Positions 1-64,000 of a stretch of DNA of 64,000 nucleotides are shown piece by piece. Each line of letters begins with the position of its first letter. Positions within the stretch are counted from its first letter, which is position 1. The notes beneath the pieces are model-generated. The model had not been told where the DNA came from, searched no databases, and saw nothing but the letters and a program-made list of their open reading frames with translations. The position numbers were made by a program, and so were the translations under genes. Origin of the DNA: Planctomycetota bacterium (GTDB lineage Bacteria; Planctomycetota; Planctomycetia; Pirellulales; PNKZ01); contig JAFEBQ010000007.1 in the NCBI GenBank assembly GCA_018242585.1, positions 1 to 64,000 on the forward strand, in the 5' to 3' direction.

Positions 1-341
1 GCCCGGTTTATCGCGGCCGAAGCCGTTGAGATAGATAGAATGGCACCGACATCTTCACGAAGGCGAATTGAACTTCTCGCCGAATCCAAAACAAGCGTTC
101 CGGCACATCATGCTGATAGATAAATCGCGCTGCATAAGTAGCTGGTTGTTGCACAAGACAACAAGATTGTAATTTTGTTGACAACGGCAATGTCGGCGAT
201 AATATCCTTACACTCACCGTGTTCTTTGGGATTCGGTGGCCGGTTCTTGATCTCATTTGCGATTTAAGATTCCAGAGGGACGATCAGGCGTCATTAGTTC
301 GACGCGCAACTTGCCGTACAACTTTGATTGGGCGGGACAGT
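1..341. other. Left-edge intergenic region
   Basis: No convincing gene is visible; the short open frames here have no recognisable motifs. The stretch is relatively AT-rich and contains the probable promoter of the glycosyltransferase gene that starts at 342. Confidence 0.5.
178..205 (+). promoter_or_regulatory. Sigma-70-like promoter upstream of the first glycosyltransferase
   Basis: A perfect TTGACA hexamer (178-183) is followed after 16 bp by TAATAT (200-205). Transcription would start near 212 and give a leader of about 130 nt before the ATG at 342. The hexamers are seen directly; promoter activity is inferred. Confidence 0.45.
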
Positions 342-1055
342 ATGGGTCAGGACTGGCACTGGTCTGTAGGTGTGACGACCGCGGGTCGGCACGAGCCGAC
401 CCTGGCTCGAACGCTGGCAAGCTTGGCTTCCGCCGGTTGGGAGCAACCTCGAGTATTCGCTGACGCTGGTGCGGATATTCCTGAGCAATTTCGCTCCTTG
501 CCCACTTCCGTTCGCGCTCCGCAGTTTGGAGCATTCCCCAATTGGCTGCTCGGTTTGGCCGAACTGGTGCTGCGCGAGCGTCAGGCTGAAGCGTATTTGA
601 TGTGCCAGGATGATGTGGTGTTCTGTCGCGGCGTGCGCGAATACCTCGAGCATTCACTCTGGCCCGCTGAAAAGGTCGGTGTCATTTCTCTCTTCTGTCC
701 TAGCCATTATGCCAGGGGCAAGCCGGCCGGCTTTCACGTCGAAGATCGTGGCTGGGATACGTGGGGCGCTCAGGCGTATGTGTTCTCGCCTGCCGCGGCA
801 GACGCGCTGCTCAGCAGCCCGGTCGTCTGGAATCACCGTCGGACCGGTCCTAACGAGGGTAATCGCAATATTGACAGCGTTATCGGCTATTGGTGCCGCC
901 AGACGAAGTTGCCATATTTTGTCCATACCCCCAGTCTGGCGCAGCATGTTGGCACGACATCAACGCTGTATTACGGAGCCAGCACGTGGGGCAATCGAAT
1001 TGCGGCCGATTTCATGGGAGAAGATCGAACTATTTGGGAAGTCAATGACAAATAG
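342..1055 (+). CDS. Glycosyltransferase-like protein (GT-A type)
   Basis: A protein of 237 residues if the ATG at 342 is used. The frame is open back to 219, but the upstream part looks non-coding and the ATG at 342 is preceded by a G-rich stretch (GGGCGGGA). An acidic DxD-like motif (CQDDVVFC) about one third into the protein, and a later GYWCRQ...HTPSLAQHVG segment, resemble small GT-A glycosyltransferases of polysaccharide clusters. No membrane segment or signal peptide is seen, so a cytoplasmic enzyme is likely. It precedes the RHS gene by 64 bp and is followed further on by more glycan genes, which supports a role in surface-glycan synthesis. Donor and acceptor cannot be told from the sequence. 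Confidence 0.6.
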   Translation: MGQDWHWSVGVTTAGRHEPTLARTLASLASAGWEQPRVFADAGADIPEQFRSLPTSVRAPQFGAFPNWLLGLAELVLRERQAEAYLMCQDDVVFCRGVREYLEHSLWPAEKVGVISLFCPSHYARGKPAGFHVEDRGWDTWGAQAYVFSPAAADALLSSPVVWNHRRTGPNEGNRNIDSVIGYWCRQTKLPYFVHTPSLAQHVGTTSTLYYGASTWGNRIAADFMGEDRTIWEVNDK

Positions 1056-1119
1056 ATGTCACCGTCGCGTTGTACAAGTCAATAAAGTTTGGACGCATGG
1101 CTAACGAAAGGAATTCGCA

Positions 1120-4100
1120 ATGGCTGATCAGGGGCGCGAGGATCGTTGGTACAAGATTTCGTTGGGCGCGGTGGAGCCGATTTCAAATCCGGAATGTGCC
1201 AATCTCGGTGCCGATTACTATTTGCGACGGGTAACCTCTTCGACTCTTGGAGAGGAACGGTGGGAACTCGACCTCACCGAAATGTGTGGGTTCACCAAGT
1301 TGTGTCTGGTGTTCACCGTCGGCGGCAATGCGACTCGTAGGGCGCGTGTGTTCTTTGTTGGCTCGAAGCCATCACCTTTTTGGCAGCAAGTGAGCGTTGC
1401 CCTTGGAGAAACGCAATTTTCACTAGGTCTCGACCAAATCTCTGGCAAGACTGCCGCTGAATGCCGCTGGCCAACCACGATTATCGCGACATATCTTCCC
1501 ATCGCCCATCGAGTCAGGCCTGCGCTTCAGAGTAAACCGCGTGTCCTCATGGCAGCGGCAGATTCAGGACCGCCACCAGTCCCCGTCCAACCAGGGCCTG
1601 CTCCGGGCAAAGGTGGCAACGGTAAGCCTCCCGGTAAACCTGGCATGCCTCCCAAGCCTCCGGCACCGCCAGCGAAGCCGCCGGTTAAGCCACCTGTCAA
1701 GCCTCCCGTGAAGCCTCCCGTAAAACCGCCGGTGAAACGTCCAGTGAGGCCGGGAGGTGGCGGTCAATTCGGCTTCTGGTATCCGCCAGGTTATTTCTTT
1801 TACGGCGGCGTCAACACCGGCGGTGGCTATGAGGAAGATGATTGTGGCTGCGGATGCGGCTGCGATTCTTGCGGCACGTCAACTCCCGGCCAAACAGCTG
1901 ACCCCGTGCGCTATTCCAATGGCGAGATTCAGCTCTCGGTCACCGACGTTGAGGCCACAGGATTTGCGACTACCTGGGGCCACACCCGGACCTACAGCAA
2001 TCAGATGGCGAGCGTTTACAACTACGGTAATGGCTACAACTGGCTCGTCGAACAATGGCCCTATCTGACGCAAATATCGCCGACGGTGATCGTGGCTATT
2101 CGCGGTGCCAATTGGAACGTCTGGTTCGACCAACAATCGGATGGAACTTATCAAGCACGGTACGGTGGCCTGCAAACGCTGACTCACAACGACTCGACAT
2201 TTACCCTCGTTAATCCCGACGGCGAAGTCTGGGTTTTTCATGATTTCAATCAAACGAGTTACCCTGGTGGGACATTGCAGGAGCTGCACACGATTGGCGG
2301 CGCGCCAATTTATGTGACCGCCTATTCGGGCAGTCAGATCGGCGAGGTTCAGCGAAGTTACACGGACAGTAGCGGGAACACCGTCACCGAAGCGTTTGAC
2401 TATGCTTACCTCTCAACTGGAGTAAATGCCGGGAACCTGCAATATGTCACACTTCGCCGGCAGGTAAATGGCGGTCCCTGGTCGTCCGTGCAGCGCGCCG
2501 CGTATACCTATTACGACGGCACTTCAACGTTTGGCTCGATCGGCGATCTCCAGACTGCTACGGTCCAAATTCCGAGCGGTACCACGTGGTCGGATCAAAG
2601 CACCAATTACTATCGGTACTATACCGATCCGACGCATGCGCATGCGTTGAAGTTCGTGATTGAGCCAGATGACTTCGTGCGGCTGGCCGCCGCCGTCGGC
2701 AATCCTCTGGCAGCCACAAACTCACAGGTTGCAGCTTTTGCGTCAAACTACTTCGAGTTCGACGACCAACAGCGTGTGACACTCGAATCGGTTGGAGGTG
2801 GGACGCGAACGTATCAGCTCGCCTATGAATCGAGCGGCATCACGGGTACGTCCGACTACAATCTCTGGCAAACCAAGACGACGGAAACTCTGCCCGATGG
2901 CAACCAGAACATTGTCTACACCAATATCGTTGGGCAAGTCCTGCTCAAGGAACTTCGCTCGGGGAGTCAGCGCTGGGTTCAGTACTGGCAATTCGATGCA
3001 GATGACAATCAGGTTTTCTACGCCCATCCGTCAGCCGTCGTCGATTATTCCGAGGGAGTTGGAACGCTCGATGTCACGCTTTATGACCATCAAGGCTTGA
3101 TCGAACTCGCCGAGTTCTACCAAGCACCCGACCCGGCAGCGCGTTATCCTAAGAATACATCGAGCAAGCAAGGCAACCTGGGCACGCCCGTATTGCAAAC
3201 TTCTTATGAGTACGTTCAGCGGTCGGATAGCCCGACAAGCCCCACGATCACGGTCAATGTCGTCTCGAAGTCCACGGTGTATCGAAACAACGACGGCACT
3301 GGCGCCATTGAGACGATGTTCGACTATCAGTGGTATGATGGCACCGTACAGGTTCTCCAACGAACGACCACGCTTCCCGTTATTCCACTCGATCAGAACG
3401 GCACCGGTGAGGCGTATTCACGGATCGAGCGCTGCGATGCCAATGGTTATCTCACCTGGGAAATGGGGCCTCGCGGTTTCATTGCGCGCAATTTTTACGA
3501 TATTGTTTTGGGGACGATCACGCAAAGCATCCAGGATGTTGACACCAGTCTATACAGCGATGTGCCTCCTGGCTGGAGCACGCCAGCGGGCGGCGGACTG
3601 AATCTGATCACCGACTATGAATACGATTCGCAAGGACGCGTCACGCAGGTTCTCGGTCCGGTGCATAACGTGAATGGTGTGTCGGTGCGAACCGCGACTT
3701 GGACGGTCTACGAAGACGCCGAATTGACGATCCTGAACGGGCGAGGTTACGCGACGGGCTTATCGGGAAACTACAGCTACACACTGATCAATCCCGTTTC
3801 GATTACGATTCAAAACGCGTCCGGCCAGACGACCGACCAAATCCAGGCGGTCCGCAGCGGCACGTGCAGCCGGCTCACCTCGTGTGAGAGTTTTCCGCAA
3901 AGCCCATGGGTCCGATGGACCAAAAACCTGTACAACGACGAAGGGCAACTGATTGCGACGCGTGCCTATCATACGATTCCGACGGAAGGGGAGGGGCTGC
4001 CTAGAGTCAATTACAATGAGGTGACGTACGGCTATGACATCATGGACCGTCAGAACCGTGTCGTCAGTCCCGGCGGGACCATCACTCGTACGGTTTTCGA

Positions 4101-7100
4101 TGCACGCGGATTGACGGTTGCGACCTACATCGGCACCGACGATACGGGAGCGACCGACGACGACCCTGCCGGTGGCGGCGCAACTGGCAACAACATGGTG
4201 ATCGTTGGCCAGAATCAGTACGACAATGGCCTAGATGGTGGCGACAGCAATCTCACCCAAGTCACGCAATACGTCGACGTTTCGACCTCGCGCATTACCC
4301 AGTATGGTTACGATTGGCGTGATCGTCGGGAGACAACCGCTGGCGAGTTGAATACGTTTCAGCAGGTTATTTACGACAACCTTAACAATGTCGTTCAAGC
4401 CGATCAATATTTCGGCAGTGCTTCGGGCACGCTTCTCGGCCGCGTTCAAACGCGCTACGATGATCAGGGAAACATCTATCAAACGTTGACCTACGGGGTC
4501 GATCCCTCGACCGGCGCAGTGGGCCCCGCGCTCGTCGACAACACCTGGTATGATCCGGCTGGCAACGTAATCAAGCAGCTGCCGGCGGGTTCGCAATTGT
4601 TCACCAAGAGCAGCTACGACGGTGTTGGTCGCCACACCGCGACTTATTCAGGATACTATACCGGCAGCGGCACTGAGCCGATCGGCGACGTACCGTTGAT
4701 TACTGGCGACGATAAAATCTTTGAACAAACGCTGATTACGTATGACAAAGCCAGCAATGCGGTCCAGACCACGGCGTTCCAACGGTTTGACAGTGCAACC
4801 GGCGGGGGAGTGTTGAATTACCCGTACAGCGGCTCGGAACCGCTGGCCCGAGCCAGCTATGTCGCTAGTTGGTTCGACGGTATCGGCCGTCAGATCGCCT
4901 CCGCCAATTACGGCACGAATGACAACGTCGCGTTCACACGACCCGATCTCCCTCCCGACAGTTCCGATACGGTCTTGGTCTCCATTTATCAGTTCGATTC
5001 CGCCAGCGATCCTTCGCGAACTATTGATCCTGCCGGCAGCATCACTCAGCAACAATTCGACGCATTGGGCCGGGTGGTCACGCGGATCGAGAACTATGTT
5101 AGCGGCACGCCGACGAATTGCGCGCCCGATGCAGACCGAACCACGCTTACCACCTACGCTCCCGATGGTGGAATTGCCACGCTAACGGCGGTCAACTCGA
5201 CAACAGGCGATCAGATCACCCGCTATTTTTACGGCACGACGCTCGTCGACTCCGATGTTGCCCGCAGCGATCTAATGCGAGCGGTCGCCTACCCCGAAAG
5301 CGACGACTCCAGCGCACCGGCCGGAGCCGACTGCGATCCCGATCGGGTTGAATACAGCTATAACCGGCAGTCACAAGTCAAGCAAACGGTGGACCAGAAC
5401 GGCACGATTCACCAGTTCGTTTTTGATCTACTCGGCCGGCAGACGAATGATTGCGTGTCATTCCTTGGATCGGGAATTGATCCAGCTGTGCGGCAAATCG
5501 CCCAATCTTACGATGTTCGGGGCCTTCCCAGCACGATTACCAGCTTTGACAGCGCGACGGCTAACGCGGGAAACATCGTCAATCAGATTCAGTTGCAATA
5601 CAATAACTTCAAGCAACTGACGACTGAGTACCAGTCTCATTCGGGGGCGGTCAATATGTGGACCAGCCCGAAGGTCGGCTACGGCTATGCCGACGGCACC
5701 GCGAACACCACGCGCGCCACAGCGATCACATATCCCAATGGTCGCACCCTTTCGTTTAGTTATCCCAGCGGCGATGCCAATGCGCTGAGTCGGATCGCCT
5801 CGATCGTCGACACCGACAGCACGACGCTGGTCGGCTACACATATCTGGGCCGCGGCACTTTCGTCCAAAGCATCTCGCCGCAACCGCAATTGCAATGGAC
5901 CTTGATCACAGGCAGTGGCGCGAACCCTTATGAAGGGCTCGATCAATTCGGTCGCGTGATCAACTGCCTGTGGCAGAACACTGGCACAAGTTCTCCCGTT
6001 GCACAAATTCAATACGGCTACAACCGCGCGAGCAACCGCGTCTGGCGTCTCGATCCTGTGGCAGCGTCCCAATCGCCGCCGGTCTACCAGGACGAACTCT
6101 ATGCTTATAACGGGTTGCAGGAGTTGGTCGACCTGCAGCGGGGGCAACTCAACAGCGATCGCACGGCTATCAATCCAAGCACGCTGGCATTCGCCGAGAG
6201 GTGGGGCCTTGATGCCACGGGAAATTGGCGACGTTATCGACAGGATAATAACGGGAACACCAGCTGGAATCTGGATCAAAAGCGCATCAGCAATCGCGTG
6301 AACGAGATCACCGCGTTCATCAACGATGCGGGTCCGAACTGGGCGCAGCTGCGGTACGATCGGAGCGGCAACATGACGGTCACGCCGCAGCCGGCCGATC
6401 CAACGAAAAGCTACCTGCTGACCTATGACGCTTGGCAACGTCTGGTACAGGTAAACGACGGCGGCGCAGTCGTGGCTCGCTACGCCTACGATGGCCAGCG
6501 GCGGCGAGTGACGACAACGACCGGTTCGTCAACGCGGCACTTTTACTACACCAGCCAGTGGCAAGACATCGAAGAGCGAGTCGATGCTTCGACGACGCCG
6601 GACCGCCAGCTCGTTTGGGGCCTGCGCTACATCGACGATTGCGTGTTGCGCGATCGTTCGATCAGTGGCACACTCGATGAACGGCTCTACGCGATCCAAG
6701 ATGCTAACTGGAACACGATCGCAATCACCAGCGCGAGCGGTATTGTCCAGGAGCGTTACGGTTATAGCGCATATGGCAACGCTACTGTAATGGAATCGAC
6801 ATTTATACTGCGCGACGTTGATAGCCTGATTCATTTCGATTGCTTGTACTGTGGATACTGCTATGACTGGACAACTGATCTTTATAAAGTGCGACGTCGC
6901 GACTTAAGTCCTTTATTGGGCCGATGGCTGACAGTTGACGTATATCCGCGAGTTATCGGCATTGATCGATATGGCTACGCAGATGATTCCCCCGCAAATG
7001 CGACGGATCCATTAGGCATGGAGCCAGCAAGCGCAACTGTTGCCGCAGCTATTTTGGGCTTATTAACTGCCTGTGCATTTCCACAAGCCCAGCTCGCGTG

Positions 7101-7443
7101 GGCCTATTACGAAGACAGCTCGGATAAGTTCAAACACTGCTGGGTGTCATGCAGAATTGCGAAAACGTGCAGCGGCTTGCCAGCGCAAATTGCAGGCTTC
7201 GCAAAAGAAGCGAAAGATCTAGCGATAATCGCGTACTGTGCACTTCCACCACCACCGAATCCATTTCACGACTGGCTTTGCGAGCAGGCGCAACATTCCA
7301 GCCCGAGCGATTCCCTAAATGATCTAATTGCCAATAACAAATGTATTACCTGGGAAACGTATATCCCCGTGGTCAACTGGATAGGTGCGGCATGCAGAGA
7401 GAGTTGTGAGACGTGCTGCCGCAGAATGGTAGGATATTTCTGA
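1120..7443 (+). CDS. RHS/YD-repeat protein with polymorphic C-terminal tip
   Basis: A 2107-residue protein with a good ribosome site (AAAGGA) before the ATG. Order: an N-terminal domain (about 1-150) with no signal peptide; a Pro/Lys linker with repeated KPPV units (about 160-210); a Cys cluster (DDCGCGCGCDSCG, near 240-252); a long run of YD/RHS repeats (about 265-1900); and an RHS-associated core near 1930-1970 (LGRWLTVD ... YGYADDSPANATDPLG). After DPLG comes a tip of about 140 residues rich in Cys (KHCWVSC, CRESCETCC). RHS proteins of this layout form a shell around a C-terminal toxin and the tip is exchanged between strains. The tip's activity is unknown and could be toxic or adhesive. 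Codon use becomes more AT-rich from about 6800 on, consistent with tip exchange. Confidence 0.8.
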   Translation: MADQGREDRWYKISLGAVEPISNPECANLGADYYLRRVTSSTLGEERWELDLTEMCGFTKLCLVFTVGGNATRRARVFFVGSKPSPFWQQVSVALGETQFSLGLDQISGKTAAECRWPTTIIATYLPIAHRVRPALQSKPRVLMAAADSGPPPVPVQPGPAPGKGGNGKPPGKPGMPPKPPAPPAKPPVKPPVKPPVKPPVKPPVKRPVRPGGGGQFGFWYPPGYFFYGGVNTGGGYEEDDCGCGCGCDSCGTSTPGQTADPVRYSNGEIQLSVTDVEATGFATTWGHTRTYSNQMASVYNYGNGYNWLVEQWPYLTQISPTVIVAIRGANWNVWFDQQSDGTYQARYGGLQTLTHNDSTFTLVNPDGEVWVFHDFNQTSYPGGTLQELHTIGGAPIYVTAYSGSQIGEVQRSYTDSSGNTVTEAFDYAYLSTGVNAGNLQYVTLRRQVNGGPWSSVQRAAYTYYDGTSTFGSIGDLQTATVQIPSGTTWSDQSTNYYRYYTDPTHAHALKFVIEPDDFVRLAAAVGNPLAATNSQVAAFASNYFEFDDQQRVTLESVGGGTRTYQLAYESSGITGTSDYNLWQTKTTETLPDGNQNIVYTNIVGQVLLKELRSGSQRWVQYWQFDADDNQVFYAHPSAVVDYSEGVGTLDVTLYDHQGLIELAEFYQAPDPAARYPKNTSSKQGNLGTPVLQTSYEYVQRSDSPTSPTITVNVVSKSTVYRNNDGTGAIETMFDYQWYDGTVQVLQRTTTLPVIPLDQNGTGEAYSRIERCDANGYLTWEMGPRGFIARNFYDIVLGTITQSIQDVDTSLYSDVPPGWSTPAGGGLNLITDYEYDSQGRVTQVLGPVHNVNGVSVRTATWTVYEDAELTILNGRGYATGLSGNYSYTLINPVSITIQNASGQTTDQIQAVRSGTCSRLTSCESFPQSPWVRWTKNLYNDEGQLIATRAYHTIPTEGEGLPRVNYNEVTYGYDIMDRQNRVVSPGGTITRTVFDARGLTVATYIGTDDTGATDDDPAGGGATGNNMVIVGQNQYDNGLDGGDSNLTQVTQYVDVSTSRITQYGYDWRDRRETTAGELNTFQQVIYDNLNNVVQADQYFGSASGTLLGRVQTRYDDQGNIYQTLTYGVDPSTGAVGPALVDNTWYDPAGNVIKQLPAGSQLFTKSSYDGVGRHTATYSGYYTGSGTEPIGDVPLITGDDKIFEQTLITYDKASNAVQTTAFQRFDSATGGGVLNYPYSGSEPLARASYVASWFDGIGRQIASANYGTNDNVAFTRPDLPPDSSDTVLVSIYQFDSASDPSRTIDPAGSITQQQFDALGRVVTRIENYVSGTPTNCAPDADRTTLTTYAPDGGIATLTAVNSTTGDQITRYFYGTTLVDSDVARSDLMRAVAYPESDDSSAPAGADCDPDRVEYSYNRQSQVKQTVDQNGTIHQFVFDLLGRQTNDCVSFLGSGIDPAVRQIAQSYDVRGLPSTITSFDSATANAGNIVNQIQLQYNNFKQLTTEYQSHSGAVNMWTSPKVGYGYADGTANTTRATAITYPNGRTLSFSYPSGDANALSRIASIVDTDSTTLVGYTYLGRGTFVQSISPQPQLQWTLITGSGANPYEGLDQFGRVINCLWQNTGTSSPVAQIQYGYNRASNRVWRLDPVAASQSPPVYQDELYAYNGLQELVDLQRGQLNSDRTAINPSTLAFAERWGLDATGNWRRYRQDNNGNTSWNLDQKRISNRVNEITAFINDAGPNWAQLRYDRSGNMTVTPQPADPTKSYLLTYDAWQRLVQVNDGGAVVARYAYDGQRRRVTTTTGSSTRHFYYTSQWQDIEERVDASTTPDRQLVWGLRYIDDCVLRDRSISGTLDERLYAIQDANWNTIAITSASGIVQERYGYSAYGNATVMESTFILRDVDSLIHFDCLYCGYCYDWTTDLYKVRRRDLSPLLGRWLTVDVYPRVIGIDRYGYADDSPANATDPLGMEPASATVAAAILGLLTACAFPQAQLAWAYYEDSSDKFKHCWVSCRIAKTCSGLPAQIAGFAKEAKDLAIIAYCALPPPPNPFHDWLCEQAQHSSPSDSLNDLIANNKCITWETYIPVVNWIGAACRESCETCCRRMVGYF

Positions 7444-7498
7444 CGGCCCTCATTCGTAATTCATCGGTTCTCGGCCGAACACAACAAGGTAACGTGGC

Positions 7499-7885
7499 AT
7501 GTGGAAACGTCGCGCTTGGATAACTGGAATTGTCGCAATATCTGTTGGGTATATATTATTTTGTGCATATGAAAAGCACAGTACGACACCACCACAAACC
7601 GCCCGCAACATAGTGAGCTTTGCTAAAGTGATGCCGCCTCCACGGAAGCTGGCAAGAGTTGCGAATGCCGGAGTGGAATATATCGTGTGGATCGGTAAAC
7701 CAGCGAATTCCCTTACGTTACCATCCGGTCCGCCCTGTTACTTATTTGATAAAACGGGCGAGCTGTCTGATTGGTCACCGGATATTGGGGATGACCATCA
7801 CCTCGATTCCTACGTACTTTCTGCTAGAGCAGCTCCAGATGTATCAATTGAGGATATTATCAAAAGTTTAAAGCCGACAAAATGA
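7499..7885 (+). CDS. Small membrane-anchored protein, candidate RHS immunity protein
   Basis: A 128-residue protein 55 bp after the RHS stop, with AAGGT upstream of its ATG. It has an N-terminal positively charged stretch and one hydrophobic segment (about residues 7-23), followed by about 100 mostly polar residues that would lie outside the cytoplasm. The gene is AT-rich like the RHS tip. I do not recognise the family. Its position directly after a polymorphic tip is where immunity genes usually lie, and that position is the only basis for the suggested role. Confidence 0.5.
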   Translation: MWKRRAWITGIVAISVGYILFCAYEKHSTTPPQTARNIVSFAKVMPPPRKLARVANAGVEYIVWIGKPANSLTLPSGPPCYLFDKTGELSDWSPDIGDDHHLDSYVLSARAAPDVSIEDIIKSLKPTK

Positions 7886-7968
7886 TCGAGCGATTTATTT
7901 GGTGAGGTTGAGAAGCTGACAAAGAGGGTGTCCCAAAAAAGTGGTTCTAACAAGATGTATCTTGGAAG

Positions 7969-8265
7969 ATGAAGTATCTAGAATATGGGCACTTTGCACA
8001 TGTACGCATTTCCGTTTTTGTTTTTGTATTCTCCGCCGCTTATCCGCAGTGGTGGCACATGGGCGTAATACTTATGTGGCTTGGATCTGCTGCCATTATG
8101 GCGTGCATTGTTGGGCTAGTTTCCCGCCACCGTATTTACGCTAAATGGCGTGGTGTTATAGGATTAACATGCCTGTTTAGTGGCGTAAGTCTCGGAATTA
8201 TTAACATTTGCAACAATGATAACGCGTTACGCCAATTTCAACAGCAGGGCGAGAAGCCTCGCTAA
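7969..8265 (+). CDS. Small three-helix membrane protein
   Basis: A 98-residue protein with three hydrophobic segments (about residues 13-28, 31-50 and 61-78) and a short charged C-terminus. The ribosome site is weak (TTGGAAG, very close to the ATG). It shares the low GC of the RHS tip and the preceding small gene. No family is recognised. It could be a second immunity gene or a leftover from an earlier tip exchange. The coding call rests on the coherent membrane-protein pattern and is moderate. Confidence 0.4.
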   Translation: MKYLEYGHFAHVRISVFVFVFSAAYPQWWHMGVILMWLGSAAIMACIVGLVSRHRIYAKWRGVIGLTCLFSGVSLGIINICNNDNALRQFQQQGEKPR

Positions 8266-8354
8266 TAGCCCGTTGGGTACAAGTCTGCATTTATTGCGTT
8301 CGACCCCGCAAGGTCGTCCGCGCGATTCGTCTCCGATGTCAAAAACCGTTTGAT

Positions 8355-10541
8355 ATGCAAGACTACGCTGTTGGGATTTCACTTCTTGAACATTGTGTGT
8401 ACCGAATCGAGGCATTGTCTGGTGACTTCTTTTGCACACACAGTCGTGTTGTGGCGCGTGACTCGCTTGTCAATGCTTCAATATGCTCGCTGTGCTGCAT
8501 GCGCGAAGTGCCGTGCATAGCACCCAGAGAATTCCCACCAAATGTTAGCCTTGCCTCCGCTGCTGCGGAAAAGCGTCCGGTTCCGTCGACCATCCGAAAC
8601 GGAGCTGCCGACCAGTCACACGGCCATGCCAACCAGACTGACGCTGCGAGGGTTTCGTTTTGCTTGTCGTTACGGAATCGCGCCAACAATTTTATCAACG
8701 CGCTCACTTTATTGGACGAAGCCGCCGACACGATCTGTGAAGTCGTAATTGCTGACTTCGGTTCCGATGATCTGGATTTGGCGAATGTACTGAAGGCTAC
8801 GAGACTGCCGTCAAAGATTGTTGCAGTTCCCATGCCCTTCAATCGGTCGCGCGGCTTGAACGCCGCTGCAGCAGTCGCCAGCGGTGAAATTCTTTTCTTT
8901 CTCGACGCCGACATTCTCGTGCCAAAAGACATTTGTGCGTCGGTCCGAAGGCACGCGCAACCAGGCCGCGCTTACTTTCCGATCTGCTATTCGCTTCGCC
9001 AAGGAAGCTCTCCGAATCAATCGGCCCCTGGCTGGTGGCGAACGGAAGGGTTCGGCTTATGTGGGTTTCATAGAACGGATTTTGAGAAGCTGCGTTGGGA
9101 TGAATCGTTTACCACCTGGGGGGGCGAAGACAATGACCTTTTCAGACGCGCTGCAAAGGCCTTAAAAATCGAGCGCAGCCGCTGTCCCGGTCTGTTTCAC
9201 CTGTGGCATCCCGATGGCCGTGGATTCATGGGCCGATATCACATCGCTGGATCGAGCGAGTCGGTAACTCGCCAGGCATTGCCCCCTCAAGCTATTTCGT
9301 CTGCACCAGTGCATGGACATGTGAACGGAAAGCGTATCACTGCTGGATCAACGGCTCATCAGCAACGAGCAAGTTCAGCACCGAGCCTGTTATCATCGCC
9401 CGCCACAGGAGCTTGCGCACGTCCCTCGCTCAACGGCTGCACAGTAGCGACAGAAGACCGCCAACCAAAACAGCCGCTGGCGGACATGCCGCGCGTCGGG
9501 TTTCTGGTGCCTTCGTTGCCAATGGGCGGAGTTGGCCAAGTCATTGCCGACACGGTGGCAGCGGCGACCAGGGTTCAGTTTTCAGGAATTGCCTTGCGCT
9601 CGCCGCAGCCCGTGTTTTCAACCTATGAGGAGATCTTTCGGGGGCGCTGTCCGGTACTGCAAGGAACGTGGCAAAGCGTGGCACAGCACGTCATTGACGA
9701 GTCCGATGCTGTGATTATCTGGGGATTTGCTGAAAGCAGTGTCTACGCAGGGCTGAGTTTTCATGGTCGCCCGGTGATCGCACAGGCGCATAACACGAAG
9801 CTCGAAGGGTGGACAGCGCGTACGATTCAAGCTGCCCGCCCCGTTGCCACGCATTTCACGGCTTGTTCTGATGCCGCGGTCCATTCGTATCCGCCTGATT
9901 TGCGATCGAAGGTGCATGTAATTCATAATGGTTGCAGTCCGTCCAGGCTCGTTCCGCGCGTCTCGCGCGCTGCGATGCGGCAACTCTGGGGCATCGATGA
10001 AGCCACGATCGTGGTCGCCTATGCGGGGCGGATTGTGGCAGAGAAGCGGCCTGAATTGGCGGCCGTTGCGGTTCGCGAACTCGGCTCAAATTATCTGGCG
10101 GCAATCATCGGCGAGGGCAACCACTACGATTGTTGCCGGCGGCAAGCGACGGCGGCTGCCCCAGGGCAAGTCGAGTTCCTGCCGGCAGTGACCAACATCG
10201 CCGACGTGCTAGGGGCGATCGATGTTTGGTTCAACGCCTCGCGGTACGAGGGGAGTTGTATGGCGCTGATCGAAGCCTTGCTCTTCGGAGTTCCTGTAGT
10301 CACAACTGTCACGGGCGCGGTTCCAGAGTTTGAGCAAGCCGCTGGGAGGCAATTAGTCGCGCATCTCTCCGACGAGCCGACAGCCGACGAACTTGCCAAT
10401 CGCATACGCGAAGCTTTGCACGAGGCGACTCGGGAACGCACCACATTTGCACGCGAATGGGCATTGGCTAATATCACATCCACACAAATGGCCCGCGAGT
10501 TCGAAGAGGTGATCCTCGCCGTGTGCGGATGCCGCCGATGA
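8355..10541 (+). CDS. Bifunctional GT2-GT4 glycosyltransferase
   Basis: A protein of 728 residues if the ATG at 8355 is used; an alternative ATG lies at 8499, and recognisable homology only starts near residue 96. The N-terminal half is a GT2-type domain with FFLDADILVP (metal-binding DxD) and WGGEDNDL, the acidic motif typical of galactosyltransferase-like GT2 enzymes. From about residue 372 a GT4 GT-B domain follows (PRVGFLVPSLPMGG at its start), with the donor-binding motif EGSCMALIEALLFG near 635. Two sugars or one disaccharide unit may be added by one polypeptide. The stop overlaps the next gene's start as ATGA, suggesting coupled translation. The substrate is unknown. Confidence 0.75.
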   Translation: MQDYAVGISLLEHCVYRIEALSGDFFCTHSRVVARDSLVNASICSLCCMREVPCIAPREFPPNVSLASAAAEKRPVPSTIRNGAADQSHGHANQTDAARVSFCLSLRNRANNFINALTLLDEAADTICEVVIADFGSDDLDLANVLKATRLPSKIVAVPMPFNRSRGLNAAAAVASGEILFFLDADILVPKDICASVRRHAQPGRAYFPICYSLRQGSSPNQSAPGWWRTEGFGLCGFHRTDFEKLRWDESFTTWGGEDNDLFRRAAKALKIERSRCPGLFHLWHPDGRGFMGRYHIAGSSESVTRQALPPQAISSAPVHGHVNGKRITAGSTAHQQRASSAPSLLSSPATGACARPSLNGCTVATEDRQPKQPLADMPRVGFLVPSLPMGGVGQVIADTVAAATRVQFSGIALRSPQPVFSTYEEIFRGRCPVLQGTWQSVAQHVIDESDAVIIWGFAESSVYAGLSFHGRPVIAQAHNTKLEGWTARTIQAARPVATHFTACSDAAVHSYPPDLRSKVHVIHNGCSPSRLVPRVSRAAMRQLWGIDEATIVVAYAGRIVAEKRPELAAVAVRELGSNYLAAIIGEGNHYDCCRRQATAAAPGQVEFLPAVTNIADVLGAIDVWFNASRYEGSCMALIEALLFGVPVVTTVTGAVPEFEQAAGRQLVAHLSDEPTADELANRIREALHEATRERTTFAREWALANITSTQMAREFEEVILAVCGCRR

Positions 10542-11278
10542 ACTACTTCGTTGCCTTTACTGCTCGATCCGGCTCGAACTGGCTTGGCGAGTTACTCCGC
10601 TCGACCCAGGCACTAGGGGCATGCTGGGAGCATTTCGCTTTCACGGCAACCAGCCTGCACGATGTCCGGGTATTTCCTAATCGAACGCCCTCTTGGGACA
10701 ACAGCAGTTGGCAGGGGCATTACGCAAGCTATCTCAGGCACACCCGCTCGGCCAATGGCGTAACCAGTTGCCAGATTACGTGGGGGCAATGGCGCTATTT
10801 GTGCGTGGGACTCGGCGCGGCCCCACCCATTGATCGATGGGTCTGGTTGCGACGTCGGAACATCTTGCGCCAAGCAATCAGTTGTTATCGCAAGGAGGTT
10901 ACCAATCAATGGAAGCTCGAACCAGGGGATCGACCTGCGCCAGCCCCGCCTTTCGAGCCGGAGTTGATCCTAAGACATGCCGTCGGTCTCCTCGATGAAG
11001 AAACCTGTTGGGTTGATTTTTTTCGTCGCGGAATCGCCGCTCCCTTAGAAGTGTGGTACGAAGATTTATGTCGCGATCCGTTGGCGACGATTCAGGCGAT
11101 TGCAAGTCACGTAGGTGTCGACGTTGTAAGTGAGCCGCGCAGCCGCCTGCTTCGACAAGCGGATGACATCTCTGAAGAATGGCACCAACGACTTCTCCCA
11201 ACGTGGCAGCGATTCACAGGGGAGCGATGCGTTAGGTCTCAACTCTGCATGGAGGAGACAGTCGCGCAAAACCCGTGA
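10538..11278 (+). CDS. PAPS-dependent sulfotransferase (Stf0-like)
   Basis: A 246-residue protein. I chose the ATG at 10538 because it forms an ATGA overlap with the preceding glycosyltransferase; an ATG five codons upstream is possible. FTARSGSNWLGELL at residues 6-19 is the 5'-phosphosulfate-binding loop of sulfotransferases, and the following ...GACWEHF resembles Stf0-type enzymes, which sulfate carbohydrates such as trehalose. RKEVTNQW and EVWYEDL further on fit the same family. It probably sulfates the glycan made by its neighbours in the cytoplasm. The C-terminus overlaps upstream in-frame sequence of the next open frame, but that gene likely starts later, at 11457. Confidence 0.7.
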   Translation: MNYFVAFTARSGSNWLGELLRSTQALGACWEHFAFTATSLHDVRVFPNRTPSWDNSSWQGHYASYLRHTRSANGVTSCQITWGQWRYLCVGLGAAPPIDRWVWLRRRNILRQAISCYRKEVTNQWKLEPGDRPAPAPPFEPELILRHAVGLLDEETCWVDFFRRGIAAPLEVWYEDLCRDPLATIQAIASHVGVDVVSEPRSRLLRQADDISEEWHQRLLPTWQRFTGERCVRSQLCMEETVAQNP

Positions 11279-11456
11279 AGTAGTTCTCAAATGGCTGCCT
11301 GAAACGGATTGTCGTCCGCAGGTGCCGTGGTATTCAGAGAATTCTTTCATTGAGTCGGCTCAACTCGACATAGGAAAAACAGGATTTTGCCAAGTAGAGC
11401 AGTCCGACGGTTCAGCGTCGTCTGAACAAGAGCTTTCGCTGCGTCAGGAAAAGAGG

Positions 11457-12542
11457 ATGGCCAGGAAACCCCTGCTTTATTTGGGCTCAACCGGGCTAGG
11501 CGAAAACTTAATTGCAACGCCAGCGATGCGGTTCCTGGCCCAGGAATACGAGATTACGCTGCTGATTCCCTCGAAACAGGCTCCCGCCTTCGAGGGCTTG
11601 AGCTTCTTGGCTCGCATCCTGCCGCACGACATGAATTTTGTCTGGCCTATTGGCAATTTGAATATTTCGGATGCCTGGGCCGACAAAATCCTCAACGCCG
11701 TGGGGTCGCAAGGGTTCTTCACGTCGCACTTTATGAGCAAGCATGCTCCCTCGGTGCGTAGCAACAAACGACTGGCCTCATTCCAAGCTTTGCCGGAATA
11801 CAAAGTGTTCCTGAATGGCGACTCGGCTCGCACTTTCGTGCAACGAGCTGGCTGGCAGGACAGGACCATCTGGCCCGATATGCGCCTCAGTGTCGGTGGT
11901 CCCAAGAGTGCCCTCGATCAATCCGATTTTATCGTTATCTCACAAGGGTCGCATGAAGCGCTGCGGCGCTTGCCATTGCCTGCCATCGCCAGGATATTTT
12001 ACGCGGTGAAGGCGAAGCTGGGGCGTTATCATTTTATCATTCACGGCGATAAGGAAGTTCATGGCCTGAAAGACATTGGTGCCGAGATCATGCCGCATGA
12101 TTGTTCGCAAGATTCATTGCGGGCGTTGATGGCTATGATGCGGAAGAACCCGGCATTGCTGATAGCTCCTGATACAGGCACTTCACATTTGGCCAATGCT
12201 TACGGTCTACGGCAAATCATGTTGGAGACTCGCGAACGCTTGGAGCACCGCACGAGCCCCGTTTACTTGCCCATCAACTGGGTATTCCGTCATTCGGCTC
12301 CGGCATGCAATCAAGATTGCACGGCTCGTGCCTTATTCAATACTTATGGCGCTGCGATTTTCGACGTGCGCCCGAAAGTGGTCGAAACAAAATACGACCA
12401 ACTAGCATGCAAAGAATCACGTGTCGCGCCATGCGTCGAGTATTCGGATTCGCAATTGGCGGAACTGGCTGACATGGCGGTTGAACTGTTGAAAGTCAAA
12501 ATTCCCGAAGACTGCAAGCGAATCGTCCTGTGCCAGAATTAG
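11457..12542 (+). CDS. GT9-like (heptosyltransferase-type) glycosyltransferase
   Basis: A 361-residue protein starting at the ATG at 11457, which has a purine-rich ribosome site (AGGAAAAGAGG). The frame is open from 11130 but the upstream part overlaps the sulfotransferase and has no domain. LLYLGSTGLGENLIATPAM at the N-terminus and APDTGTSHLANAYG near residue 240 are the two signatures of the GT9/ADP-heptose transferase fold (GT-B). A Cys-rich C-terminal part (CNQDCTAR) is less usual. It is the last gene of the glycan cluster before the IS element. Confidence 0.65.
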   Translation: MARKPLLYLGSTGLGENLIATPAMRFLAQEYEITLLIPSKQAPAFEGLSFLARILPHDMNFVWPIGNLNISDAWADKILNAVGSQGFFTSHFMSKHAPSVRSNKRLASFQALPEYKVFLNGDSARTFVQRAGWQDRTIWPDMRLSVGGPKSALDQSDFIVISQGSHEALRRLPLPAIARIFYAVKAKLGRYHFIIHGDKEVHGLKDIGAEIMPHDCSQDSLRALMAMMRKNPALLIAPDTGTSHLANAYGLRQIMLETRERLEHRTSPVYLPINWVFRHSAPACNQDCTARALFNTYGAAIFDVRPKVVETKYDQLACKESRVAPCVEYSDSQLAELADMAVELLKVKIPEDCKRIVLCQN

Positions 12543-12724
12543 ATCGCGTACCAAGAAGCGTGATTGGTCACAGGTCGGGACCGATTCGAGGCCGCAAAAG
12601 TGTGCTTGTCGCAAGTTGGAAGCGAGCGAGGCTGGACAGCGGCTTCGTTGTGCCGAAGCAGCATGAGTGCGTACCGGTAGCGCAATAGCGGTGTGAGTTT
12701 GCGAACGAAGAACTCGTGTCGCCG

Positions 12725-13816
12725 CTAAGCAGCGCGGTGGTAACTGTTCAGCAAGCCGCCCAGCCGCCGCTTGCAGCGCACTTCGGCCAGCGTTACGACT
12801 TGCTTGTTCAGAGAACTCTGCTTAGTCCGCGGCCGGCCAGGTGTTTTCCGTTTGAGCAACGGCTCGTTGTCCAGCGACTGGTGCGGCCGCTCCTCGTGAT
12901 AGTGGGCCAGATACTCTGCGCACAAATAATCCAAATGCCTTTCCCCAAACGCCACGAATCGGTCGAGGCATTCCTGGCCGATCGACTGAATGAACCGCTC
13001 GACAAACGCGTTGGTGTTCGGCGCACGGAGGGCGCCGCGCTTCGCGACCACCCGTAACCGTTTGAGCATCTGCCGGAACGAGCGGCTGAACTTGGTGTCA
13101 TTATCATGCTGCAGGTGGCGAACCGGGAGCCCCTGGTCGCGGGCTTGCTGCACAAATGACTCGGTTTGGGCGACGACCCATTCATCGTTGGGATGGAGCG
13201 TTGCCGGCGACAGGACGACCTGCCGCGTTTTCACGTTCAAAAACACCAGCACGAACGCTTCGCGAACCCCCTTGAGCGTGACCACCCGCTTGCTGAAGAA
13301 ATCGCACTGCCACAAAGACGCCGCATGCGTCTTGATAAAATCGTCCCAGGTTCCCTCACCGCGCTGCGGCCCCGGATCGAAGCCGGCGTCCTTCAAAATC
13401 CGCTTCACGGTGTTGCGGGAAATAGTCCGCACCCCGAGCTTCTTCAGCTCGCCGAGAATCCGGGTGTACCCCCACTCGTTCTCGCGGGCCAGCTTCAGAA
13501 CCAGCCGGCGGATTTGCTCGGGGGTGCGACGGCGTCCCCGTTTGGCCGGCGGGCGGGGTTTCTTCCCCTTGTCCTCACGAATCCAGCGCAGCAGCGTTCC
13601 CGGCCCGACGATCGTGGCCAATTGATGGATCGCGCTCCCAAGTCGCTCGGCAAACCGGACCAGCCGGCGGCGTTCCTTCGGGGTGACCGTGATGCGTTTT
13701 GGCAACTTGGAACGAAGGATTTCGTTCTCGACCTTCAGGTATTTGACCTGGCGGGCCAGCTCTTTCTGGGTTGCGCCGGCGATTACCAGCAGCAAAGACT
13801 GAAAAACGTTCGTCAT
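12725..13816 (-). CDS. IS transposase with DDE (rve) integrase core
   Basis: A 363-residue protein. The ATG at 13816 gives the N-terminus MTNVFQSLL typical of this planctomycete family; the frame continues to a TTG at 13834. It has an N-terminal helix-turn-helix region with a coiled-coil-like stretch, then an HTH (GYTRILGELKKLG), and an RNase-H-like catalytic core with the acidic triad in WQCDFFS, LQHDNDTKF and NAFVERFIQSIGQECLDRF. The ending HYHEERPHQSLDNEPL is the common rve C-terminus. It catalyses DNA cleavage and strand transfer of its own element. The open frame looks intact. Confidence 0.85.
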   Translation of the reverse strand: MTNVFQSLLLVIAGATQKELARQVKYLKVENEILRSKLPKRITVTPKERRRLVRFAERLGSAIHQLATIVGPGTLLRWIREDKGKKPRPPAKRGRRRTPEQIRRLVLKLARENEWGYTRILGELKKLGVRTISRNTVKRILKDAGFDPGPQRGEGTWDDFIKTHAASLWQCDFFSKRVVTLKGVREAFVLVFLNVKTRQVVLSPATLHPNDEWVVAQTESFVQQARDQGLPVRHLQHDNDTKFSRSFRQMLKRLRVVAKRGALRAPNTNAFVERFIQSIGQECLDRFVAFGERHLDYLCAEYLAHYHEERPHQSLDNEPLLKRKTPGRPRTKQSSLNKQVVTLAEVRCKRRLGGLLNSYHRAA

Positions 13817-13834
13817 CTGGGTAAAATGGCGCAA
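12725..13834 (-). mobile_element. Insertion sequence carrying the DDE transposase
   Basis: The transposase defines an IS481/IS3-like element. I compared the flanks (about 12590-12724 and 13835-14060) by eye and found no convincing terminal inverted repeats or target duplication. Only the heptamer CGCAAGT is shared (12610-12616 and 13830-13836). The true ends are therefore unknown and the span given is only the open frame. Confidence 0.5.
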
Positions 13835-13854
13835 GTCCCTGGTGATGATAGGGA

Positions 13855-14100
13855 TGCCTTCATTTTGGCACCCCGGGTGGCGCTCGCCCCCGGGCCAAGC
13901 CTACGTCATACCGGTTGTCGGCGCGTGGTTCATGGCTGTCGCGCGCTTGTTAACCTGCGGCGCGCGGTTTTGGGGCGTCGCTGTTGCGCGCTCTTGGTTA
14001 ACAGTTCGCGCGACTTTTCGCGTTAACTCGATCACGCCGATTTCGCGGCTGGTTGGACTCGGTTTACTACCACCGAATCGAACGCGAACTCAACAACATT
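13855..14100. other. Intergenic stretch between the IS element and the helicase fragment
   Basis: No gene is supported. It contains a GC-rich, partly self-complementary stretch (near 13869-13893, CCCGGG twice around GGCGCTCG) that resembles a dispersed repeat, and three GTTAAC hexamers between 13945 and 14030. Confidence 0.3.
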
Positions 14101-14144
14101 CAGTCCTTCAACGACTTTCGAAATTCGCCAAACAGAGAATCGTT

Positions 14145-15344
14145 ATGAAATGGGTTGGGCACAGGGAGGGCCATGACTTTCGCCCCCCATACAAGAATCT
14201 GCCTGGATTATTAGATCGCTGCTTCGGAAGGGACAGTTGGCCGACGATTTTATGCCTCACAGCAACGCTTGATCCCAACAGCCAGACGGAGATTCTGAAA
14301 GACTTTCGACTCAAGAATACTGACGTAGTGCGCAGTAGTAACATGTTGCGGAGCAATCTTGACCTGGCCTTCGACTCCTTTGAAAACGGCAACGAAAAGC
14401 TTGCTGCACTTGATCGGCTTCTTGATTCTCATCGCGGTGAGAAGGCAATTATCTACGCGCATCGCAAGAAGAGCAAGACACAGGGAACTCGCGCGTTAGC
14501 AGAACGACTTACAGGACTTGGGCACTGTTGCGCCCCATTCGACGCCGATTTGGAGCTGCACAAAAAGGAAGAGACCTTAACCCGATTTGCAAGCGGTGAG
14601 ATTCGGGTGGTAGTCGCGACTGGCGCCTTCGGAATGGGAGTGGACATACCGGACGTGCGCGGCGTAATCCATTTCCTTCTGCCGGAGTCACTTGAGCAGT
14701 ACTACCAGGAAGTAGGACGCGCAGGGCGAGATGGAAAACCGTCATTTGGCAAGTTGCTCTACACCTCTGTGAACAGCAAGGTTCGTCGAGACATGATCGA
14801 CGAGTCGCGTCGAACGATTGAACAGGTTCGTGAGGTGTGGACGGAGGTATGTAACGCCGGGCGCGCAGACCTGAAGACAATTAGTCCGTGGACAGAGTTT
14901 CAGGGGCGGGACGAAGAATATGCTTTGTTTTATGCCTTTGAACGGATCGGTGCGATTCAGGTCCTGGCACGAGGACCAGGCAGGTTGAAGTGCTTTGAAC
15001 CACGCGGTCCCGCAGGAACCCTGTTTCTTCAAAGACTTGCCAGTGCCACGCGAATCGGCAATACGGCCGCGGCAATTAGGCAGCTCAAATTAAACCCTAA
15101 GGAAACCGTTGACGAGCTTTTCAGCCTTTACGACCACGGTGAAATCGCGCTCGCAAGGAGTCCGGATAAGACCCTCATGTTTCGAACGCGGGAAATCGCG
15201 GAAACAGAATTGCAAGCAATAACCGACGAAATCAATACGCGCGTTGATAGTAGATTGGAAAAGTTCGAACGATTTGTGCACCTAATCGAATCAAAAGCGC
15301 GGCCGGACGACGCGCTTCGTGCGGAATTTGCCGGCGGTAGGTAA
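14145..15344 (+). pseudogene. RecQ-family helicase, N-terminal half missing
   Basis: About 400 codons of a superfamily 2 RecQ-type helicase. Visible are GHDFRPPY (just after the DEAH box in intact enzymes), motif III (LTAT), motif IV (AIIYAHRKK), motif V (VVATGAFGMGVDIPDVRG) and motif VI (QYYQEVGRAGRDG). The Walker A and DEAH motifs that should precede GHDFRPPY are absent; the frame upstream is unrelated sequence running into the IS element. Without the ATP site it cannot be an active helicase. The C-terminal part (FQGRDEEYALFYAFERIG ...) is not the usual RecQ RQC/HRDC, which suggests a helicase from a defence or modification cluster. The loss was probably linked to the IS insertion. Confidence 0.75.
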
Positions 15345-15365
15345 CCCAAGGCATGCTTGGGTTTT
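15343..15365 (+). terminator. Hairpin after the helicase fragment
   Basis: AACCCAAG (15343-15350) pairs with CTTGGGTT (15356-15363) around a 5-nt loop and runs into four T residues. It overlaps the stop codon of the helicase fragment. It is a plausible but weak intrinsic terminator. Confidence 0.45.
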
Positions 15366-15409
15366 GCGTTGCTCCTGCCGCATCAAATAATAGGTGAATT
15401 GAGTGCAAG

Positions 15410-16309
15410 TTACTGAAGTATCTGATCATCGATGTTCTTGGCTTCGATCAGTTTTTGGAACTCGCCGAGAATCTCTGGGTGATTCTGCGACATGAACCGT
15501 ACCACGCGGGCGTTGTCCATCAATTTCTTGAGGTAGCCCACCACCAGGACCAGGTTCAGCACGTTCTTACCGTGGGATTCTTCGATCAGCTTGAACTCCT
15601 TGCCGAGCGACTCCATTTCGTGTTCCATGCGGGCGATGTCGTCAGGGGAGAGCCCACGGGTTTCCTTCTTTTCCCCGTCGATCATCTGATCTTCGGGAGT
15701 TGCCGCCACCAGGCATTTGGCATAACCAACGGAAAAGTTGTGCATGGCGCACATCAACTCGGCAATTTCGATCTGGCGCATCGGCTTAACCTTGCGAAGG
15801 TCTCGAAGCGCCTCGCCAGTCACTCGCTTATCCTTCAAGAGCTGAACCGCTTCCGGGCAAATCCCCTCGAGTAGGTCACGTTTCTGCCGAATGCTGTAGA
15901 TGTCAACGTTTAACGAGCGGGCGATCCGGTCCTCGGTCACGCCTTGCTTGATCGCGCGCAACAACATGAAGTGCTCTTGGATTGCCGAAAGACGGTTCAC
16001 CTTATGGTTGTAGGTGAACCCCTCATCGTCGCCAGACACCAGGCACTTGGCGGTGGCGACGCCGAGTTCGTGAAGGATGGTGAGCCGCAAATGCCCGTCC
16101 AGCAGCATGAAGCTCCGGTCGCTGTTTGGCTGGGGGAAGACAACCAGTGGTTCGATCAGTCCCAGCTCTTTGAGCGAAGCTTCGATGCAGCGGAACTTGA
16201 CCGTATTGCGCATACCCTCGTTGAAGCGGCGTGTGGGGAGGATTTTGTTGAGGGGGACTTCCACGACCTCGGGTCGGCAAGCCAGGCGCACTCGATTGGC
16301 GGCGGTCAT
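15410..16309 (-). CDS. ParB-like protein with RepB C-terminal domain
   Basis: A 299-residue protein. The N-terminal third is a ParB/sulfiredoxin-like domain (EVPLNKILPTR; LLDGHLRLTIL in place of the usual GERR/DGHR box). An HTH-like segment follows (VTEDRIARSLNVDIYSIRQ), and the C-terminal half resembles the RepB partition-protein domain. Its start overlaps the stop of the upstream ParB gene as ATGA. True ParB proteins segregate DNA and hydrolyse CTP, but no ParA ATPase is nearby, so a role as DNA-binding partner of the recombinase, in excision or copy control, is equally possible. It is the last gene of the three-gene operon. Confidence 0.75.
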   Translation of the reverse strand: MTAANRVRLACRPEVVEVPLNKILPTRRFNEGMRNTVKFRCIEASLKELGLIEPLVVFPQPNSDRSFMLLDGHLRLTILHELGVATAKCLVSGDDEGFTYNHKVNRLSAIQEHFMLLRAIKQGVTEDRIARSLNVDIYSIRQKRDLLEGICPEAVQLLKDKRVTGEALRDLRKVKPMRQIEIAELMCAMHNFSVGYAKCLVAATPEDQMIDGEKKETRGLSPDDIARMEHEMESLGKEFKLIEESHGKNVLNLVLVVGYLKKLMDNARVVRFMSQNHPEILGEFQKLIEAKNIDDQILQ

Positions 16310-17196
16310 TCATCGGTTCCTTTGATTTGGGCAGCGAGAAACTGCGGGAGCGTGTCGAGCCCCTCCGCGCGTAGCAACGTCACAAAATGTTCGTCTTGAA
16401 ATAGTTGCTTGAGCGCCGAGACCGAGAACATCAACTTGGTCTCGAAGATTTTTGCCTTCTGAATGATCATCTTTTGCCGTAAGGTTTCCTGCTGGTAGGT
16501 TTTGAGCAGATTCTCGGTGGAGACGGGGGTCGTGGACGGCTTTCGAGTGCCACTTCGTGGCCGCTTCCCCCGCGCCCGGCGGCTCTCGATTAAGCGCCGT
16601 GCCCGCAACAGGGCCTTGCCACGCAGATCGTGTTTTTCATAGGCGTCTTGTAAGGCGCGCTGCACGGCCTTGTCGTCAGAGGTGGCGATCGTGATCGCGA
16701 TGCTGACCGGCAGGTGCCCCTTCTCGACGGCTTGCAATAACCGTTCTTCGCCACGGGCGAGCAGCTTCAGGATGCCGCTGATATAGGTGGGGTCGAGGTC
16801 GGTCTTGCGGGCAATTTCGTGGTGCGAGTAGCCACGTTCCTTGAGTGCGCCGATCTCGCGGACCAGTTCGACGGTGGAGTGTGAGCGGCGGGCCAGGTTT
16901 TCCGCGAGACTCATCAACAGCAAGTCTTCCTTCGTTCCCTCAATCACAATGGCGGGAATCGTCTCTTCACCGAGTTGGGCATACGCTTCGAGCCGGCCCT
17001 GGCCGCACACCAGATCGTACCGTGCGTCCCCGTTATGCCCGTCAACGTGGCAAACGGTCACCGGCTTTTTGAGCCCGAGCGTGCCGATGTTTGCCACGAT
17101 CTGGGAAAACTTCTTCTTCCCCCGTTCACGCGGGTTCAGCACATTGATCTGCTTGATCGGGATCATGCGGACGACGGGGTCGTATTTGGCGTTCAT
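16306..17196 (-). CDS. ParB/RepB/Spo0J-family DNA-binding protein
   Basis: A 296-residue protein. The N-terminal ParB domain shows VCGQGRLEAYAQLGEE (the conserved arginine box) and LMSLAENLARRSHS. The HTH (YSHHEIARKTDLDPTYISGI) follows, then a basic linker rich in Arg/Lys around residues 200-225, and a helical C-terminal part. It overlaps the recombinase stop by 4 nt (ATGA) and the next gene's start in the same way, so all three should be made in fixed ratio. It probably binds a specific site and forms a complex with the RepB-like partner. A function in segregation is not proven because no ParA is visible. Confidence 0.8.
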   Translation of the reverse strand: MNAKYDPVVRMIPIKQINVLNPRERGKKKFSQIVANIGTLGLKKPVTVCHVDGHNGDARYDLVCGQGRLEAYAQLGEETIPAIVIEGTKEDLLLMSLAENLARRSHSTVELVREIGALKERGYSHHEIARKTDLDPTYISGILKLLARGEERLLQAVEKGHLPVSIAITIATSDDKAVQRALQDAYEKHDLRGKALLRARRLIESRRARGKRPRSGTRKPSTTPVSTENLLKTYQQETLRQKMIIQKAKIFETKLMFSVSALKQLFQDEHFVTLLRAEGLDTLPQFLAAQIKGTDE

Positions 17197-18740
17197 GCGG
17201 CTACCTCAATCTTGCTGCGGGCTGCCATCTCCGCGAAATAGTCCAAGTTGTCAAATTGGTAAGTGTCCAAATGGATGCCATTCGCTTCGCAAAGCAGCAA
17301 CTTTGGCGCGGCGATGTCCATGATTGGGAGCAGGTAAAAGTCGGCGGGCTCCTTGTTGGCCGGGTCCATGCGAACCAGGATCGTGATGTCAGGGGCAAGC
17401 CGTTGATCGACTTGGATCAGCCAGCGGAGCGAGCCGGCAGGAGTTTGGCGGCACCGCGACAGGACCATCGTGGCGCTATACTCGCCGTTGATGACCAACA
17501 GGTCGCTCGTCGAGTCGCGTGTGACCGTTGCTCCGACCGCATCCAGCCGGCGCATCACATCAGAAAACAGGTTGGGGTAGAGGGCCCGGAGTTCGCGATT
17601 GATTTCGACGTAGCTGAAATCCCGCTCAGGTTCGTAGCCAGCCAGGCGATACGCCGCCAACAGGCTGCCAAATCGGGAGCGATACGATGCGCTGCTGGGC
17701 ATTTCGTCGGCTGCATCGATCAGATGCCCAGACAAAGTCAGATGTCGCTTCGCCAGTTCCTTGAGACGGGAGAGCATTTCTTCGTCGGAGATGCGACGAG
17801 CTCGTTCCTGGATGATCCCGCGGGCCATGAAGAATGCTTCGGGGGAGACGATCCCCTCGAAGGCGCCGTCAGCGCGCACCCACATATCGGGCGTGTTTTC
17901 GACATGCTTCTTCTGGAGCTTGAACGACGTCCGGTTGTAGACGTTGTTGCCGATGTACTTTTCGTTGGTCAGCACCTGCTGCACGGTGCATCGCGTCCAG
18001 GGACGACCGAAGTCGGTGACCAAGCCCCGCGCGTTCAACTCGGCGGCAATTTCACTTTCGCGCTTTCCCTGTTGGGCAAAGGCTTCATAAATCCAATTGA
18101 CCGTTCGGACTTCTTCCTCGGGACCGGGTACAAGAATGACGCGATCCGTTTGCAGACTCTTGTACTCGCCGCGAGTGAGCACACCTTTTTCTTCGCCGGT
18201 CATGTTGACCAGCATCCGGCGTAGGCCATAGCCAGGCGTGCCCCCTTGGCGATAGCCCAATTCGATCAGCCGGCACTGTCCCTTGAAGACTTTGTTGGAC
18301 AGCTCGCGGCTGTACTCGCCCGCCATTGCGCGCTTGACGCTTTTGATGATGGTCGAGGTCGGGCCGCCGTCGTTTTCAAACTGCTCGGCGCAATAATGGA
18401 CTTCGATGCCGGCCCGTTTGCAGAGGTATTCGTAGTAGGCGCTTTCGTCGGCGTCTTGGAATCGTCCCCAGCGGCTGATGTCGTACACCAGGATCGCCTT
18501 ATAGTCCGCACGGCCGTCCTGCACATCGGCGATCAAAGTGCGCAGGGATTCCCGGCCGGCGACGTTTAGCCCGCTTTTTCCCTCATCGGCATACGTCTTG
18601 ATGATCTCGTACCCGCGGCGGGCGGCGTACTCGCGAATCGTGTCGTCTTGATTGAGGGTTGAATACTGCTGGTGCTCGGTCGACATGCGCACGTACTGGG
18701 CCGCGCGGATAACTGGTGTGGGGGGCTGCTGATCCATCAT
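17193..18740 (-). CDS. Large serine recombinase (resolvase/invertase family)
   Basis: A protein of about 515 residues. The N-terminal catalytic domain has the YVRMSTEHQQYS motif with the nucleophilic serine near residue 20, and DISRWGRF with catalytic arginines. The recombinase domain (GYRQGGTPGYGLRR ... WTRCTVQQVLTNEKYIGN) follows, but the C-terminal half lacks an obvious Cys-rich zinc ribbon. It carries out site-specific DNA strand exchange and is the likely integrase of this island. The ATG pair at 18740/18737 is chosen as start; the frame continues to a TTG at 18767 that lies only 3 nt after GGAGG, so that start is also possible. It heads an operon with two ParB-like genes. Confidence 0.85.
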   Translation of the reverse strand: MMDQQPPTPVIRAAQYVRMSTEHQQYSTLNQDDTIREYAARRGYEIIKTYADEGKSGLNVAGRESLRTLIADVQDGRADYKAILVYDISRWGRFQDADESAYYEYLCKRAGIEVHYCAEQFENDGGPTSTIIKSVKRAMAGEYSRELSNKVFKGQCRLIELGYRQGGTPGYGLRRMLVNMTGEEKGVLTRGEYKSLQTDRVILVPGPEEEVRTVNWIYEAFAQQGKRESEIAAELNARGLVTDFGRPWTRCTVQQVLTNEKYIGNNVYNRTSFKLQKKHVENTPDMWVRADGAFEGIVSPEAFFMARGIIQERARRISDEEMLSRLKELAKRHLTLSGHLIDAADEMPSSASYRSRFGSLLAAYRLAGYEPERDFSYVEINRELRALYPNLFSDVMRRLDAVGATVTRDSTSDLLVINGEYSATMVLSRCRQTPAGSLRWLIQVDQRLAPDITILVRMDPANKEPADFYLLPIMDIAAPKLLLCEANGIHLDTYQFDNLDYFAEMAARSKIEVAA

Positions 18741-18831
18741 GGGGTTCGCTTTACATTTCGAGTTCAATCACCTCCATGCAAAAAACAACAACGGCATCCT
18801 GGCTCGCCACATCAGTAAGTCTGCGCGATGG

Positions 18832-18873
18832 CTGTGACATGGCGCGGTACATTCCTGTGACAAAGCTGTGACA
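18832..18873 (-). promoter_or_regulatory. Three CTGTGACA direct repeats upstream of the recombinase operon
   Basis: Identical octamers lie at 18832-18839, 18855-18862 and 18866-18873, with start-to-start distances of 23 and 11 bp. The 11-bp spacing and sequence closely resemble the PhoB box (repeats of CTGTCA-type at 11 bp), which is bound by OmpR/PhoB-type winged helices. A protein of exactly that fold is encoded just beyond (18884-19354). The sites lie about 90-135 bp upstream of the recombinase start. Operator function is inferred. Confidence 0.55.
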
Positions 18874-18883
18874 TTTTCCACGA

Positions 18884-19354
18884 CTAGTTATTGAGTCGCA
18901 GGGCGTAGCGACCAGAGACCGAGCCATCGACTGCATCGGCGAGCTTGGCCATTTCGAGACGCCGAAGCTTGTCCCGTAAACGTTTAACGCCAGCTCGAAC
19001 AGCGGAATCGGTACGCACACCATCCCAGACCGCTGCTAGGAGTTCTTCGTAACTCAGGTAGACATTCGGACGACGTGCAAGTCGCTCCAGCAGTCGAAAG
19101 CCGAGCGAATTCCCGAAGAAGCAGGTCCGACCATCGAAGGAGATCGTAAAATGTTCCCGGTCGATCTGGAGTCCGTCGTTGGGGTTTGCAGAATCTGGCT
19201 GCATTGGCCGGGATTTCCAGAAGGTGAACGGGTCGAGCGCCAGCTCTTCACTGATGAGCGCTGACATCTCCTCCATGAGCTTGATCGTGGCGGCATGTGA
19301 TTCAGCCAGAGAACGTAGGGCGTTCCGAATTCGGTCGCGTTTTGCAGGATTCAT
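18884..19354 (-). CDS. Stand-alone OmpR/PhoB-type winged-helix DNA-binding protein
   Basis: A 156-residue protein starting at the ATG at 19354, which has a clear GGAGG ribosome site 6 nt upstream. The first 55 residues are helical and charged. The C-terminal 95 residues form an OmpR/PhoB-type winged helix (LGFRLLERLARRPNVYLSYEELLAAVW ... VRAGVKRLRDKLRR ... GRYALRL). No receiver domain is present, so it is not a normal response regulator. The gene ends 11 bp before three PhoB-box-like repeats that precede the recombinase operon on the same strand, so it probably controls that operon and could be co-transcribed with it. It diverges from the AbiE operon. Confidence 0.75.
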   Translation of the reverse strand: MNPAKRDRIRNALRSLAESHAATIKLMEEMSALISEELALDPFTFWKSRPMQPDSANPNDGLQIDREHFTISFDGRTCFFGNSLGFRLLERLARRPNVYLSYEELLAAVWDGVRTDSAVRAGVKRLRDKLRRLEMAKLADAVDGSVSGRYALRLNN

Positions 19355-19531
19355 AGGAGCCTCCGGAATGAAGAAAGGAGAAAGGTTGCCCCCCAAGTCT
19401 GGAACCGGAGACGAGCAACAATTCTCCGCCGAAGGATGTCGAGAATGATGACGTGAATGGGTCGCTTGGTCGCAAAAGATAAGACGTCGTAGCAAGGGGC
19501 CGAGCCGCGTGAATTGGCCTGTTTTCGGGCT

Positions 19532-19560
19532 TTGTCTGGTCTCAAATTGCGTTGTATACT
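19532..19560 (+). promoter_or_regulatory. Promoter of the AbiE operon
   Basis: TTGTCT (19532-19537), a 17-bp spacer and TATACT (19555-19560) form a good sigma-70-type promoter. Transcription should begin near 19567, inside the palindrome that follows. Sequence elements are seen directly; activity is inferred. Confidence 0.65.
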
Positions 19561-19561
19561 T

Positions 19562-19600
19562 GTTTGCGTAAAGGGACACATTCTATCCCTTTGTGCAAAC
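19562..19600 (+). promoter_or_regulatory. Palindromic operator of the AbiE operon
   Basis: Two 15-nt arms (19562-19576 and 19586-19600) match at 13 of 15 positions in inverted orientation around a 9-bp spacer. They are built from GTTTGC and AAAGGGA blocks. The site overlaps the predicted transcription start just after the -10 box and ends 17 bp before the antitoxin ATG. AbiEi antitoxins are known to bind inverted repeats in their own promoters, so this is the expected autoregulatory operator. Confidence 0.65.
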
Positions 19601-19617
19601 TACGTTTTTGGTGTCCA

Positions 19618-20412
19618 ATGGCCTCTCCAACGCTGGAAAACTGGGTCGACGCCCAACAAGCCCGCGGAAAATACGCGTTCCTCCGCAAGGAGGCACTCGC
19701 GGAGAGTGGCCTGTCGCCCGAGGCGACGAAAAAGGCCCTGCAACGGCTGGCCGCGCGTGGGCGTATCGCCCAGGCCAAGGAGTACTTCTTCGTTGTCGTT
19801 CCGTTGGAATACGCAACGGCGGGGGGGCCTCCCGCCTCTTGGTTCATTCACCCGCTGATGGCCGCAATGGGACGGCCGTACTACGTGGGGCTGCTCACGG
19901 CTGCCGGATTGCACGGCGCATCCCATCACCAACCCCAGGAATCACAGGTCATCACGGACCGACCGATTCGACCGATCACGGTGGGGCGCTCGCACATTCG
20001 GTTCTTCAAGAGCCGCTTCGTGGAAGAAGTGGCCACGACGAACGTCAAAACGCCCACGGGTTCGATGCGCGTTTCGACGCCGGAAGCAACGGCCGTCGAC
20101 CTGGTACGCTTCGCCAAGGTCGCTGGCCAACTCGACAACGTGGCGACGGTGATTGCGGAACTGGCGGGCAAGATTGATCCGAAGCGACTCGTTGCCGCCG
20201 CCAAAGTCGTCGGCGATGTACCGAACGCGCAGCGACTTGGATACATCTTTGATCGAGTCCATGCCCGGCGGTTGGCGGGGACGCTTAAGAGTTGGGTCGA
20301 TGATCAATCACCGAAGCCGGTACAATTGCGGTCGAACCGGCGTGGGAAAGAAGGCCAGGAAGACCGTCGTTGGCACGTTCTCGTCGATCAACCCTTGGAC
20401 ATTGAAGCGTGA
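19618..20412 (+). CDS. abiEi: AbiEi-type antitoxin (type IV toxin-antitoxin)
   Basis: A 264-residue protein starting at the ATG at 19618, directly after the promoter/operator; an upstream in-frame extension would begin inside the operator and is unlikely. An N-terminal winged helix (FLRKEALAESGLSPEATKKALQRLAARGRI) precedes the AbiEi C-terminal domain (YYVGLLTAAGLHGASHHQPQ ... STPEATAVDLVRF). The family neutralises its nucleotidyltransferase partner and represses the operon by DNA binding. The stop overlaps the toxin start by 4 nt, so translation is coupled. Confidence 0.85.
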   Translation: MASPTLENWVDAQQARGKYAFLRKEALAESGLSPEATKKALQRLAARGRIAQAKEYFFVVVPLEYATAGGPPASWFIHPLMAAMGRPYYVGLLTAAGLHGASHHQPQESQVITDRPIRPITVGRSHIRFFKSRFVEEVATTNVKTPTGSMRVSTPEATAVDLVRFAKVAGQLDNVATVIAELAGKIDPKRLVAAAKVVGDVPNAQRLGYIFDRVHARRLAGTLKSWVDDQSPKPVQLRSNRRGKEGQEDRRWHVLVDQPLDIEA

Positions 20413-21218
20413 TCCCTCCAGCAAACATCACGGCGTGGCGCAGCGTTGTGCCCTGGGCGGATGACGCACAAGTCGAACAAGACTTGGTGCTGTCTCGCGC
20501 TGCTGTCGAGTTGTTTGCTGATCAGGAACTCGCAAGCAAGCTCGCTTTGCGCGGCGGCACGGCGCTTCACAAATTGGTTCTGGAGCCGGCGCGTTATTCT
20601 GAAGACATCGACTTGGTGCAAACCGAGGCGGCCCCCATCGGATCGATCCTGGATGCAATTCGAGCCAAACTCGACCCTTGGCTAGGTGAGCCACATCGAG
20701 ATAGGGGCCCAGGCACGGTGACGTTAACCTACCGCTTCGAATCGGAAATCGCCCCTGTCCGCCCGTTGCGGCTCAAGGTCGAGATCAATACGCGGGAGCA
20801 TTTTGCGATCCTTGGCCTGCAGCGCCGGCCGCTGGATGTACAGAACCCGTGGTTCGCGGGGGCGTGCGAAATCGTCACCTTCGCCAACAACGAACTGATG
20901 GGGACCAAAATGCGAGCGCTTTACCAGCGCCGCAAAGGTCGCGACCTATTCGACCTTTGGCTTTGCCTTGACCGTGGCCTGATCGATCCCCAGGCGGTAG
21001 TCGACTGCTTCTTGGAATACATGCGGCGCGAGCACCACCAGATCACGCGGGCCCACTACGAAGAGAATCTGTACAACAAAGAGCAGGACAAGGCGTTCAT
21101 GGGGGACATCGGTCCCTTGCTACGGCCCGGTCTTGGGTACGACCCTGTTGTCGCGATGGCGGCGGTGCGCAGCGCATTGGTTGAACGGTTGCCGGGCGAT
21201 CCTTGGCACGGCCACTGA
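20409..21218 (+). CDS. abiEii: AbiEii-type nucleotidyltransferase toxin
   Basis: A 269-residue protein with a GTG start inside the GTGA overlap with abiEi. The polymerase-beta-like motifs are intact: LALRGGTALHKL (residues 45-56), SEDIDLV (64-70) with the metal-binding Asp residues, LKVEIN, and the C-terminal KMRALYQRRKGRDLFDLW. Related AbiEii/MenT toxins transfer nucleotides, for example onto tRNA acceptor ends, to arrest growth during phage infection. The pair looks functional. The last codons (PGDPWHGH) recur in degenerate form at 22470-22553. Confidence 0.85.
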   Translation: MIPPANITAWRSVVPWADDAQVEQDLVLSRAAVELFADQELASKLALRGGTALHKLVLEPARYSEDIDLVQTEAAPIGSILDAIRAKLDPWLGEPHRDRGPGTVTLTYRFESEIAPVRPLRLKVEINTREHFAILGLQRRPLDVQNPWFAGACEIVTFANNELMGTKMRALYQRRKGRDLFDLWLCLDRGLIDPQAVVDCFLEYMRREHHQITRAHYEENLYNKEQDKAFMGDIGPLLRPGLGYDPVVAMAAVRSALVERLPGDPWHGH

Positions 21219-21378
21219 AAGGCAGGTTGGGCAAAGCCAGTGAGGCAAAAAATGAAGGGTAAATGAACGCCTGCAGCAATTAGACACTACCTAATATCTC
21301 GGTTGCATTTGCAGTATAAACAGCATCAGGCGAAAAACACTCTGAATCTAAACCGTCAACCGGTCTGAAGGTCTTCCG

Positions 21379-22422
21379 ATGATTACCAAGGGATACTGGC
21401 AGCAGATTTACGGCGCAAAAAACATCGTTTCAGGTCTCGTTATTCAGAATGTCGCTGGCAATCTTGCAAATCGGCCGGCGGGTCCGCGTCAGCAAGGAAG
21501 TGACAACGAGATCTTCGGGGAACTCGCGGCGGCGACGATGATCGCAATCGCCCGGCAGGACTATCAATTCGCGATCACCTTATTCCATGATTGTTACTCG
21601 ATCGCATTGCAATACGAACAGGCCAATAACTGCGAAGTTCACAAAGGAGCGATGGCGTTCAACGCTGCCCTTGCATACCTGCGAGCCAACGATTTCCCTT
21701 CTGCAATGCACTATTTTGAGCTCGCGCAAGCGGAGACCCGTCTGACGATTGGCGAGGACGACTGGGGCGTATACGAATCCGATATCTTTCAGTCGAACTT
21801 CTGGCAGGTTGTCGATGTCTACCAGAATCAGAGTCCGCTTTCGCTATATGCAGACCTATGGCAGGTTCCATTTGGTTCCGCGCCAGCCAGAGCAGATTGG
21901 ACAGCACTTCAACCGCAATCGAAACTGCTTTACCTGATTAGCAATGCGGAGCGCATCGATTGTCGTCGCCTCAAGGCAATTCCTGGATTGCCGGTCAGCC
22001 AGAGTTTTGGTCTGACTCACTGGAGCCTTATCTCGAATCTCTGTCGATTGATCGAGACCGAGCTAATCGCGAAGAACATTGTTGGTATGGGATTACGAGC
22101 GAAGGTGCTCAACGGCATCGTAAATGCCCACAGCCCTCTTGCAACATTTCACGCCGATGTAACCAACTTGCACAACAATAATCCTGTTAACAGTCCGACC
22201 GACTTCAACAATCAGTTCAATGCCATACGCAATGCTATTAATGATGTTGCCGCGCCGCCTGAACGACGAATCGCGGCAGCAGCGTATCTGGCAGCAGTTA
22301 CCAGAAACCAAGTTCAGCACCAAGTGGCTGACACGATGGTGATTTTTTCGGACCGTGCGGCAGCGACTTTCACCGTTGATGTCCTGCTGTGCCTGTGTCG
22401 AATCAATGGGTGGGCTGCGTAA
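21379..22422 (+). CDS. Unrecognised TPR/HEPN-like protein
   Basis: A 347-residue protein of no family I can name. Residues about 50-130 look like helical TPR-type repeats (ATMIAIARQDYQFAITLFHDCY; AFNAALAYLRANDFPSAMHYFELA). Near the C-terminus TRNQVQHQ (Arg309-Asn310-x3-His314) matches the RX4-6H motif of HEPN ribonucleases, with the polar residue after Arg that the family favours, and sits in a predicted helical region. A HEPN-type RNase effector is therefore a reasonable guess. The gene stands alone between the AbiE operon and a second copy of the abiEii 3' end, as if inserted there, and is followed by a nuclease-NACHT gene. GC is lower than in the chromosomal genes. Confidence 0.55.
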   Translation: MITKGYWQQIYGAKNIVSGLVIQNVAGNLANRPAGPRQQGSDNEIFGELAAATMIAIARQDYQFAITLFHDCYSIALQYEQANNCEVHKGAMAFNAALAYLRANDFPSAMHYFELAQAETRLTIGEDDWGVYESDIFQSNFWQVVDVYQNQSPLSLYADLWQVPFGSAPARADWTALQPQSKLLYLISNAERIDCRRLKAIPGLPVSQSFGLTHWSLISNLCRLIETELIAKNIVGMGLRAKVLNGIVNAHSPLATFHADVTNLHNNNPVNSPTDFNNQFNAIRNAINDVAAPPERRIAAAAYLAAVTRNQVQHQVADTMVIFSDRAAATFTVDVLLCLCRINGWAA

Positions 22423-22469
22423 TCTGCATGTTGGATTATCGCAATCGGTAGTCGGTCGCGGCAGACTAA

Positions 22470-22553
22470 TCTAACGGTCGCCCGGCGACCCGTGGCACGG
22501 CCCCTGGAAACCCCATGTGGCAAAGCCCAGGAAGAGACGAAAGAAGAGAGAGT
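22470..22553 (+). pseudogene. Degenerate duplicate of the abiEii 3' end
   Basis: Read in frame this stretch gives R-SPGDPWHG followed by a basic tail and a stop, matching the RLPGDPWHGH ending of the AbiEii protein at 21218. The DNA similarity continues past the abiEii stop (for example GGCAAAGCC in both copies). It is the remnant of a second abiEii copy, or a duplication made when the HEPN-like gene was inserted. Confidence 0.6.
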
Positions 22554-22855
22554 GAGCACCGCCGTTCGGCCCCACAGAGTGGGCAGAAACCGTGCGAGAT
22601 CAGAGACAAAGGCAGATCACATCGGCCCTCGAGGCGTGAATGGCCGCCGTTAACCCAAAAGCAGAGAGCGCTATGCGACAGATAGGACGCCTGCGGTTAA
22701 CGGCACGCGCGCAAAAAGCTGCTAATTCTTGGCGATCCGCGTTCGTAACGTTCCTTTCGATTTTGGGCGACCGGGCGTGGCTCGAACTCGGCAAAGTTCT
22801 GCCGCAAAATGCTTTACCGCATTCGGAAAAGAGAGTACTCTTACGAAGGCAGCCC
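22554..22855. other. Gene-free stretch between the abiEii remnant and the integrase remnant
   Basis: No intact gene, tRNA or repeat is recognised. The minus strand may hold decayed 3' sequence of the integrase remnant. Confidence 0.3.
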
Positions 22856-23160
22856 CTAACGGGGAGCTGTACAAATGTTCATTATGTCGTAAGACACAGA
22901 AAGCCCCGGAAAAACCGGGGTTTTTTGTTGCGCGGTGGGTAACGGTTGCGACTCGTTTCGCGCTGTTTCGGCGCTGTGCTGCACCGGATTTTGCAGCGCG
23001 CTTTCGGGCTCACGAATGGCCCGCTCGAAGTGCTCGTCGGTGACTTGCAGATAATGCTTCATCGCCACGGCCTGCGTGTTGCCGATCCAGGCGCACACCG
23101 TCTGTATCGGGTAGCTAAGTGTTGCTTCTGCCGCAACAATGCGCCGCGATCCACAACTAA
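22856..23160 (-). pseudogene. C-terminal remnant of a tyrosine integrase
   Basis: Read on the minus strand, SYPIQTVCAWIGNT, then AVAMKHYLQVTDEHFERA and ALQNPVQ form the typical C-terminus of planctomycete phage-type integrases, with the catalytic tyrosine in KHYLQVTD. The rest of the enzyme (core-binding domain and the Arg/His residues) is absent: upstream the frame is closed near 23165 where the NACHT gene begins. It is inactive. It marks an old integration boundary inside the defence island. Confidence 0.7.
22904..22926 (+). terminator. Intrinsic terminator
   Basis: CCCCGG (22904-22909), a five-A loop and CCGGGG (22915-22920) are followed by six T residues. It is a compact hairpin terminator on the plus strand, between the abiEii remnant and the NACHT gene, and it insulates the latter from upstream transcription. 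Confidence 0.65.
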
Positions 23161-23169
23161 CGCTCGTTT

Positions 23170-25689
23170 ATGGCTTCGAACGCATTCAGAACTCAAATGC
23201 CAAAAGCGCAACCCGCTGAAATTGCCACAAAAGATCGCGTGCTGGCTGCATTACGTCTAATGAGCGAACGGCAGCTCCGCGAAACCATCGTGATTCCACT
23301 ACTCAAGGCTATGGGAGCAACCCACCTCGAGCATGTTCATGGGCCATTTGAGCGAGGGAAAGATTTTATTTTTGTGATGCCCGATTCGTTCCGTGATCCA
23401 ATTCTCAGCGTCATACAAGTCAAGAATTCTGAATTCTCGGGCTCATTTTCGTCGGAGTCGTCGGTAAGTACGGCCTTGCAGCAACTATTGCATTGCGCGG
23501 AAACCAAGGTCCTTAGCCCATTAACCAACCAAAAGGAACTCCCCAAAGAAGTTCTGTTTATCACCACGTATAACTTGCCTGATGCGCCACTCGCGGATGC
23601 AGATCTCCTTCTCGACAAGGTCCGACGACAGTCGAAAATCATCGGTCCGGAAAAACTTGTGGCGCTCATTCACGATTGCGTACCAGAATTATACGCAACA
23701 CTCGCATATCCAGGCACGAGCCTATCAACTGCGACGCGTGCTTACGTTTCCCTCCACCGCGAATGGCATGCGTTCGAATTGGCCCAGCAAAGGCCCCTCG
23801 AGTCGTTTTATGTGAATCTTAGTGCGTCTCCTGTTGGGGGCGACTTCGGCTCATTGCTATCAGGCAAGCTGCAATTAAGTGGACGCACCGGATTCACTAT
23901 TCGCCGCGATGACTTTAACGCGATACAAGCGCTTTACTGCCAGGTGCCCAAGCTTCATACCGTTCCGCCACTCCTCGACCCGATCAAGAGTCGTTATAGC
24001 GGCGCTAACTCGAAAACGAAAAGTAGTAGTGCAACCAGCGAAGCAGAATCCACTCAGCTACTGGAGGACGTCAGTTTTCGGCGACCAAATCTCGCTGCGT
24101 TCATTGAGAAATTGCAGGAACGTATCTCCGGAGCAGAGGCAGCCAAAGATTGTGCGCTCATCGACGATATTGCGGTGAGCGGCGCAGTGGTGAATTCGCT
24201 CGTTCGCGTCTGTGATAAAGATATGTTTGTTCCCTCTTCAGACGAAACCTCACCTCGTGCGCTCGTGATACCTGACGTGTGTCCGGACGTATTGGTTAGT
24301 GCAGAAAACCACATTGCAATAGTTGCCGATGCGGGCTCTGGAAAGACGTGCTTTGCTCAGCGGTTGGCGGATGCTGCGATTGAGAAGGGAATTTCCTGCA
24401 TCTACTTTCCGTGCAGTCGCATTGAATCACCTGACACAAGTCTCTTCGAGGCATTGGATGCGTTTCTTCAATCGTTAAAGGCCACCGACCCAGGCGTTCC
24501 GATTGCGGACGTTCTGTCCGCGACACAACTGGTCATTATTGACGGCGCCGACGAAGCTGCGACTTTCGGGCCGGCACTTGGCAAGCAAATACTTGCGATG
24601 CTTCATATTCCCAAAGAAGTGCGAGTTGACGGAAGCTATGGTCGCGAATGTCGTGTGCCGACAGAATTTCACGACGTGATTCTCCTCCGCGATGATACAA
24701 AGAAGAAAGGATGCCATTTAGGCATCAGTCGCCCAATTCGCGCGATGGACTACAGGCAACTCAGCGCGATGAACGCGGGAACACCTTTTGAGACTGCTTT
24801 TGAGACCCTACGTTCCGAGGCCGCAAGTAAGTCGCCTAGACTGATTATTACGTCGCGCGATATCGCGAATCTGCAACTACCCGCCATATGGGCCGTGACG
24901 AACTTACTTCCGTTTACTGAAGAGCAGCTAGACGCGTTCATGAATAAATGGTTCGAGTTGAGCCCAACCAAACTCGACGAAATCAGGGTGTTCTTTGGCA
25001 AGAACAGCCATATTCGGGCTGTGTGTGCCAATCCGATGACGGCCACAATCGTAGCTTCGCTACATGAAAATGACTTCGGCCTGCCACACTCCCGGGCAGA
25101 AGTGTATGAGCGAAGGTTTGAATTGCTATTGGAGCGATGGGACCGTCAGCGGCAAGTTAAACGTCCTAGACGCATAGTCAAGTCCGACAAGCGCCATTTT
25201 CTTAAGCGGCTCGCGTACTCCCTCCACTTGAAGCACCGTCGTCGATTCGATAAACGGACCGCCGCAAAGATTTGGAATGCGTCGTTCGCCAAGACATACG
25301 AGAACTTGGCGATCGAAGACGTTATCGACGAACTTCGCCTTTGCGATAGCATTATTGTGCCCGAAGGAGTTGGGGAATACTCTCTTGGTCACCTCTCCTA
25401 TCAGGAATACCTAACCGCCGAACATGTCGTTTCCGGCCAGCAATTGGAGGTGCTGGTAGATAATTTTCATGATCCGTGGTGGAGAAACGTCATCCTTTTT
25501 CACGCAGGCATTACCGGTAATGTTAACAAGCTTCTGACGCAGGTGCACAGGCGTTATCCATTAGGCCGTGAAGACGATCTCTTGGACGAAATGATGCTCG
25601 AGGCGCGGTACACGCCTGAAGTCGTTCGTCAGCTAGTCGAAGAATTCAGAGAAGACGAAAATGTAACTTGCGACAATGACGAGAACTAA
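23170..25689 (+). CDS. Restriction-nuclease-like/NACHT NTPase (STAND defence protein)
   Basis: An 839-residue protein. Residues about 35-100 resemble a PD-(D/E)xK nuclease of the Mrr type: HGPFERGKDFIF gives the first acidic residue (Asp65) and SVIQVKN gives QxK at 83-85. A NACHT-type P-loop NTPase follows, with Walker A DAGSGKTC near 387-394 and Walker B LVIIDGADEA near 454-463. The winged-helix part ends with LGHLSYQEYLTAEH near 740, the usual NACHT ending, followed by only about 90 residues, so no long sensor repeat array is present. Such proteins sense phage components and unleash their nuclease. The ATG is 9 bp beyond the integrase remnant; the stop overlaps the next small gene. Confidence 0.75.
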   Translation: MASNAFRTQMPKAQPAEIATKDRVLAALRLMSERQLRETIVIPLLKAMGATHLEHVHGPFERGKDFIFVMPDSFRDPILSVIQVKNSEFSGSFSSESSVSTALQQLLHCAETKVLSPLTNQKELPKEVLFITTYNLPDAPLADADLLLDKVRRQSKIIGPEKLVALIHDCVPELYATLAYPGTSLSTATRAYVSLHREWHAFELAQQRPLESFYVNLSASPVGGDFGSLLSGKLQLSGRTGFTIRRDDFNAIQALYCQVPKLHTVPPLLDPIKSRYSGANSKTKSSSATSEAESTQLLEDVSFRRPNLAAFIEKLQERISGAEAAKDCALIDDIAVSGAVVNSLVRVCDKDMFVPSSDETSPRALVIPDVCPDVLVSAENHIAIVADAGSGKTCFAQRLADAAIEKGISCIYFPCSRIESPDTSLFEALDAFLQSLKATDPGVPIADVLSATQLVIIDGADEAATFGPALGKQILAMLHIPKEVRVDGSYGRECRVPTEFHDVILLRDDTKKKGCHLGISRPIRAMDYRQLSAMNAGTPFETAFETLRSEAASKSPRLIITSRDIANLQLPAIWAVTNLLPFTEEQLDAFMNKWFELSPTKLDEIRVFFGKNSHIRAVCANPMTATIVASLHENDFGLPHSRAEVYERRFELLLERWDRQRQVKRPRRIVKSDKRHFLKRLAYSLHLKHRRRFDKRTAAKIWNASFAKTYENLAIEDVIDELRLCDSIIVPEGVGEYSLGHLSYQEYLTAEHVVSGQQLEVLVDNFHDPWWRNVILFHAGITGNVNKLLTQVHRRYPLGREDDLLDEMMLEARYTPEVVRQLVEEFREDENVTCDNDEN

Positions 25690-25924
25690 CGTGCCACGTA
25701 ACTACCACGGAGCGAGAAGCCTCACGACTCCCGAAGCGGCGCTGGCTCGACAGATCGAGCGTTACCGCGCGATGGCCGGCGAGCAGCGCCTGAAGATCGC
25801 GCTCGACCTGCACGCCTTTTCCTGCGAAGTGGCGCGCGAGGGGATTCGTCAGCAATTTCCCGACGCCGGTCCCGAAGAGGTCGAACGCCGCTTGCGGCAA
25901 CGCTTGGAAGCGGCCCGACAATGA
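25676..25924 (+). CDS. Small antitoxin-like protein (Rv0078B-related type)
   Basis: An 82-residue protein overlapping the NACHT gene end by 14 nt. The segment EAALARQIERYRAMAGEQRLKIALDLHAF ... REGIRQQFPDAGPEEVERRLRQRL is a small helical family that in planctomycetes and other bacteria usually precedes a nucleotidyltransferase toxin gene; this is from memory and unverified. The stop overlaps the next start as ATGA, the usual layout of such pairs, but the toxin here is broken. Confidence 0.55.
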   Translation: MTRTNVPRNYHGARSLTTPEAALARQIERYRAMAGEQRLKIALDLHAFSCEVAREGIRQQFPDAGPEEVERRLRQRLEAARQ

Positions 25925-25986
25925 GATCGGAACAAGAACTCCTGGTCGATTGTCTGGAACGGCTACTCGAACGATTGAATGGCTAA
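25921..25986 (+). pseudogene. Toxin gene truncated after 21 codons
   Basis: An ATGA-overlapping reading frame encodes MRSEQELLVDCLERLLERLNG and stops. This matches the start of the nucleotidyltransferase toxins (SEQELL..CL.RL) that normally follow the small antitoxin-like gene. The catalytic GS...D.D region is absent, because unrelated chromosomal sequence begins directly afterwards. The remnant probably marks the right edge of the island. Confidence 0.5.
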
Positions 25987-26030
25987 CTAACTCCGCCGCG
26001 CAAGCAACCCGCCGCCGTTCGGCGACTCGG

Positions 26031-27593
26031 TCACTTCTTCAAGCGGGCGAGCTCTTCGCGGATGTGGCTTTTGGCTGTCTCGCGAATCAAGACCTGAACT
26101 ACGGCCGGCGCAGCGTCGAACTCGGCGCGGTCCATCCAGCCATCGCCGTTCTTGTCGTACTGGGTCAGTTGCCCTTTCCCCACATCGGGAATCTTGAAGC
26201 CCTTGTTGAGCACCTGTTCCAACAGGACCGAGACGATCAGATCGTCGGGCGAGCTTGAAGTGGTCTTCGTCAGGGCGTCGATGTCGGCGAGGTTCGCCCC
26301 GCCCGCCAGGGCCGCCCCCAGCCAGCCGTTTCGCATCTTCACGATCTGGCGCAGATCGTCCATCGTGTCGGTCACGAGCACGCAGGTGAGCAGACACATC
26401 TCGTCGGTGGTCTCTTCGCCCCAGGTAACCAACTTCGGCGGCGAGTTCGGATTGTGCGGATTGCTCTCCGAGTTGTCGTACTCGGCTTCGACGTGAATGA
26501 CCGACCCCTTGGGCAATCGCTGCGGCTGGGCAAACACGTAGGAACCTTGCCAATTGAAGTCCCAGTCCTTCACCCACACCATCGGCAACTGCTTGCCGTC
26601 GGGCGTTTCGGCATAGACTTTCATCTGTCGGCCTAGCAGGTGCATGTGCGGATAAACGGCCAGGGCTTTGATATCGACGGGCAGCGGTTCACATTTGGCC
26701 GTCACGCGATGCTTGTCGGCGCCGGGCGGAATGTTCAATCCCCGGCTGACGATCGACAGCCCGCCGAGTAGCAGCTTGGCCTCGGTCTTGGCAAAGTAAA
26801 TGCCGACGCGCGAGCGATCCTGTTCGACCTTGCCACTGGGGTGATAGTGGATCTGCATGACCAGATCGCACCCTTTGCGCAGATACTTGCCGACCCCTTC
26901 GGGCAGTTTCCGCGTCGTCACGCCCGGCGCCCAGCCCCCCAGGCCGCCGGTCGGCAAGATGCCCGGGCCGCCAAAGCTGCGGTAGCCTTGGCCGGGCTCC
27001 TTGTCGTCCTTGGCTCGGGCGGCGCCGTTCGAGTCCAAGTACAAGATGCCGTGATGGACGACGCGACGATTGCCCGGCCGGAACTCGACGGCCGCCACGG
27101 TCTTGTTCTCGTCGATGGGAATCGGAATGACGAAGCACTGGTAAATGTCGCGGCCGTCGGCTGGCACGGTGAACTCTTCTTTCATCTCTAGCACCAGATC
27201 GGGCTCGCCCAGTTGCCAGCCGTCGACGAACTTGGGGGGCTCGGGCAGATCGGTGGGGTTCCCTTCCGGCGCTCCGGCCGCGGCCCACCGGCCGATCAGG
27301 TCGATTTCTTGCGGAGTCAGCCGGTGCTCATCCTTGAACTCGCCGAATCCTTCGGCAGCCTTCCAAGGGGGCATCCTTCGTTCGGCGGTAATCGAGGCCA
27401 GGAAGTCGGCTCGCTTAGCGGCATCCTCGTACTTCAACAGCGAAAAGGGGCCCACCTCGCCGGGCCGATGGCACCCGGCGCAGTTGCTCCACAGAATCGG
27501 CGCGACATGCTGGGCGTAAGTGATCGGCGACGAAGCCGCCGGAGTCGGCGTGGCGGTCAGCGCGACGAAGAGCAGCGAATAGAAACTCGACAT
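26031..27593 (-). CDS. Secreted cytochrome-c-like/copper monooxygenase-like protein with EF-hand
   Basis: A 520-residue protein with a signal peptide (about 1-20). NCAGCH near residue 37 is a haem-c attachment motif of the planctomycete cytochrome type, and RMPPWK fits the same module. The middle resembles the ascorbate-dependent copper type II monooxygenase fold (PHM-like), with histidine motifs VVHHGI and QIHYHPSG for one copper domain and YPHMHLLGR for the other. The C-terminus carries one EF-hand (DKNGDGWMDRAEFD, near 490). It acts outside the cytoplasm in an unknown oxidation. It is a single gene; its downstream end faces the truncated toxin remnant at the island border. Confidence 0.75.
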   Translation of the reverse strand: MSSFYSLLFVALTATPTPAASSPITYAQHVAPILWSNCAGCHRPGEVGPFSLLKYEDAAKRADFLASITAERRMPPWKAAEGFGEFKDEHRLTPQEIDLIGRWAAAGAPEGNPTDLPEPPKFVDGWQLGEPDLVLEMKEEFTVPADGRDIYQCFVIPIPIDENKTVAAVEFRPGNRRVVHHGILYLDSNGAARAKDDKEPGQGYRSFGGPGILPTGGLGGWAPGVTTRKLPEGVGKYLRKGCDLVMQIHYHPSGKVEQDRSRVGIYFAKTEAKLLLGGLSIVSRGLNIPPGADKHRVTAKCEPLPVDIKALAVYPHMHLLGRQMKVYAETPDGKQLPMVWVKDWDFNWQGSYVFAQPQRLPKGSVIHVEAEYDNSESNPHNPNSPPKLVTWGEETTDEMCLLTCVLVTDTMDDLRQIVKMRNGWLGAALAGGANLADIDALTKTTSSSPDDLIVSVLLEQVLNKGFKIPDVGKGQLTQYDKNGDGWMDRAEFDAAPAVVQVLIRETAKSHIREELARLKK

Positions 27594-27727
27594 GACTCGA
27601 CAGCACCCGGGGGGACGATGGCAGGAAGGAGCCGCATTATACCGGGTAGTACCCTAACTGCGTGCCATAAGTTTCCGTTTGGCGGCTAAGGCGATTGGGC
27701 ATGCTGGCAAAAGTTATGAGAAAGCCC

Positions 27728-27828
27728 GTAGGTCAGGCTGGGGCGTGACGATGTTATGGTCTCAACTCGATTGGCTTCGGGCCTCGCGCAACGCAAGCGA
27801 GACGATGTCAGGCCAAGGCGTGACCTAC
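27728..27828. repeat. Inverted pair of GTAGGTCAGGC-type repeats
   Basis: A 22-nt unit at 27728-27749 and its inverted relative at 27807-27828 enclose a 57-bp spacer. The same unit recurs at 40808-40871 and 48187-48212, always between genes. Each unit is itself nearly palindromic around GGCC. Confidence 0.7.
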
Positions 27829-27852
27829 TGAACTGTAACGGACATACAGGCG

Positions 27853-28269
27853 CTACCGATTGAGCCTGCTCACGTCGACGGAAAGGCCAAACCATCCGGT
27901 CTTGATAGGGTCTGTCTTTCCTGGAGGTTTTGCGCTCTTTCCGTCCGGGGACATCAAAAGGCAGTAGACGAAGTATTCCGTCTCGTCGCTAAGAAACTGG
28001 ATATGACCATCGCAGTAAGCCACGTTGACACCACCGACATGGTTTGAAGACGGTCGAGCATAATCGTACGGACAGTCGGCAGTGGCAAGCTTGGTACGCA
28101 GCGCGGCTGGCAGCTGCGAACAGCGCAGCTTGTCAGACCTAGCGCGGGCATCAGCGATGACGCGAATCACCAGCGTGATTGCAATCACGACGGCGATACC
28201 GATTCCGGCAACGAGCAGCATGGCTCGCAGCCGACTTACCCCTTCACGATGGCAACCATTGCGGCGCAT
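27853..28269 (-). CDS. Short DUF1559-like membrane-anchored protein
   Basis: A 138-residue protein if the ATG at 28269 is used; the frame is open to 28359. One membrane helix (AMLLVAGIGIAVVIAITLVI) is followed by the ending SSNHVGGVNVAYCDGHIQFLSD, the H-x-DG signature of DUF1559 pseudopilin-like proteins abundant in planctomycetes. The usual N-terminal prepilin cleavage motif and most of the central domain are missing, so it is a miniature or truncated member. It lies alone between repeats. Confidence 0.6.
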   Translation of the reverse strand: MRRNGCHREGVSRLRAMLLVAGIGIAVVIAITLVIRVIADARARSDKLRCSQLPAALRTKLATADCPYDYARPSSNHVGGVNVAYCDGHIQFLSDETEYFVYCLLMSPDGKSAKPPGKTDPIKTGWFGLSVDVSRLNR

Positions 28270-28400
28270 AAGGCTATGGCCAATATCAATGGCCCCGGAC
28301 GGCCTGAGACATACTTGCACCTGTGCGACACACCGAATCGAATTGGCACACTGCCACAAGTTCTGACAAAATACCTTGCTGGCAGCCTATTGATCTCAAC

Positions 28401-28595
28401 TCATCTCCGCTCGTCGTCTCGGCGGGTCAATGCGAAGTAGATGACGTAAAACCAGGACAACAGTCCGGCCAAGATCGCCCACAGAATCGAGCGGTTCCGC
28501 TGCCAGGAGCAGACGACCGCAATCGCCGAGCCGAGCCCGATACCCGACTGGGCCACCGCGTGGTTCTCGATCATCGCTTGAGCGAACAGGAACAT
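28401..28595 (-). CDS. Small membrane protein
   Basis: A 64-residue protein with two hydrophobic segments (about residues 17-28 and 37-56). The pattern SGIGLGSAIAVVCSWQRNRSILWAILAGLLSWFYVIYFALTR, given here in part only as GSAIAVVCSWQRNRS and LLSWFYVIYFAL, is seen in small conserved planctomycete membrane proteins. Function unknown. Confidence 0.55.
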   Translation of the reverse strand: MFLFAQAMIENHAVAQSGIGLGSAIAVVCSWQRNRSILWAILAGLLSWFYVIYFALTRRDDERR

Positions 28596-28730
28596 CGTTA
28601 CCCCCTGTCGACCTATCGGTCGTACGTGCCTTGAATCGCCCGGCTGAGCCGCGCCGATGCGGGACGCAGTGATGCTTTCACTGTATCATATTCGCTGGCA
28701 AGAGCGATTCCTGATTCAATGCGGCGTTTC

Positions 28731-28778
28731 CAAGCCGGTGGCTCTGCCACCGTTCACGGCGGCAGAGCCGCCGACTTG
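28731..28778. repeat. Palindromic repeat around GGCTCTGCC
   Basis: Arms 28731-28748 and 28761-28778 match at 16 of 18 positions in inverted orientation around a 12-nt loop. It lies upstream of the GT-C glycosyltransferase. No T tract follows, so it is a repeat rather than a terminator. Confidence 0.6.
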
Positions 28779-28864
28779 GGTGACCGAGCGATGTATGCTC
28801 AAGAGGATTGCTCTGGTCAGATCAACGCATTTTTTCAGGGCAGGGGACCGGGAGAGCGACCTTC

Positions 28865-30376
28865 ATGCGGAGCATGCTCTACGTGGCCGTGGCGATTCTG
28901 GTCGCGCATGCCGGCTACTACTACCCCTTCTTCTCGGACGACGCATTCATTTCGCTCCGCTTTGCCGCGCGATTGCTCGGCGGCCAGGGGCTGACCTGGA
29001 CCGACGGCGAATCGGTCGAAGGCTATTCGAATCTCCTCTGGGTGCTGCTGATGGCGGCCAGCGGCGCGGTCGGCGTCGATCTGGTCACGGCCGCTCGCGC
29101 GCTCGGCATGATTTGCACCGGGGCGACCGTGGCCTGGTTGTTCGCATCAAGCATTCGCGGACGCGGCACGACGTCATTCATACCCAGTCTGGTCGCGGCG
29201 GCCTTGGCGGCGTTGAGCGCCCCCTTGGCGGTGTGGTCGATCGCCGGGCTAGAACAGCCGTTGTTTGGCATGTTTCTCATCGGGTCGATCGCCGCGACGA
29301 TCAAGCTGCTCGAAGGTGACACGTCGACGAACCGTCAACTGTGGCAAACCAGCCTGCCGCTCGGGCTGCTGTGCCTGACGCGTCCCGATGGCTTGTTGCT
29401 CGTGGCGATCATCGTCGCGGTCGCGGCCGGGTTCGTGCGGCTGCGGATGGCGCTGGTGCTGGCGGCGCTGCCTGCTTTGGCCGTCGGTGGCCAGCTTGCG
29501 TTTCGACTCTGGTATTACCACGACTGGCTGCCGAATACGGCCTATGTGAAGCTGGCTCCGAGCGTCGAACGACTGCGGCTGGGGCTCGACTATGTCCGGC
29601 ACGGCTGCTGGGTGGTGTTGCCGTTGTTCGTGGCCGCCGCGATGGGTGTCGTGGCCGGCGTACGGGGCTACCGTCGTCGCGCGGTGATTCTACTGGCCAC
29701 GTTGACCGCAATCTGGCTGGCTTACGTGGCGGCGATCGGCGGCGACGTCTTTCCCGCCTATCGCATGTTCGGCCCGGTCGCAGTCTGCTTGGCCTGCTTA
29801 ACGGTCGTGGGAGTGCAGTGGCTAGCAAGCGCCGGCTTGCGGCCACTCGCATTGCTGACTGGAACGGCAGCGCTGCTGGCTGCGTCGGCGATCATCGAGT
29901 CGCGCGACGCCGAATGTCGTCGCGCCAACGAAGAGCGCTGGGAATGGGGCGGCCAGCAGTTGGCGCTCGAGCTGCGCCGCCGGGCTGGTGACGCGCGGCC
30001 GTTGATGGCGGTCACCGCGGCCGGGTGCCTGCCTTATTACACCGAGTTTCCCGCGCTCGATATGTTGGGGCTGTGCGATCGGCACATTGCCCGGCAACCG
30101 CCGGCGACCAGCGACGGCTGGCTGGCTCACGACCACGGCGACGGGCGTTACGTGCTCGACCGCCGGCCTGAGCTGATCGTGTTTCACATCGGCAGCCCGC
30201 AGCCCATGTTCGTCTCGGGCCTACAGATGGCGGCCGACCCGCGCTTCCATCGCGACTACCGGCAGGTGAAACTACCGTACGGCCCCGAGCGCAAAACCGC
30301 CTACATCTGGGTGCGGCGTGACTCGGCGATCGACTGGGAACGCCCGGCGGGCGAAGACCAGACACTTGGCCGTTGA
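28865..30376 (+). CDS. GT-C membrane glycosyltransferase
   Basis: A 503-residue protein with the ATG at 28865; the frame is open from 28808. About ten hydrophobic segments and the loop FSDDAFISLRFAARL ... WTDGESVEGYSNLLWVLL, with the catalytic-type Asp pair, match the lipid-linked-sugar GT-C family that includes arabinofuranosyl- and mannosyltransferases. The soluble C-terminal part (about 370-503) carries TAAGCLPYYTEFPALDMLGLCDRHI. It should transfer a sugar from a polyprenyl carrier at the outer face of the membrane. It has no operon partner. Confidence 0.7.
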   Translation: MRSMLYVAVAILVAHAGYYYPFFSDDAFISLRFAARLLGGQGLTWTDGESVEGYSNLLWVLLMAASGAVGVDLVTAARALGMICTGATVAWLFASSIRGRGTTSFIPSLVAAALAALSAPLAVWSIAGLEQPLFGMFLIGSIAATIKLLEGDTSTNRQLWQTSLPLGLLCLTRPDGLLLVAIIVAVAAGFVRLRMALVLAALPALAVGGQLAFRLWYYHDWLPNTAYVKLAPSVERLRLGLDYVRHGCWVVLPLFVAAAMGVVAGVRGYRRRAVILLATLTAIWLAYVAAIGGDVFPAYRMFGPVAVCLACLTVVGVQWLASAGLRPLALLTGTAALLAASAIIESRDAECRRANEERWEWGGQQLALELRRRAGDARPLMAVTAAGCLPYYTEFPALDMLGLCDRHIARQPPATSDGWLAHDHGDGRYVLDRRPELIVFHIGSPQPMFVSGLQMAADPRFHRDYRQVKLPYGPERKTAYIWVRRDSAIDWERPAGEDQTLGR

Positions 30377-30574
30377 CCCAGCGCGGCGGCGAGACTTTTT
30401 GACAGCCTGCTTCAAGCGGCTTCGTTGGCGAACTAGACTGAGTTGGCGGGACGGGTGTTTCACTCTTTTAGCGACAAGAGCAAGAAACATTGCACTCTCG
30501 TCAGAATGCAATCGAACCGGCCCAGAAACGCTTGCGTAAAGCTGACAGCGAGTTGGCACGTTGAGTCATCGACC

Positions 30575-31825
30575 ATGCGCACGCTTCATCGTTCCAAGTG
30601 GCTGATCGTTCTGGCCGTCGGCCTGGCGTGTCACCCAGCCCTGGCCCAGCCGCGCGAGGCGGCGTCGGCCGCGGCCCCCGCTCACAAGGCCGGCAGTCAT
30701 GCGACCCGCACGTTTGCCGAAGTGGTTCAGGCCCACTTCGCCGAGTGGGACTTGAACCACGACGGCAAGCTGGACGCCAAAGAGATCGACACGCTGATGA
30801 ACCGCTCGCAGATCAAAGGGGAAGCGGCGGCGGCCTTGGCGACCATCAAGCAGCGCGAGCGGATGCGCGTGGCGGCCACGCCTGGTGAGTACGCGGTCAG
30901 CGAGGCCAGCCTGCTGCACGGCGCGGACCAAGGGCCGATCAAGGCCCTCGACGCGGCCCAAGGAGCGGCCAAGGAGTATCGCTACGAGCCCCGCTTCCAG
31001 CAGAATCTCAAGGCGCTGACGACGCTGACGCATCGGCTGTTTGCCGGCGACGGTCCTGACTTCAAGGCGATGCGGCAAGGCTCGATCGGCGACTGCTTTT
31101 TCTTCTCGGTCACGGGGAACATCGCGGCCCATCACCCCAGCAAGCTCAAGCAGATGATCTCGCCCCAATCGAACGGCGCTTTTGAAGTCCGCTTTCCTGA
31201 CGGCACGAACATCACGGTCCAGCATGTGTCCGACGCCGAGATGCTGGTCAACAACTCAGCCGCCAGCTTGGAAGACGGACTGTGGCTGACGGTGCTGGAA
31301 AAGGCGTTTGGCCAGCGGATGCGCGCCACGGCCCCGGCCGCCAAACGCACCGGCGAAGTGACCGACGCCATCGCCTCGGGTGGCTCGACCGGCAAGGTGA
31401 TCGAGATGTACACCGGCCACGAGGTCGAGCGGATCACGCTCCGCGACCCCGAGCACGAAAAGGCGAGGCTGGCCGAGCTGCGCCAGGCGATTCCTGCCGC
31501 GCTGGCCCGCGGCCACCTGGTCGGCGTCGGCATGAGCGACAACCCGCCCAAGGGTCACCAGAAGGTTCCCAAACTCGGCTATGGCCACGCTTACGCGATC
31601 TTCAAGTACGATCACGCCACCGACCAGGTCACCATGTGGAATCCGTGGGGAAACGACTTCACCCCCAAGGGGACGCCCGGCGTGGAGAACGGCTTCGAGA
31701 CGAAGCACGGCATTTTTCACGTCTCGCTCAAAACGCTGTATCGCCAGTTCTCGTCGGTGCTGATTGAGACGGGCAAACCGCTGACGGCCAATCACGAGCA
31801 CCCAGCCGCCGGGCATAAGAAGTGA
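30575..31825 (+). CDS. Secreted calpain-like cysteine protease with EF-hand
   Basis: A 416-residue protein if it starts at the ATG at 30575; the frame is open from 30443. A signal peptide ends at the AQP of LACHPALAQP. One EF-hand (DLNHDGKLDAKE, near residue 65) is followed by a calpain (C2) protease core: QGSIGDCFFFS with the catalytic Cys, GHAYAIF with the His, and WNPWGN with the Asn. Calpains are calcium-activated proteases best known in eukaryotes; bacterial members exist. The EF-hand suggests calcium control outside the cytoplasm. Confidence 0.8.
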   Translation: MRTLHRSKWLIVLAVGLACHPALAQPREAASAAAPAHKAGSHATRTFAEVVQAHFAEWDLNHDGKLDAKEIDTLMNRSQIKGEAAAALATIKQRERMRVAATPGEYAVSEASLLHGADQGPIKALDAAQGAAKEYRYEPRFQQNLKALTTLTHRLFAGDGPDFKAMRQGSIGDCFFFSVTGNIAAHHPSKLKQMISPQSNGAFEVRFPDGTNITVQHVSDAEMLVNNSAASLEDGLWLTVLEKAFGQRMRATAPAAKRTGEVTDAIASGGSTGKVIEMYTGHEVERITLRDPEHEKARLAELRQAIPAALARGHLVGVGMSDNPPKGHQKVPKLGYGHAYAIFKYDHATDQVTMWNPWGNDFTPKGTPGVENGFETKHGIFHVSLKTLYRQFSSVLIETGKPLTANHEHPAAGHKK

Positions 31826-31848
31826 GACGCGCCGATCGCAGTCACCGC

Positions 31849-32020
31849 CTACTTCTTCGCTTTCACCTCCGGCACGCGGCGGGTGACGCCGCTGTCGGCG
31901 GGACGCTTGCCTTCATCGACTTCGCCCCCTTTCGGCTTTGGGACAATACCATCGACCTCGGGCAAAAGCGCCAGCCCTAACGCGGAAGGCCGAGACGCGG
32001 TCGATGACAGCGTGGCCGAT
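31849..32020 (-). pseudogene. 3' remnant of an unidentified gene
   Basis: The minus strand reads ALGLALLPEVDGIVPKPK and then a Lys/Glu-rich tail to the stop at 31849, with coding-like character. The frame upstream loses this character near 32020, where the sulfatase remnant begins in the opposite direction. I cannot name the family. It may be the end of a gene cut by the same rearrangement. Confidence 0.3.
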
Positions 32021-32074
32021 GAAGCCGCGTCTCGTTGCCGATCGATTCGCTGCGCCCGATGGCCGGCGCGGCTG

Positions 32075-32500
32075 CCTCGCGGCAAGCAATACGATCCGCC
32101 GGTCAGCTCGCTCGATTTCTTCACCACGGCGGCGGCGATTACCGAAGCCCAAGTGCCCAAGGAGCACTCGCTCGACGGAGTGAACCTGATCCCGTACCTG
32201 ACGGGCGAACGAACCGGCGTCCCGCACCCACGGATGTTCTGGCGCACCGGCGGCGGCGCTTCGGGCGCGGAGCGCGAGGGAAACTACAAGCTTCTGCTCA
32301 CTCGGGATAGGCCTGACGAGTTGTACGACCTGGACGCCGACGTGGGCGAAGCAACCGATCTGGCCAGCGCCAAGCCCGACATTGTTGCGCGCTTACGCAA
32401 GGACTATGAAGTCTGGAACGCGCTGAACATCGCGCCGTTGTTCCAAAGTCCCAAGCCCGCCCAGCCAAAAGCCAAGCCCAAGGCCAACACGGCTTCGTAA
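32075..32500 (+). pseudogene. C-terminal remnant of a sulfatase
   Basis: About 140 codons match the end of arylsulfatases: SSLDFFTTAAAITE, then SLDGVNLIPYLTGE, MFWRTGG, and DELYDLDADVGEATDLA near the end, followed by a Pro/Lys-rich tail. The N-terminal part with the CxPSR site that is converted to formylglycine is missing, so no sulfatase activity is possible. The open frame extends to 31883 but that part has no sulfatase similarity. Confidence 0.7.
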
Positions 32501-32581
32501 TCTTCGTGTGCGGCGAGGCACATCTGGTCCGTCGAGCGCCGGCCCAACCCGGCCGCGACCGCTTTTCCCGAGGAATGCCGC

Positions 32582-32616
32582 GCTCCAGGGGGAGCCGCAG
32601 CCCCTCCCCCTGGAGC
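32582..32616. repeat. Perfect 13-bp hairpin repeat
   Basis: GCTCCAGGGGGAG (32582-32594) and its exact inverse (32604-32616) enclose a 9-nt loop. No T tract follows. It lies after the sulfatase remnant and could also slow transcription before the regulator gene. Confidence 0.6.
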
Positions 32617-32787
32617 TAGCTTGTCCCGGAAGTGTGCAATTATTTAAGAACGGCGACGGTATAATTCAGTTGGTGCCAGGGGATGCCTCACGGGCAGGGC
32701 ACTCTATGTTTCATGGAGCGAGCGCCTGGCACGTTACGGCACGAAGCCCTCGTCTGTCACCTGACATGAGCGCGAGGGAGAGCCAGC

Positions 32788-33720
32788 ATGACCAAAATTC
32801 TGGTGGTTGACGATTCGGTGGTCGAGCGGCATCTGGTGCGAGGGCTGCTCAAAACGCTGGGGGAAGTGGAAGTCGAGTTCGCTGAAAACGGCGTGCAGGC
32901 CGTCGAGCGCGTCGAGCACGCGCCCCCCGATCTGGTGTTGACCGATCTGATGATGCCCGAGATGAATGGGCTGGAACTGGTCAACGTGATTCGCGAGCGA
33001 TTCTGTGACGTGCCGATCATTCTGCTGACCGCCTTCGGCAACGAGACGTTGGCCGTGACGGCCCTGGAGCAAGGGGCCGCCTGCTACGTTCCCAAGTCGC
33101 AACAAACCGAAATCCTGGCCGACACGGTGCAGCGGGTTCTCGCGCGGCGCGAGGCCGATCGCCGGCGCGAGCGGGTGGTGCGCTGCATCGGCGCGATGAC
33201 GTGCTACTTCATCCTGGAAAACGACCCCTCGTTGATTCGGCCGCTGGTCGATGTGGTGCAACAGCAGTTGGCCGAGATGGGCTTGTTCGACCCCGTCGAA
33301 CGAATCAACGTCGGGCTGGCGCTCGAAGAAGCGATCACCAACGCCATGGGACACGGCAATCTAGAGCTCAGCCAGCAGGAAATGGCGGCCGAGCCGTTGC
33401 TGTCCCCCGAAGGGGACCATCCACGGATTGCCGCGCGGTGCTCCTCGCCGCCGTACTGCAACCGCAAGGTCACCGTGACGACGCACCTTTCAACATTCGG
33501 CGCCCGCTTCGACATCGGTGACGAAGGACACGGCTTCAAGCCGCAAGAAGTGCTCGATCGCGAAGTGACGAACAGCTTTGACGAAGGACACGGGCGCGGC
33601 TTGCTGATGATGCACAAGAGTATGGACGAGGTCTCGTACAACGAGACGGGCAATCACGTGACGCTGATTCGCCGCTGCCACGACGCCGCGAAAAACACAA
33701 TGTCCACGCACGGGGCGTAG
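32788..33720 (+). CDS. Response regulator fused to an RsbW-type HATPase
   Basis: A 310-residue protein with GAGGGAGA before the ATG. Residues 1-125 are a receiver (ILVVDDS with the acidic pocket; Asp53 in TDLMMPEMNG as phosphate acceptor; VPKS with the conserved Lys). From about 140 on is a GHKL ATPase of the anti-sigma kinase type, with EEAITNAMGHGNLEL as N-box and DEGHGF plus HGRGLLMM as the ATP-lid glycines. The receiver probably controls a protein kinase acting on a STAS partner, and a STAS protein is encoded at 36929-37279. The true partner is inferred. Confidence 0.8.
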   Translation: MTKILVVDDSVVERHLVRGLLKTLGEVEVEFAENGVQAVERVEHAPPDLVLTDLMMPEMNGLELVNVIRERFCDVPIILLTAFGNETLAVTALEQGAACYVPKSQQTEILADTVQRVLARREADRRRERVVRCIGAMTCYFILENDPSLIRPLVDVVQQQLAEMGLFDPVERINVGLALEEAITNAMGHGNLELSQQEMAAEPLLSPEGDHPRIAARCSSPPYCNRKVTVTTHLSTFGARFDIGDEGHGFKPQEVLDREVTNSFDEGHGRGLLMMHKSMDEVSYNETGNHVTLIRRCHDAAKNTMSTHGA

Positions 33721-33743
33721 CGTGACGTCGGCTTCACTCTTCA

Positions 33744-33780
33744 ACAAAAAAACCCCACAACGCCGGAGGGCATTGCGGGG
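33744..33780 (-). terminator. Hairpin with minus-strand T tract
   Basis: Arms from 33753 to 33780 (CCCC...GGGG, 10 of 12 pairs) form a hairpin. An A-run on the plus strand at 33745-33752 becomes a T tract on the minus strand. It may terminate minus-strand transcription and also form a hairpin after the regulator gene. Confidence 0.5.
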
Positions 33781-34406
33781 CCTTGTTGCCTTGAGAATCT
33801 CACTATCTTGATGCGTTGTGCCTGTAAAAAGAAGACCGGAACTGAGGGGCGGACGCAGGCGATTGTGCGCCGCACCACCTCTCAGCGATACCGACCAGGC
33901 GGATCTTGCATGAATTGCCCTCCGCGGTAAGAGACCGGATCGAGCGACTTCACACCATCACAACCTTGCGTCCTTCCGCCATCGGAACGGCGCGGCCGGC
34001 GATTAAGCGCCCGCGGGCCACGCCCTTCATTCGATCGCATTGACGCGCGACGTATCAACGTCGCTGACCTCTGATTTACACCTGCTTGACAAAATCGTCA
34101 ACAATTTTCTTGGCGGGTATTTGGAAAATCAGGTCGCCGATGATGCCGCCTTTCCCAGCAGGCGAATCAGAAGTATTTGAGGCCGACGCAGTTGCGAAAA
34201 ACGAGGGGGATTCAATCGATTCGGAATGGTTTATTGGTGATCAACACCACGATTACGTCCCCAGCGGCGCAGGCGCCAAACTCCATCGCGCCTCCTGCGG
34301 GAAACCAGTCGAACGAGCACGCCGGCGTCGGCAACCTGGAACAACCCGCTGCGAACGCAAGGGCCCTCGCCCAGAGTACAACGGACAACTAACGACGGGC
34401 GATGTA
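33781..34406. other. Gene-free stretch of about 630 bp
   Basis: No gene is supported in either direction. The open frames here lack motifs and the longest (34086-34706 plus) runs antisense into the DMF-amidase-like gene. Confidence 0.4.
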
Positions 34407-35990
34407 CTACGCACCTTGCCCGGCAATCGCGCGGCGCAAGAGATTATGCGTGATCTTCTCCACGCGCTCGTCGGGGCCGTGCGGGCGCGACCAGTGCGAC
34501 CAGGGCAACGTGTGACCCGGCGGCGACGACAACCCCTGTACCCAAAAGATCGTCGAGGCGTTGAACACGAAGTTGCCCTTCGGCCCAGGATAGATCGTCG
34601 CCGTCCAGTGCTGTGGATTCTGACCGCTTTGCCAGGCGGTTCCTTCGGCCACGACTTCCAATCCTGGCAGGTTGGGCGGGTTGCCGTGATACTCCCAGCC
34701 GATTAGGCCCGGGATGCGATCGCCGCGCTTGACTCCCGTGCCGGCGAACATCCAATGCTCGGGCTGGACGATCACCCAATCGCCGCCGCCGTTGACAGGT
34801 TCGACGTTCCTCGCCCCCATCAACAAACCCTCGTCGGGCCCGTGATGGGGGAAGGGGCCATGCTTGGCCGCCCTGCTGGGCGCATGCGGGGCGTCGCCGC
34901 CGTAGGGTCCGCCGCGGAAGATGATCCGATTGGGCCGGCCGTCGCCGCTGGCTCGGAACGGCGTGACCCAGCAGACCGAGTTGCCGGACAAGAACATCAA
35001 ATTCACGCCGGCGTCGCGCATCTTCATGACGCTTTCATATTGGCGGATGTCCCAATACTCGTCGTGCCCGACGCTGATAAAGGCTTTGCACTTCAGGCCG
35101 CGCTCGGACGTGAGCATGTCGCTGTTCGTGCAGTACGAAACATCGTAGCCGTGCTGCTCGAGCCAATAGGCCAACGGAAACTCGAGCGGCAAATACTCGC
35201 CCGAGCCGACCGTCAATGGGTCGTTCACCACGCCGGTGTATTGCGCTTCGCGGCCGTAGGGTCGATCGAAGCTGACATCGGCCCAAGGGCCTTGTCCGTC
35301 CTTGGGATGCGTGTAGAGCGAGTACTTGTTGGGCCAGCGGTTGTAAGCCTGCCACGTGTTGTCGGAACACTGGAACAGAATGTCCGCCGGGCGCTCGTCG
35401 CGAACGATGAACACGACGTAACTCTGCCAGTACGGCTCCTTGGCTTCGTCGACTTGCGTGGTCAATCGGCCCAGGTAGACGCCGCTGGGCCAGTCCTTGG
35501 GAATGGTCAACGTGACCGTCGGCTCCCACTGGCATTCGATCAGATCCTTGGCGCCGGGCACGGGCGTGGGCTGCGTTTTAGTGGAAAACGGGCCGAGCGT
35601 TTGCATGTGCCGCGCCCCGCGGCCGCCGTAATAGCCGGTGCGAAAAATCTCAAGCAACACCGGCCGGGCCGGCTTGCTCGACACCATGATGTCAAGCGAC
35701 TCACCGGCCAGCACGCTCTGCTTGGAGCAATACCCTTCAATCCACGGCGAGCGAAAGCCCTCGCTGTCGGCGCGGACGCGCGTGAGTTGCCAGTCGGTCG
35801 CGCCCGCGTGTTGATTCTCGTCGCGAATCAGACTCGCCCCTGGGGCCGCGCCGGGCGCGGGCTCGGCCGCCGACGCATTGCCGACCAGCCCGCGAAACAG
35901 CGCCGTCGCCATGCCGCTGGCCGCGGTGAACAAGTAGCGTCGTCGCGAGATGAATGAGTCCAGGAGAGAACGTCGCAGCCCATCGTTCAT
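34407..35990 (-). CDS. Tat-exported N,N-dimethylformamidase-like protein
   Basis: A 527-residue protein if it starts at the ATG at 35990, with AAAGGA upstream; the frame is open to 36206. The N-terminus has a Tat motif (SRRRYLFTAASG) and a cleavage region ending near SAAEPA. The core shows VGHDEYWDIRQYE, NLMFLSGNSVCW and FRGGPYGG, features of the large subunit of N,N-dimethylformamidase and its relatives. The substrate in this organism is unknown; many relatives are encoded in genomes that do not use DMF. It should act in the periplasm. Confidence 0.65.
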   Translation of the reverse strand: MNDGLRRSLLDSFISRRRYLFTAASGMATALFRGLVGNASAAEPAPGAAPGASLIRDENQHAGATDWQLTRVRADSEGFRSPWIEGYCSKQSVLAGESLDIMVSSKPARPVLLEIFRTGYYGGRGARHMQTLGPFSTKTQPTPVPGAKDLIECQWEPTVTLTIPKDWPSGVYLGRLTTQVDEAKEPYWQSYVVFIVRDERPADILFQCSDNTWQAYNRWPNKYSLYTHPKDGQGPWADVSFDRPYGREAQYTGVVNDPLTVGSGEYLPLEFPLAYWLEQHGYDVSYCTNSDMLTSERGLKCKAFISVGHDEYWDIRQYESVMKMRDAGVNLMFLSGNSVCWVTPFRASGDGRPNRIIFRGGPYGGDAPHAPSRAAKHGPFPHHGPDEGLLMGARNVEPVNGGGDWVIVQPEHWMFAGTGVKRGDRIPGLIGWEYHGNPPNLPGLEVVAEGTAWQSGQNPQHWTATIYPGPKGNFVFNASTIFWVQGLSSPPGHTLPWSHWSRPHGPDERVEKITHNLLRRAIAGQGA

Positions 35991-36296
35991 GGCAATGGTC
36001 CTTTGCGAGGGAGGGTGGCGGCAATCAGGCGGGAGTTTCAATGGCAGGCAGGCGGCGTCAATCAATTTAAGCTGCCGACCAGACCAGTGCAATTTAATCC
36101 TGGTCGCGAACCACACCGCACCTGACGGCGAGCCGGTCTTGGAGAGGGAGATGAAGGGGGCGATCTGCCCGGCTGTCCACGCGGCCCGTCCCCAGGGCGA
36201 TCGCATCGATTTGCACGGTTCCGCGACCTGGCACGGTCAAGTTGTGACGTAGACTTGCCTGGGCCGAACCACTCGTTATCACCTCATAGAATCGCG

Positions 36297-36713
36297 ATGA
36301 ACCGCTTCAACTTCCTGCTCAATGCCGTGGTAGTGCTCTTGACCGTCGGCGCCGGCGGATACCTGGCCTATGAGTCGGGCTTTGGCTTCGGGCCGATTCG
36401 CGCGACGCCCGACGACCCCTGGTTTCGGGCCACGGTGCTCGAAAGCAAGCAACCGGTGATCGTGAAGTTCGGCGCCGATTGGTGTCCGCCCTGCCGGATG
36501 CTCGAACCGGAACTCGATCGACTGGCCAGCAGCGGCCAGGTGGCGGTGGTCAAGATCGACGTCGGGCGGAACCACGCCCTAGCGCGACATTATCGCGTGT
36601 CGTCGATTCCCGATGTCTATCTGTTCCACAACGGCGCGGCCGTCGCCCACCGGGTCGGCTTTGTCGACCACGACCAGTTGCGGAAATGGATCGATCGACA
36701 GTTGGCCAAGTAG
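36297..36713 (+). CDS. Membrane-anchored thioredoxin-like protein
   Basis: A 138-residue protein starting at the ATG at 36297. One N-terminal membrane segment (about 5-25) is followed by a thioredoxin domain: FGADWCPPCRMLEPEL (active-site Cys63 and Cys66, with CPPC rather than the common CGPC) and the cis-Pro loop SSIPDVYLF. It should work as a thiol-disulfide protein on the outer side of the membrane. Confidence 0.8.
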   Translation: MNRFNFLLNAVVVLLTVGAGGYLAYESGFGFGPIRATPDDPWFRATVLESKQPVIVKFGADWCPPCRMLEPELDRLASSGQVAVVKIDVGRNHALARHYRVSSIPDVYLFHNGAAVAHRVGFVDHDQLRKWIDRQLAK

Positions 36714-36746
36714 CAACCACGATTCCATTGAGCCAGACGCCCAGCG

Positions 36747-36779
36747 GCATGCTCAAGTCCGCTGGCTGGAACATGGCAT
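36747..36779. repeat. Partial copy of the CATGCTCAAGTC repeat
   Basis: GGCATGCTCAAGTCCGCTGG and a weak inverted partner (GGAACATGGC) resemble the palindromic repeat at 40713-40740. It lies after the thioredoxin gene. Confidence 0.45.
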
Positions 36780-36928
36780 CGCGGCGCTCTGCCCTTGCCA
36801 CCCAACGTCTTAAATGCAAACTGACCCACTACCAACTTTCGCGAGCGTAACGAGGCGATCGGCTCAACGATTCCTAACGCGATTCAAACCCCCGCTCGTA
36901 CGTTGGCCGATAGGCATGCTCCCTTCCT

Positions 36929-37279
36929 TCACCCGCCGTGGGCGGCAATGGCATCGTCGACCGTCGGGTAAATCTGAAACAGCAGATTCAGCCGGACGGC
37001 GTGAATCGCCTGGGCCACCAGGCCTTGGACGGCCGCCAGCTTCACGTCGCCGTTCAGTTTCTTCATGCGCGAGCTCACCCGGACGAGCATGGCCAAGCCC
37101 ATGCTGGAAATGAAATCGAGCCGCTCGCAGTCCAAGATCATTTTCGTGGAGCCTTCGAGCACGTCCTCTTTGACGCATTCCATCAGGTAGCCGCACGTCT
37201 GCTCGTCGAGGGTGCCCGAGAGGACCACCACCAGAATATCGTTGTTCTGACCGGCTCGTTCGTATTCAAAGTCAAGCAT
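36929..37279 (-). CDS. STAS-domain anti-sigma factor antagonist
   Basis: A 116-residue single-domain protein. LVVVLSGTLDEQTC and the segment LDFISSMGLAMLVRVS, with Ser58/Ser59 at the phosphorylation position of SpoIIAA/RsbV-type proteins, define a STAS domain. Such proteins are phosphorylated by RsbW-type HATPases and release a sigma factor or another output when dephosphorylated. The receiver-HATPase protein encoded 3.2 kb away is a possible kinase. Confidence 0.8.
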   Translation of the reverse strand: MLDFEYERAGQNNDILVVVLSGTLDEQTCGYLMECVKEDVLEGSTKMILDCERLDFISSMGLAMLVRVSSRMKKLNGDVKLAAVQGLVAQAIHAVRLNLLFQIYPTVDDAIAAHGG

Positions 37280-37366
37280 GATGGTACTACTGATGAAGAT
37301 ATTGCGGCCGCTTTCGACGCTTCAGTCGATGTTGACCGAGGCAAGTGAAGGACTATCACGACTGAC

Positions 37367-38305
37367 TTAACTCTGTGCGGTCGGCTGGTCGGCGATTCTC
37401 ATCTTCTTCAATCGGTAGCGTCGCGCAAAGAGCCAGAACACCGCTCCGGAGGTGAGCAGCCAAGGAACATATGACAACCACGGACGCAGGTTCAATGTTG
37501 GGTTTTCCGGGTCACCCGCAGTCGAAAGCCAAGTGTCACTATTTGGATGGTTGCCGCGAATGACTCTTCGATGCACCAGCAAGTCTGATTGAATAATTCC
37601 AGCTGAACGCGCAATGCTACAAAACCGCTTCGCAATATATTTGGATCGCACCAAGCCGGTCGACTCATCGATCACGTCGGAATTGTCGTAACCATAAACT
37701 CGGCTGTCGAAGCCCGCATGTTGCAGATAGAGAACGTGATCAAATTCCTCGGTGTCGTGAACTACTCCGTCATGGATATGCATCGTCGGAAAGTAAACCG
37801 AATCGCCGGCCCTTTGAAATTCAAATGCCATCGGATGCGGCTTCAACGATCCTGCCGCAAGCTGAAACACCGCGAATCCATAATCTTGGTATTGCGGGAG
37901 CCGTGACCAAACGGTCTGGGGAAGGGTAAATCGTGGATCGAGGCGTGAAAAGTCGACAAGGTTTGGCACAAATGAAGCGATGTAATTGCCGACCTCGAAA
38001 ACCTGCAAATTCTGCCGCGACATGAGGTGTCGTGCGGCAGAGCAGCCAATCGAGAATGTTACAGGGGCTTTATACGGAAAGCCGCTATCCAGATCGTCGA
38101 ACAGGTCCGGGTAATCATACAAATCAATGAATCGCAAGCTATCGTCTCGCACCGGCTTGTTCACCGGGATCGGCAGAATCATCGCGTTGTCAGCGAGTGA
38201 CTCATAGTCCATTTGGTAGGCCAGGAATTGTGTGCCTCGCGACGAAATACGCGCAAAAATCTGCGTATTGCTAACGGACATTACTGGTTGAGCAAATATG
38301 CACAT
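37367..38305 (-). CDS. Conserved protein with C-terminal membrane anchor, unknown function
   Basis: A 312-residue protein beginning MCIFAQPVMSVSNTQIFAR. From memory this MC-F---PV-HV--T-IFAR start, followed by AMILPIPV, marks a conserved but unnamed bacterial family. Histidines in PTMHIHDG and EFDHVLYLQHAG could bind metal. The C-terminus has one hydrophobic segment (about 280-298) and then a basic tail. No function is assigned. Confidence 0.55.
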   Translation of the reverse strand: MCIFAQPVMSVSNTQIFARISSRGTQFLAYQMDYESLADNAMILPIPVNKPVRDDSLRFIDLYDYPDLFDDLDSGFPYKAPVTFSIGCSAARHLMSRQNLQVFEVGNYIASFVPNLVDFSRLDPRFTLPQTVWSRLPQYQDYGFAVFQLAAGSLKPHPMAFEFQRAGDSVYFPTMHIHDGVVHDTEEFDHVLYLQHAGFDSRVYGYDNSDVIDESTGLVRSKYIAKRFCSIARSAGIIQSDLLVHRRVIRGNHPNSDTWLSTAGDPENPTLNLRPWLSYVPWLLTSGAVFWLFARRYRLKKMRIADQPTAQS

Positions 38306-38424
38306 GGTGGTTGTACAAACCTGCGCCGGCTCGAATCACACCGAAGCGAATATGCCTTGCCGCATTGCCGTAGTACGCGGAGTGTCGGACACTAGTCGCC
38401 CACTTGGCCAGCCAGCGATCCAAA

Positions 38425-40740
<2,316 letters not shown>

Positions 40741-40807
40741 CCGCTACACGCTTCACACGCTCAAACCTGGAGGGCTTGAACATGGCACCCGAATTGACTG
40801 GTAAACC

Positions 40808-40871
40808 GTAGGTCAGGCCTTGGCCTGACAAAGTTGTGCGCACAATTGCGTCAGGCCAAGGCCTGACCTAC
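40808..40871. repeat. Inverted pair of GTAGGTCAGGCC repeats with inner palindrome
   Basis: A 22-nt unit (40808-40829) and its exact inverse (40850-40871) flank the perfect palindrome TTGTGCGCACAA (40834-40845). It is the best preserved copy of the family also found near 27728 and 48187. Confidence 0.75.
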
Positions 40872-40926
40872 TCCTTGAGCATGGCACTCGCGCCCATATA
40901 TGAGAGTCTGTAAAAGAATCTCGTCC

Positions 40927-41811
40927 TCACTTCAATACGCCGTTGACGAACTCCACCAGCGCTTTCGTGCCGAGGTCATCCGCCAGGCCGATGTCGTTGT
41001 TCAGCTTGCTATGCGTCGTCTCGCGGCCGCCGTAAAGTCGGACGGGAATCGCGGCTGACTCGAGCGCCATGGCCAGCCGTCGGGCCTGGGCCGACGTGTC
41101 GGGATGCCCGCTGACAAACATGATGAAGAACGGCGGGATGTCCTTCCCCTTGGCCACGTGCGTCACGGCCGAAAAGTCGAGGTGCTTCTCGGGATCGTTG
41201 CCGAACTTGACGCGATGCCCCGACTTGCCTGGCATGGGCAGCCCGTGCATATAGGCCCGCAGCTCGGCCACGGCGATGATCGCCGGCAGATAATACGTGT
41301 CGCCGTCGACGGGAATGCAGCCGCGCAAGGCCGCGAACGGCACCCCCTCGGCCTTCAAGTAGCGATCATCGGTCGCGATGATCGCCGCCAGTTGCGCTCC
41401 GGCCGAGTGGCCGCCGACGAGAATCCTACTGGGGTCGCCGCCGTGCTCGGCGATGTGCTTGTGGACCCAGCCGAGCGAGCGGGCCACGTCACGAATCAGC
41501 TCCCCCATCTCGACGTGCGGATACAGGCGATAGTTCGTGCTGACGAAGACAAAGCCGCGCTCGACGAAGAACGCCGGCTTCAGAGCGACGTCAGACTTGT
41601 CCCCTTGCTGCCAGCCGCCGCCGTGAATCCAGAACACGACCGGCAGCTTCTTTTGCCCGACGTCGTCCGGGGCGTAGATGTCGAGCACCTGTCGCTCGAG
41701 GGCCGGCGTGGCGTAGGGAACATCCTTCGTAATGCGCATGGCCGACGCCGGCGCGGCAACGGCCAACAACAAGAGCAGGCAAGGGATCAAGCGCGGGGCA
41801 AGGCGTGACAT
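40927..41811 (-). CDS. Secreted alpha/beta-hydrolase (esterase/lipase type)
   Basis: A 294-residue protein if the ATG at 41811 is used. The signal peptide (about 1-23) ends at ASA. The oxyanion-hole motif [10 protein letters not shown], the nucleophile elbow [10 protein letters not shown] and a later Asp/His region (GHPDTSAQ ... ETTHSKLN) form the carboxylesterase fold. It probably deacylates plant or algal polysaccharides or other esters outside the cell. It follows the DUF1800-DUF1501 pair on the same strand with a gap of about 150 bp. Confidence 0.8.
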
Positions 41812-41963
41812 GCTGAACTCCGTGATCGGGCGGGGGTGACGGCGGATGCCTGAGGCCACTCAATTTACCCTAGCGACCGGGGCGGAATCCAATCTTTCCG
41901 TAATCCGGCCCTGAATCGAGCTCGGCACGTCAACGGCGGTTGCGGAATTGCCGGGAAACGCTC

Positions 41964-43193
41964 TCAAGTGTTTGCCGCTGGCAAGAAGTCCAGCGGCGCG
42001 AACTTCGCGCCGAGCAACTCGGCGCTGTTGCTCATCAGCCAGCGATCGAGAATCGTCGCATAGACCGCGCGGAAGTCGGTGTGATAGATCAGGTCGCCGT
42101 CGTCGAGCTTTTCCAAGCTGGGGTGCTCGCCGATCACGCCCCCTTTGACCTGTGGCCCCAGCGTGAACAGGCACGACGCGGCTCCGTGATCGGTGCCGTG
42201 GCTGGCGTTCTCGTCGACGCGGCGGCCGAACTCGCTGAACACCATGGTCACCACCTTGTCGGCCAGGCCCAGTTGCGCCAGATCGCTCTGAAACGCGGCC
42301 AACGCGCCGGCCAGGTCCGTCAGCAATGCCTGGTGCGGGTCGGCCTGGGTCGCGTGGGTGTCGTAGCCATCTTGCGAGGCGAACAGCACGCGCGTGCCGA
42401 GATCGCCTTGAATAATCTGTGCCGCGCGGCGCAACTGGATGCCCAGTGGCGTCTCGGGATAGGTGACGGTCGCTTGATAGCGCCCCGCCGCGCTGCGCAG
42501 CTGCTCGGCGGTTTGCAGCGTCTCGTTCGCCTGTTGACTGATGAAGGCCGCGGCGCCGTTGGCCTTGCCGCGCGACTGGCTCAGCTCGCGCAGCAGGGCC
42601 GTCGAGACGACCGTGTCCTGCACGGCCGAGTCGAGCGCTTCGAGCGAGCTGACGACCGGCGCGACGAAGCGCTCGGCCTGCAAGGCCTGGGGCAACTGGT
42701 CGGTCAGCGCCACGCCGGCCAGCGTACTGGGCGGCGTTGCCTGTCCCGGCCGATCGAAGTAGCGACCCAGCCAGCCGGTTCGCGACCGCCCGGTCGACGC
42801 CGTGTGCCAGATTTCCATCGAACGAAAGTGCGAACGGTCGGGCTCGGGATAGCCCACTCCTTGCACCACGGCCAGTTGCCCCTTGTCGAACAACGGGTGC
42901 AGCGGCGCGAGCGCCGGATGCAGCCCCAGTTGATCGTTCAGCCGCAGTGCCTGCTCCTTGGCGACGGCGAGCGTGGGCCGGTTCTTGTAATACAAGTCAT
43001 TCTCGAACGGCACCACGGTGTTCAAACCATCGTTGCCGCCGGCTAGTTCCACGACGACCAGCACGCGATCCGACTTGTCGGCCTGGGCGGCTGACTCGGC
43101 GGCCCGGGCAAACAGCGCCGGTATCATGCCCTGCAGCGCCACCGCCGAAAGCCCCGTCGCCCCCTGACCCAAGAAATGTCGCCGTGTCAACAT
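41964..43193 (-). CDS. DUF1501 protein, Tat-exported
   Basis: A 409-residue protein with a Tat leader (LTRRHFLGQGATGLSAVAL). ELAGGNDGLNTVVPFEN and SEFGRRVDENASHGTDHG are the DUF1501 signatures, a fold related to alkaline phosphatases and sulfatases. It starts 24 bp after the stop of the DUF1800 gene, the common bacterial pairing of these two families. Export to the periplasm or surface is likely; the function of the pair is not known. Confidence 0.85.
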   Translation of the reverse strand: MLTRRHFLGQGATGLSAVALQGMIPALFARAAESAAQADKSDRVLVVVELAGGNDGLNTVVPFENDLYYKNRPTLAVAKEQALRLNDQLGLHPALAPLHPLFDKGQLAVVQGVGYPEPDRSHFRSMEIWHTASTGRSRTGWLGRYFDRPGQATPPSTLAGVALTDQLPQALQAERFVAPVVSSLEALDSAVQDTVVSTALLRELSQSRGKANGAAAFISQQANETLQTAEQLRSAAGRYQATVTYPETPLGIQLRRAAQIIQGDLGTRVLFASQDGYDTHATQADPHQALLTDLAGALAAFQSDLAQLGLADKVVTMVFSEFGRRVDENASHGTDHGAASCLFTLGPQVKGGVIGEHPSLEKLDDGDLIYHTDFRAVYATILDRWLMSNSAELLGAKFAPLDFLPAANT

Positions 43194-43217
43194 GGCTGTC
43201 GTCTCACTCTGCGTGAC

Positions 43218-44597
43218 TTAACACGTATGGTATTCCGGCGTACACAACAGCGCCGCGATGCCAGCGCGAATCCGATCGTGTCGCGATCCCAGGTCGTCGC
43301 GGAACACCTGCGGGTTCCGCTCCTCGCCAAAGGTCACCAGCAGGTCGAGCAACTTGGGCTTCAGTTCCGCCGGCAGTTCCCCCTGGAACAGCACTTCGGC
43401 CAGTCGCTCGACGACTTGCGGGGGCGTGATCATCTCGTCGGGGACAATCGCCGAGATATTAAGGTCATTGCCGAACGGCGTCTCGCTGGCCGCGCCCGCC
43501 ACCAAGCGCGCATAGTCCAGCCGCTTGGGCCAGGTGCTCGAATTGATCCATTTCTGCTCGCCGTCCCAGCCTTTGACGTTGGGGGGCGCGAGCAAGTTCT
43601 GCCCCATCGCCGAGAGATAGTCCTTAACCTCGGTGCCAGAAATACGAACGCCCAGGGTGCGGGCCGTGCCGACGGCGAACTCGACGGGACTGGCGATCCG
43701 CCGTCGGTAACAGGTGTCGGAGAAAAAATACTCCGACAGAAACAACGTCCGCAGAAACCACTTGATGTTCAACTGCGTCCGGTCGAGCAACTGGGCCGCC
43801 TCGTCAACCAGAGCGTCCGGCGGCTCGGGCGTGACAAAGAACCGGAGCAGCTTCGTGGCGATGAACCGGGGCGTGGCCGGCTGCTGCATCAACAGCTCGA
43901 CGATGTCGCCGCCGTCGAACTTCCCCGCCTGGCCCAGAAACTCCTTGCGGCCGCCGTCGTGAACTTCGCCCTCAAACACGAACTCGGCCCCTTGCCGGTG
44001 CCAGCCCGTAAACGCCCGCGCCGCGGCTTGGACATCTTGCTCGGTGTAATGACCGATGCCGCAGGTGAACAGCTCCATCAACTCGCGGGCGAAGTTCTCG
44101 TTTGGATGCTCCTTGGTGCTCGATTGACCGTCCAGGTAAACCAGCATCGCCGGGTCTTTGGCCACGGCCAGCACCAGATCGCGAAAGCTCCCCGCCCCCA
44201 GTTGCCGCAACGTCTCGATTTGCCGGTGCATCAGGTACGGGTCTTCGACCTTGTGGATGCTGGTGGCGAAGTGGCCGTGCCAGAACAGCGCGAGCTTTTC
44301 CTTGAGCGGCACCCGCGTGCGCAACATCCGGTGGACCCACCACCCCTGGACATAGCCGACGTCGCTCAGATTGACGAAGCCGGACTCGATGGCGGCGAAC
44401 GCCTGTTGAAACTCGGCTTCCTCGTCGTCGGCCCGATCGAACAGCGCGTCGACGGTCGCTTCGAGCCCCTGGGCCACGGCCGCGGCGATCTCCTGGGGCG
44501 AGGCGCCGAAGCCAGCGCGGCGCAGCAAATGCGCCGCCTGCCGCGCGTCGAACGGGCGCGACTCGCTGGGAACCCAGGGTGTAAGGTAAGCGCCCAC
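43218..44597 (-). CDS. DUF1800 protein
   Basis: A 459-residue protein with a GTG start. ARQAAHLLRRAGFGASP at the N-terminus, LFWHGHFATSIHKV and ELMELFTCGIGHYTEQDV are the family signatures. It is translated before the DUF1501 gene on the same strand and is presumably co-transcribed with it. No signal peptide is obvious in this start, so either the start is wrong or export is by another route. Function unknown. Confidence 0.85.
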   Translation of the reverse strand: MGAYLTPWVPSESRPFDARQAAHLLRRAGFGASPQEIAAAVAQGLEATVDALFDRADDEEAEFQQAFAAIESGFVNLSDVGYVQGWWVHRMLRTRVPLKEKLALFWHGHFATSIHKVEDPYLMHRQIETLRQLGAGSFRDLVLAVAKDPAMLVYLDGQSSTKEHPNENFARELMELFTCGIGHYTEQDVQAAARAFTGWHRQGAEFVFEGEVHDGGRKEFLGQAGKFDGGDIVELLMQQPATPRFIATKLLRFFVTPEPPDALVDEAAQLLDRTQLNIKWFLRTLFLSEYFFSDTCYRRRIASPVEFAVGTARTLGVRISGTEVKDYLSAMGQNLLAPPNVKGWDGEQKWINSSTWPKRLDYARLVAGAASETPFGNDLNISAIVPDEMITPPQVVERLAEVLFQGELPAELKPKLLDLLVTFGEERNPQVFRDDLGSRHDRIRAGIAALLCTPEYHTC

Positions 44598-44864
44598 GCG
44601 ACGATTAACCTGTTGAGCGTTGCTTGTTTTGAACTATGCGTCTATGAAGCGAAGTGCCGAATAGATTCATGGTAGTCAGCCGCCCAACTTGCGGCAAACT
44701 TTGCCCAGGGTTGGGCTTGCATTCGTAATCTGGCATGGGACCACCGGCGCAGTCAGATTGACGCTTGCGCAACCATCGAGATACACTGATGAGACCACGC
44801 CGCTACTGACATCGGCTCTCCCGCTTTCGCCGCACGCCACGCACCCACCCGCCCAGGCTACTGA

Positions 44865-46265
44865 ATGCCCACGCCCGACCTCAGCTCGATCTCGCCGCCG
44901 GCTGCCGCCTTGACGGGTCGCCGCGCGTTTTTGCAGGTCGGCTATTCCGGCGTGATGGGGTTGGGGCTGAACTCTTTGCTGGGAAGCGCTGGTCAAAGCG
45001 CGCCGCGACCGTCGAACACGCCCAAGGCCAAGTCGATGATTCTGGTCTGGATGACCGGCGCGCCGAGTCATCACGACACGTTCGACATGAAGCCCGACGC
45101 GCCGGATGAAATCCGCGGCGAATTCAAGCCGATCGCCACCAAGGTGCCCGGCTTTCAGATTTGCGAGCATTTGCCGCAACTGGCCGCGCAGGCCGACAAG
45201 TACGCGATCATCCGCTCGCTGTCGCACGGTGATAACAATCACCTGATGTCGACTCACTGGATGTTGACCGGGCACACTCAGCCGGGAGGTTTCTTCGACA
45301 AGGTTGCCTCGCGCGATGACTGGCCGTGCTACTCGTCGGCCTTGAACTACTTTCGTCCGCGAACGGACGAGCTGCCCACCGGGGTCAATCTGCCCACGTT
45401 CATGATGGCCAGCCCGCTGACCTGGCCCGGGCAGCACGCCGGCATGCTCGGCCCCAAGCACGATCCGTGGCAGATCGTCGGTGACCCCAACGCCAAGGAC
45501 TTCAAGGTCCAGAGCTTGCAGCTGATGTCGGGCATCGACGTCGGTCGGTTCAACGACCGGCAAGAGTTGCTCGACCAGATCAATCGGCGCCAGCGCGAGC
45601 TGTCCGAGCTGTCCGAGATTCGCCGGCTGACCGATCAACAACAGCAAGCGTTCTCGCTGCTCACTTCCAGCCGCTTTGCCCGGGCGTTTGAACTGGACAA
45701 GGCGTCCGACGCCGAGCGCGATCGCTACGGCCGCAACCGCACGGGTCAATCGCTGTTGCTGGCCCGGCGGCTGGTTGACGTGGGCGTGCCGGTGGTCCAG
45801 GTCAACATCGGCGGGGCGCAGACTTGGGACCATCACAGCAACATTTTCCCGTCGCTGAAGAACCTGCTGCCGCCGGTCGATCAGGGGATGTCGGCGCTAT
45901 TGGAAGATTTGGCGGCGACGGGCGCGCTGGACCAGACGCTGGTGGTGATGATGGGCGAGTTCGGCCGCACGCCCAAGGTCAACGCGCCGCCCGGGGCCAC
46001 GAAGGCGGGCCGCGATCACTGGGGGCCCTGCTTCTTTGGGCTGTTCGCCGGCGCTGGCGTGCGCGGCGGCCAGGTGATCGGCAAGTCCGACCGGCACGGC
46101 GCTTACCCAATGACCAAGCCTTACGCCCCCGAGGATGTCGGCGCGACGATTTATCATCTGTTGGGCGTGCCCCCCGACGCCACCTTCCGCGATCGGCTCA
46201 ACCGCCCGCTGGTCCTCAATCACGGCGAAGTGATCGAGCCGCTCTTCACCGCCGCGGCTACGTGA
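44865..46265 (+). CDS. Second DUF1501 protein
   Basis: A 466-residue protein. A leader with GRRAFLQVGYSGVMGLG resembles a degenerate Tat signal. VWMTGAPSHHDTFDMKP, GHTQPGG and the ending MMGEFGRTPKVN ... GRDHWGPC are the form of DUF1501 common in planctomycetes, in which it normally follows a DUF1549/DUF1553 protein; no such partner is seen here. It diverges from the DUF1800-DUF1501 pair with a 267-bp gap. Confidence 0.85.
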   Translation: MPTPDLSSISPPAAALTGRRAFLQVGYSGVMGLGLNSLLGSAGQSAPRPSNTPKAKSMILVWMTGAPSHHDTFDMKPDAPDEIRGEFKPIATKVPGFQICEHLPQLAAQADKYAIIRSLSHGDNNHLMSTHWMLTGHTQPGGFFDKVASRDDWPCYSSALNYFRPRTDELPTGVNLPTFMMASPLTWPGQHAGMLGPKHDPWQIVGDPNAKDFKVQSLQLMSGIDVGRFNDRQELLDQINRRQRELSELSEIRRLTDQQQQAFSLLTSSRFARAFELDKASDAERDRYGRNRTGQSLLLARRLVDVGVPVVQVNIGGAQTWDHHSNIFPSLKNLLPPVDQGMSALLEDLAATGALDQTLVVMMGEFGRTPKVNAPPGATKAGRDHWGPCFFGLFAGAGVRGGQVIGKSDRHGAYPMTKPYAPEDVGATIYHLLGVPPDATFRDRLNRPLVLNHGEVIEPLFTAAAT

Positions 46266-46455
46266 ACGCTTTGTCGGTTGCACCTCAGGATAGTGACGCG
46301 TGCTGATCGCCCTGTGTCGTAGTGCAACCGAGACTAAGACGCCGGTAATTCACGCGTGGTTTCTCTAGCTCTCAAGCCAAGTAGTAGGCTGACTGCCGAA
46401 CGATGTCATCTGTGCAACGACGCGTGTTGGTGACGAGATGAAGCTGACACTTTTC

Positions 46456-46623
46456 CGTAGCCCAGGCGTTTACGCCTGGGGCAAGCGTAGGAGTTTCCCG
46501 CATTTTAGCCCCGTTCTACGGGGCTTATCAGTAACCGCACTGCTTGGGTAAATGAAAGCCCGGTGAACCGGGCTAATGGGATATTTCGGCCCATCGATCC
46601 CAGGCGTAAACGCCTGGGCTACG
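46456..46623. repeat. Composite palindromic element of three nested hairpin types
   Basis: The outer units CGTAGCCCAGGCG...CCTGGG (46456-46480) and its inverse (46599-46623) enclose two smaller hairpins, AGCCCCGT...ACGGGGCT (46509-46528) and AGCCCGGT...ACCGGGCT (46557-46574). The layout is that of a short non-coding element with inverted ends. No gene lies in 46266-46699. Confidence 0.65.
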
Positions 46624-46699
46624 AAAAAGAATACTTACTTCCTGACAGTCACTGGATCGACTACTACCAATCGCTGGCCTACCGATCTGACACGCCACC

Positions 46700-47827
46700 A
46701 TGACTCGAACGTATTTCAATATTGACCGACTCGCGGCTTCTCGTTTGGCGTTCATCGCGCTCGCCTGCGTGGTCAATCTGGCGGCCAAGCCGGCGGCGGT
46801 GGCGCCGAGCTTGGCGCTGACGGCCGCGCAGAAGCAAAAGCTGATCGCCCTGGTCGCCAACAATCGCGACGCGCAATTGCTGGCCAAGTCGGTTCACGAT
46901 CGGGCGGACAAGGCGCTCGGCGACGAGCCTGGCCCGGTGCGCGAGATTCGCTCCGAAGGGTTGCTCGATAGCGATTCGCAGAAGAAGGCCACGGTCGCGG
47001 CCTTGCGCGATATGCCCAAGCTGGTCGACCTGGCCTATGCCTGGACGTTGAGCAACGATCAGAAGTACGGCGAGCAGGCCAAGAAGTTCATCCTGGCCTG
47101 GGTCACGACCGCCGAACCGCCGGGCAATCCGATCGACGCCACCCGGGTCGAGTCACTGTTGATGGCTTATGACCTGACCCGCGCGGGCTTCTCAAAAACC
47201 GAGCAACAGCAAGTCGAGCAGTGGCTGCGCGCGATGGCCGAACGGCAGATCGCCGAACGCAAGGCGGGGTCCGCGACGTTGTTTAACAACTGGAACAGCC
47301 ATCGCCTGAAACTAGTCGGCATGGTGGCGATCGTGCTCAATGACAAGCCGTTGATGAGCCAGGTGCTCGAAGGTTTCCGCGAGCAGGTGGCCGGCGATCT
47401 GTACCCCGACGGCACCAGCTTTGACTTTCACGAGCGCGACGCGCTGCACTATCACCTCTATACGCTCGAGCCGCTGCTGTCGCTGGCGATGGTGGCCGAC
47501 CGGAACGGGATCAAGAACCTGTATACGTATGTGGCCCCGAACGGGGCGTCGCTGAAGAAGTCGGTCGACTTCGTGGTGCCCTTCGCCGAGGGAAAGCTGA
47601 CGCACCCCGAGTTCGTGAACTCGAAAGTGAAGTTCGACCGCGAACGGGCCGCGGCGGGGCAAAAGGGCTATCAGACCGGCGCGCCGTTCGAGCCCCACTC
47701 GGCCCGCGACATGTTCGCGCTGGCCGCGTACTTCGACCCCAAGCTCTCCCGATTAGCCGCGACGTTGGCCGAGAAGTCAGACCGCGAACTGGCCACGTGG
47801 CAAATGGCCCTGAACGCGTGCAAGTAG
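46700..47827 (+). CDS. Secreted alginate-lyase-family protein
   Basis: A 375-residue protein with an N-terminal signal segment (about 12-32). The alpha-toroid alginate lyase pattern is visible: NNWNSHRLKLVGMVA near 195-210 and LYPDGTSFDFHERDALHYHLYTLEPLL near 235-262. The NNxxSH arrangement and the HERDAL histidine fit the PL5-like active site. It probably cleaves uronate-rich polysaccharide in the periplasm. It is an isolated gene between repeats. Confidence 0.7.
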   Translation: MTRTYFNIDRLAASRLAFIALACVVNLAAKPAAVAPSLALTAAQKQKLIALVANNRDAQLLAKSVHDRADKALGDEPGPVREIRSEGLLDSDSQKKATVAALRDMPKLVDLAYAWTLSNDQKYGEQAKKFILAWVTTAEPPGNPIDATRVESLLMAYDLTRAGFSKTEQQQVEQWLRAMAERQIAERKAGSATLFNNWNSHRLKLVGMVAIVLNDKPLMSQVLEGFREQVAGDLYPDGTSFDFHERDALHYHLYTLEPLLSLAMVADRNGIKNLYTYVAPNGASLKKSVDFVVPFAEGKLTHPEFVNSKVKFDRERAAAGQKGYQTGAPFEPHSARDMFALAAYFDPKLSRLAATLAEKSDRELATWQMALNACK

Positions 47828-47847
47828 TGGAACGCCCCGCGCGCTCC

Positions 47848-47918
47848 GTCATTCCCGCGCAGGCGGGAATCCAGATCGCCGGCCGTAAACTCTAGATTCC
47901 CGCCTGCGCGGGAATGAC
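47848..47918. repeat. Inverted pair of GTCATTCCCGCGCAGG repeats
   Basis: The 23-nt unit at 47848-47870 and its exact inverse at 47896-47918 flank 25 bp. Each unit is itself palindromic (TTCCCGC/GCGGGAA). This repeat type is widespread in bacterial genomes. Confidence 0.7.
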
Positions 47919-47955
47919 GGCATGCCTGTTGAAGTCCGGCAGGTCACTCCTGTAG

Positions 47956-47976
47956 GGTACGCACCCCGTGCGTACC
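47956..47976. repeat. Perfect 9-bp hairpin GGTACGCAC
   Basis: GGTACGCAC, CCC, GTGCGTACC. It lies in the same repeat-filled spacer as three other kinds of palindrome. Confidence 0.55.
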
Positions 47977-48015
47977 GCGAGCCTGCGCCCAGCAGCATCA
48001 CCGGGCCAGCGCTAT

Positions 48016-48150
48016 CCCTTCTCCCACCGGGGAGAAGGTGGCCGATAGGCCGGATGAGGATCCACGCTCCACTTCAAATCGCGCCAGCCTGACGCGCCCC
48101 CCTCACCCGGCTTGCCGCGCGAACCACCCTCTCCCGCAAGGGGCGAGGGT
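48016..48150. repeat. Pair of CCTTCTCCC / ACCCTCTCCC hairpins
   Basis: CCTTCTCCC pairs with GGGAGAAGG (48017-48038), and ACCCTCTCCC pairs with GGGGCGAGGGT (48126-48150). The two half-elements appear to form one intergenic repeat with related ends. Confidence 0.5.
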
Positions 48151-48186
48151 CCAGAAGCAAGTCGCACGTCTCGCGGAGTCATAGCC

Positions 48187-48212
48187 GCAGGTCAGGCCTT
48201 GGCCTGACCTAC
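48187..48212. repeat. Single copy of the GTAGGTCAGGCC-type palindrome
   Basis: GCAGGTCAGGCC/GGCCTGACCTAC, a near-perfect 26-nt palindrome. It is the third locus of this family in the window, 31 bp from the stop of the ceramidase-like gene. Confidence 0.6.
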
Positions 48213-48242
48213 AGAAAGCTGGGCTACTGAAAAGCGCCTGCT

Positions 48243-49625
48243 CTATTCTTTCTCTAACAACTGGCGCATGGCTTTCATCAGCACCCCTTCGACCTCGGGC
48301 GCGACGCTGCTTGACGTGGGACCGGTTTCGTAGCCCCCTTCGGGATACGCGGCCGCCGTGCCGATATACCCGGGACCGTAATCGCCGTACGCCGCCATCA
48401 TCACGTGCAAGTCAGGGCGCATCGCCTTGGCCGCCAGTTGATACTCGACGAACAACTCACCCGGCAGATGCAACATCCGCGAGTCCCCCACGCGCAGGCA
48501 GGTGACATCGATCTGGTGCCCCGACTTCACACGGCGCAACCAGGCCAATTGATCGGCGTAGGAAATGTATCCCTTGGCGGCCGTGGACCGGAGCTTGGCG
48601 ATCAAGTCGGCCTCGTCCAGCCGCGGCGACAGGGGCAGACTGACCGGAACGCTGCTCCAAGCGACATCCACTGGCATCAGCGGCGTGCGCTTGGTTTGTT
48701 CGTACGCTTCGCGCATGCCGCTGGCCAGGCGCGTGGCCAGGATCATGCGGTTCGGCTGGCTGCCATCGTTGTACTTGCCCGCCGCGATGTTCCCCCCGGC
48801 CCCGGTAAAGTGGACGTGCAGCGCCTGGTTGACATCCTGGCCGCGGATGAATCGCGCGATGCCCGGAAAGTCAGGGCTGGGAATGCCCAAGCGGTAGTAG
48901 CTTTGCGGATGGCACGCATAGGAGCTGAGCAGCGCGATCGGCTTGTCGCCGTTCCAGAAGCTGAGCAGCGACACCGCCGGATCGATCAGCCCCTCGGGCA
49001 GGGCGATCAGTTCCTCGATCTTGCAACTACTGCCGCGCATCCGCCCGACGGTGCCATCGTGGCGGCGCTCGACGCGCCGATTCGAAGCCACATCCTTGAC
49101 GATCGCTTCACCATAGCCGAAGTGCGTCGCGGGCTGAGCCTTGGGGAGCGCGGCGCGAATGGCGTCGGCGGCCCGCTCGATGACTTGGTGTTGAAACGGC
49201 CCGTCGAACCGCGTGTAGCCCGACACGCCCAACTCGGCGATCACCTTTTCGGCGGTGAAGTCGCAGCGCGGGGCATCGTGCTGGTGCAATGAGTGGACGG
49301 CAACGCGGTTGGGGATTGTGCCGGCAGCCTGGGCCAAGGCCTGGCGAAAGGCGTCGTGCCCTTCGTTGGCAATGCCGATCCAATCGACCGCACACAGCAC
49401 AATCGGCTCGCCCGAGCCCAGCAGGACGATGCCGCGACAGCGCAGAGTTAGCTCGTCCAAACGCTTGACCGGATCATACGCCATGGCTGAACCCAACGGC
49501 GGCGTTGCGTCGACGTCGAACGTGGCCACGCTGACCATCGGTTCGGCCGCGCACACAGCGCCCAGCCCAGCGACCATCACGAGCGCCACCAATAGCAACC
49601 AGATGGACGTGCGATGCGTGCTCAT
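48243..49625 (-). CDS. Secreted neutral-ceramidase-like protein
   Basis: A 460-residue protein with a signal peptide (about 1-26, ending CAA). The pattern [31 protein letters not shown] and YACHPQSYY with several histidines resembles the N-terminal zinc-dependent domain of neutral/alkaline ceramidases. It is shorter than true ceramidases (about 650-750 residues) and lacks their C-terminal domain. The real substrate is uncertain. An 11-bp-phased repeat array lies about 240 bp upstream. Confidence 0.6.
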
Positions 49626-50973
49626 GAAATCCTCGGGGGATAATTGGCTGGTGATGTTGTTGGCGCGGCAGCCGCGATGAACCGGCGGGAAGGTTCACCC
49701 TAGCAGATTCGACGCTGGGCAGCCAAATAAACGGCGTCCTGTGCCCTTGCTTGCGGAATGTCGCGATTCCTGGATAGGCGACATGTTGGGCCACGTCAAA
49801 ACATCGCTGATCGCAGTATTTCGCCGAGATTTTCGCGGCCTGGGAACATGGCGACCGAACGTCATTCACCACCGCTTCACCAGACCTTCACCAGCAATTC
49901 ACCAGGGTTTCACCCGGCTTTTTCGGCCCTTTCGACGACATCTGGGTAGCTGCTTGGCAAGGCCACAGCGCGCTTGCCCACCGGGAAAGTCGAGCCTCCT
50001 CGCTCGCGCTGGAAGAGCGCGCTCAGCCACTCGGCATGGCCACTCGATCAACGCGGCACTCATCAGCGCGCAGCGTGCGCTTCACCATGCTCTCACCTCC
50101 GCGCCACTCGGTCGTCGCCAGACTTTGTGTATCGCGCTTTCGCGTTCGCGACGAGACTCAATCTTGTTGACGCGACTGGCATGGTGAAGCCGATGGTGAC
50201 GGCTGCCAAGAGCGACGGCAAAGACTTCTGGCCCGACTTCGTTTTGGAGAGAGCTCTTGATGACACTCGCCCCGCGGGTGTGCGAACCGAACGCTTCTCG
50301 GACGAGCCAGGCCCCAAGTTGACGACGCTCGGCTGCCGCGCCCCATGGCGCTGCCCGGCAAGCCCCTCGCGCGGATAGCGCGTCGGCTGAACCGCAACCG
50401 AGTCAACCCAACAACCGAACACGCACTTGTCGATTGGTCCCGCCGCGCCATGCAGCGCACCGGCCCAGACGACTGGTTCCCCCGATTAGCCACGCTGGCT
50501 GTGACCGCCACGGCGTCGCCGGTGAGCTCTCCCTCACTGGCGACGCGGGCGGTCGATGCTGGCCGCCGAAATGGCAAACCGATTCACAACCTGACCGAAC
50601 ACGTCACCCAACGGTGACGATTTGCTCGCATAACTCAACACATCGAAGACGCTGAGGAACCCACAACCATTCACCACGGGCGAAACGTGCGAACGTCGCC
50701 ATGCTTGCCGAACGAGTTTGCCTCTCTCCAGTCGATCGGAAAGTTGACGTTCGCCGTTTCGCTCTTTTTAGCTCATGTGGAAGGCATGGCGTGCCGCCCG
50801 ACTAGCGGTCGCGCCACGCACAGATCGAGAGAGGACGTATCGAACAATCGGTTGACCGTGGCCCGATGGTGGGGCCCGGTCAAACTGCGCCCCGGCGCAG
50901 TCTGATTGCCAGGCGCTGGTCATGGTGGCCCGCGCTTCGTGTTTCGTGTTCCCTGTTGCGAAGGAGAGAGAGA
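49626..50973. other. Gene-free stretch of about 1.35 kb
   Basis: Several open frames exist on both strands but none has motifs, a signal peptide or a convincing ribosome site. The stretch contains the phased TTCACC array (49865-49914) and, near its right end, a short GC palindrome (CTGCGCCCCGGCGCAG, about 50886-50901). Confidence 0.4.
49865..49914 (-). repeat. Five TTCACC hexamers at exact 11-bp spacing
   Basis: TTCACC occurs at 49865, 49876, 49887, 49898 and 49909, each exactly 11 bp apart. On the minus strand this reads as GGTGAA, mostly within TGGTGAA, pointing towards the ceramidase-like gene. The bases between are not conserved. Eleven-bp phasing puts every copy on the same face of the helix. 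Confidence 0.7.
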
Positions 50974-51420
50974 ATGAACGTATCACTGTCGCGGTTTTGG
51001 CGGGACGAAGGTGGATTCTTGATCTCGGCCGAGGCGATCCTCTACGCCAGCATCTTGGTCATCGGCGTGATCTCGGGCCTCAGCGCCGTGCGCGAAGCCG
51101 TCGTCACCGAATTGGCCGACGTCGGCCAAGCTATCGCCAACCTGAACCAGAGCTTTCAATTTGGCGGCGTTGTCGGCCACTGCGCGGCCACCTCGGGCAC
51201 CGCGTTCTTCGACACGCTTGACTTCTGCGATTCGGCCTTCATGGGCTATCCGATCGTCAATTCGAAGTGCGTCGTGATCTGCTCGGGCACCTGCGGCTTT
51301 GTCGGCTGTGAACCGGCGTATGGATATGGTGTCGCGGGCTTCAACGGCGCCTTCGGCACGGCCGGTGTCGCGACAGGCGCGGTTGGAGTCTCGGGTACGG
51401 CGTTTGGCGCCGGATCCTAA
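50974..51420 (+). CDS. Pilin-like/TadE-type small secreted protein
   Basis: A 148-residue protein with a good ribosome site (AAGGAGAGAGAG). A short basic N-terminus (SRFWRDEGGFLISAEAILYASILVIGVISGLSAV) resembles the leader of Flp/TadE-type pseudopilins: a charged start, Glu in the hydrophobic stretch and a membrane helix. It is shown here in part only as DEGGFLISAEAILYASILV. The rest is Gly/Ala/Cys-rich (CVVICSGTCGFVGC). It is one transcription unit with a strong terminator and could be abundant. Confidence 0.6.
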   Translation: MNVSLSRFWRDEGGFLISAEAILYASILVIGVISGLSAVREAVVTELADVGQAIANLNQSFQFGGVVGHCAATSGTAFFDTLDFCDSAFMGYPIVNSKCVVICSGTCGFVGCEPAYGYGVAGFNGAFGTAGVATGAVGVSGTAFGAGS

Positions 51421-51459
51421 CCTCGTTGACGGAACGACGGGCTGACCTCGCTTACCCCA

Positions 51460-51497
51460 AGCCAGACCCAGGCCAACGCCCGGGCCTGGCTTTTTTT
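51460..51497 (+). terminator. Strong intrinsic terminator after the pilin-like gene
   Basis: AGCCAG...CTGGCT with inner CCC/GGG and GGC/GCC pairs (two mismatches) spans 51460-51491. It is followed by a tract of seven T residues to 51497. It lies 39 bp after the stop codon. Confidence 0.8.
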
Positions 51498-51566
51498 GTT
51501 TGCTCACGATAGCCGCGGTGCGTGGCCAACTTCACCTAGGAATGCAACAGCTCCTTGGAAGTGGTC

Positions 51567-52397
51567 CTATTTACCGTAGTGTGGCCAGGGGGCGAGATTG
51601 ACGTTCGCGGGGCCATTCAGCACGTGGCCCCGCGGATCAAACCGCGAGCCATGGCACGGGCAATCCCAAGTCTGCTCGGCATCGTTCCAGGCAACCACGC
51701 ATTTCAAATGCGGACATGTCGCGGACAACTTGCAAAGTTTGCCATCCTGGTCGCGAAAGATCGCAACCTTATTCAGCCCCTCGCGCAGAATCGCCCCATG
51801 CCCGGGCGCAATCTCGTCGACCGAGTCGACCTCGCCCGGCGTGAGCCACTGGGCGTACTGGCTGGCGACGTTCAGATTCTCGCGCATGAAGGATGGCAAC
51901 GCCCGCACCGGCACTCGGGCCGGGTCATACAGCGAAGTCCAAGGATTGGAGTGTCCCAGGATCAGATCCTTGAGGATCATGCCGGCAATCGTGCCGTGAG
52001 TCATCCCAACGCCTGAATCGCCCGTGGCAATGAACACATTGTCTCGGTCCAGCGGGTTGCGGCCGATGAAGGCCACGCCGTCCATCGACTGCATGACCTG
52101 ACCGGCCCATTGGAAGTCGATCTCCTCGATCGACGGGAATCGCTCCCGCGCCCAATGTTCGAGTCGCGCGAACCGCTCGGCGCCATCCTGGGCCTGGCCT
52201 GATTTGTGATCTTCGCCACCGACAATCAAATACGAATGCAATACCGAGCTGGCATCCTGTTCAAGCCGCACATAGTGATAAGGATCGGCGGTGTCCCAAT
52301 ACAGCGCGTCGGGCACCATCTCGGCGAGAATCCGAGCGCCGATCGCATAGGTGATATACGGCGCTTGCTTGGTATGGATGGCGAACATGTCGTTGAT
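51567..52397 (-). pseudogene. C-terminal half of a FAD oxidoreductase with Rieske domain
   Basis: About 275 codons match the end of a DAO-type FAD-dependent oxidoreductase: FAIHTKQAPYITYAIGAR, FIATGDSGVGMTHGTIAG. A C-terminal Rieske domain follows, with CPHLKC and CPCHGSRF binding a 2Fe-2S cluster. Intact members have about 510 residues, and the N-terminal GxGxxG FAD-binding half is missing. In frame, similarity starts near 52397 and a stop lies five codons upstream. The gene is therefore a remnant even though its 3' part is open. Confidence 0.7.
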
Positions 52398-52633
52398 AGC
52401 ATTAGCGTGAGACCATTACTCAAGGCAATGCCGCGGCGACTCGCGATGATTGTTGGACGACCGTCTTGGCTAGATATGAATCAGGGGGCAGCGCACGCCC
52501 CCCGACAGCCTGTCGGCCAGCATCGCTTGAACGCCGGTTGCCCGATTAAATACCAGTGCCATCGAACATGGCACGTGGTTTGCCCTCTTGGTGGTATTGG
52601 CGGGGCGCTCTCGAACAAGGAAAGTGAATCTCC
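52398..52633. other. Sequence upstream of the oxidoreductase remnant
   Basis: No gene is recognised. The missing 5' half of the FAD oxidoreductase is not found here on either strand. Confidence 0.3.
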
Positions 52634-52822
52634 ATGCAATTGGCGGAATTGAAGAAACGATTGATCCCCAAGTTGACTGTTCGCGCCTCACGTGGTGAAG
52701 AAGCGCTGGTGGTCGATCAGCGCAGCGACGAAACCCCCGCGGAATGCGTGACACGCAAGCTTTCTTCGTTGCTCAATCGTCGTTTGGACGACGGCTCGAT
52801 TTCTCGATACCGCTCGCGCTAG
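52634..52822 (+). CDS. Possible small protein of 62 residues
   Basis: An open frame with AAGGAAAG about 12 nt upstream of the ATG. The product (MQLAELKKRLIPKLTVRAS ... ) is basic, with no motif or membrane segment. Its end lies 48 bp from the convergent stop of the cyclic glucan synthase gene. It could be chance; confidence is low. Confidence 0.2.
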   Translation: MQLAELKKRLIPKLTVRASRGEEALVVDQRSDETPAECVTRKLSSLLNRRLDDGSISRYRSR

Positions 52823-52869
52823 TCCCGACGATCAGTACTGCATCGGCCCATGGACACTTGAGCTTCTGG

Positions 52870-55800
52870 CTAACCCATTTCGACGCGCACTTCGTGCCGA
52901 TTACCATCGTCGATCAGGGGCACATCGCCTTGCGGACATAGCTTGCCGTCCAGCGATACTGTCGCGACGCCCGACTGCTTCCGTGTTGGGTTCGAGACAA
53001 CAACGTGGTAGCTGGCCGTGCCGCGGCGCAAGGTGATTTCAAATTGCGCCCAATCGGCCGGTACACATGGCGCGACGTGCAACGACTGGCCCGAGACCCG
53101 CAAGCCCAACAATTGCTCCACGGCCACACGGTACATCCAGGCGGCCGAGCCGGTGTACCAGGTCCAGCCACCCTGTCCGCGGTGCGGAGGGCAGCTATAG
53201 ACGTCGGCCACGGCGACGTACGGTTCGACTTTGTAGCGCCGGGCCGCCGATTCAGTGTCGCTGTGGTGGGGTGGCGCCAATAAGTTGAACAACTGCATGG
53301 CGCGGTTGCCGTCACCCAGCATGGCCAACGCCTGGACCAGCCAAATTGCCGCATGGGTATATTGCCCGCCATTCTCGCGAATGCCAGGTAAATAGCCTTT
53401 GATGTAGCCCGGCTCGAGCGAGGTATGGTCAAACGGCGGCCAGAACAATAGTGCCAATTTGTCGTCAATCTGCACCAACCTGTCCCAGGCCGCTTGGACG
53501 CCTTGGCGCGCGCGACCGGGATCGCCATTTGCGATGACCGCCCAGGATTGCGCGATGGAATCGACCTGACAGGCGTCGTTTTGCGCGCTTCCCAAGGGCG
53601 TCCCATCGTCAAAGTAGGCTCGGCGATACCACTGCCCGTCCCAGGCCTGGTCTTCAATGGCCTGGCGCAAGCGCGCGGCCTGCTGACGAAACTCGCCGGC
53701 GCGATCCGTCTCGCGCCAGGCTTCGACGATGGGGACGAATTGATCGAGAACATCGAGCAAGAACCACGCCACCCAGACACTTTCTCCCCGCCCTCCTTCG
53801 CCAACCTTGTTCATCCCATCGTTCCAGTCGCCGCCCCCCATCAAGGGCAAACCGTGCTGGCCGAAACGGAGCGCGCGATCAATCGCCCGCAGGCAGTGAC
53901 CGTAAAACGACTCGCTTTGCGCCGACTGCTCGGGCAATTCGTACCGTTCGTGCTCGTTGGGTTCGAGCGGCAGCGAATGAAGGTACGGCACGACTTCATG
54001 GAGCAAGCTCGTATCGCCGGTCGTGCGCAAGTAGTGGGCCGCCACGAACGGCAGCCACAAGTAATCGTCCGAGAAGCGTGTCCTGACACCGTGGCCCCGC
54101 GGCAGGTGCCACCAATGCTGCACGTCTCCTTCCTCGAATTGCCGACCGGCCGCGCGCAGCAGATGCTCTCGCGTCAACTCGGGACGGCTGTAGACGAGCG
54201 CCATTGAATCTTGCAATTGATCGCGGAAACCATAGGCGCCACCGGCCTGGTAAAACGCCGACCGCCCCCAGAAGCGGCAGCTCAGCGTTTGATAGAGCAG
54301 CCAACGATTGACGAGCAGATCGAGCGCGGGATTGGGCGTCTGGACTTGAATCGCCGACAGGGTGTCGTCCCAATTCTGGCGTGTGCGAGCGGCGACTTGC
54401 GCCACGTGCTGTCGATCATTGAAGCGGGCGAGCAGCGCCTCGGTGTCGGCTGGACTAGAGGCCTGGCCGAGCAGGAAGACCACTTCGCTCTCTTCGCCGG
54501 GCTCCAAATCCAGCCGGGTTTGCACCGCGCCGAACGGGTCGAGCCCCGCGCCCACGCGCCCCGACAGCGTCACGCGTTCGAGCGCGGCGGGCCGCCCCCA
54601 CTGGCCATTGCGGCCGAAGAACTCGGTGCGATCACCCGTCACCGTGCAGACGCGATCCACCACGTGCAAGAACGCCACGCGCTCGGCAAAGCCCGGATGG
54701 TAATGATTCGTGGCCAACAGCGCGCCCGTCCGGCGATCGATGGCCGTGACGACGTGCAACATCATCTGCTCGCGATCCACTCCCAGGATCCATTCGGCAC
54801 AGCACGTGGCCGACAGCTTGCGGCGCCGCGGCGACTCGTTTCGCAGCGTCAGCCGCAGAATCTTAACCGGCTCCTCGGCGGCGATTGTCATCAGCAGCGA
54901 CTGGGCGACACCATGCGACACATGTTCAAACACCGAGTAGCCCTGACCGTGCCGGATGGTGTAAGGTTCCGTGTCGCGGATCGGCAACGGGGTGGGTGAC
55001 CAGAGTTCGCCGGTTTCATCGTCGCGCAGATAGATCGCCTCGGTACACGGATCGCTAACCGGGTCGTTCGACCAGCCGGTGAGCTTGTTCTCGCGGCTGT
55101 TTTCCGACCAGGTAAACCCGCCGCCCGCTTCGGTAACCACGCAGCCGAACGTGGCATTGGCGATAACATTGCTCCACGGGGCCGGCGTCGACTTGCCATT
55201 CGTGAGTTGAATGACGTATTCATGCTTCGGCCGGTCAAAGCCACCGTAGCCGTTGTCGAACAACAAGGAGGGTTGTTGTGCCGAGCGCGGCGCTGGCAAT
55301 CCTTCCCGTGGCGTCGCGGGGCGCTTGGGCGACACCGCCAAGAGCGCCGGCGGACGCTTTCGCTGGGGCGTCAACTCGAGCTGTCGTTCGAGCGAGCCCG
55401 CGTCGCCATGCAGCACGACATGAGCCGCGGTCAGCAACAGCGTCTTGTCTGCTTCGGGGATTCGTGAACCTTGCAGAACGAATATCCCGCCACGCTTGTT
55501 GAGCAGCCCCCAAGCGCCAGACTCGCCCACGAGACGTGTCAGTTGCTCATGGACCGCGTCCATGTAGCTCGTGGGGTGCTCGTTGAGCAGGACCATCTCG
55601 GCAATAAAGTTCTTGGACCGCCAATATTCGTGTGCCAACAACACCTCGCGCACCAGGCCGTCTTGGTTCGCCTGGGAGATTCTCACCAGCACGATGGGAA
55701 AATCCCCTGAAACTCCATACCGCCACAGGCCGGCCTGCCCTTGCGTGTTGGCGGCCAGGATGACTGGCGGCGCACGTTTGATCGCGTCGGGATAAAGCAA

Positions 55801-58800
55801 CAACGATGCCAGCCGCTGAAACAGATGCACATTGCCCGCCGTCAGATGGACGTGCCGCAGCGCCACTTGCGCGTGGGCCCAGGCCAGTTCGAAAGCCCGC
55901 GACACCATGCGGTATTCCCGATACTGATCAGCCAACACCAACGCTTCTTCGCGGCTTTGCGCGTAGGCCGTTGTGAACGCCAGCCGCACGGTTTCTCCCG
56001 GCGCAATTCGCACGGGGCAGCGCAGGCTGAAGATCGGATCCAATACCGGGCCGGTCGTACCCGAGAGCGGCGTCCCAGGCTGGCAGGCAGCCGGGGCAGC
56101 CACCGTGCCGCCGCGTCCCAGAAATCGTGCTCGATCGGTTTCGACCTGGATGTCGCCGGCCACTGCGGGATGTTGGCTTTCATCAATGGCCAACACGTGG
56201 ATCGCCCAGGCGGCAGCCTCGTGTGCCGAACGTGGTCGACGTCTTGCCAAAATCGTTCTTTGGCCGGCAAGGTACTCGGTCTCGATGAATAACTTTTGAA
56301 AGGCGGGGTGGGCCACATCGGCGGCGGCGGAGCCCAGCACGATCTCGGCATAGCTGGTCACGTCGAGTGTCCGCGGGCGATCGTCATGGTTGGCGATGGC
56401 CAGCGAGCGCAGCTCGGCATTGTTCTCGGGTGACACCGCCACTTCCAGGTGTGTCTCCAACTCATTGTCCAGGCGGCGAAACTCGGCCTTGTCCAAGGAG
56501 AAGAGAACTTCGTACTTCTCGGCGGTCACGCACGTGGGCTGATACCCAGCCGACCAGAGCGTGCCGCGACGGCGGTCCCGGAGATAAATGAATTGTCCCC
56601 AGGCATCACGTGTCGAGTCGGATCGCCACCGGGTCAGGCGCGTGTCCTCGCAAGCGCTGTAACCGCCCCCCGCGTTGGTAATCATGACGGTGTACTTGCC
56701 GTTGGAGAGCAACTGGGTGCGGGGGCCGCTGGTGTGTGGCGTGGTGATCCAGCGGCTGGTCGAGCGATCGGGTTCACGCACCCAGGGAACTTCGACTAAC
56801 TCGTCGCCGTGCGGCGTCACGATCGGCGCCGCGACGGAAGCCCCTTCCTGCAACAGCCGGTCGGCTGCCAGGGTCCGAGGCTCGCGGTGAAAACGTCGCT
56901 GCATTCGGTTTTCGAGCAAGCAATTGGCGGCCGCCACCAGCAGCATCCCCTGGTGATGGGCAAAGTAGCACTGCACGATCGATTTGCTTTCATCCCCTGA
57001 CTGGCGATTGGCGGTGTAGTCGATCGCGTCGTAGTACCCCCACGGACCAAGCGCCCCTTCCTCGGCCAGGGCTCGTAGATTCGCCAATGCCTCGCGCGGC
57101 TTCACCATCAGCGCCAGACCGGTCGCATAGGGTGCGACCACCAGGTCGTCGGCCAGTCCTCGTTTCAGCCCCAGGCCGGGCACGCCGAACGAGCGATACT
57201 GATAGTTGTTAGCGCTGTCGAACGCCGCGAATGCCGACTCGGAGACGCCCCACGGCACATTCCGTTGCTGGCCAAACTCGATCTGTCTGTCGACCGCCGC
57301 CCGGCAGCTTTCACTCAACAGGGTCTCTGGGTATTCGCGGAGGAACAGGTTCGGCATCAAATACTCGAACATCGTTCCGCCCCACGATAGGAGCGCGTTG
57401 GACCCCGCTACATTGGTGACCGGGCGGCCCAGGTGGAACCAGTGACGCACGTCAACGTCCCCTTTGCCCACGGCCAGAAAGCTGGCCAGGCGCGCTTCGG
57501 ACTCGAGCAAGTCGTAATGGCTCCGGTCCAATTGCCCAGTGGCCAGATTGTAGCCAATCGAGAACAGATGGCGCGGCTGATCGAACAGGAACGTGAAGTC
57601 CATGCTCAGCGCCAGTTCTTGATAGCGCTCGGCCAGTTCTCGGTAACGGGCAAGCACGCGATGCGCCGAGGTCGAGGCTGCCTCGATCTGCGTTTCCAGC
57701 TCGTCGATCCATTGCTCGGCCGCACGCCGCGCGACTGATCCGCTATAGATCGTCGAAGCGGTGGACCGCAACGCGGCCATCGCGTCGGCGCATTCCTCGG
57801 GCAAATGATCGATCCCAATGAGCGTGAATGCGCGATCCAGCCTCGATTGCATGGCCCGTTGCTCGACGAGCCAGGTGGGAGCCGGGATGTTGATGGGGCA
57901 ACGGCCCAAGGTTTCAACCCAAGGGAAAAAAGTACTGAATTCTTGACGCATCCGCGCCGACTGCCGCTCGAGCGCGGCCAGGCATGCCTCCCACAGGGAC
58001 GGTATCGAAGAACCGATCCCAGCGGCCGGAGGTCTCGCCGCCGTGAGTTGTTTGAGCAACGCCGCCACACCCCCTTCCAGTTCTTGCCAAGCCGCCAACC
58101 AGCCAGTTGGGGTATCTGGCGCTTTCTGCTCCACGGAACTGACCCGACGAAGAAGTCGCTCGGCATCACGCGCCAACGTCGGCCGACGATCGGCCAACCC
58201 GGCATCATGCATGGCCGCGATGGTCAAGGCCAGCGTGTCGGCCAGTCCGGCAAACGCGCGCGATCCCAGGAATGATTCACGATTCAGCGCCAACAACCCT
58301 TGACGCACCGCAAGCGCGCAAGCGGCCAGGTTGCCGCTGTCGACGGTCGACACATAGGCCGGCGTCAGCGGGGCCAGCGTTTGCGTGTCGTGCCAGTTGT
58401 AGGGATGCCCGCGGTGATGTTCGAGTTTCTGCCAGCTATCCAGGTTGCGTTCCAGCAGTTCCGCAAGTTCTTCATAACCGAGGTAGCCGAAGTCATGTGC
58501 GGTCATTGTCGACGCCAGCCACATCCCTTCATTGGTGGGTGAGGTGCGATGGGCAACCACCGGCTTGGGATGCTCCTGATAATTGTCGGGAGGCAGCCAG
58601 TTATCATCGGCGGTGACGAATTGCTCGAAGAACAACCAGGTGTGCCGGGCGATCCTTCGCAACTCCTTTCGTTCGGCGTCGTTCAATTCTGGCGGGGCAA
58701 GCTGCGGAGGCTGGCTGACGTAATACGCCAACCACGGCGAGACTAGCCACAGTGCCAGAATCGGCGCTGCCATCCACAACACGGAAATTGGCGCGGTCAC

Positions 58801-61686
58801 GGCTAGAGCGGCACAGGTCACCAGCGCCAACACCGACGCCGGCCACATCTCGCCGAGAAACTGCTTCCAGCCGCTCACCAGCCGGCGCTCGGTAACATAA
58901 GCGGATTCCCAATCCAGCAAATGGGTTCGACTGAAGTAGACGCGCCGCAAGCTCCGTATCAGCGCGTCGAGCATCACCTGGGCCTGATGCGCCAAGAACG
59001 CCAGGGCGAGTAGCGCCTGGGCCGCTGAAAGCCGCAACTCGCCCATGCCATTGATCAGAAACCGCCCCAGCGAACTGCCACGAGGCCGGTGCGCCAACAG
59101 CGACAGCGCCTGAATCAAGAGCGGCAGCGCAACCACCGCCATTGCCAACATGGTGAACAGACCGGCTAACGCGGGCGTCACGAACCAGCCGGCTAGCAAC
59201 ATCAGCACGACCGCCGGCGGCACCAGGCTGCGGCGCAGGTTATCCAGGATCTTCCAACGCGAAATCAATGACAACGGATTGACCGCGGCGCCTTGTGCCG
59301 AAGGGACGCGATGAAACAACCAGGGAAGAATCTGCCAGTCGCCACGCACCCAACGGTGCAGACGTCGCGTGTAGCCCAGGTAGTGCGCCGGATAGTCATC
59401 GATCAACTCCATGTCGGTCACCAGCCCCGCGCGAACATGACAGCCTTCGATCAGGTCGTGGCTCAGAATCTGATTGTCCGGAAACGCCTGCCGAGTGGCG
59501 GCCTCGAAGGCATCGAGATCGTAAATGCCTTTGCCGATAAAGCTCCCCTCGCCAAAGGCGTCTTGATAGACGTCGGAGATGGCGGTTACATACGGGTCGA
59601 CGTGCGGGTTGCCTGAGTAAATGCGCGCGAAGCGTGATCGCCGCGCGCTCCGCGGCGCGATGCTGATCCGAGGTTGCAAGATGGTGTAGCCACGAACGAC
59701 CCGCGCCCGCGAGGAGTCGAACCGCGCCTGATTGAGCGGGTGAGCAAGCGTCCTGACCAGATTCCGCGCGGCACCCAAGGGAAGTTGCGTATCGGCATCA
59801 AGTGTAATCACGTAGCGAACGCGCCTTAATTCCTCGGGCAAACCGGGAACGTCCACGTAGCTGGTATCGGTCGCGCCGCGCAACAACCGATTGAACTCGG
59901 CAAGCTTGCCACGTTTTCGCTCCCAGCCCATCCAGGTGTTCTGCGACGGGTTCCAGCGCCGTTGGCGATGAAAAAGCCAGAATCGTTGCTGGCGACTCTC
60001 GGCATGGCGATTGTTCAATTCTTCAATCGCCGCTGCCGCCACGGCCAGCAAGGAATCATCCTCGGGCATCGACTGTTCAGGGGCGTCCTTCAGGTCAATG
60101 AGCAGGGCAAAACTCAGGTGGGGATCGGGATTCGCCAGGTAATGAATCTCAAGCCGTTCGATCAAGGCTCGCGCGCTTTCCTTGCTGACCACCAATGCCG
60201 GGATTACCACCACGGCGCCGCACCTTGCTGGGATCCCCTGTTGGAAGTCGAACTTGGGCAACACACGGGGGCGCAGGCACAAGGTCAACACATAGTTGAT
60301 GATGCCGACCGCCAACTCGGTAAGCGGAACCGCGCTGATTACAAAAGTCAGGACCAACGCGCCGACTGAATTGACGACTAGGCGGGCAACGCCAAGCAGC
60401 GCCGCCATGCCTAGCCCCCAGGTCGCCACCAGCGTCAAGACATAGAGTCCTTGCGCGTGTGCCGCTAACGCCCGCTTCACGCGCAGCGCGATCGACGGGC
60501 GCAAACCAAGGTTTGCCTCTAGTTGGCCACGCCCTTCATCCACCAGGTAATAGCCAACATGGCCGCCAAGTGGGTCGCCATCGAGGCGGCGCGATTCATT
60601 CACCGCCCGCCGCGCCACTTCAAGCTCCGACACCTTTGACCGTCGCGCTAGCAACTCGACGACGTGGCGATACCGGTCCCGAGTGGCGAAGTCCATGCGG
60701 GCGTAAACATCACTGGGATCTTGCCGCAGTTCGCGCTCCACCAGGCTGGTCTCCTCGAAGAAGACCTCCCAGTCCATGGCCGACATCAGCCGCATCGTCG
60801 TAATCGCGTTTCCAATCGAGACCTGATCGCACGCTTGCCGTTGGTGTTCCAGGCGGACGGTTTCCTCGATAGACGCTCCTTCGTCAACCAGGCGCTGTTC
60901 GAGCCAATGCCAACAAGTCGACAGGTCGTGTCCCTGATCGCGGAAGCGTTGCACCAATTGCGCCACCAACGGCGCCGCCAGGCGCTTGCTCTGCCTGGTT
61001 TGTTTGGAAAGGTATTGCGGTGGATCGGTCGGACGTTCCTCGACGATGGCATCGGCCCAGGCATTGGCGCAATGTCGATGCTGGTGAGTCTCGCGCAGAC
61101 GGTCGGCCAGCCGCCGCAGATTCTCGACCAGGGCCAAACGCAGCATGATGGGAATGGCCCACATCTCCCCGATTGTCAGCGGCATGATCTCCTGATAGGC
61201 CTGGATGAAGCGCGTCAGCATCGCGGCATCGATGGCGCTGTCGGTGTGGGCGGCAAGCTCGCGCGCCAGGGAATAGACCCGCGGCGCCCCGGCCATTGGC
61301 CCGGCCGAGAGTTTGGGCAGCTCGTTATAGAACCGGCGGGGAAGATCTTCGCGAATCTCGCGCAGTTGCTCACGAACGATGTAAAAGTTGTCGAGCAGCC
61401 ACTCGGAACCAGGGGTAATCTCCTGTCCCGAGCGGGCAGCGGCCACGATGGTGTTGTAAACCGATTCGAGAATCGCGCTGTTCGATTCAAATTCGCGCCA
61501 CATGCGGCGCTGATCGCGATGCGTGGCCGTGGTGCCATGAGCCGCGGCCAGCGCGCGCGCGTGCTCTTCCAGATGCTCGATGCTGAACGGAGCGTCGCGA
61601 AGCGAACCGGCCGAGTTCAACGGCGCTGATCCCCCGGCAGGGACAAGTTGTTCCTGGGCTGGCTCAGGCTCGATGTTCGCACTCAT
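52870..61686 (-). CDS. ndvB: Cyclic beta-1,2-glucan synthase
   Basis: About 2938 residues from the ATG at 61686 (GGGAG upstream), similar in length to rhizobial NdvB/ChvB (about 2830). Order: soluble N-terminal region (1-400); two membrane segments (about 409-470); GT84 glycosyltransferase domain with VITLDADTQLP near 625; further membrane segments (about 815-990); a glycoamylase-like domain (WLASTMTAHDFGYLGY near 1055 and VPWGVSESAFAAFD near 1475); two beta-sandwich regions; and a C-terminal GH94 phosphorylase domain with the catalytic Asp in GGGDWNDGMN near 2616. The enzyme polymerises UDP-glucose into beta-1,2-glucan, adjusts chain length by phosphorolysis and closes the ring. It acts at the cytoplasmic membrane. 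No NdvA-type exporter is seen nearby. Confidence 0.92.
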   Translation of the reverse strand: MSANIEPEPAQEQLVPAGGSAPLNSAGSLRDAPFSIEHLEEHARALAAAHGTTATHRDQRRMWREFESNSAILESVYNTIVAAARSGQEITPGSEWLLDNFYIVREQLREIREDLPRRFYNELPKLSAGPMAGAPRVYSLARELAAHTDSAIDAAMLTRFIQAYQEIMPLTIGEMWAIPIMLRLALVENLRRLADRLRETHQHRHCANAWADAIVEERPTDPPQYLSKQTRQSKRLAAPLVAQLVQRFRDQGHDLSTCWHWLEQRLVDEGASIEETVRLEHQRQACDQVSIGNAITTMRLMSAMDWEVFFEETSLVERELRQDPSDVYARMDFATRDRYRHVVELLARRSKVSELEVARRAVNESRRLDGDPLGGHVGYYLVDEGRGQLEANLGLRPSIALRVKRALAAHAQGLYVLTLVATWGLGMAALLGVARLVVNSVGALVLTFVISAVPLTELAVGIINYVLTLCLRPRVLPKFDFQQGIPARCGAVVVIPALVVSKESARALIERLEIHYLANPDPHLSFALLIDLKDAPEQSMPEDDSLLAVAAAAIEELNNRHAESRQQRFWLFHRQRRWNPSQNTWMGWERKRGKLAEFNRLLRGATDTSYVDVPGLPEELRRVRYVITLDADTQLPLGAARNLVRTLAHPLNQARFDSSRARVVRGYTILQPRISIAPRSARRSRFARIYSGNPHVDPYVTAISDVYQDAFGEGSFIGKGIYDLDAFEAATRQAFPDNQILSHDLIEGCHVRAGLVTDMELIDDYPAHYLGYTRRLHRWVRGDWQILPWLFHRVPSAQGAAVNPLSLISRWKILDNLRRSLVPPAVVLMLLAGWFVTPALAGLFTMLAMAVVALPLLIQALSLLAHRPRGSSLGRFLINGMGELRLSAAQALLALAFLAHQAQVMLDALIRSLRRVYFSRTHLLDWESAYVTERRLVSGWKQFLGEMWPASVLALVTCAALAVTAPISVLWMAAPILALWLVSPWLAYYVSQPPQLAPPELNDAERKELRRIARHTWLFFEQFVTADDNWLPPDNYQEHPKPVVAHRTSPTNEGMWLASTMTAHDFGYLGYEELAELLERNLDSWQKLEHHRGHPYNWHDTQTLAPLTPAYVSTVDSGNLAACALAVRQGLLALNRESFLGSRAFAGLADTLALTIAAMHDAGLADRRPTLARDAERLLRRVSSVEQKAPDTPTGWLAAWQELEGGVAALLKQLTAARPPAAGIGSSIPSLWEACLAALERQSARMRQEFSTFFPWVETLGRCPINIPAPTWLVEQRAMQSRLDRAFTLIGIDHLPEECADAMAALRSTASTIYSGSVARRAAEQWIDELETQIEAASTSAHRVLARYRELAERYQELALSMDFTFLFDQPRHLFSIGYNLATGQLDRSHYDLLESEARLASFLAVGKGDVDVRHWFHLGRPVTNVAGSNALLSWGGTMFEYLMPNLFLREYPETLLSESCRAAVDRQIEFGQQRNVPWGVSESAFAAFDSANNYQYRSFGVPGLGLKRGLADDLVVAPYATGLALMVKPREALANLRALAEEGALGPWGYYDAIDYTANRQSGDESKSIVQCYFAHHQGMLLVAAANCLLENRMQRRFHREPRTLAADRLLQEGASVAAPIVTPHGDELVEVPWVREPDRSTSRWITTPHTSGPRTQLLSNGKYTVMITNAGGGYSACEDTRLTRWRSDSTRDAWGQFIYLRDRRRGTLWSAGYQPTCVTAEKYEVLFSLDKAEFRRLDNELETHLEVAVSPENNAELRSLAIANHDDRPRTLDVTSYAEIVLGSAAADVAHPAFQKLFIETEYLAGQRTILARRRPRSAHEAAAWAIHVLAIDESQHPAVAGDIQVETDRARFLGRGGTVAAPAACQPGTPLSGTTGPVLDPIFSLRCPVRIAPGETVRLAFTTAYAQSREEALVLADQYREYRMVSRAFELAWAHAQVALRHVHLTAGNVHLFQRLASLLLYPDAIKRAPPVILAANTQGQAGLWRYGVSGDFPIVLVRISQANQDGLVREVLLAHEYWRSKNFIAEMVLLNEHPTSYMDAVHEQLTRLVGESGAWGLLNKRGGIFVLQGSRIPEADKTLLLTAAHVVLHGDAGSLERQLELTPQRKRPPALLAVSPKRPATPREGLPAPRSAQQPSLLFDNGYGGFDRPKHEYVIQLTNGKSTPAPWSNVIANATFGCVVTEAGGGFTWSENSRENKLTGWSNDPVSDPCTEAIYLRDDETGELWSPTPLPIRDTEPYTIRHGQGYSVFEHVSHGVAQSLLMTIAAEEPVKILRLTLRNESPRRRKLSATCCAEWILGVDREQMMLHVVTAIDRRTGALLATNHYHPGFAERVAFLHVVDRVCTVTGDRTEFFGRNGQWGRPAALERVTLSGRVGAGLDPFGAVQTRLDLEPGEESEVVFLLGQASSPADTEALLARFNDRQHVAQVAARTRQNWDDTLSAIQVQTPNPALDLLVNRWLLYQTLSCRFWGRSAFYQAGGAYGFRDQLQDSMALVYSRPELTREHLLRAAGRQFEEGDVQHWWHLPRGHGVRTRFSDDYLWLPFVAAHYLRTTGDTSLLHEVVPYLHSLPLEPNEHERYELPEQSAQSESFYGHCLRAIDRALRFGQHGLPLMGGGDWNDGMNKVGEGGRGESVWVAWFLLDVLDQFVPIVEAWRETDRAGEFRQQAARLRQAIEDQAWDGQWYRRAYFDDGTPLGSAQNDACQVDSIAQSWAVIANGDPGRARQGVQAAWDRLVQIDDKLALLFWPPFDHTSLEPGYIKGYLPGIRENGGQYTHAAIWLVQALAMLGDGNRAMQLFNLLAPPHHSDTESAARRYKVEPYVAVADVYSCPPHRGQGGWTWYTGSAAWMYRVAVEQLLGLRVSGQSLHVAPCVPADWAQFEITLRRGTASYHVVVSNPTRKQSGVATVSLDGKLCPQGDVPLIDDGNRHEVRVEMG

Positions 61687-62237
61687 GTCTGGGCTCCCAT
61701 GTCGCGTCGTCGCCGGACGAGATTCAACTTGCGACGATCGCACTCAAGTGCCGCCCGACAAAATGTCGCGTGCCGTCCCGCGGCGTCGAAATGAAGAATT
61801 CGCGATCGCTCACGATTGCCAACACTGGCCAGCAACGACATTGCACGTCGTATGCCAACAACTCGGCTCCGCCAGGCTCCAGACCATTACCCTTGAAAAT
61901 GCCTCGCAAAAGCGCGGCGCGCTGTTTTCCTTGATGCCTCTCGTTGATGTATCGAGGTCGCGACTCGACCGGCACAATCGATTGGTCGCCTGGCGGGCAG
62001 CTTGGCCGCAACGAGGTCACAGGCGGCATTTTTCTCCAAGAGAAGGCGAGCCCCTCGGCTCCATACGACCTCGATCGAAAAGCGCGACCGAGCGATGCGC
62101 ACCGCTTTTACACGAGTCAAGAATCGCCGTGGTGATTGGGCGCGCCGTATGCAGCATAGGTTCCAGGCATGCTCTTTCGAGACGCCTCATGGCCCCTGAG
62201 AACTTGGGCCTCACCGTTCCACATGGAGAAACCCATC
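61687..62237. other. Gene-free stretch of about 550 bp
   Basis: It separates two divergent genes and should contain both their promoters, but no clear -35/-10 pair was found. Open frames on both strands (for example 61724-62029 minus) have no recognised motif. Confidence 0.35.
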
Positions 62238-62969
62238 ATGCGCTCCACCTTGAGTATGAAATGGAAAGCGGCATTGACGGCTGGCCTGGCCACTGCGGCG
62301 ATCGCTTTGGCCGGCCTAGTCCAGGCACAGCAAAGCCCTGCGCAAGCCCCGCCGCCTCCGCCTGCCGATGCGCCTGATTCCGCGCCGATCGACGCCACGC
62401 CCGCCGGTCAATCGCGCGCCCGTCTGGGCGTGAACCTGAGCGACAACCACCAGGGCAAGGTCTGGATTCGCTCCGTTGACCCGGGGAGTGCCGCCGACAT
62501 TGCCGGCCTGCGGGCCAATGACCAGTTCGTCGCACTCGATGAACAAAAGATATTCACCTACCTGGACGTGATTCGCTATGTGAACATGAAAGGGGCTGGT
62601 GACGACGTCGCCGTTTATATTCGTCGCAATGGCAAGCCAGCCATGTTGACTGCTTCGTTGGGTTCGGAATACGCCGATCCAGAATCGGATGCCAAGTTCA
62701 CCGAATTTCCAGGGGGCACGCGGCAAACCAAGTTCACCGATCCAGCGGTTGACCCAACGGCGCCGACGCCAGGCGATCTGGGAAGCAACGGGCCTGCAAC
62801 TCCCTGGCGCTATCGCAACGTGAACGGCCAATGGTTCTTCTACTCGCCGGCCGGACAGTGGATGACCTGGTCGAATAATCGCTGGGTGATGGCTCGCAAC
62901 GGCTTCCCCACCGACATTCCCAGCCCCGCCGATATGGACGTCGGCGCGCAAATGCGATTTCGACGGTAA
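62238..62969 (+). CDS. Secreted PDZ-domain protein
   Basis: A 243-residue protein starting at the ATG at 62238 with GGAGAA upstream. A signal peptide (about 1-33, ending VQAQQ) is followed by a Pro/Ala-rich linker. A PDZ domain (about 65-140) shows ARLGVNLSDN, IRSVDPGSAADIAGLRANDQFVALDEQ and VAVYIRRNGKPAML. The C-terminal part contains WRYRNVNGQWFFYSPAGQW, a Trp/Tyr-rich motif. No protease domain is present, so it probably binds peptide ends or partners outside the cytoplasm. Confidence 0.75.
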   Translation: MRSTLSMKWKAALTAGLATAAIALAGLVQAQQSPAQAPPPPPADAPDSAPIDATPAGQSRARLGVNLSDNHQGKVWIRSVDPGSAADIAGLRANDQFVALDEQKIFTYLDVIRYVNMKGAGDDVAVYIRRNGKPAMLTASLGSEYADPESDAKFTEFPGGTRQTKFTDPAVDPTAPTPGDLGSNGPATPWRYRNVNGQWFFYSPAGQWMTWSNNRWVMARNGFPTDIPSPADMDVGAQMRFRR

Positions 62970-62994
62970 GGCCGCTTGAGAAGGGACCACCACG

Positions 62995-63045
62995 CCGCGG
63001 AGGCTTGTCGTGTATTTCGCGACGGGGCTCCGCGGTTTCTCTTTT
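62995..63045 (+). terminator. Intrinsic terminator after the PDZ gene
   Basis: CCGCGGAG (62995-63002) pairs with CTCCGCGG (63028-63035), with an inner GTCG/CGAC pair. A T-rich tract (TTTCTCTTTT) follows. It lies 26 bp after the stop codon. Confidence 0.65.
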
Positions 63046-63155
63046 GGGGAATGGCAATCGTCAGTAGAAGCTAACGCAGGCTGTCGCACGCGCCGTCAAA
63101 TAGAGCTGGCCTCGTTACTAACCTGCCTCCCGGTGTTCCGCGTTCCATCGGCTGT

Positions 63156-64000
63156 TTAGTTCTGACGAAGGATGAAGTCGTCAAACTCGACTCGAAAAGG
63201 CTTGTCAGAGGTGTTGAGGGCCGCGACTCCCACCTGAAGCTCCGTGGCGAGTTTCACGTCCAACGACCTTACTTCCTTCCATTTCTTGCCGTCATGGCTC
63301 ATGAAGACGGTAATGCGGTTACCACGTCGAGTTGCCTTTAGCCAAGTGGAAGCCTCTGGAAAGAACTCCGCCGCTGGCACGGGCTGTTTGTTGGCGCCGG
63401 AGTACTGTCGCTCGTGCCAATATTCAATCAACGGCGGATAACAAAGGCACGAATCGCCGTTCCGCCAGGCGTTACGTTCGATTCGCAGGAAATTCTCCGC
63501 GTCTTCCCAAATCAAAAGACCCGCGCCATTGAACGGAGAACCTTTACCCACCGCGGTCATTCCAGGTTGAAGGTCAGAGGTGACTTTGACACTGACTTCA
63601 AAATCGCCAGTAACCGGTCGTAGCACGCGCGGAGCGGACAGCCCGCGCAGGGGGTTGAGATCATGGTTTGTCGGTGGAACCTGGATTCTCAAAACGCCCT
63701 TGCTGATATCGCAGTCTTTGTCTGGGTCAACGACGGCTCCCCATGCGGCTGCCTCGTTGGCTCGCCAGGGTTCTTTAATTTGCAAACCTGCGTCGACGGC
63801 AACGGCTCGTTCTTGAAGAGCTGCCTGGGGAGCCGAAGCCGCCGGCTTGGCGCTCGATGGGAGCGTGTCGAGTTCGCTCGCCTTGTCCGAGACGACGCGC
63901 TTCCAATGCCACACCTTGGGAAGTACTTGATAGTTGTCGAAATCGTGGCCTGCCAAGAGCCCTGGGACATCGAAGAAATCGTCGTGGTCGACCCGGTAGA
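63156..64000 (-). CDS. 3' part of a DUF1349-like protein, runs off the window
   Basis: The frame is open to the right edge, so the start lies outside the window; an internal ATG at 63956 is not the true start because similar-looking sequence continues upstream (YRVDHDDFFDVPG). The visible 280 residues comprise an Ala/Pro-rich linker (about 30-55 of the visible part) and a C-terminal beta-sandwich of the DUF1349/LamG-like type: PVTGDFEVSVKV, FNGAGLLIWEDAENFLRIERN, FMSHDGKKWKEVRSL and the ending FRVEFDDFILRQN. Such domains bind carbohydrate and often end multidomain planctomycete proteins, including kinases. The upstream part cannot be judged. Confidence 0.6.
   Translation of the reverse strand, partial: YRVDHDDFFDVPGLLAGHDFDNYQVLPKVWHWKRVVSDKASELDTLPSSAKPAASAPQAALQERAVAVDAGLQIKEPWRANEAAAWGAVVDPDKDCDISKGVLRIQVPPTNHDLNPLRGLSAPRVLRPVTGDFEVSVKVTSDLQPGMTAVGKGSPFNGAGLLIWEDAENFLRIERNAWRNGDSCLCYPPLIEYWHERQYSGANKQPVPAAEFFPEASTWLKATRRGNRITVFMSHDGKKWKEVRSLDVKLATELQVGVAALNTSDKPFRVEFDDFILRQN

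Follow-up and report, generated by a model that had tools for sequence, protein, structure and literature searches.

The window, a stretch of 64,000 nucleotides from a genome of 5.57 Mb (hereafter the source genome), contains a tandem array of five exact TTCACC units repeated at an 11-bp step (array A'; 49865..49914, + strand). Arrays of the same phase recur at promoters in the family of the source genome and in other families of the order Pirellulales. We consider it likely that the array, with its tandem direct repeats, serves as the operator of an activator that binds cooperatively, and the most likely binder is a protein that we call A6.

Phase and occurrence of the window array

The units of array A' start at 49865, 49876, 49887, 49898 and 49909, and the sequence, a match to the array profile and an identical layout in relatives define them with the consensus TTCACCAGnnC. 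The exact 11-bp phase of the five hexamers, described in the earlier note, was confirmed: four TTCACC-N5-TTCACC pairs were observed in the window, all of them within array A', while 0.01 was expected from dinucleotide shuffles. The array was also called as a repeat by TRF. A search of the whole source genome detected no exact TTCACC triple outside array A', and the reversed control pattern gave zero exact triples in the same genome. The sequence-only array profile R1, of which two rows come from the window, matched array A' in the source genome with an E value of 4e-6. The spacers had been described as unconserved, and this holds only in part, as three of the five start with AG and the consensus TTCACCAGnnC is common to the relatives. 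From the sequence comparison, a degenerate sixth unit (TTTTCGG; 49920..49926, + strand) follows in phase and resembles CTTCGGTA, which lies 3' of the corresponding array in the relatives. No consensus sigma-70 promoter was found by a scan near the window array.

When 396 genomes of the order were searched, exact triples were detected in the source genome and in G042, a member of the same family, and in no other genome, perfect 11-mer tandem repeats aside. These perfect repeats, as in G079, G263 and G389, were judged to be unrelated to the array. Once degenerate copies were counted, the scan of the source and related genomes that had been proposed earlier did not leave the window array as an isolated case.

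Arrays A and B at a degenerate papain-like gene

Within the family, array A is located 5' of a degenerate papain-like gene in all six genomes that have this gene, including contig C32 of the source genome, and a second array, B, is located between the papain-like gene and an LRR gene in the same six genomes. In G042, the exact-triple array is located just 5' of the papain-like gene, and the next gene encodes an LRR protein whose N-terminus is pilin-like. The remaining family genomes with the papain-like gene, C32 of the source genome included, have a three-unit array A with small deviations. The best R1 match in each of the six genomes is the array A site, the window array of the source genome excepted, and no R1 match was obtained in G051, a family member without the papain-like gene. 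The best lag was 11 in six of six family loci for array A and in five of six for array B. In the A promoters of the family, a -10-like element was assigned by eye; the start of the last clear unit is ~40 bp, and that of the last degenerate unit ~29 bp, 5' of this element.

The C32 papain-like gene borders WecG-type and other glycosyltransferases, with T2SSF (tad-like) and pilin-like genes on the other side. Its upstream neighbours differ from those in the relatives, and the array still stays with the papain-like gene. The search for closer relatives of the source genome gave four family members and distant relatives, and none closer. The array phase is kept at the orthologous promoters although the surrounding DNA of the relatives has diverged, which fits well with the cooperative protein on one face of the helix suggested in the earlier note.

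The papain-like gene is present in 45 of the 396 genomes at E up to 0.001, and 37 of these matches are at about 1e-16 or better. The protein can be aligned with a C1 cysteine protease of solved structure (3ois; E 2e-23). The positions of the catalytic Cys and His, assigned by reading this alignment, are not conserved, and therefore the protein is probably not an active protease. This C1 papain-like protein, with other residues apparently in place of the catalytic Cys and His, is kept beside polysaccharide genes in many Pirellulales (locus L072 10061-10924 and homologues).

Outside the family, array B was detected at lag 11 in 10 of the 14 nearest loci, five of which come from one genus, while array A was weak there, with a best lag of 11 in three of the 14. 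Neither array stood out in the ten most distant loci. The other-family B sites consist of three units, then CCGTTG and, ~17 bp later, TACAAT or TTAAAT, which plausibly represent a -35/-10 pair. The fixed position of these arrays just 5' of a -35/-10-like pair is that expected generically of an activator operator. A profile of seven of these sites found essentially one site per genome, and the sites in G045 and G067, outside the training set, were the top genome-wide matches at the expected place. The genes 3' of the other-family B arrays are exopolysaccharide genes, i.e., those for a Wzz/GNVR chain-length protein, a BcsQ-like protein and a bacterial sugar transferase.

From these arrangements, we propose that activator subunits would bind head-to-tail on successive 11-bp units along one face of the helix, and that the array-bound activator would touch RNA polymerase on the promoter immediately 3' of the array. 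Precedents for this mechanism are PhoP, which forms trimers and tetramers on 11-bp repeats (PMC4832192), and the SARPs with their boxes (PMC10936776). The two-promoter element (A + B) would control the degenerate papain-like gene and the following genes in Pirellulales, which would be an LRR/pilin-like gene in the family of the source genome and exopolysaccharide genes in others.

The extra promoter pair in the window

A second array, B', is present in the window 3' of array A'. Its units TTCACC (50081), CTCACC (50092), GCCACT (50103) and GTCGCC (50114) are in exact 11-bp phase (50081..50119, + strand), with an R1 match at 50078-50097. A B-type promoter region (TTTGTGTATCGCGC...GTTCGCGA; 50090..50151, + strand) resembles promoter B of C32, with 74% identity over 62 bp by blastn (E 6e-4). 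The same region is the best match in the source genome, after C32 itself, to profile R2 (E 0.0075 genome-wide), an array B profile built without the window sequence. Array B' is followed by TTTGTGTATCGCG, as at C32. Array B' (50081-50151) is weaker than array A'. Between A' and B', the codon-position G+C gave no sign that any part of the papain-like gene remains. Since A- and B-type arrays are both present with no gene remnant between them, the window holds an extra A'+B' promoter pair from which the intervening gene is absent. This extra pair is found in the source genome only, and elsewhere the arrays A and B are confined to a single locus in each genome.

The region was described earlier as gene-free over 1.3 kb, and our analysis agrees: no convincing gene was found in 49626-50973, the codon-position G+C is flat over ~49650-50850, and no ORF within the region has a Pfam match. 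The search of 49600-51560 for a decayed mobile element or an RNA family gave nothing convincing, with one chance miRNA match far below the threshold. The first credible gene 3' of the array is a pilin-like gene (50974..51420, + strand) with an N-terminal DEGGF..SAE membrane segment and no Pfam match, which starts ~1 kb beyond array A' with no coding signal between. Its family has 10 copies in the source genome, and no arrays were found 5' of the other paralogues in the loci scanned. The DEGGF family as a whole lacks a Pfam match and reaches up to ten copies per genome in the source genome and its relatives; its members are sometimes LRR-repeat fusions, and at C32 of the source genome they adjoin the T2SSF genes.

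An intrinsic-terminator-like stem followed by a T run (51468..51489, + strand) is the sole one found in 49600-51600. Because it is located 3' of the pilin-like gene, a single transcript from A'/B' through this gene, with a leader of 0.8-1.0 kb, is possible. The ceramidase-like gene (48243..49625, - strand; PF04734 weak, E 0.054) is divergent from the array. The distance of ~240 bp between the array and the start of this gene at 49625, given in the earlier note, is correct. A link to this gene as a target is not supported, since the array faces the + strand gene at 50974, and its orientation and the comparison with the relatives point to a target on the + strand. Therefore, the ceramidase-like gene is probably not the target. 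The array region is flanked by an alginate lyase gene (PF05426; 46700-47827, + strand) and a gene for a 2957-aa GH94 cyclic-glucan-synthase-like protein (52870-61743, - strand). Elsewhere in the window, a stand-alone winged-helix protein that lacks a receiver domain is encoded at 18887-19582 (- strand); its match to the OmpR-type domain PF00486 is weak (E 1.8e-8).

The window copy may serve as a promoter for the pilin-like gene at 50974, with a long leader in between, or it may drive an RNA without annotation. It may also be a decoy or a relic. The units of array A' are better kept than those at C32 of the source genome, which is a mild argument against a relic.

Candidate binder and comparison with known systems

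A6 is a protein of ~250-255 aa without annotation, and in other families its gene is usually the one adjoining array A. Each of the six family genomes with arrays has exactly one full-length copy, and G051, which has no arrays, has none. In this family the A6 gene does not adjoin an array; in the source genome, 9 kb separate the A6 gene (C32:119944-120618) from the C32 arrays. Over the order, A6 was detected in 33 of the 37 genomes with the papain-like gene (matches of ~1e-16 or better), being adjacent (<1.5 kb) in 20, as against 18 of the 359 others, where it occurs without the papain-like gene; common descent inflates these counts of co-occurrence. No convincing match to A6 was found in Pfam, NCBIfam or PDB, a profile comparison (hhalign) did not relate its C-terminal domain to those of the OmpR type, and no viral contigs encoding the A6 domain were found. 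The C-terminal region reads like a winged helix, which suggests a DNA-binding fold. As A6 has no convincing PDB, Pfam or OmpR-type match, its putative DNA-binding role rests on this reading and on the gene association, and A6 is the best candidate for the array binder.

A more specific picture can be offered tentatively. A6 might represent an undescribed planctomycete activator family that switches on surface-polysaccharide and pilin-like genes via phased 11-bp arrays. The window would then be a promoter-only orphan with the strongest array of the genome, either titrating the activator or driving an RNA without annotation.

The same operator logic could hold with another OmpR-family response regulator (e.g., C20:26669) in place of A6, although we regard this as rather unlikely. 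Members of the OmpR family are textbook binders of 10-11-bp direct repeats. The source genome has four clear OmpR-family regulators, and the C20-type orthologue group has members from every family genome. However, this group is also represented in G051, with neither arrays nor the papain-like gene, and no OmpR-family regulator adjoining the arrays was found. A functionless array, produced by neutral tandem-repeat expansion in non-coding DNA, is improbable. No coding signal is seen in the DNA around the window copy, and the genes served elsewhere are absent. The copy could be a relic of an old promoter copy or have arisen from one by repeat expansion. On the other hand, the hexamers are identical while the spacers differ, unlike slippage repeats such as the perfect 11-mers mentioned above, the orthologous array position is conserved, and the window units are the better kept ones.

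Even less probable is that the arrays are PHO boxes, i.e., sites for a PhoB-type response regulator. The PHO box of S. coelicolor is an 11-bp direct repeat with the core GTTCACC (PMC4415409), the same core and step as in the array. Moreover, the source genome has a complete phoB-phoR-pstSCAB-phoU operon, and directly 3' of phoU lie two pilin-like genes that belong to the family of the gene at 50974 (L070 937-12556, contig C27). Nevertheless, no TTCACC array is present 5' of phoB, pstS or pstC of the source genome, no R1 match was obtained at the pst locus, and PhoB orthologues were not found in the array-bearing G061 (a genome 75% complete). PhoB is an unlikely binder because the pst/phoB promoters of the source genome lack the motif. 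Finally, the nucleoid or chromosome-structure site also suggested in the earlier note, for which the helical phasing over 50 bp and the gene-poor region speak, does not fit and is very improbable, since each genome has only one or two loci with arrays, always promoter-proximal and tied to the same specific genes.

An operator for an activator, most likely A6, thus remains our preferred reading. The defined DNA motif, together with its promoters, the target genes and A6 as a named regulator candidate, makes the control of planctomycete surface genes directly testable. Should A6 prove to bind the array, it would represent a family of regulators that Pfam lacks. The literature searched yielded no pair of operator and regulator for the surface-polysaccharide genes of Planctomycetes.

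Several known systems resemble the array. The PHO boxes of PhoB/PhoP, which are OmpR-family proteins, share the head-to-tail repeats, the 11-bp step, the promoter linkage and, in Streptomyces, a core near GTTCACC, and they may likewise extend beyond two units. They differ in that the array is absent from the pst/phoB promoters of the source genome, its putative targets are genes for polysaccharides and pilin-like proteins, and the binder is probably another protein. The sites of Mycobacterium tuberculosis PhoP (TCACAGC) share the format of a 7-bp motif and a 4-bp spacer, and three- and four-motif arrays of these 11-bp repeats are bound tighter than two (PMC4832192), but the core sequence and the genes are different. 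The SARP boxes of Streptomyces (afs box, heptameric repeats) share direct repeats at 11 bp and the proximity of these repeats to a poor -35, and SARP activators are, similarly to the array system, pathway-local and usually encoded in the cluster. SARP repeats are spaced by 11 or 22 bp with 8 bp between the 3' repeat and the -10 element (PMC10936776), whereas the array units are located 5' of the -35. The SARP binder consists of OmpR-type DNA-binding and BTA domains; in A6, no sequence similarity to SARP or OmpR was detected. The phylum and the genes also differ. Compared with these systems, the array is a regulatory element that is real and conserved and belongs to a general kind already known, and its candidate regulator seems to be undescribed.
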